Shown here piece after piece: positions 1 to 20,810 of a stretch of DNA of 20,810 nucleotides. The stretch comes from a virus. The stretch lies in IMG/VR virus record IMGVR_UViG_3300020420_000071, positions 1-20,810 of that record. One strand, 5' to 3'. The position numbers and the translations under genes are program-made. The first letter of the stretch is position 1. The number at the start of each line of letters is the position of its first letter. The notes below the pieces were generated by a model. It did no database searches, had not been told where the DNA came from, and worked only from the letters and a program-made list of their open reading frames with translations.

Positions 1-65
1 ATATGGGACCTATGACTTTAAAAGTCAATAGCATAGACAGAAAAAAGTTAAAAAAATATTTTTAA
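1..65 (+). CDS. possible 3' end of an upstream gene (partial)
   Basis: The frame beginning at base 3 is open from the window edge and ends at TAA 63-65. It reads as a lysine-rich tail (ending KKLKKYF), a plausible C-terminus of a gene that starts outside the window. An ATG at base 3 and another at base 12 lie in this frame, so a free-standing tiny ORF is an alternative. Only about 20 codons are visible and no family can be recognised. A short dyad (10-31, centred on base 20) lies inside it. Confidence 0.4.
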   Translation, partial: MGPMTLKVNSIDRKKLKKYF

Positions 66-76
66 AATCAAATTGC

Positions 77-105
77 TTGACCGACTGTCCTAAAAAAGTT
101 ATCTT
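77..105 (+). promoter_or_regulatory. candidate sigma70-type promoter
   Basis: TTGACC (77-82, 5 of 6 to the -35 consensus) is followed after 17 bp by TATCTT (100-105, 4 of 6 to the -10 consensus). It sits just after the stop codon of the likely upstream gene and before the whole packaging/structural gene run, where a promoter is expected. Transcription would begin near base 112. AT-rich DNA gives such matches by chance, so this is moderate support only. Confidence 0.4.
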
Positions 106-115
106 TTTTGATAAG

Positions 116-184
116 CTAAGCTATCTTGTCGCTACCTATTAAAGATGAATTTCGCCTAAGAATTAATCTAGACAAATAGCTTAG
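116..184 (+). repeat. long imperfect hairpin in the leader before terS
   Basis: Bases 116-130 (CTAAGCTATCTTGTC) are complementary to 171-184 (GACAAATAGCTTAG) with one bulged base (C125). This gives a 14-bp stem around a 40-nt AT-rich loop. The stem lies between the candidate promoter and the terminator-like hairpin at 210-241. A transcript starting near 112 would therefore consist mostly of two hairpins. Its role is unknown; a small RNA, an RNase III processing site or a protein-binding site are all possible. Confidence 0.6.
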
Positions 185-205
185 TTATTTTTAGTAGTAG
201 TAGTT

Positions 206-248
206 AAGGAATAGCCTGGTTGATGTAGATCCCAGGCTATTTATTTAT
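206..248 (+). terminator. terminator-like hairpin between the SD and the terS start
   Basis: Bases 210-219 (AATAGCCTGG) pair perfectly with 232-241 (CCAGGCTATT) around a 12-nt loop, followed by a U-rich run (TTATTTAT, 241-248). This resembles a Rho-independent terminator, although the U-tract is broken by two A. The ATG at 249 follows immediately. A Shine-Dalgarno-like AAGGA lies at 206-210, just before the stem, so the folded hairpin would leave about 8 nt between SD and AUG. It may therefore act in termination, translation, or both. Confidence 0.6.
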
Positions 249-668
249 ATGGCAAAGATTTTAAAATTAAGAGTTACAAAGAAACAGATGGAAGAGATCT
301 GCAATCGAATAGCTGAGGGAGAAAGCTTAACAAAGATTTGTAAAGCTGCATCTTTACCAAGCTATCGAACTGTACTTAGATTTGTCCAGGAGAATGACGA
401 TGCTCATACTCAATATAGAAGAGCCAGGGCATTGCAATGTGAGGTCATGAGGGATCAGATACTTGACCTGGTTAAGATGCCTTTACCAGGCGATCCAAAG
501 CTGGCAATGGCAGAAGTACAACGAAGAAGATTAGAAGCAGATCATATGGATAAACATATAAGACAAATGCAGCCACTTGGAGTTCGAGATAAAGCAGAAG
601 ATAAGGTGAATGACCAGGTTGGACAAGTTACTTTGTCCTGGGCGAATGGATCTGTTGAGGTTAACTGA
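249..668 (+). CDS. terS: terminase small subunit
   Basis: This 139-aa protein looks like the DNA-recognition subunit of the packaging motor, which binds the packaging site and loads the large subunit. Residues about 14-48 form a helix-turn-helix like that of Sf6-type small terminases (EEICNRIAEGESLTKIC, then YRTVLRFVQEND). A charged helical stretch with QRRRLEADHMDKH follows, typical of the oligomerisation region, and the tail is short and polar. The gene lies directly upstream of the large terminase, as expected. No SD lies within the normal distance of ATG 249; the nearest (206-210) is separated by a hairpin. An internal ATG at 288 would remove the first residues before the HTH and has no better SD. 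The family call is from sequence features, not a search. Confidence 0.82.
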   Translation: MAKILKLRVTKKQMEEICNRIAEGESLTKICKAASLPSYRTVLRFVQENDDAHTQYRRARALQCEVMRDQILDLVKMPLPGDPKLAMAEVQRRRLEADHMDKHIRQMQPLGVRDKAEDKVNDQVGQVTLSWANGSVEVN

Positions 669-720
669 ACGTATTTTTATATAGACATTGTGACACAAAT
701 CGCGCGCGCGAGATCAGATT

Positions 721-738
721 TGCGAGTAAAATGCGAGT
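721..738 (+). repeat. direct repeat TGCGAGT x2, one helical turn apart
   Basis: The heptamer TGCGAGT occurs at 721-727 and 732-738, so the copies face the same side of the helix. It lies just downstream of the (CG)5 tract in the gap between the terminase genes. Two copies of a heptamer this close are suggestive of a protein-binding site but could be chance. Confidence 0.4.
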
Positions 739-793
739 CGATCGTCTGTAATCTAGGATAGCAGTACAATATCTACGGGTTATGTACCGGTAA

Positions 794-819
794 CCTGGCT
801 TTTTTTGCAAAATGCCAGG
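794..819. repeat. CCTGGC/GCCAGG hairpin upstream of terL
   Basis: CCTGGC (794-799) pairs with GCCAGG (814-819). Inside, four T-A pairs follow one T-T mismatch, leaving a 4-nt loop. C-rich sequence follows, not T, so it is not a classical Rho-independent terminator in the + direction. Like the hairpin at 210-241, its arms contain the CCTGG/CCAGG pentamer enriched across the window. Confidence 0.6.
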
Positions 820-887
820 CCCTATCCCCCCAAGACAACGCGCCATGCTGTAATGTCATCATATACCTTTTAGCAAGATAGTTACGA

Positions 888-2168
888 ATGAACATTGAAA
901 TCCCTTATTCACCAAGGACACTCCAGGCCAGCATACACGATCAGCTGGAAAAGAAGCGCTGGGGAGTTATTGTATGCCACAGAAGATTCGGCAAAACAGT
1001 TATGGCCATCAATCACTTGCTGAGGGATGCGATACTAAACGATAAAACGAATCCAAGGTATGCTTACATAGCACCGACCTATCGCCAGGCTAAGGCGGTA
1101 GCCTGGGATTATCTCAAGCAGTTTGCTGGAGCAGTACCGATGGTAAGGTTTCACGAAACTGAACTGAGATGCGATCTACCTAACGGATCCAGGATCCAGC
1201 TTCTTGGAGCAGAAAATTTTGATAGCCTTAGAGGAATCTATTTAGATGGTGCGGTCTTGGATGAAATGGCTGACATGCCAGAGAGTTTATTTCCGGAGGT
1301 CATTAGACCGGCTTTATCTGATCGTAAAGGCTGGGCATTTTTTATAGGTACACCAAGAGGTCATAATAGTTTCTTCGAACTGTATGAAGCTGCTAGGACC
1401 AACCAGGATTGGTTTACTATGATTTATAAAGCTAGTGATACTGGCATCGTAGATGAAGAAGAACTGGAAGCTGCAAAAGCGATCATGACAAAAGATCAAT
1501 TCGATCAAGAGTTTGAATGTTCATGGGTTGCTAATGTTCCGGGGTCTATTTATGGGAAAGAGTTACAAGAGGCCCAGGAAAAGGGGCGCATCACAAATGT
1601 TCCTTACGATCCATCTAAAAAAGTAGATACCTGGTGGGACCTTGGTATAGGGGATTCAACAGCTGTTTGGTTTACTCAGAATGTGGGGAGAGCAGTACAT
1701 GTTATCGATTTTTATGAAGCGCGTAACGAGGGGTTACCGCACTATGCAAAACTCTTATCGAGTAAAAATTATATTTATGGGACACACAATGCGCCACACG
1801 ATATTGAAGTACGCGAACTTGGTTCGGGCAAAAGTAGGCGGGAAATTGCTTGGGACCTGGGTATCAATTTCCGCGTGGTCCCGAAGCTTCCGGTTGAGGA
1901 TGGCATCCATGCTGCGCAGATACTCCTTGCAAGATGCTGGTTTGACAAGTCGAATTGTAAATCCGGTCTTGAAGCTTTGCGCCAGTATCATAGAGCCTAC
2001 AACGAAAGACTTAGGACATTCCGGGCGAGTCCGGTCCACGACTGGAGTTCGCACTCAGCGGATGCCTGGCGCTACTGCGCGGTCGGCATCAAAGAAAGCC
2101 AAGGTTACCAAGCGCCCCCGCAAGCCTTAGCTGATAATAATTATAATCCATTAGGAGTAAGTATATGA
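888..2168 (+). CDS. terL: terminase large subunit (packaging ATPase/nuclease)
   Basis: This 426-aa motor protein translocates DNA into the prohead and cuts it. The N-terminal ATPase has a Walker A-type motif CHRRFGKT (residues 30-37) and a Walker B with catalytic acid AVLDEM (D125, E126). GTPRG (about 154-158) fits the coupling motif region. The C-terminal RNase H-like nuclease shows WDLG (D251), APHD (D305) and HSADAW (D392), the usual acidic triad. The length suits compact podoviral TerL proteins. The SD before ATG 888 is weak (AAGATAG). The stop overlaps the next ATG as ATGA. The 3' part of the gene (about 1800-2100) is visibly more GC-rich than its surroundings. Confidence 0.95.
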   Translation: MNIEIPYSPRTLQASIHDQLEKKRWGVIVCHRRFGKTVMAINHLLRDAILNDKTNPRYAYIAPTYRQAKAVAWDYLKQFAGAVPMVRFHETELRCDLPNGSRIQLLGAENFDSLRGIYLDGAVLDEMADMPESLFPEVIRPALSDRKGWAFFIGTPRGHNSFFELYEAARTNQDWFTMIYKASDTGIVDEEELEAAKAIMTKDQFDQEFECSWVANVPGSIYGKELQEAQEKGRITNVPYDPSKKVDTWWDLGIGDSTAVWFTQNVGRAVHVIDFYEARNEGLPHYAKLLSSKNYIYGTHNAPHDIEVRELGSGKSRREIAWDLGINFRVVPKLPVEDGIHAAQILLARCWFDKSNCKSGLEALRQYHRAYNERLRTFRASPVHDWSSHSADAWRYCAVGIKESQGYQAPPQALADNNYNPLGVSI

Positions 2169-2398
2169 GTTTTTTAACACCAAAAGTTCCGGCCCCGCCA
2201 CCGGTCGAACCACCTCCCCCGGCCCCGGCTGTGCCGGATCCAGTTGTTCCGGATAGCGCTGTATCAGCTGAGAGTGAAGTGCAAAGCAGAAGAAGAAATA
2301 GAAAAAGAGTAAGTAGACAATCAACTATACTTACTGGATCACAAGGTTTGCTAACTGAAGCACCAGTTGAATATAAATCTTTAATAGGGAGGTCTTGA
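2165..2398 (+). CDS. small proline-rich phage protein, unknown function
   Basis: This 77-aa protein starts within the terL stop (ATGA overlap) with SD TAGGAG at 2151-2156. Residues 8-30 are almost entirely proline, alanine and valine. A basic patch follows (RRRNRKRVSR), then a C-terminal motif ILTGSQGLL...APVEYKSLIG. Small proteins ending in this kind of ILTG/GLL/KSLIG motif occur in the terminase-portal interval of many podoviruses, but their role is not established to my knowledge. The next protein ends in a related motif. It is probably disordered and virion-associated. Confidence 0.75.
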   Translation: MSFLTPKVPAPPPVEPPPPAPAVPDPVVPDSAVSAESEVQSRRRNRKRVSRQSTILTGSQGLLTEAPVEYKSLIGRS

Positions 2399-3039
2399 TG
2401 GCTGGAGAAACAAGTTCACCTGGAGAACAGACAAGCTTGCAACAAGAGATTGCTGGTGCAACAGATGACGAAGAGATCCAGGAAGCTACAGATCGATTTG
2501 AAGAGATGTCCTTGAATCCAGCTTTATATGGAGATTTTGCTGGTAGTACACAATTATCCAATCAGATGAATACAAATGCCCTGGGCAATCCTTATACACA
2601 ATCAGATGCTTTTGTACCAGGAATGAACGCGCTGACTTATATCAGCCAGCAAAGCGCCAGGAACATGCAGCAGCAGCTACAAAGAGGTGGATCACCTATC
2701 TATGGTGATGGCCGGCTTCAAGGTGTGATGGGCCAGGGACTGCTAGGTGGTCGTGGTTATTCCGGTAATCCGGACTTTGATCCAAACAGAACTATACCGG
2801 ATGATGGTGGTGATAATACAAGTGTTGCTTCAAGAAGAAACAATAGGCCGGTAAGAGGTGTGTCGAATGATGCCAGGGTATTACCAAGGCGCGTTTCACC
2901 AAGAACTACAATTAGAGGAACGGGCGCGCCAACTCTTGCGCCAAGGCTGAGATCCAGGGGCGGTGCTAGTATTCGTACAAGTAGTGCCGGTGTCCTGGGG
3001 AGTGCGCCAGTTCAACGTAAAACATTATTAGGAAGTTAA
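2398..3039 (+). CDS. low-complexity phage protein with RKTLLG C-terminus, unknown function
   Basis: I chose ATG 2398 over the in-frame TTG at 2395 because the SD GGAGG (2388-2392) is correctly spaced from it and it overlaps the previous stop as TGATG. The 213-aa product has an acidic, glutamate/glutamine-rich N-terminus, a Gly/Gln-rich middle and an Arg-rich C-terminal third with many RR pairs. It ends in GVLGSAPVQRKTLLGS. That ending resembles the tail of the preceding 77-aa protein, suggesting a shared docking motif. It has no recognisable enzyme domain. Its position before the portal suggests a head or connector accessory role, which is inference. Confidence 0.75.
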   Translation: MAGETSSPGEQTSLQQEIAGATDDEEIQEATDRFEEMSLNPALYGDFAGSTQLSNQMNTNALGNPYTQSDAFVPGMNALTYISQQSARNMQQQLQRGGSPIYGDGRLQGVMGQGLLGGRGYSGNPDFDPNRTIPDDGGDNTSVASRRNNRPVRGVSNDARVLPRRVSPRTTIRGTGAPTLAPRLRSRGGASIRTSSAGVLGSAPVQRKTLLGS

Positions 3040-3110
3040 TGAACAATTTTATTTACATGACTTTATTGATTTGGAGTTGTGCTTTTTTGGGAGGTTTTCT
3101 CTATGGCTGA
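3039..3110 (+). CDS. hidden 23-aa hydrophobic membrane peptide
   Basis: ATG 3039 overlaps the previous stop (TAATG), and AGGAAG (3030-3035) lies three bases upstream as a possible SD. The 23 codons end at TGA 3108-3110, which overlaps the portal start (ATGGCTGA). The ORF therefore fills this gap completely with the same overlapping junction style as its neighbours. After MNNF the peptide is almost wholly hydrophobic with a WSCAFLGGF core, the right length for one membrane-spanning helix. The SD of the portal gene lies inside it. It could be a real mini-protein or a translated leader coupling the two genes; chance cannot be excluded at this length. Confidence 0.45.
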   Translation: MNNFIYMTLLIWSCAFLGGFLYG

Positions 3111-4707
3111 CGATTTAGCAATCGACTTGATGAAAAGATTTGGAGCATTGGAAAGCCAGCGACAAACCTGGGAATCTCATTGGCAAGAGGTCGGTGATTT
3201 CATAATACCAAGGAAAGCTGACATAACCAGGGTAAGATCACCTGGAGATAAAAGAACTGAATTAATATTTGATGGAACAGCTGGCATGGCAGCGCAGCTG
3301 CTATCGTCATCGTTGCATGGGATGCTGACCAATATGTCCACTAAATGGTTTTCATTACAGTATCAAACTGACGAACTTAACATGAATGACGAAGCAAGAG
3401 AGTGGCTTGGTGATGTTGAAAGAAAAATGTATGCAGCTTTCCAGAGATCAAACTTTAATGAACAGATCCATGAATTGTATCATGACCTCGTTACCTTTGG
3501 GACCGCGATCATGTTTGTCGAACAAGATGATGAGTTTTCAGTAAACTTTTCAACCAGGCATATTTCTGAATGTTATGTGACCGAAGATGACAAAGGTCGA
3601 ATAGATACTGTCTATAGAAAATTTAAAATGCCAGCCAGGGCAGCGATCAACAGATTTGGTGAAGAGAACTTTACAAGCAAAATGCTGAAGCTTGAAAAAG
3701 AAAAGCCATACGAAAATATAACTTTGCTGCATGCTGTTTATAGAAGAGATGATAGAGATACTACAAAAGTTGATGCTCAGAACAAACCGATCGCATCTGT
3801 TTACTTAGAGCCGGATGAGAAAAAAGTTTTATCAGAAAGTGGTTTTGATGAGTTTCCATACTTAACACCAAGATTTTTTAAAGCCAGTTTCGAAATAGGA
3901 TATGGTCGATCTCCAGCAATGACAGCGCTCGCAGATGTCAAAATGATTAACGCCATGTCTGAAGTTTCGATTAGGGCTGCCCAAAAACAAGTAGATCCTC
4001 CGCTGCTTGTTCCGGATGATGGTTTTATTTTGCCGATAAGAACAGTTCCAGGTGGCCTAAACTTTTATAGAGCCGGATCCAGGGATAGGCTTGAGCCTTT
4101 GAATATAGGTGCAAATAATCCCGTTGGTTTAAATATGGAAGAGCAAAGACGTAAAGCAATACAATCTGCTTTTTATGTAGATCAGCTAACAACCGGGCAA
4201 AGTCCAACCATGACCGCTACTCAGATCATCCAAATGACGGAAGAGAAGATGAGGATCATGGGGCCTTTGCTGGGCAGACTCCAGGCGGAGTTATTGCAGC
4301 CTTTGATTTCCAGGACCTATAATATCCTGGCAAGATCCCAGGCTTTCAAACCAGCACCGGAATCTATCCAGGGTGAGGGATTTGATATTGAGTATGTTAG
4401 TCCTCTTGCAAAGGCTCAAAGAGCCGGGGATGTTCAGTCAATACTGCAATTCATTGAGTTATCTCAGCCCCTTGCAAATATAGATCCAGGGGTCGTTGAT
4501 TACCTGGACACAGATAACTTGATAAAACATCTGATCTCCGCCTTGTCTGTTCCGGCAAAAGTTGTGAGGGACCAGGCTCAAGTCGAGGAGATAAGAGAAA
4601 CAAGATCACAACAACAAGCAGCGCAAGCTGAACAAGAGCAGTTGGCCCAGGCAGCTGAAGCTGCTGGCAATGCTGCGCCTTTCGTGAAAGCAGTAGCGAA
4701 TGAATGA
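3103..4707 (+). CDS. portal (head-to-tail connector) protein
   Basis: This 534-aa protein forms the ring at the capsid vertex through which DNA enters and leaves, and on which the tail assembles. The start is ATG 3103, with SD GGGAGG at 3089-3094; an upstream TTG at 3079 would add eight residues and lacks support. The N-terminus (LMKRFGALESQRQTWESHW, then IIPRKAD) and SSSLHGMLTNMSTKWFSL (about residues 65-82) are characteristic of the podoviral head-to-tail connecting protein family (Pfam Head-tail_con). The length matches T7 gp8 (536). The C-terminal 40 residues are Gln/Ala/Glu-rich, probably the helical barrel. It overlaps the next gene by 8 bp. Confidence 0.93.
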   Translation: MADDLAIDLMKRFGALESQRQTWESHWQEVGDFIIPRKADITRVRSPGDKRTELIFDGTAGMAAQLLSSSLHGMLTNMSTKWFSLQYQTDELNMNDEAREWLGDVERKMYAAFQRSNFNEQIHELYHDLVTFGTAIMFVEQDDEFSVNFSTRHISECYVTEDDKGRIDTVYRKFKMPARAAINRFGEENFTSKMLKLEKEKPYENITLLHAVYRRDDRDTTKVDAQNKPIASVYLEPDEKKVLSESGFDEFPYLTPRFFKASFEIGYGRSPAMTALADVKMINAMSEVSIRAAQKQVDPPLLVPDDGFILPIRTVPGGLNFYRAGSRDRLEPLNIGANNPVGLNMEEQRRKAIQSAFYVDQLTTGQSPTMTATQIIQMTEEKMRIMGPLLGRLQAELLQPLISRTYNILARSQAFKPAPESIQGEGFDIEYVSPLAKAQRAGDVQSILQFIELSQPLANIDPGVVDYLDTDNLIKHLISALSVPAKVVRDQAQVEEIRETRSQQQAAQAEQEQLAQAAEAAGNAAPFVKAVANE

Positions 4708-4918
4708 ACTAAGAGTTTTATATAAAAATGTATTTGAATCAGAAGAGGGAAAAAAGATCCTTGGAGATCTTGAATCAAGATATTCCATACATGGAACAAC
4801 ATTCTCATCTGATGCAAGTGAAACAGCCTACAGAGAGGGGCAGCGAACTGTTGTGCTGTTTATTAAATCAATGCTGCGCGAACAACCAACAATAGAGGAA
4901 AGAGAAGTATATGAGTGA
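4700..4918 (+). CDS. Bbp19-like small phage protein
   Basis: This 72-aa protein overlaps the portal stop by 8 bp and the next gene by 8 bp. Its pattern (VFESEEGKKILGDLESRY early, TAYREGQRTVVLFIKSML late) fits the small Bbp19-like family named after Bordetella phage BPP-1, which occurs in head gene clusters. The conserved REGQR is at residues about 46-50. Its biochemical role is not known to me. Its position between portal and scaffold suggests a part in head assembly. The family assignment is from remembered pattern and should be checked by profile search. Confidence 0.7.
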   Translation: MNELRVLYKNVFESEEGKKILGDLESRYSIHGTTFSSDASETAYREGQRTVVLFIKSMLREQPTIEEREVYE

Positions 4919-5771
4919 AGAAGCCCAGGTAGCGGATGCCCCAGTAGAAACTGGACAAGTTCCGTCTGAACAGCCAGCCCAGGAAGCACCTAAAGAAGAA
5001 ACACAAGCTGCACCGGATTGGCGCTCACAAATAGATGAATCCTATAGAGATCATCCAAGCTTACAACATTATAGTGATATTAATGGTTTAGCTAAATCAC
5101 ATATCAATGCTCAGAAAATGATCGGAGCAGATAAAATTGTTTTACCAGGAAAGCATGCAAGCCAGGAGGAGGTCGATGAGTTTTACACAAAACTTGGCCG
5201 GCCGATCAAAGCTGAAGATTATCAGCTGGCAAGCCAGGTCGGTGAGGGAAGAGAAGCTGATCCAACAATGATCAACTGGTTTCAAAGTGTTGCCCACAAA
5301 GCTGGATTGACACCGGTCCAGGCAAAAGTTTTGATGGATGAATATAATATAAAGTCTGATGAAAACCTTAGCCTTGATGAGGGTAAAATAGAACAACGAT
5401 TGCAACAGACAATCAATGAACTCAAAAGAGAATATGGTCAGTCTTACAATGATCGTATGCAAATTGGTAAAGCAGTTTTACAAACTCATACTGATTTAGC
5501 TTTTGCCGATGAAATGCTTGCCGATGGAACAAAGATCGGTGACCATCCAAACTTTATAAAATTTATAAACAATGTCGGTAAATACATTGTTGATAATATT
5601 GGTGAAGATAAACTGGAGGGTGTTAAGACATCCGGTGGTATGGGGCCGGAAGAGGTCAAAGCAAAGCTTGCAGAAATAACTGCACCGAACACACCTTACT
5701 GGGACAACAAACATCCCGAACATTCATTTTATGTTCAAGAGGGATTGAGATATAGGGAGATGTTATCATGA
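4911..5771 (+). CDS. scaffolding / capsid assembly protein
   Basis: This 286-aa protein occupies the scaffold position between portal and major capsid genes. Residues 1-40 are acidic and Pro/Gln/Glu-rich, probably disordered. The block LAKSHINAQKMIGADKIVLP and then EEVDEFYTKLGRPIKAEDYQL (about 62-105) matches a pattern common to podoviral capsid assembly proteins. A long helical segment follows (TINELKREYGQSYNDRMQIG). Scaffolds direct prohead assembly and then leave. The GAGGAAAGAG stretch ahead of ATG 4911 is a good SD. It ends with an ATGA overlap into the next small gene. Confidence 0.8.
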   Translation: MSEEAQVADAPVETGQVPSEQPAQEAPKEETQAAPDWRSQIDESYRDHPSLQHYSDINGLAKSHINAQKMIGADKIVLPGKHASQEEVDEFYTKLGRPIKAEDYQLASQVGEGREADPTMINWFQSVAHKAGLTPVQAKVLMDEYNIKSDENLSLDEGKIEQRLQQTINELKREYGQSYNDRMQIGKAVLQTHTDLAFADEMLADGTKIGDHPNFIKFINNVGKYIVDNIGEDKLEGVKTSGGMGPEEVKAKLAEITAPNTPYWDNKHPEHSFYVQEGLRYREMLS

Positions 5772-5968
5772 CAGATAAAGAATTTAAATTAGAGGTTTTA
5801 AGGATGACACTTGAAACTGGATCCGCCAGGGTCCAGGCCGATCCTTTAGAAACCGCAGACAAGTTTTTAAAATGGTGTAAAGATGAGGATAAACCGGTTG
5901 TTGAAGAAATACCATTCAACGATCCAAAGCCGGTCCCGAAACCTAAGACCAAATTAAAAAAGGGATAA
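5768..5968 (+). CDS. small hypothetical protein, lysine/proline-rich tail
   Basis: This 66-aa ORF starts by ATGA overlap with the scaffold gene and has SD GGGAG upstream. The N-terminal half is predicted helical (EFKLEVLRMTLETG...TADKFLKWC). The C-terminal third is a charged, proline-spaced run ending KPKPKTKLKKG-like, probably extended. I do not recognise the family. Translational coupling and position before the capsid gene suggest a small head-assembly or scaffold-associated protein. The coding case rests on spacing, SD and the absence of alternative ORFs. Confidence 0.7.
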   Translation: MTDKEFKLEVLRMTLETGSARVQADPLETADKFLKWCKDEDKPVVEEIPFNDPKPVPKPKTKLKKG

Positions 5969-5998
5969 CCGCAAGGCCCCGCAAACCTAACCTTGTGT

Positions 5999-6011
5999 CC
6001 GGATAATCCGG
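5999..6011 (+). repeat. CCGGA/TCCGG dyad in the capsid leader
   Basis: CCGGA (5999-6003) and TCCGG (6007-6011) form a compact inverted repeat around TAA, in the 77-bp gap before the capsid gene. No T-run follows, so it is unlikely to terminate transcription. It could be a protein-binding dyad or an mRNA 5' stabilising hairpin for the most highly expressed gene; neither is shown. The capsid SD (GGAGAA, 6035-6040) lies downstream and is free. Confidence 0.45.
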
Positions 6012-6045
6012 GTAGCGCGTTAACTTTTAACTATGGAGAAAGCTA

Positions 6046-6909
6046 ATGGCTTCACAAATCACGACCGCTTTTGTCCAGCAATTCTCAGCAAATGTCCAGC
6101 TGTTATCACAGCAAAGAGGATCTTTATTGAGAGGGTCAGTTTCGGAAGAATCTGTAACTGGAGAAAAAGCGTTTTTCGAGCAAGTAGGGTCAGTAGCAGC
6201 GGTCAAGCGAACAAGCAGACATGCTGATACTCAAATACTTGATACACCTCATAGTAGACGTATGGTCACTATGGACACTTACGAGTGGGCAGATCTTATC
6301 GATGATGCCGACAAAGTAAGATTATTAATCGATCCAACCTCAACTTATGCGCAAGCAGCTGCTAGTGCTATGGGAAGAGCGATGGATGATGCAATCATTG
6401 AAGCTGCAACTGGTACTGCAAGTACTGGTGCAAGTGGATCAACATCAACAGCATTACCAGCTGGCCAGCAAATTGCTGGTGGATCTGCTGATTTGACGAT
6501 TGCAAAGCTTATTGAAGCAAAGAAAATACTGGATGAAAATTCTGTCGATCCATCGATCGCTAGATATATCGCAGTAGGACCAGCGCAGATCGAAGCTTTG
6601 CTTGGTACAACTCAGATCACAAGCAGCGATTTCAATACTGTTAAGGCTCTATCAACTGGAGATATTAATTCATTTTTAGGATTTAATTTTATCCTAACAA
6701 ATAGATTAGCAAAGTCCGGTAATGATAGAACATGCTTTGCATGGGCTGAAGACGGAATCAAACTTGCTGTAGGGAAGGACGTACAGAGTCGCATAGACGA
6801 AAGGCCCGATAAAGCCTACTCGACTCAAGTCTTTTATTGTGCAACTTTCGGTGCAACACGAATGGAAGAAGAAAAAGTTATTTCCATCGTTTGCGATGAA
6901 TCAGCTTAG
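6046..6909 (+). CDS. major capsid protein
   Basis: This 287-aa protein should form the icosahedral shell. The N-terminus (QITTAFVQQFSANVQLLSQQRGSLLRGSV), then SRRMVTMDTYEWADLIDDADKVR and the C-terminal FGATRMEEEKVISIVCDES match the pattern I know for BPP-1-like capsid proteins (Pfam Phage_capsid_2, HK97-like fold). Domain assignment is from memory of that family. It sits after the scaffold and before the probable cement protein, as expected. SD GGAGAA at 6035-6040 supports ATG 6046; an out-of-frame ATG at 6033 is not used. Oddly, the gene contains no CCWGG although nearly every other gene here has several, perhaps reflecting codon choice for high expression. Confidence 0.88.
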   Translation: MASQITTAFVQQFSANVQLLSQQRGSLLRGSVSEESVTGEKAFFEQVGSVAAVKRTSRHADTQILDTPHSRRMVTMDTYEWADLIDDADKVRLLIDPTSTYAQAAASAMGRAMDDAIIEAATGTASTGASGSTSTALPAGQQIAGGSADLTIAKLIEAKKILDENSVDPSIARYIAVGPAQIEALLGTTQITSSDFNTVKALSTGDINSFLGFNFILTNRLAKSGNDRTCFAWAEDGIKLAVGKDVQSRIDERPDKAYSTQVFYCATFGATRMEEEKVISIVCDESA

Positions 6910-6918
6910 GAGGATTAG

Positions 6919-7416
6919 ATGACTACAAAAAATTCAACTCTTGTGAGTAATTTTGAAGCTAATCCTATGTCAATGTCCCCAGCACATCAACTTAATGGTG
7001 TGATTAGGACTATACAAGGAACTGTAGCTTTATTAACTAGCGACCTAAATGCTAATGATATTGTAATGCTTGCTCCGATCCCAACTAATGCAAGTGTCTT
7101 GAGTATTAAATTATTTAATGATGATTTAGACTCTGGATCAACAAACACTTGTGACGTTGGTCTTTACACAACCGATGGAACTGCTGTTGACGATGATGCT
7201 TATGCTTCAGCTATAACAGACCTTAGAGGTGCTGTTACAACTGGAACTGAGGTAGCATTTGAAGCGCGTGACATCAACAAGTGTGGCCAACAAGTTTGGC
7301 AAGATGGCGGGCAAACTTCAGATCCTAGCACCTATTACTATATTGCATTGACATTCGATGCAGCTGGTAACCAGGCTGGTGATCTTAGTTTCCAAATACA
7401 ATACGTTATAAACTAA
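6919..7416 (+). CDS. probable capsid cement/decoration protein
   Basis: This 165-aa protein has an excellent SD (AGGAGG, 6908-6913) nine bases after the capsid stop region. The sequence is rich in alternating hydrophobic/polar strands with many Thr, Asp and Gly residues and few helices, as in a jelly-roll. In BPP-1 the gene beside the capsid gene encodes a jelly-roll cement protein (Bbp16) that locks capsomers, and this gene has the same place, similar size and similar character. The specific homology is inference. The gene ends just before a strong terminator, so capsid and cement could share a highly abundant transcript. Confidence 0.6.
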   Translation: MTTKNSTLVSNFEANPMSMSPAHQLNGVIRTIQGTVALLTSDLNANDIVMLAPIPTNASVLSIKLFNDDLDSGSTNTCDVGLYTTDGTAVDDDAYASAITDLRGAVTTGTEVAFEARDINKCGQQVWQDGGQTSDPSTYYYIALTFDAAGNQAGDLSFQIQYVIN

Positions 7417-7449
7417 GAGGAGGGGCAGCTTCGGCTGCCCTTTTTTATT
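7417..7449 (+). promoter_or_regulatory. SD separated from the AUG by a hairpin (tail tube A leader)
   Basis: GAGGAGG (7417-7423) is the only SD upstream of ATG 7450, but it lies 26 bases away in linear sequence. The intervening 7423-7440 forms the UUCG hairpin. With it folded, nine U-rich bases separate the SD from AUG, a normal spacing. The same arrangement is seen before terS. SD-hairpin-AUG bridging is known in phage T4 genes such as gene 38. Confidence 0.5.
7423..7446 (+). terminator. Rho-independent terminator after the head genes
   Basis: GGGCAGC (7423-7429) pairs perfectly with GCTGCCC (7434-7440) around a TTCG loop closed by C-G, the very stable cUUCGg tetraloop, followed by six T (7441-7446). 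This is a textbook intrinsic terminator. It sits between the cement stop (7416) and the tail tube A start (7450), so it should reduce tail gene transcription relative to capsid, analogous to terminators after major capsid genes in other podoviruses. Confidence 0.9.
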
Positions 7450-8040
7450 ATGGCTTCAGTAGTAGATATATGTAATTCAGCGCTCAATCAGATTGGCGCA
7501 TCAAACATCATTTCATTAACAGAGGACAGTAAAGCTGCGCGTATTTGCAATCAGCGCTATGAATTTGTTAGAAACAATGTTTTTAGATCGCATCCCTGGA
7601 ATAGTTTGGTCAATAGACAAACCATATCTCCGGATGCCAACACTCCCGCATTTACGTTTGGCAAGCAGTTTTCATTGCCGACAACTCCCTTTTGTTTACG
7701 AGTTTTAAAACTAAGCGATCCAAATATTAAGTTTGTTATCGAGGGAAGAAAATTACTTTGTGATGAATCTTCTATAGAACTTGTTTTTGTTGGTCTTGAT
7801 GAAGATCCAAACAATTATGATACAATGCTACTTGAAACTATAACAGCTGCTCTTGCAGCTGACATAGCCTATCCTCTTGCTGGCAGTATTACTTTGGCAC
7901 AACAATTCAATGTTATTTATAGAGAGAAACTAAAAGAAGCAAGGTTTGTTGATGCGACTGAGGGTAATACTGTTAATACATCCAGCATCGATGATAGTGA
8001 AGTTATTGCAGCAAATACGTTTATCAATGCGAGGTTGTAA
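7450..8040 (+). CDS. tail tube protein A (T7 gp11-like adaptor)
   Basis: This 196-aa protein matches the gp11-type gatekeeper/adaptor that binds the portal and starts the tail. The N-terminus VVDICNSALNQIGASNIISL and the following ARICNQRYEFVRNNVFRSHPWN (about residues 29-50) are the conserved signature of this family. The length equals that of T7 gp11 as I recall it. Its neighbour tail tube B overlaps by one base (TAATG). The start is only four bases past the terminator T-run, and its SD is separated from the AUG by the terminator hairpin. Confidence 0.88.
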   Translation: MASVVDICNSALNQIGASNIISLTEDSKAARICNQRYEFVRNNVFRSHPWNSLVNRQTISPDANTPAFTFGKQFSLPTTPFCLRVLKLSDPNIKFVIEGRKLLCDESSIELVFVGLDEDPNNYDTMLLETITAALAADIAYPLAGSITLAQQFNVIYREKLKEARFVDATEGNTVNTSSIDDSEVIAANTFINARL

Positions 8041-10313
8041 TGGCCAAAGCATCTTTTCCATTTAGTAACTTTACAGCTGGTGAACTATCGCCCAGGTTGG
8101 ATGGAAGAACAGATGTCAGCAAATATTTTAATGGCTGCAAAACTCTTCAGAACTTTGTGATTCATCCTCATGGCGGGGCAAGTCGTAGACCTGGTACAAA
8201 GTTTGTAAGAGAGGTCAAAACAAGTTCGAACTTTACCAGGCTTATACCTTTTGAATTTAATGTAACACAAGCTTACATATTAGAGTTTGGTGAAAACTAT
8301 TTTAGAATACATAAAGATGGCGGAACTGTTATATCGGGTGGTAATCCGGTCGAGGTTGCTACAGTTTATACTTCGGCCCAAGTATCTGAAATAAAGTTTA
8401 CACAATCAGCAGATGTCATGTATTTAGTGCATCCATCGCATCCGGTGCAAAAGATTACCAGGACAAGTCATACTGCCTGGACAATATCTGAGGTCAACTT
8501 TTTAAGAGGGCCGATGCAAGATTCTAATACAACAGATACAACTTTGACTGCTAATAATAGAACGGGGTCAGTTACAATAACAGCAAGTACATCAACCTTT
8601 GTGGCAACTGATGTCGGTCGATTGGTAAGGCTTCATGACGGGTTTGCCAAGATCACAAACTTTGCAAGCGGTACATCTGTTACTGCAACTGTTCAAGAAA
8701 ATGCAGATGGCAGAACCGAACTGATGCCAAGTTATACTGCAACAACAGTTAGATTCTACGAGGGTGATCCGAGTTCAACTGGCCTGGAACATAACGATCG
8801 AATGACAGATACTGCCGGTAACTTTATTGTCGAGGGTTTTAAAGTTGGACAAAAGGTAACAATAACTGGCGCATCGAATGGCGGTAACAATGTAACTAAT
8901 GCTTTGATTGTCCAGGTTACAGCTGATACAATTTTATTTTCTCCGTCTGTAGATCTAGTCGATGAAGCAGCTGGGCAGTCTGTAACAATCAATGGTGTAT
9001 TAGAAGCTGATAAGAATTTTTCTCTTGGTGCATTTAGTGCAACAACCGGTCATCCAGCAGCTGTAAGTTTTTATGAACAGCGCCTGGTGTTTGCAAACAC
9101 AACAGCACAACCACAGACTATTTTCTTTTCGGTAGCTGGCAGCTTCGAAGATTTCAATGATGGTATAAATCCAGCTGATGCTTTGATCTACACAATAGGA
9201 TCTAACCAGGTCAATGTCATACGATACCTGGCATCCGGTAGAGTTTTGATTGTAGGTACATCCGGGGGTGAGTTTGCAGTAAGTGCAAGCGGTACGACAG
9301 AACCAATAAGTCCTACCAATGCTCAGATCAAGCGCCAGGCTAACTATGGATCGGCAAACATACAACCAATCCAGGTTGGCAACGTAACAATGTTTGTTCA
9401 AAGAGCATCGAGAAAGATTAGAGAACTTGTTTATAATTTTGACGAAGATAGTTATCAAGCACCGGATCTTACTGTCCTGGCTGAGCATATTACTGAATCC
9501 GGTATTACAGAGTTAGCTTTTCAGCAAGAGCCGGACAATGTTGTATGGTGTGTTTTGACAAATGGTAAGTTTGTTGGAATGACGTATCGAAGAGAAGAAA
9601 ATGTTGTTGGATGGCACGAACAGATTATAGGTGGATCGTTTGGATCCGGTAATGCAGTTGTTGAATCAGTAGCTGTTATACCTGGTGATCTGAATGAGGA
9701 TGAAGTATTCCTGGTTGTCAAAAGAACAATAGGCGGTGCAACAAAAAGATATATAGAATTTTTTTCAAACTTTGATTTTGGATCTGATGTTCAAGATGCT
9801 TTTTTTGTTGATAGTGGTCTGACCTACTCCGGATCAGCTGCGACAACTATATCGGGATTAGATCACCTGGAGGGTCAAACAGTTTCCATACTTGCTAATG
9901 GAGCAACACATCCGGATAAAACTGTGTCATCGGGATCCGTTACGTTAGATCGATCAGTTACAAAAGCACATATAGGATTGTCTTACAATTCTACATTACA
10001 AACTATGAGGATCGATGCTGGTGGTACAGAGGGAACTGCCCAGGGCAAGATTAAAAGAATACATGATATAACACTTAGATTATTTAGAACAGTTGGCATC
10101 CAGGTCGGTAGCAGCGAAACAGATTTAGATCGCATACCTTTTAGAAGTAGCGCTAATGCTATGGACCAGGCTTTACCATTATTTACTGGTGATAAGGAGG
10201 TCGAGTTTCGTGGTGGTTTTGACAATGATGGTTTTATTGTAGTAAAACAAAACCAGCCTTTACCGGCTACAATACTGGCTATATTTCCAAGGCTGCAAAC
10301 TTTCGATCAATGA
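8040..10313 (+). CDS. tail tube protein B (T7 gp12-like nozzle)
   Basis: This 757-aa protein should form the tail nozzle distal to the adaptor. The N-terminus (FPFSNFTAGELSPRLDGRTDVSKYFNGCKTL, then HPHGGASRRPGTKF) is a strong signature of podoviral nozzle/stabilisation proteins. YEQRLVFANT and then GGEFAVSASG in the middle are also typical. The rest is beta-rich with many Thr, Ser and Gly residues. T7 gp12 is of similar length (about 790). SD GAGGT (8031-8035) lies inside the end of the previous gene. It is followed by an ATGA overlap with the gp13-like gene. Confidence 0.88.
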   Translation: MAKASFPFSNFTAGELSPRLDGRTDVSKYFNGCKTLQNFVIHPHGGASRRPGTKFVREVKTSSNFTRLIPFEFNVTQAYILEFGENYFRIHKDGGTVISGGNPVEVATVYTSAQVSEIKFTQSADVMYLVHPSHPVQKITRTSHTAWTISEVNFLRGPMQDSNTTDTTLTANNRTGSVTITASTSTFVATDVGRLVRLHDGFAKITNFASGTSVTATVQENADGRTELMPSYTATTVRFYEGDPSSTGLEHNDRMTDTAGNFIVEGFKVGQKVTITGASNGGNNVTNALIVQVTADTILFSPSVDLVDEAAGQSVTINGVLEADKNFSLGAFSATTGHPAAVSFYEQRLVFANTTAQPQTIFFSVAGSFEDFNDGINPADALIYTIGSNQVNVIRYLASGRVLIVGTSGGEFAVSASGTTEPISPTNAQIKRQANYGSANIQPIQVGNVTMFVQRASRKIRELVYNFDEDSYQAPDLTVLAEHITESGITELAFQQEPDNVVWCVLTNGKFVGMTYRREENVVGWHEQIIGGSFGSGNAVVESVAVIPGDLNEDEVFLVVKRTIGGATKRYIEFFSNFDFGSDVQDAFFVDSGLTYSGSAATTISGLDHLEGQTVSILANGATHPDKTVSSGSVTLDRSVTKAHIGLSYNSTLQTMRIDAGGTEGTAQGKIKRIHDITLRLFRTVGIQVGSSETDLDRIPFRSSANAMDQALPLFTGDKEVEFRGGFDNDGFIVVKQNQPLPATILAIFPRLQTFDQ

Positions 10314-10759
10314 TTATTACAGATTATAAAGGGCAGCATGGTCATGACATATTGGCCGGCACAATGAATAATGGTGCGCCACAACATATTAGAAAGTTTT
10401 TAGATTTTGCAGATTCGTTGCAAGTACCTGGTCTTAGTTTTACTGCTATTCATGATGATAATATTATAGCAAGTGGTGGCTTTAAATTACTTTGGCAAGG
10501 TGTGGCTGAGATTTGGTTTTTAGCATCTGATCGGTTTCATGACCATAAAAAAACAATAATTAAAATTGTTAAGGTCAAGATCGAGGAGGTTGTCCTGGAG
10601 CATCGCCTGGTCAGATTGCAAACAGCAGTTCGCACAGATTGGCCCCAGGCACAACGATTTGCGCAGTTTTTTGGATTAGAGAATGAGGGTCTTATGAAAA
10701 AGTATGGTCCGGATGGAACAGATTATTTTAGATATTCAAGGGTATATGAATGGGTATAG
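10310..10759 (+). CDS. T7 gp13-like internal virion protein (GNAT-fold)
   Basis: This 149-aa protein lies in the gp13 position between tail tube B and the gp14-like gene and matches gp13 in size. The middle (ASGGFKLLWQGVAEIWFLAS) and C-terminal third (LQTAVRTDWPQAQRFAQFFGLENEGLMKKYGPDG) resemble the beta4 and beta5-alpha4 regions of GNAT acetyltransferases. The usual acetyl-CoA pyrophosphate loop (R/Q-x-x-G-x-G/A) after beta4 is absent; the site reads LASDRFHDHKK. A structural or assembly role is more likely than catalysis. It starts by ATGA overlap and overlaps the next gene by 10 bp. Confidence 0.75.
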   Translation: MIITDYKGQHGHDILAGTMNNGAPQHIRKFLDFADSLQVPGLSFTAIHDDNIIASGGFKLLWQGVAEIWFLASDRFHDHKKTIIKIVKVKIEEVVLEHRLVRLQTAVRTDWPQAQRFAQFFGLENEGLMKKYGPDGTDYFRYSRVYEWV

Positions 10760-11322
10760 AAGCAGCAGTAGCATCAACAGTCGTATCAACAATTACAGCA
10801 GCTAATAGCGCGAGAGCGATAGGCCGGTCACAACAAGTTGCCAATAACTATAATGCAGCTGTTGCTGAACGTAATGCAAAAGTAAATGAACAAGATGCAG
10901 TACAACTAAAAATAGCAAACGAACTTGAGATTGCAAAGTTTCAAAAAGAATTTAGAAGCTTACAAGATGCAACAAACCAGGCTTTTCGATTTAATGGTTT
11001 TGTAGCTGAATCTGGTACACCTTTGAAAGTTGCCCTGGCAAGTGCCAAAGAAGCTGATGAAGAGATTGCTATCAGAAGATACAATGCTGAGATTGGCGAG
11101 CAAAGACTTAAAGAAAGTGCTTTGCAAAACAAAATGCAAGCTGATCTATCAAGACTATATGGTAGGCAAGCAAGAGCAGCTGGCAATATCAAAGCTGGTA
11201 CTAGCTTGCTAAGTGGATTCAGTAGTGTTGCAAACTTAAATGCTTCTTACAATTTATCCAGGCAAAATATCCTTGGAAATACAAACAGACAAAAACAATT
11301 AATATTATCTAGGTATGGTTGA
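10750..11322 (+). CDS. internal virion protein (T7 gp14-like)
   Basis: This 190-aa protein is in the gp14 position of the ejection block and matches the gp14 length (196). It begins with an Ala/Val-rich segment (IEAAVASTVVSTITAANS) that could insert in a membrane. Long Ala/Gln/Glu/Lys helices follow, with the FNGFVAESGTPLKVALASA motif around residues 78-96 that recurs in such proteins. In T7, gp14 enters the outer membrane first and helps form the DNA channel. The SD is weak and start ATG 10750 lies inside the end of the previous gene. Confidence 0.8.
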   Translation: MGIEAAVASTVVSTITAANSARAIGRSQQVANNYNAAVAERNAKVNEQDAVQLKIANELEIAKFQKEFRSLQDATNQAFRFNGFVAESGTPLKVALASAKEADEEIAIRRYNAEIGEQRLKESALQNKMQADLSRLYGRQARAAGNIKAGTSLLSGFSSVANLNASYNLSRQNILGNTNRQKQLILSRYG

Positions 11323-13445
11323 TGAAAGTTCCTACATATAGATCTCAAACACAACGATCAAACATAAGTGGCGCTGAGCAACTTCAAGTTCGTGCTGCTC
11401 CAGGACAGTTTGCACAAACTGCCCAGGCAAGTTTTGATTTTGCAACAACAGCACAAAGAGCATCTCTTAATGCTTTGGATAATGCACAAAAAGAACAGCT
11501 GCTTGCTTTTGAGCAACAACAAGAAAAAGATTTGCTTGAGTTTGAAATAGATAAGAAAACAACTTTTGAACAAGAAAAAAATCAAAACATGTTGTCTTTT
11601 AAAAAACAGCTTTCAGAAGCATCTATCAAAGCTAAGTTTATGGATCCGGTAAAAGCAGTTGATTTTTTTGACAATGAAAAAAAGACAATCGCAAAAAACC
11701 TAAGTAAAAATTTTACGAGTCAAAATGCTCTAAGAGAGTTTCAGTTGGATTCTGAATCAGATTATATCCATAGAAGAATATCAGTTAAATCTGATGCGAT
11801 GAATCGTAAGATCAATTCACAAGCTGCAACGTACCTGGATTCAATAAATACTTACAAAGCAGATTATATTTATGGTAATGCAGCTGAAAAAAAGAAAGCA
11901 GAAGAAAAGATATTTGGTAAAGGCGGTTTCTTCGACAAGATGGTCGAACTTGGTTATTACAATGAAGCTGAAGCAACAACAAAGAAACAAGCTTTGCAAA
12001 GAGATCTGCTAGAAGAATCCACTATAAAAAGCTTTAATGATCTTAATACAATGGAGGAAAAGCAAAATTTTATTAATCTTCTAAAAAAGAATCCTCTTAA
12101 ACCTCTTGGCCCTGGAAAAAATAGATCGCTTGTTGCGAAGCTTGAAAGTGACCTGGGTGACATGAAAAAAATAAATGTTGCTGAAATTAAGGAGGTCAAT
12201 GCAAGTCTAAAAGAAATGAACAAGATACTCATGAATAGCGGTACTGTTAAGATCGAGGACATTGAAGTTTTAGAGGGAAAAGCACGAAGCTTGAACAGCC
12301 AAGAAAATGTCGCTCTTGCAAACAAACTTAAAATTAAACAAGAAATATTTTCCAGGATGAGAAAGAAAAGTCCAACTGAAGTTACACAGATTATTAGAAC
12401 ATTGAGAACTGAGGGCCTGGCTAACTATGGTGCTGAGGGTATCGATACTGTTTTGGAAACTGAACTCCTCAAAGAAGCAGAATCTTTTTCTAACAAGATG
12501 AGAACTGAACTTAGTCGAGATCCTCTAAATTTTGCTGGCGGTGCTGGATTAATTAAATTTAAAGAATTAGATTTGATGTCACCTAATTTTGAAGTAGATA
12601 TTTCAAAACGAATACAGCATGCCCAGGCAGTCAATACAGTCTATGGAACACCGCTTACTTTTCTAAGTGAATCAGAACAACAAATATTCTCTAGTTTTTT
12701 TAATAATAAAAATAATTCCAAAGCAGACAGACTTTCATTTTTAGCAAGATTGAATCAAGGATTTGGAAAACATACTGGATCTGTTTTAAAAGAACTATCT
12801 CAAAAAGGGTCTCCGGATCTTGCACATATTGGTGGATTGTTTCTGCAAGGTAATGTTCCAGCAGCTACCAAAGCTTTAGATGGTTTAGATCTTAAAAACT
12901 CCGGTGTAGTACAAGAAGCAACAGCAATAGATTACAATGATGTCTTTCGAAGAAACTTAGGTGATGCCTTGAGATTTCTACCAACAGAGGTCCAGGGAGC
13001 AACCAGGAACGTAGCTGTTTTAATTTACAATGCAATACAAGCTGAACAAGGCGAAACGATGTTTAGGCCAAAGAATATGGAAAAAGCGCTGAAGCTTGCC
13101 CTGGGCGGAAAAATGTCCGGTGGTGATGCTATCGGTGGGATTGAAGATGTCAATGGAGAGCCAACACTTATACCAAAAGAACTATCAGCAAAGCAGTTAG
13201 AAGATATGCTTAAAACTATAACTCCCGATAAAATATCCTCAATGACCGGCCTAAATTTAAACAGAGAAATAGTCGATGATATTAATGATGGTGACTATGA
13301 TCTTTTTGCAAAAGGTGATGGCACATATTATCTAGCCAGGGGTAAAGGCGATGAGATTCGTATCCTAGCTGATAGTAGTGGTAATCGCATCGTTATCGAT
13401 GCTCTATCTTTTTATAATCTTAGAGATGCTGGCGATATAGATTAG
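11322..13445 (+). CDS. internal virion protein (T7 gp15-like)
   Basis: I chose ATG 11322 (TGATG overlap with the previous stop) over in-frame TTG 11319. The 707-aa protein is close to T7 gp15 (747) and sits in its position. The N-terminal 100 residues are Gln/Ala-rich then Lys/Glu-rich, a likely coiled coil. The rest is mostly charged alpha-helix with many Lys and Asn. A small beta-rich end (DGTYYLARGKGDEIRILAD, about 660-680) closes it. gp15-like proteins form a periplasmic tube for genome ejection. Assignment rests on position, length and composition, since this family diverges quickly. Confidence 0.7.
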   Translation: MKVPTYRSQTQRSNISGAEQLQVRAAPGQFAQTAQASFDFATTAQRASLNALDNAQKEQLLAFEQQQEKDLLEFEIDKKTTFEQEKNQNMLSFKKQLSEASIKAKFMDPVKAVDFFDNEKKTIAKNLSKNFTSQNALREFQLDSESDYIHRRISVKSDAMNRKINSQAATYLDSINTYKADYIYGNAAEKKKAEEKIFGKGGFFDKMVELGYYNEAEATTKKQALQRDLLEESTIKSFNDLNTMEEKQNFINLLKKNPLKPLGPGKNRSLVAKLESDLGDMKKINVAEIKEVNASLKEMNKILMNSGTVKIEDIEVLEGKARSLNSQENVALANKLKIKQEIFSRMRKKSPTEVTQIIRTLRTEGLANYGAEGIDTVLETELLKEAESFSNKMRTELSRDPLNFAGGAGLIKFKELDLMSPNFEVDISKRIQHAQAVNTVYGTPLTFLSESEQQIFSSFFNNKNNSKADRLSFLARLNQGFGKHTGSVLKELSQKGSPDLAHIGGLFLQGNVPAATKALDGLDLKNSGVVQEATAIDYNDVFRRNLGDALRFLPTEVQGATRNVAVLIYNAIQAEQGETMFRPKNMEKALKLALGGKMSGGDAIGGIEDVNGEPTLIPKELSAKQLEDMLKTITPDKISSMTGLNLNREIVDDINDGDYDLFAKGDGTYYLARGKGDEIRILADSSGNRIVIDALSFYNLRDAGDID

Positions 13446-13452
13446 GAATAGT

Positions 13453-16400
13453 ATGGGTTTTATTTTTGAAACAAATGAATCTGATAATGTCGTAAATCGC
13501 TTGCCGACTATAAATAATAAAAAAGAAAAAAGCTTTATTGAAAATTTTTCGGCAGCTTACAATTTTTCAGAATACAACAATACATCCATATCTGAATCTC
13601 TTGTTCTCCAGGAAGAATGGCAGCCTATTGTTGATCTTATAAAACAAAGAAAACCAAGACCAAATTTTATTGATCAACCAAGCGCTTTGCTTAATTCAGC
13701 AAGCGCAGATCCTACAATCAATCCTGGTAAATATTTAAGTATAGGCATCTTTAATGAGGACCAGCATCTTACTTATGAAAAAGCAGTAAAGAATATAAAG
13801 AAATATGTAGAAGATAATAGAGATATTTTTCCGGACCTGGTTATCGATGAAAATAAAATTTATGAAAATGCAAAAAAAAGAGCGCTGGATTCAAGAGAAA
13901 AATATAACGAGATTACAGAATCTTCTCCAAGTGCATCCAATGCTATTGCAAGATTTTTAGGAGAAGCTGGATCACTTGTGCAAGATCCGGTATTGCTTGG
14001 AACTTTATTTTTTAGTGGTTTCGGTCCTCAGAATTTACTTGGGGCATCTTTAAAAGAAGCCATGCTTGGTGCTGGATCAGAAATAATAATACAATCAAAA
14101 GTAAAAGATTGGTATAAAACTCTCGGTGTAGACTATAGCTGGGAACAGTTTTGGACAGCTGTTGCATTTGGTGGCGCTATTGGTGGCGCAACACCTTTGG
14201 CATTTAAGATTGGCGGTAAAACTTTTGGTCTTACTGTAGATCAAATAAAAAAAGGTTTGAAAGCAATATCGCCAAAAAAAGGTAGTTCAGCTGATCTTTT
14301 ACAGAAAGCTGCTGAATTTAAAGAAGATGGTGTCAACTCAAATCCTTTAAATAACAAAGGTGTCGATGAACATGTTGCCAGGCTAAATGAAGCTGAAACT
14401 GCTGTTGAATCAAATGAGTTACCAAACCTATCTGAGAAGCCGGTCGCAGAGGTAAAGCCGGTAAAATCAGTATATGACAATGAACAGCAAAGCGGATTGA
14501 TAAAAGACTTTGATCCCGATGAATTATTAGTTGATGCTGAAACATTCCAGTTTAAAGCTGGTGGTGATGAGAGTGGTGTTACTGATAGGCTTCGAGGTGT
14601 AAAAAAATGGGATGACATCAAAGCTGGTGTTGTCGTTGTTTATGAATATGCTGATGGTAGAAAGTTTATAGCTGATGGTCATCAAAGATTAGGTCTTGCT
14701 AAAAGACTCAAGTCTGAGGGCCAGCCAGTTACGATGAGAGGATTCTCTCTCAAAGAGATTGATGGGTTTACTCCGGAGATGGCAATGGTATCAGCTGCTC
14801 TTAGAAATATTGCTGAGGGAACTGGTACTGCAATCGATGCAGCAAAAGTATTAAGATCTGAGCCTGGAAGAATTAGTGAGTTACCGCCCAGGTCAAACCT
14901 TGTTAGGCAAGCTAAAGCTTTGGTCAACTTACCAAATAATCTTTTTGGTATGGTTATCAATGATGTTGTGCCGGCAAAATATGCAGCAGCTGTTGGTCGA
15001 TTGATTCCAGACAATCCGGATCTCCAGGAAGCTGCTATGACAATATTAGCAAAGAGATTGCCGGAAAATGAGTTTCAAGCTGAAAGCATAGTCCGCCAGG
15101 TTATCGATGCTGGTTTTACAAAATCAGAGCAAAATACTTTATTTGGTGCTGAGTTAGTTCCGGAAAGTTATTTTATGGAAAGAGCGAAAGTCTTAGATGG
15201 GGCAGTAAAGCTTCTTAGACAAGACAAGCAAGCTTTTTCAAACTTAGTTAACAATGCAGCGCGCCTGGAAGCTGAGGGCAATGTCCTGGCGCGTGGTGCA
15301 AATTTAGAAAGGGTAGGTCAAGATGGCCAAGCAATCGAACTCCTCCAGGCAGTTGCCAACAGAAAAGGATCTCTCAGCGATGCGCTCACAGAAGCAGCAA
15401 AAGTCGCCAAGGAAGAGGGGTATCAACAAGCTACTAGAGGCTTCGTCAATGCTGTCCGAAACGCAGTTAGAGAGGGCGATTTCAACCGGGTTGCAGTTAG
15501 CGATGTTAGACGCGGTATCGATGATACAACGGAAGTCCTTGAGCGTAGAGTTGCAGCGGATCCAAAACTCGAAAACTTCGACCAACCAGCCGGACCAGGA
15601 TCCAGGCAGCAATCAGATCAGCTAGAGCAAGATCTATATGGTGAACGAAGAAGAGAGGGTTTTACAGAAGATATTGAACTTAGAGAGGATCTAAAAAATA
15701 AATTAGAAAAAGGAATGTCTGATGCCGATGTTGATACTCATCCAGCCATAATAAAAGCCTTAGACGATGCCGACAAAATAGAACTTACAAACTTAAAAGA
15801 GGGATATTTATCAGATGCTTGGTTAGCAGATAGAACTTTTAATATTGACGGAATGTCCTTAAAAGGGTACTCTAATGGTATAAAATCGCTAGTTGCCCGC
15901 GCTAGAGTTTTAAGTTACTTGGATAGCGGGACAACACCACCATCAAACTATAATGTCATACCAGGCAAAACTGCTGTTATCCTTACCGGACCACCGGCAG
16001 CTGGTAAGTCAACAATAGCAAACCAGGTAGCAAAAAAACTTGGGGCAGCGATTGTAGATCCGGATGATGCGAAGAAAGCTTTGCCGGAGTTTCAAGGTGG
16101 TTTAGGTGCTAATGCTGTTCACGAAGAAAGCAGCTACATAGCAAGAACTGTCCAGGACATTTTAATGAATGAAGATGCAAACCTGGTCATACCGAAAGTT
16201 GGTGATAATGCAGACAAGCTTAGGCAGCACATACAACAACTTAAAAACAAAGGATATAAAGTTATCCTTGGTAATGTTGATGTATCAAATCAAAATGCTT
16301 TGCAAAGGATGCTGGCGAGGTTCGTCAAAACCGGTAGACTTATCAGTCCAAAGTATGTTAGATCTATTGGTAATAGACCGAATGAGAATTATAAACTTTT

Positions 16401-16749
16401 AAAAAGAGAAGCTGATGGCTACGGAGAAATCGACAACAACGGAGGATTCCAAGATCCTAAAATCATCCGAGAGGACACAGACCAAATCTTCGAGGGATTT
16501 GAACTTGAGCGAAATCGAGGACCGAGTGATGACCGAAACATTGCCAAAAAACCTACAGAAGATAGTAAACTCTCTTTCGAAGAAACCGAAACAACAAGCT
16601 TAACAGACGATCCGGAGTTCAGATTTCCTACGGGAACTACTGACGAAGCCGGAGAAATAATTGCTACTACACAAACACTTAAAGAAATAGAAGAAGAGAT
16701 TGCCCAGGATCAAAGGATGCTGGATAGATTAGAGGGTTGTGTAGCATGA
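13453..16749 (+). CDS. polyvalent virion protein: ejection N-terminus, ddrB-like ParB, zeta-toxin kinase
   Basis: This 1098-aa protein is in the gp16 position. Residues about 160-265 are Gly/Ala-rich and hydrophobic with QDPVLLG and DYSWEQFW...GGAIGGA, as in large ejected phage proteins. Residues about 355-475 resemble the ddrB-like ParB domain: VDAETFQFK, VTDRLRGVKKWD, then ADGHQR (407-412). A helical linker follows. Residues 836-990 look like a zeta toxin/UNG kinase: Walker A GPPAAGKST (846-854), DPDD (869-872), VHEESSYIA, and QRMLARF...R. Zeta enzymes phosphorylate UDP-GlcNAc and block peptidoglycan synthesis. No epsilon antitoxin is nearby. It is probably packed in the virion and injected. 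It ends in a charged segment (DQRMLDRLEGC) and overlaps the next gene as ATGA. Confidence 0.75.
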   Translation: MGFIFETNESDNVVNRLPTINNKKEKSFIENFSAAYNFSEYNNTSISESLVLQEEWQPIVDLIKQRKPRPNFIDQPSALLNSASADPTINPGKYLSIGIFNEDQHLTYEKAVKNIKKYVEDNRDIFPDLVIDENKIYENAKKRALDSREKYNEITESSPSASNAIARFLGEAGSLVQDPVLLGTLFFSGFGPQNLLGASLKEAMLGAGSEIIIQSKVKDWYKTLGVDYSWEQFWTAVAFGGAIGGATPLAFKIGGKTFGLTVDQIKKGLKAISPKKGSSADLLQKAAEFKEDGVNSNPLNNKGVDEHVARLNEAETAVESNELPNLSEKPVAEVKPVKSVYDNEQQSGLIKDFDPDELLVDAETFQFKAGGDESGVTDRLRGVKKWDDIKAGVVVVYEYADGRKFIADGHQRLGLAKRLKSEGQPVTMRGFSLKEIDGFTPEMAMVSAALRNIAEGTGTAIDAAKVLRSEPGRISELPPRSNLVRQAKALVNLPNNLFGMVINDVVPAKYAAAVGRLIPDNPDLQEAAMTILAKRLPENEFQAESIVRQVIDAGFTKSEQNTLFGAELVPESYFMERAKVLDGAVKLLRQDKQAFSNLVNNAARLEAEGNVLARGANLERVGQDGQAIELLQAVANRKGSLSDALTEAAKVAKEEGYQQATRGFVNAVRNAVREGDFNRVAVSDVRRGIDDTTEVLERRVAADPKLENFDQPAGPGSRQQSDQLEQDLYGERRREGFTEDIELREDLKNKLEKGMSDADVDTHPAIIKALDDADKIELTNLKEGYLSDAWLADRTFNIDGMSLKGYSNGIKSLVARARVLSYLDSGTTPPSNYNVIPGKTAVILTGPPAAGKSTIANQVAKKLGAAIVDPDDAKKALPEFQGGLGANAVHEESSYIARTVQDILMNEDANLVIPKVGDNADKLRQHIQQLKNKGYKVILGNVDVSNQNALQRMLARFVKTGRLISPKYVRSIGNRPNENYKLLKREADGYGEIDNNGGFQDPKIIREDTDQIFEGFELERNRGPSDDRNIAKKPTEDSKLSFEETETTSLTDDPEFRFPTGTTDEAGEIIATTQTLKEIEEEIAQDQRMLDRLEGCVA

Positions 16750-19244
16750 GTCTTAGAGATTGTATTGTTAATGGCAGTACAGAAACAGATGCAAATGGTA
16801 ATCGCATTATTACAGACGATCAATCTTTGCAAGCTAGAACTTTGTTCGATGAGTTAGAAGCTGAATACCTGGAGAGAATGTCCCCAGGTCAAGCAGCTGC
16901 TCAAGCTGGCAGAGATACTTTTGATGCTTTGAAACAGATTGCGTTGGAAAAGAAAAGAAAAAAACTTTTGCAAGTCCAGGCATTTAAAAACATTGATAAG
17001 AATTTAAGAGAATATAAAGACTTTCGAGGAAGAACAAACTACGGAAAAGCTGCCGAAGCTTTGTTTGAGCAAGATAACTTTTCCAGGTATAGTAGTGTTA
17101 CACAAAGAGCAGATGCTATACATCAAGCAGCAACTGCAAAACTTTACAATGTACTAGCTACCTTTAGAAGAAATTTAATTGGTGAAACTCGTAACAAAGC
17201 GCAACTTAAAAATATGGTACGCGAGATCTTTGGCAAAGACACCGGAGATGCAAGTGCTAAAGAGTTTGCACAAGCCTGGAAAGTAGTTTATGACGATCTT
17301 AGGTTGCAGTTTAATCGTGCTGGTGGATCTATACCATACAACAAAGACGCGGGCATGCCACAAGTTCACGATCAGATTGCTGTTGGCAAGGTAGACAAAC
17401 AAGAATGGATCAGATTTATATCCGATCGATTAGATGCAGAAAAGATGATCGATGAGGGAACTGGTTTGTCGATGAGCAGTCAAAGACTAGAACTGGCTTT
17501 GAATGAAGTTTACGATACGATTGCAACTGGTGGATATAATAAAGTTGTCCCTGGGGCAAGATCCGGTATGGGTAAATCTGTTGCAAACAGAAGAACTGAC
17601 CATAGATTTTTAATATTTAAAGATGCAGATGCCTGGATCGAATACCAGGAAAAATTTGGTAACGCTAATCCATTTGACACAATGATGTCACACATAAGTT
17701 CAATGAGTAAAGAAATCGCTCAGATGGAGATACTAGGTCCGAATCCGACATCTACAGTTAATTATATAAAGGAAACAATAAGCAAGGAAGCTGCTCTAAG
17801 TAAAGATCCTAAGACTAGAGATAAGGCAAGATCTCAAGTCAAACAAATAGAATTACTTTACAATGCAGTAACGGGAAAAACAAATGCTCCGGTAAGTGGA
17901 TTCATTGCAAATACTTTTGCTGGACTACGATCATTGTTACAATCTGCTCAGTTAGGTGCAGCTACTTTATCAGCTGTAACTGATTTGAACTTTCAAAGAT
18001 TGACAAGATCTTTTGTAGGTATTCCCCAGGCAAGCACAATAACAGATGTTTTAAAGTTTCTTAATCCTTTAGCAGCTGAAGAAAAAGGCAAGCTTGCTGT
18101 AAGACTTGGTTTGATGGCTGAGGGGTGGACAACTATAGCAGCTGCACAAATGAGATACCTGGGTGAAATATCCGGGCCGGAGATCACAAGACGTATTGGT
18201 GACTTTGTTATGAGGGCAAGCTTTTTATCGCCCTGGACAACAGCTGGTCGATGGGCATTTGGAACGGAATTTTTAGGTCACATTGCTGACCAGGCTGGTC
18301 GAACATTTAAAGAACTTGATGGACCATTAAGAAATACCTTTGAAAGATATGGTATTGGAAGTGATAAATGGGATCTAATTAGATCTACAGAATTTTATGA
18401 GCATGAGGGATCTCAGTTTTTTAGTGCTGATAACCTTATGTCAAGGACAGACATAGATAGCAATACTGCCAGGGACCTTGGCCTTAGAGTCCTGGAGATG
18501 ATTAATACTGAAACAAACTTTGCAGTACCATCTACATCTCTTAGAGGTCGAGTGGCGCTAACTGGTGATACAGCACCTGGAACAATATCCGGTGAACTTA
18601 CCAGGTCTTTTGCTATGTATAAAAACTTTGGTGCGACTCTTGTTAATACTCATATTGCAAGAGGTTTATATGCCCAGGGCGTAAGAAAAAAAGGAACGTA
18701 TCTAGCTGACTTTTTAATATCAGCTACAATAATGGGCGCTCTTGCAATACAGATGAAAGAGGTTTCAAAAGGCAGAGATCCAAGGCCAATGACAACTAAT
18801 GAATTTTGGACTGCTGCTTTATTACAAGGTGGTGGCCTTGGTATTTTTGGTGACTTTTTGTTTTCAGATGTCAATAGAGTTGGCGGTGGTTTGAGTCAAA
18901 CAATAGCTGGACCAGTTGTAGGTTTAGCAGATGACATAAGAAAACTTACCATTGGAAATGTGCAACAAGCAGCTGGCGGTGATGATACAAACTTTGCAAG
19001 TGAGTTTATAAGATTTGCTGGTCGATATACACCAGGAAGTTCGCTTTGGTATACAAGGCTTGCTTTAGAAAGAAATGTTATTCAGCAGTTGCAAATTTGG
19101 GCAGATCCAAAAGCTTATAGAAAGTTTAGATCTTTAAGAAGAAGATATGCAAGAGAGTATAATCAAGATTATTGGTGGGAACCTGGAGAAACAACTCCAA
19201 GAAGATCACCGGAATTTGGTAATTTATTTGAGGAAGTACGATGA
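16746..19244 (+). CDS. large internal virion / ejection protein (gp16 C-terminal-like)
   Basis: The start is ATG 16746, inside the previous stop (ATGA), with SD-like AGAGGG (16731-16736); TTG 16737 is rejected. The 832-aa product is helical and charged at first (YLERMSPGQAAAQAGRDTFDALKQIALEKKRKK). A hydrophobic segment (about 650-670, DFLISATIMGALAI) and a Gly-rich hydrophobic segment (about 687-708) come later. It ends with a basic helix and YWWEPGE (about 807-813), an ending I recognise from many podoviral large internal virion proteins. With the 1098-aa protein it makes up what T7 encodes as one gp16 chain, so the two probably work together in the channel. Confidence 0.75.
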   Translation: MSLRDCIVNGSTETDANGNRIITDDQSLQARTLFDELEAEYLERMSPGQAAAQAGRDTFDALKQIALEKKRKKLLQVQAFKNIDKNLREYKDFRGRTNYGKAAEALFEQDNFSRYSSVTQRADAIHQAATAKLYNVLATFRRNLIGETRNKAQLKNMVREIFGKDTGDASAKEFAQAWKVVYDDLRLQFNRAGGSIPYNKDAGMPQVHDQIAVGKVDKQEWIRFISDRLDAEKMIDEGTGLSMSSQRLELALNEVYDTIATGGYNKVVPGARSGMGKSVANRRTDHRFLIFKDADAWIEYQEKFGNANPFDTMMSHISSMSKEIAQMEILGPNPTSTVNYIKETISKEAALSKDPKTRDKARSQVKQIELLYNAVTGKTNAPVSGFIANTFAGLRSLLQSAQLGAATLSAVTDLNFQRLTRSFVGIPQASTITDVLKFLNPLAAEEKGKLAVRLGLMAEGWTTIAAAQMRYLGEISGPEITRRIGDFVMRASFLSPWTTAGRWAFGTEFLGHIADQAGRTFKELDGPLRNTFERYGIGSDKWDLIRSTEFYEHEGSQFFSADNLMSRTDIDSNTARDLGLRVLEMINTETNFAVPSTSLRGRVALTGDTAPGTISGELTRSFAMYKNFGATLVNTHIARGLYAQGVRKKGTYLADFLISATIMGALAIQMKEVSKGRDPRPMTTNEFWTAALLQGGGLGIFGDFLFSDVNRVGGGLSQTIAGPVVGLADDIRKLTIGNVQQAAGGDDTNFASEFIRFAGRYTPGSSLWYTRLALERNVIQQLQIWADPKAYRKFRSLRRRYAREYNQDYWWEPGETTPRRSPEFGNLFEEVR

Positions 19245-20584
19245 CAGTATCAACTACACTTACAAAAAGTAGTCATTCTGCAAATGGGACACAACATCAG
19301 TTTGCTTATAATTTTAAAATTTTTGTAGATGCAGACCTAAGAGTTTTAATTAGATCTGCAACGGGAACTGAAACAGTAAAAGTTTTAAACACAGATTACA
19401 TTGTAACTAATGCTGGTAGTAATTCCGGCAATGTTTTATTTAAATTTAATACCGGCAATTCAAGTGATGCTCACTTTTCATCATCTGATAAAAGACCGCA
19501 AAGCGGGGAAACAGTTGTATTAGCGAGAAATTTAGATCTTACACAAAGTACAGACTATGTTGCTAACGATCCTTTCCCAGCTGAAGATCATGAAAAAGCT
19601 TTGGATCGTTTGACATTTATTGTCCAGGAACTCCAAGAAGAATTAAATCGTAGTATAAAAGTTTCTGAAACAAATACGATCACCTCATCTGAATTTACAG
19701 TTGGTGCAACAGATCGAGCAAGTAAAGTCCTGGGATTTGATAGTAGTGGTGAATTATCAGTTACAACCGAACTTGGTACATTTAGAGGTAACTTTGCAGC
19801 TAGTACTGCTTACAACATAAGAGATCTTATTAAAGATACCAGCACCGGTAATATATTTATAGTTAATACTGCTCATACATCAAGTGGATCACAACCTCTT
19901 ACAACTAATGCAAATAGCGCAAAGTATACTTTATTAGTAGATGCTTCTTCGGCTACTGCTTCAGCTAATGCTGCTGCTGGATCTGCAACAGCTGCTGCCA
20001 GTAGTGCGAATGCAGCTGCTGCAAGCGAAACCGCAGCTGCTAATGCGACAGTAAACGTACAGCTTGCAGAAGATTTTGCGACAAAGACAACTGGTGAAGT
20101 TGTAGCTGGTACTGGTAAGTTTAGTTCAGAAGCGCATGCTATTGGTGGTACTGGTGTTACAAATCAAATTGGTGCATCAAAAGAATGGGCCATCAATGCA
20201 ACTGCTGTTGATAGTTCCGGTGAGTTTAGTTCAAAAGCTTATGCTGTAAGCGGTTCAACAATTAATGCTGGATCTGCAAAAAACTGGGCATTAGGTGGCG
20301 GTAATAGTTTTGCTACAAATACAACAATAGGAAATACTGGATTATATTCTGCAAAGTATTATGCAGAGCAAGCTGCTGCATCCCAGGATGCTTTTGATGA
20401 TGTTTATTTAGGATCTAAATCCTCAGATCCCTCTGTTGATAATGACGGAAATGCTCTTCAAACTGGCGCTTTATATTATAACACAAGTGAGGGAAACTTA
20501 AAATTTTATAACGGATCTTCATGGGTAGCTATCGTAACTGGTGCTTCAGCTGGATTCGCTATTGCAATGGCTGTTGCTTTATAG
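19241..20584 (+). CDS. tail fibre protein (T7 gp17 N-terminal-like)
   Basis: This 447-aa protein has residues 1-145 resembling the gp17 N-terminal tail-attachment domain (HSANGTQHQFAYNFKIF, then DLTQSTDYVANDPFPAEDHEKALDRL). The helix LTFIVQELQEELNRSIKV then looks like the trimeric stalk start. Residues about 234-268 are a nearly pure Ala/Ser/Thr stretch. Three repeats of the type FSS(E/K)A(H/Y)A follow, near residues 293, 327 and 367. Near the end DPSVDNDGNALQTGALYYNT...YNGSSWVAI is a module common in marine phage fibres. The last 14 residues are hydrophobic. No enzymatic domain is visible. It starts by ATGA overlap. Confidence 0.85.
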   Translation: MTVSTTLTKSSHSANGTQHQFAYNFKIFVDADLRVLIRSATGTETVKVLNTDYIVTNAGSNSGNVLFKFNTGNSSDAHFSSSDKRPQSGETVVLARNLDLTQSTDYVANDPFPAEDHEKALDRLTFIVQELQEELNRSIKVSETNTITSSEFTVGATDRASKVLGFDSSGELSVTTELGTFRGNFAASTAYNIRDLIKDTSTGNIFIVNTAHTSSGSQPLTTNANSAKYTLLVDASSATASANAAAGSATAAASSANAAAASETAAANATVNVQLAEDFATKTTGEVVAGTGKFSSEAHAIGGTGVTNQIGASKEWAINATAVDSSGEFSSKAYAVSGSTINAGSAKNWALGGGNSFATNTTIGNTGLYSAKYYAEQAAASQDAFDDVYLGSKSSDPSVDNDGNALQTGALYYNTSEGNLKFYNGSSWVAIVTGASAGFAIAMAVAL

Positions 20585-20593
20585 GAGTAAAAA

Positions 20594-20810
20594 ATGGCAC
20601 AAGATTTTGAAAGAAACTTTATAACTAATGTTGGCACAACTGCCCAGGACATTCCGGATGGATCTGACTTTGGCAGCGACAATACAATCATTGGTATTCA
20701 TATGGCAAACAAGTCGGACAATGCCATAACAGCTTCTTGTTTTATGACAATGGCTACAAACAATACTGGTAATACTGGAGATTTATTTACTTTTACAGTT
20801 ACTGTAGCTG
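20594..20810 (+). CDS. virion surface protein, 5' part only
   Basis: ATG 20594 follows AGGAG (20583-20587), which overlaps the fibre stop, with a 6-base spacer. The 72 visible residues run open to the window edge. They start MAQDFERNFITNVGTTAQDI and continue with IIGIHMANKSDNAITASCFMTM, a beta-strand pattern seen in small structural proteins beside fibres in marine podoviruses. It is likely a fibre-associated or decoration protein. The C-terminal part is outside the window, so its full length and role cannot be judged. Confidence 0.8.
   Translation, partial: MAQDFERNFITNVGTTAQDIPDGSDFGSDNTIIGIHMANKSDNAITASCFMTMATNNTGNTGDLFTFTVTVA

Follow-up and report, generated by a model that had tools for sequence, protein, structure and literature searches.

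In the window, the 20,810-base virus record analysed here, a 63-nt piece of DNA confined to one lineage separates a 213-aa gene from the portal gene and creates a 23-codon mini-ORF between them. We put the probability at about 0.5 that this insert-born mini-ORF relays ribosomes from the upstream gene to the portal, its peptide probably being a by-product. The relevant features are as follows.

2398..3039, + strand: upstream 213-aa gene, with a conserved KTLLG* end and a C-terminus that weakly resembles phrog_831
3030..3035, + strand: AGGAAG in the conserved 3' end of the upstream gene (KTLLGS*); putative Shine-Dalgarno (SD) sequence of the mini-ORF here, of the portal in relatives
3037..3041, + strand: TAATG stop-start junction with a 1-nt overlap; alternatively a tandem stop, TAA TGA
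3039..3110, + strand: 23-codon mini-ORF (MNNFIYMTLLIWSCAFLGGFLYG); ATG at 3039, TGA stop at 3108-3110
3040..3102, + strand: 63-nt lineage-specific insert, 51% T, lying after the TAA of the 213-aa gene and before the portal ATG; missing from all related junctions
3089..3094, + strand: GGGAGG, new putative portal SD within the insert, 8 nt 5' of the portal ATG
3103..3110, + strand: 8-nt overlap of mini-ORF end and portal start (ATGGCTGA)
3103..4707, + strand: portal/head-tail connector, phrog_332; its ATG agrees with the start in relatives

The start and stop of the mini-ORF, the TAATG, the AGGAAG and the 8-nt portal overlap all proved exact when the original prediction was re-read against the sequence. 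The hydrophobic character claimed for the mini-peptide was also borne out: its 23 residues include no charged ones, and the best 18-residue Kyte-Doolittle mean is 1.91. The ATG follows the end of AGGA by 5 nt. The two strands of the window contain 153 ORFs of 18-45 aa with an ATG start, and of these the mini-ORF alone combines an SD with a segment of transmembrane grade. Its choice of synonymous codons resembles that of genes, ranking at the 35th percentile among in-frame pieces and at the 87th among off-frame ones, which for 23 codons is weak evidence. Judged from the sequence, translation of the mini-ORF is likely.

The window stems from a marine relative of SAR11 phages. It represents the packaging and structural module of a relative of the HTVC010P-type pelagiphages, with the gene order terS, terL, small genes, portal (phrog_332), protease/scaffold-like protein, capsid (phrog_3437) and tail proteins. 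With the mini-ORF set aside, the window has 17 gene junctions, of which 11 are overlaps of 1, 4, 8 or 10 nt, and the -1 and -8 overlaps of the mini-ORF match this pattern. A 77-aa gene at 2165-2398 is a match to phrog_831 (5e-13); the 213-aa gene (2398-3039), through its own end, weakly resembles the C-terminal part of that family (0.0086). The two genes suggest a common C-terminal motif (SLIG/TLLG) that may double as the SD of the next gene. In the 1098-aa gene at 13453-16749, residues of about 838-990 match ATPase/polynucleotide kinase families (phrog_2071, phrog_505).

For comparison, related loci were gathered with the portal, the 213-aa gene, terL and the capsid as queries. This yielded 205 measured junctions between upstream gene and portal, many of which come from near-duplicates or from loci that overlap on one contig; a related count arrived at 106 distinct junction sequences. 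The set may lack records that are very close to the window. The spacing is -1 to +4 nt in 191 of the 205 junctions. Apart from the window, a 63-nt gap was seen in one further locus alone, which is the window's own copy, and the insert was found in none of the relatives' portal junctions. The upstream gene of the relatives ends in KTLLG(S/G)*, and the AGG(A) at this position can act as the portal SD in most of them. In the portal tree the four sisters of the window (L225, L109, L117 and L090; support 100/99, about 76-80% portal identity) all have the direct junction, as does L193 on the next branch. Since the sister group and L193 join the genes directly, gain of the insert on the window branch would be the simplest history. 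The mini-ORF's frame, start and stop are not conserved, either in the 205 junctions or in the searches of phages, PHROGs, Pfam and patterns. A frame broken in close relatives had been named as a finding that would refute the mini-ORF; this applies in part, in that the frame is absent rather than broken, the whole 63-nt segment being missing at 76-80% portal identity.

The sole near relative is contig 3300001832_000012 (L082 and L110, 95-97% nucleotide identity); it ends at window position 2736, before the junction, and the evidence for the insert comes from one assembly of a single metagenomic record. An assembly or sequencing artefact is nevertheless very improbable, because the flanks on either side are exact and keep the register, the insert begins and ends on codon signals and, unlike a chimera, it has no match to any other sequence. 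Searching the insert DNA in phages gave only noise (E 3-9), and no source by duplication was found within the window or the fetched loci. The insert contains no detected promoter, terminator, Rfam family or unusual RNA fold (fold z -0.11).

The proposed course of events starts with insertion of the 63-nt piece between upstream gene and portal in the window's lineage. The ancestral portal SD and stop/start would then have become the start of the 23-codon mini-ORF, and the insert would have supplied a new portal SD, GGGAGG. Ribosomes finishing the upstream gene would probably translate the mini-ORF via TAATG and would be passed to the portal through the 8-nt overlap. In this manner the pair could stay coupled across a 63-nt gap that would otherwise uncouple it. 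In E. coli a gap of 38 nt lowers reinitiation by 80-100% (PMC10666635); a bare 63-nt insert is therefore expected to uncouple the portal. By the distance rule of the same study, the contacts of -1 nt and -8 nt both represent the overlap or very short stop-start distance of coupled pairs, and the commonest overlaps across prokaryotes are -4, -1 and -8 (PMC10666635). These restored contacts favour a relay. The -8 overlap adds no independent weight, since ATGGCTGA is the conserved portal start and the overlap is automatic once the frame is open. Counting against the relay are the single sequence and the fact that TAATGA may be a mere tandem stop. Nor is a relay strictly needed: the portal owns a strong SD, from which it might initiate independently and make the mini-ORF unnecessary, and non-coding spacers exist in other lineages. 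The original prediction had offered either a coupling leader or a lysis/superinfection peptide. The leader agrees with the ancestral SD and stop/start taken over, the new portal SD and the operon-type overlaps, whereas the peptide role gained no support.

It is possible, if rather doubtful, that the insert is an untranslated spacer that only gives the portal an independent SD, the mini-ORF being a chance reading of T-rich DNA plus a tandem stop. The T content of the insert is 51%, compared with 27% in the window, and only 22 of 20,748 63-mers on the + strand are equally T-rich, overlaps of the insert itself among them. An open frame as such is no rarity (26-43% of random 61-mers), and a second + frame of the insert is also open over 26 codons. 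Of dinucleotide shuffles of the insert, 35% were open and 10% of the open ones were at least as hydrophobic (3.5% overall); 0.7% of random 61-mers from the window were both open and at least as hydrophobic. The mini-ORF thus exceeds chance expectation by a modest margin, and the hydrophobicity of the peptide is at least partly, perhaps largely, due to the T-rich insert, since T-rich DNA encodes hydrophobic residues. Spacers with a new portal SD but without a bridging ORF are in fact found at the same junction elsewhere (52 nt in L159/L217 and 29 nt in L211/L241), both unrelated to the window insert. What speaks against an untranslated spacer is the SD at 5 nt, the TAATG and the gene-like synonymous codons of the mini-ORF, together with an operon consisting otherwise mostly of overlapping genes.

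These other spacers have peculiarities of their own. The 52-nt spacers of L159 (about 4000-4080) and L217 contain a near-palindrome, GGTCATATAGTGACC and GGGTCATATAATGCCC, respectively, unlike the window insert. In the 29-nt pre-portal spacer of L211 a 16-bp palindrome, TGTTCCACGTGGAACA, is located at 1637-1652, and its counterpart in L241 (1638-1653) reads TGTTCTACGTGGAACA. It is absent from every other fetched locus and, in our estimation, resembles bacterial ParB parS sites.

The peptide could also be functional in its own right. That the lineage gained a single-span membrane peptide, for instance a modulator of the host envelope or a superinfection exclusion peptide, is unlikely. The 23 uncharged residues with an 18-aa core of mean 1.91, a composition that is rare in the window, and the presence of an SD are consistent with such a role, yet the peptide is located within the packaging operon, is missing in relatives and has no homologue or family in Pfam, in PHROGs, by tblastn in phages or in degenerate-pattern scans. 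A conserved family of small phage proteins would be expected to have homologues that keep the frame, start and stop; these searches and the 205 junctions revealed none. The degenerate peptide-pattern scan of viral contigs gave 0 matches. A scan for the junction pattern led to three loci, namely L159 with its non-homologous spacer as well as L261 and L262, in which local tblastn found no peptide match. The sole match in genome contigs (L263) was rejected as a chance frame within a 494-aa membrane-protein gene. Quite unlikely, too, is a recently born membrane micro-gene, in which the insert would have taken over the existing SD and stop to yield a de novo translated 23-aa transmembrane peptide under selection.

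We regard a holin-like lysis peptide as extremely improbable. The mini-ORF does encode a hydrophobic membrane span (18-aa mean 1.91) as holins do, and it lies in a late operon of a window in which no other holin was recognised. Against this, it is neither present across the phage group nor beside an endolysin: it is coupled between packaging genes, and all relatives, which lack it, must lyse otherwise. It also lacks charged or topogenic residues, and for lysis the HTVC010P-type phages reportedly possess a peptidase M15 (PMC10504331), a further point against a lysis peptide. The proposed lysis and superinfection roles are consequently speculative, since the uncharged, non-conserved peptide has no homologue, relatives do without it and a peptidase M15 is reported in this phage type. 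The favoured relay leaves room for a membrane role, while the hydrophobic peptide would probably be a by-product of T-rich DNA.

If the mini-ORF is translated, it would illustrate how a tightly coupled phage operon can tolerate an insertion that turns into a tiny relay ORF, and how capture of a ribosome-binding site already in place can give rise to a new mini-gene. Though restricted to one lineage, the example would then be useful for studying how small genes are born. If it is not translated, the insert is a spacer particular to this lineage and of minor importance.

HTVC010P-type pelagiphages such as HTVC010P, Lederberg, HTVC100P and Skadi share the window's gene order of terL, small genes, connector/portal, small gene, scaffold/protease and capsid, and their portals are 57-60% identical to that of the window. 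They differ in that the upstream gene abuts the portal directly, without a mini-ORF. Phage proteins below 100 aa have been reviewed (PMC11323111), and the mini-ORF is likewise a tiny unannotated phage ORF; in contrast to the reviewed proteins it has no family, conservation or known function. The short uORF upstream of iraD (PMC5574718) is alike in that translation of a short ORF could set that of the next gene, whereas no regulator-binding site or structure was seen in the window insert. Compared with termination-reinitiation pairs with -1, -4 or -8 overlaps (PMC10666635), the middle gene has just 23 codons, is recent, and its coupling is putative; it likewise overlaps its neighbours, by -1 on the side of the 213-aa gene and by -8 on that of the portal.

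What the first reader, a model, noticed from the sequence alone, without database searches (positions are those of the whole stretch)
13453..16749. Polyvalent ejected protein with a zeta-toxin kinase and no antitoxin
A 1098-aa protein in the gp16 position carries a zeta/UNG-kinase-like domain (Walker A GPPAAGKST at 846-854, DPDD at 869-872, VHEESSYIA, QRMLARF with downstream Arg). These key elements all appear intact, and no epsilon-like antitoxin is encoded nearby. If injected with the DNA, it could phosphorylate UDP-GlcNAc or a related substrate in the host at the moment of entry, weakening wall synthesis or poisoning competitors. Polyvalent proteins with toxin-like domains are known from phages and conjugative elements (Iyer and colleagues, 2017), but delivery from a short-tailed particle in this arrangement deserves attention.
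Basis: partly seen in the sequence, partly recalled or inferred. Interest (0 to 1): 0.72.

Follow-up and report, generated by a model that had tools for sequence, protein, structure and literature searches.

The report
Virion protein with swappable enzyme cargo
In a short-tailed marine phage related to phages of SAR11 bacteria, a predicted ejected virion protein carries a zeta-toxin-like kinase at one fixed slot, and near-identical phages carry a different enzyme, or none, in that slot, which suggests that phages swap the tools they deliver into a cell on entry.

Summary
Window 13453-16749 is one intact 1098-aa frame with a genuine zeta-like kinase: Pfam Zeta_toxin E=2.4e-18, and an AlphaFold model closest to epsilon/zeta (Z 16.0) and PezT. 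The gene sits among ejection-protein genes of an HTVC010P-like podovirus, and no antitoxin is nearby. Lys, Asp67 and Arg158 equivalents are kept, but zeta's essential Glu116 position is proline in all 22 relatives aligned, so a UDP-GlcNAc target is unsupported. No virion data exist.

In ~70 related viral loci the protein is a fixed carrier (helical N-terminus, ParB/Noc-like fold, conserved C-tail) with one exchangeable slot. The slot holds a zeta kinase (22 of 57 carriers), a RelA/SpoT-type domain closest to the antibacterial alarmone synthetase Tas1 (22), an ADP-ribosyltransferase-like domain (1), or no recognised domain (12). Carriers 94-98% identical carry different cargos between matching DNA breakpoints. 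Cargo changes 25 times on the carrier tree, no better than shuffled. In every viral contig scored the next gene overlaps the cargo gene's end, so no adjacent immunity gene fits. Best reading: a polymorphic, immunity-free, virion-delivered effector; a new variant of polyvalent/MuF-type proteins.

The parts
13453..16749 (+). The 1098-aa carrier-plus-cargo protein (gp16-like position); single intact reading frame
   Evidence: related gene at the same place in ~70 viral loci
13453..14457 (+). Residues 1-335: helical N-terminal region shared by the family (66 ORF matches at E<=1e-3)
   Evidence: phmmer; AlphaFold model all-helical
14491..15111 (+). Residues 347-553: ParB/Noc-like fold (N-domain with ADGHQR motif at 407-412, plus helical DNA-binding-like part); invariant D408 G409 H410 Q411 R412
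   Evidence: A5 invariant columns; Foldseek Noc E=2.3e-4 and VIA Z up to 9.2 to ParB
15112..15642 (+). Residues 554-730: conserved helical part of the carrier; the upstream cassette boundary is near its end
15643..15957 (+). Residues 731-835: helical segment that travels with the zeta cargo
   Evidence: 'mid' matches (24) almost coincide with the zeta set
15958..16497 (+). Residues 836-1015: zeta-like kinase core; Walker A 846-854 (K852), D869/D871, E892, R952, R956, R962 invariant in 22 relatives; P914 where zeta has Glu116
16600..16746 (+). Residues ~1050-1098: conserved C-terminal tail (..QDQRMLDRLEGCVA) kept whatever the cargo; downstream cassette boundary near its start
16737..19244 (+). 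835-aa phrog_684 'virion structural protein' (large internal virion protein of phiV10/VP2-type phages); start overlaps the cargo gene by 13 nt
11319..13445 (+). 708-aa gp15-position protein
   Evidence: synteny with HTVC035P gp49
10750..11322 (+). Internal virion protein (phrog_418)
10310..10759 (+). Small GNAT-like / internal virion protein (phrog_4177, phrog_308)
7450..10313 (+). Tail tubular A and B proteins
6046..6909 (+). Major capsid protein, up to 70% identical to HTVC010P-type pelagiphages
888..2168 (+). Terminase large subunit, 56-57% identical to pelagiphages

Best explanation
The gene encodes a polyvalent ejection protein with a cargo slot. SHOWN: a conserved carrier (helical N-terminus, ParB/Noc-like fold, ~25-50 residue C-terminal tail) encloses one position where an enzyme module is inserted, exchanged or absent between near-identical phages. 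In this phage the module is an apparently intact zeta-like P-loop kinase; in others it is a Tas1-like RelA/SpoT-type synthetase, an ADP-ribosyltransferase-like domain, tandem modules, or none. The modules are under purifying selection and no immunity gene fits next to them. INFERRED: the carrier is packaged inside the head and passes through the short tail with the DNA. It releases or presents the cargo in the cytoplasm, where the kinase phosphorylates a host small molecule or nucleotide (target unknown, not necessarily UDP-GlcNAc). This disables host metabolism or defence, or a competing phage, in the first moments of infection. Because the enzyme is made late, in a cell already doomed, no antitoxin is needed. 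Fast cargo exchange would reflect an arms race with hosts or competitors.
For: Zeta fold and family. Cassette exchange at DNA level: L047 (zeta) and L048 (RelA-type plus an extra module) are 96-97% identical upstream and 92% downstream, with unrelated 958- and 1414-nt inserts between the same boundaries; L040 (none) and L041 (RelA-type) differ by ~0.7 kb; L065/L073 by 863 vs 17 nt; L037/L051 and L029/L032 likewise. Carriers in such pairs are 93-98% identical in protein (L065/L073 82%). Carrier tree: 25 cargo changes among 57 carriers against a shuffled mean of 26.5. Tas1 match of the alternative cargo: E=1.9e-20. Purifying selection on cargo in most close pairs (dN/dS about 0.08-0.29). Gene overlaps of 4-13 nt at the cargo end in all IMG/VR loci scored. 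Ejection-module context; a related fecal podovirus (L007) has a GH108 muramidase in this position. Delivery of polyvalent proteins is argued by Iyer et al. 2017 (PMC5512222).
Against: No proteomics or injection data for any member. T7 gp16-type sequence homology was not detected, so the position rests on synteny. Zeta Glu116 is replaced by proline in all aligned members, so catalysis by the usual metal site is uncertain. One pair (L080/L081) shows relaxed constraint on cargo (dN/dS 0.63). An immunity gene elsewhere in the unsampled genome is not excluded. Carriers without cargo exist, so the cargo cannot be essential for entry.
Confidence: 0.62

Rival explanations
1. The kinase weakens the host wall at entry by phosphorylating UDP-GlcNAc, as the first reader and Iyer et al. 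propose for zeta in polyvalent proteins.
For: Zeta fold, Walker A Lys and Asp67/Arg158 equivalents kept; Iyer et al. suggest this use (PMC5512222).
Against: Glu116, essential in zeta (PMC6356619), is Pro in all 22. AvrRxo1, of the same fold, is a NAD kinase (PMC5491322). Zeta+ParB also occurs in a Haloarcula virus, a host without peptidoglycan (own knowledge). The same slot holds RelA-type and ART-like enzymes with no wall role.
Confidence: 0.13
2. The cargo acts in the producing cell late in infection (host shut-off, lysis timing, exclusion of co-infecting phages), and the carrier is only its structural anchor.
For: The gene lies among late structural genes; nothing here shows injection.
Against: Fusion to an ejection-module protein with a conserved tail is unnecessary for that role; the same layout in other phages is linked to delivery (PMC5512222).
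Confidence: 0.17
3. The kinase domain is a catalytically weak nucleotide-binding module that helps DNA ejection or packaging.
For: P-loop kept, Glu116 position lost; the carrier has a nucleotide-binding-type ParB fold.
Against: Near-identical phages lack it or carry unrelated enzymes, so it is not a needed part of ejection; Asp, Arg and Lys are invariant.
Confidence: 0.06
4. The apparent swaps are metagenome assembly chimeras between related phages.
For: All viral loci are assembled from metagenomes.
Against: Exchanges recur in many pairs from different samples at the same boundaries and in frame, with open frames, 4-13 nt overlaps and selection on the cargo; carriers with RelA-type cargo also occur in isolate genomes (L101, L107).
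Confidence: 0.02

Closest known systems
Polyvalent proteins of phages and conjugative elements (Iyer et al. 2017, PMC5512222)
   Same: Multidomain phage protein in a structural-gene context, combining ParB-like, zeta-like, RelA/SpoT, ART and GNAT domains; zeta and RelA/SpoT in such proteins are already reported there.
   Different: There the domains co-occur in variable mosaics and the authors say they do not follow the polymorphic-toxin layout; here one podovirus family has a fixed carrier with one swap slot and a conserved C-terminal tail, exchanged between near-identical phages.
MuF polymorphic toxins, including Apk2 (Jamet et al. 2017, PMC5576092; Paulet et al. 2025, PMC12226406)
   Same: Head-associated phage protein with a variable C-terminal toxin domain, among them RelA-like and ADP-ribosyltransferase domains, and with short versions lacking the extension.
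   Different: No MuF domain; carrier is an ejection-module protein; the cargo is enclosed by a conserved tail; no adjacent immunity gene, whereas apk2 is followed by iapK and aph1; many are marine podoviruses.
Epsilon/zeta and PezAT toxins
   Same: Same fold (VIA Z 16.0 and 15.1) with Walker A Lys, Asp67 and Arg158 equivalents.
   Different: Fused into a virion-module protein, no antitoxin, Pro in place of Glu116, VHEESS motif region.
AvrRxo1 / XopAJ zeta-fold NAD kinase
   Same: Fold (Z 14.1, 22% identity) and the VHxESS stretch; best NCBIfam match, but far below its cut-off (26.8 vs 300 bits).
   Different: Secreted effector of plant pathogens with an Arc1 partner; not a phage protein.
Tas1/Apk1 (p)ppApp synthetase (for the alternative cargo)
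   Same: Profile match E=1.9e-20 with the K, D..R, GY and E-I-Q segments aligned.
   Different: Phage ejection-module carrier instead of a type VI carrier; product unknown.

Membership tests
Zeta_toxin (PF06414) kinases | Profile score above Pfam's cut-off | tested here: met
   66.8 bits vs 22.3; all 22 relatives match
Zeta_toxin (PF06414) kinases | Zeta fold | tested here: met
   Foldseek 3.6e-8 to 3q8x; VIA Z 16.0 to 1gvn
Epsilon/zeta toxin | Catalytic K46, D67, R158 equivalents | tested here: met
   K852, D871, R956 by profile alignment, invariant
Epsilon/zeta toxin | E116 equivalent, essential in zeta (PMC6356619) | tested here: not met
   Pro in all 22
Epsilon/zeta toxin | R171 equivalent | tested here: inconclusive
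   R962 is invariant but 6, not 13, residues after R956; no superposition of side chains available
Epsilon/zeta toxin | Paired epsilon-type antitoxin | tested here: not met
   No PF08998 match in the 20.8-kb record; neighbours are structural genes. Record incomplete
Epsilon/zeta toxin | Phosphorylates UDP-GlcNAc | not testable with these tools
   needs biochemistry
Polyvalent protein | Two or more domains of unrelated activity in one phage protein | tested here: met
   ParB/Noc-like fold plus zeta kinase
Polyvalent protein | Encoded next to virion structural genes | tested here: met
Polyvalent protein | Packaged and injected | not testable with these tools
   no proteomics found
MuF polymorphic toxin | MuF domain | tested here: not met
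   No MuF match to Pfam at E<=0.01
MuF polymorphic toxin | Variable C-terminal toxin on a conserved carrier | tested here: met
MuF polymorphic toxin | Adjacent immunity gene | tested here: not met
   Next structural gene overlaps by 4-13 nt in all IMG/VR loci scored
T7 gp16-type ejection protein | Position in the ejection gene cluster before the tail fibre | tested here: met
T7 gp16-type ejection protein | Sequence homology or transglycosylase domain | tested here: inconclusive
   none in P0001 at E<=0.01; a GH108 muramidase is present in the same position of L007
Tas1-like alarmone synthetase (alternative cargo) | Profile similarity with synthetase motifs | tested here: met
   E=1.9e-20, motifs aligned
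Tas1-like alarmone synthetase (alternative cargo) | Makes (p)ppApp | not testable with these tools
   needs biochemistry

The most novel reading that the evidence does not exclude
Marine podoviruses and related alphaproteobacterial phages run a polymorphic effector system in the virion: an ejection protein with a dedicated, recombination-prone cargo slot that delivers alternative nucleotide- or metabolite-modifying enzymes (zeta-type kinase, Tas1-type alarmone synthetase, ADP-ribosyltransferase) without immunity genes, and exchanges them about as fast as the phages diverge.
Probability: 0.45. Interest if true: 0.8.

Novelty: new variant of a known kind. Interest (0 to 1): 0.62.

Why it matters
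If true, short-tailed phages of abundant marine bacteria act as enzyme injectors whose payload can be swapped like that of bacterial polymorphic toxins, but without immunity. Natural pairs of near-identical phages that differ only in cargo (L047/L048, L040/L041, L065/L073) would make the purpose of virion-delivered effectors directly testable, and the slot would be a place to find new anti-host or anti-phage enzymes.

Tried and rejected
Searching IMG/VR with the single protein gave no relatives; anchoring on the neighbouring 835-aa family gave 80 loci. Homology to HTVC035P gp48, which occupies the slot between the gp15-like and large internal virion proteins, was not found with the N-terminus, nor was the protein found on plasmids. 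A nucleotide-level match to any isolate phage was not found. PADLOC gave only weak P-loop matches, NCBIfam only a sub-threshold XopAJ/AvrRxo1 match. The idea that the alternative cargo was of unknown type was dropped after the Tas1 profile match. L013/L025/L037 cargos looked unrelated at first but share weak RelA-type similarity and motifs. The extra module ahead of the RelA-type domain in L046/L048 looks ADP-ribosyltransferase-like by eye but no Pfam match confirmed it. A small acidic ORF after the Tas1-like cargo in a Methylobacterium genome was considered as an immunity gene but has no relatives in the other loci.

Full report
WHAT IS IN THE WINDOW. The window is a 20,810-base IMG/VR virus record. 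It carries the structural module of a podovirus on the + strand: small and large terminase, head-tail adaptor (portal), an assembly-type protein, major capsid protein, tail tubular proteins A and B, several internal virion proteins and a tail fibre. Capsid (up to 70% identity) and large terminase (56-57%) are closest to HTVC010P-type phages of Pelagibacter, while the 835-aa protein downstream of the finding belongs to phrog_684, the large structural protein of phiV10/VP2-type phages. The host is therefore probably a marine bacterium, possibly SAR11, but is not established. No isolate phage matches at nucleotide level.

THE OBSERVATION. The 1098-aa frame is intact and the motifs are at the stated residues. 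Residues 839-986 match Pfam Zeta_toxin at E=2.4e-18. An AlphaFold model of the C-terminal part (pLDDT 85) is closest to epsilon/zeta (VIA Z 16.0, 196 residues, 2.7 A), PezT (15.1) and AvrRxo1 (14.1), with polynucleotide kinases next (13.5). No epsilon antitoxin profile is found in the record, though the record is a fragment.

ACTIVE SITE. In 22 related kinases the Walker A Lys, the Asp that aligns with zeta Asp67 (D871) and the Arg that aligns with Arg158 (R956) are invariant, as are E892 and R962 (numbering). Zeta's Glu116, which is essential for toxicity together with Lys46, Asp67, Arg158 and Arg171 (PMC6356619), aligns with an invariant proline (P914). Related kinases from Elusimicrobia and Gastranaerophilales MAG contigs also have proline there, while Bacteroides phage DAC16 has Asp. 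So this is a distinct zeta-like clade; a kinase is likely, UDP-GlcNAc as substrate is not supported. Gonococcal zeta prefers UDP-MurNAc (PMC5923241) and AvrRxo1 phosphorylates NAD (PMC5491322), so fold alone does not tell the substrate. A zeta+ParB protein is annotated in Haloarcula virus HCTV-5, whose host has no peptidoglycan (own knowledge).

THE CARRIER. The remaining 730 residues form a helical N-terminal region and a ParB/Noc-like fold at residues ~347-553 (Foldseek Noc E=2.3e-4; VIA Z up to 9.2 to ParB; the Z values are moderate) with an invariant DGHQR motif. In the family searched, the N-terminal part recurs in 66 frames and the ParB-like part in 73. Relatives of this part occur in Prochlorococcus podoviruses, Ruegeria phage 45A6 and Dunaliella viridis virus SI2, and in alphaproteobacterial and other genomes, mostly next to the same 835-aa protein gene.

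THE SWAP SLOT. In related loci the carrier is followed by different things, then always by the same kind of ~25-50 residue tail ending in ..MLxRLxxC. Of 57 distinct carriers, 22 have a zeta kinase, 22 a RelA/SpoT-type domain (profile match to Tas1 at E=1.9e-20; L013/L025/L037 more divergent), one an ADP-ribosyltransferase-like domain (L066, sub-threshold Pfam match), and 12 no recognised domain. Some have further modules, GNAT- and ParB_N-like, in front of the RelA-type domain (weak matches). Swapping is visible between close relatives: L047 (zeta) and L048 (RelA-type) share 96-97% DNA identity up to the slot and 92% after it, with unrelated inserts of 958 and 1414 nt; L040 lacks and L041 has a RelA-type cargo, L065 has and L073 lacks one; L037/L051, L036/L051 and L029/L032 behave likewise. 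On a tree of the ParB part the cargo changes 25 times, no fewer than in shuffled data (mean 26.5; 58 of 200 shuffles as low). Cargo modules are under purifying selection in most close pairs.

NO ROOM FOR IMMUNITY. In every IMG/VR locus scored the start of the next structural gene overlaps the end of the cargo gene by 4-13 nt, with or without cargo; the one larger gap was in the isolate record of Dunaliella viridis virus SI2, which carries no known cargo. MuF toxins of temperate phages, in contrast, are followed by immunity genes (PMC12226406).

MECHANISM. I favour virion delivery of an accessory enzyme. The position among ejection-protein genes, a GH108 muramidase at the same position in a related fecal podovirus, and the general case made for polyvalent proteins (PMC5512222) argue for it; none is a direct demonstration. 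That near-identical phages do without cargo says it is not needed for entry as such. The target is unknown; enzymes that modify nucleotides or nucleotide-sugars are common to the main cargo types.

NOVELTY. Zeta-like and RelA/SpoT domains in polyvalent proteins were reported by Iyer et al., and MuF proteins with variable toxin ends by Jamet et al.. I found no report, in the open library searched, of this carrier family with its single swap slot, conserved tail, near-isogenic exchange and lack of immunity genes. I therefore call it a new variant of a known kind.

LIMITS. All viral loci come from metagenomes, and the 80 kept are the best of at least 580, so frequencies are not population estimates. 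Cargo classes rest on sequence profiles. The tree used a quick search. Open-access papers only were searched.

Noticed in passing
window 10310-10759: A GNAT-like small protein (Acetyltransf_1 just below cut-off; phrog_308 internal virion protein) sits in the ejection module, and HTVC035P has an annotated acetyltransferase at the same place.
   Followed up: partly
L101 11119-11391: In Methylobacterium jeotgali LMG 23639 a very acidic 90-aa ORF follows a Tas1-like cargo gene directly and has no relatives in the other loci; a candidate immunity gene in a possibly temperate member.
   Followed up: partly
L046/L048, cargo residues ~1-190: An extra module before the RelA-type domain looks like an R-S-E ADP-ribosyltransferase by eye; no Pfam match.
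   Followed up: no
L007 5780-8959 (MT835618): A fecal podovirus carries a GH108 muramidase inside the protein at the same gene position.
   Followed up: no
L136 3545-7426 (Halovirus HCTV-5 gene 114): A 1293-aa zeta plus ParB protein occurs in a virus of an archaeon without peptidoglycan, which bears on the substrate question.
   Followed up: partly
L117 8716-17154: In an alphaproteobacterial MAG the carrier and the 835-aa type protein are fused in one 2813-aa frame.
   Followed up: no
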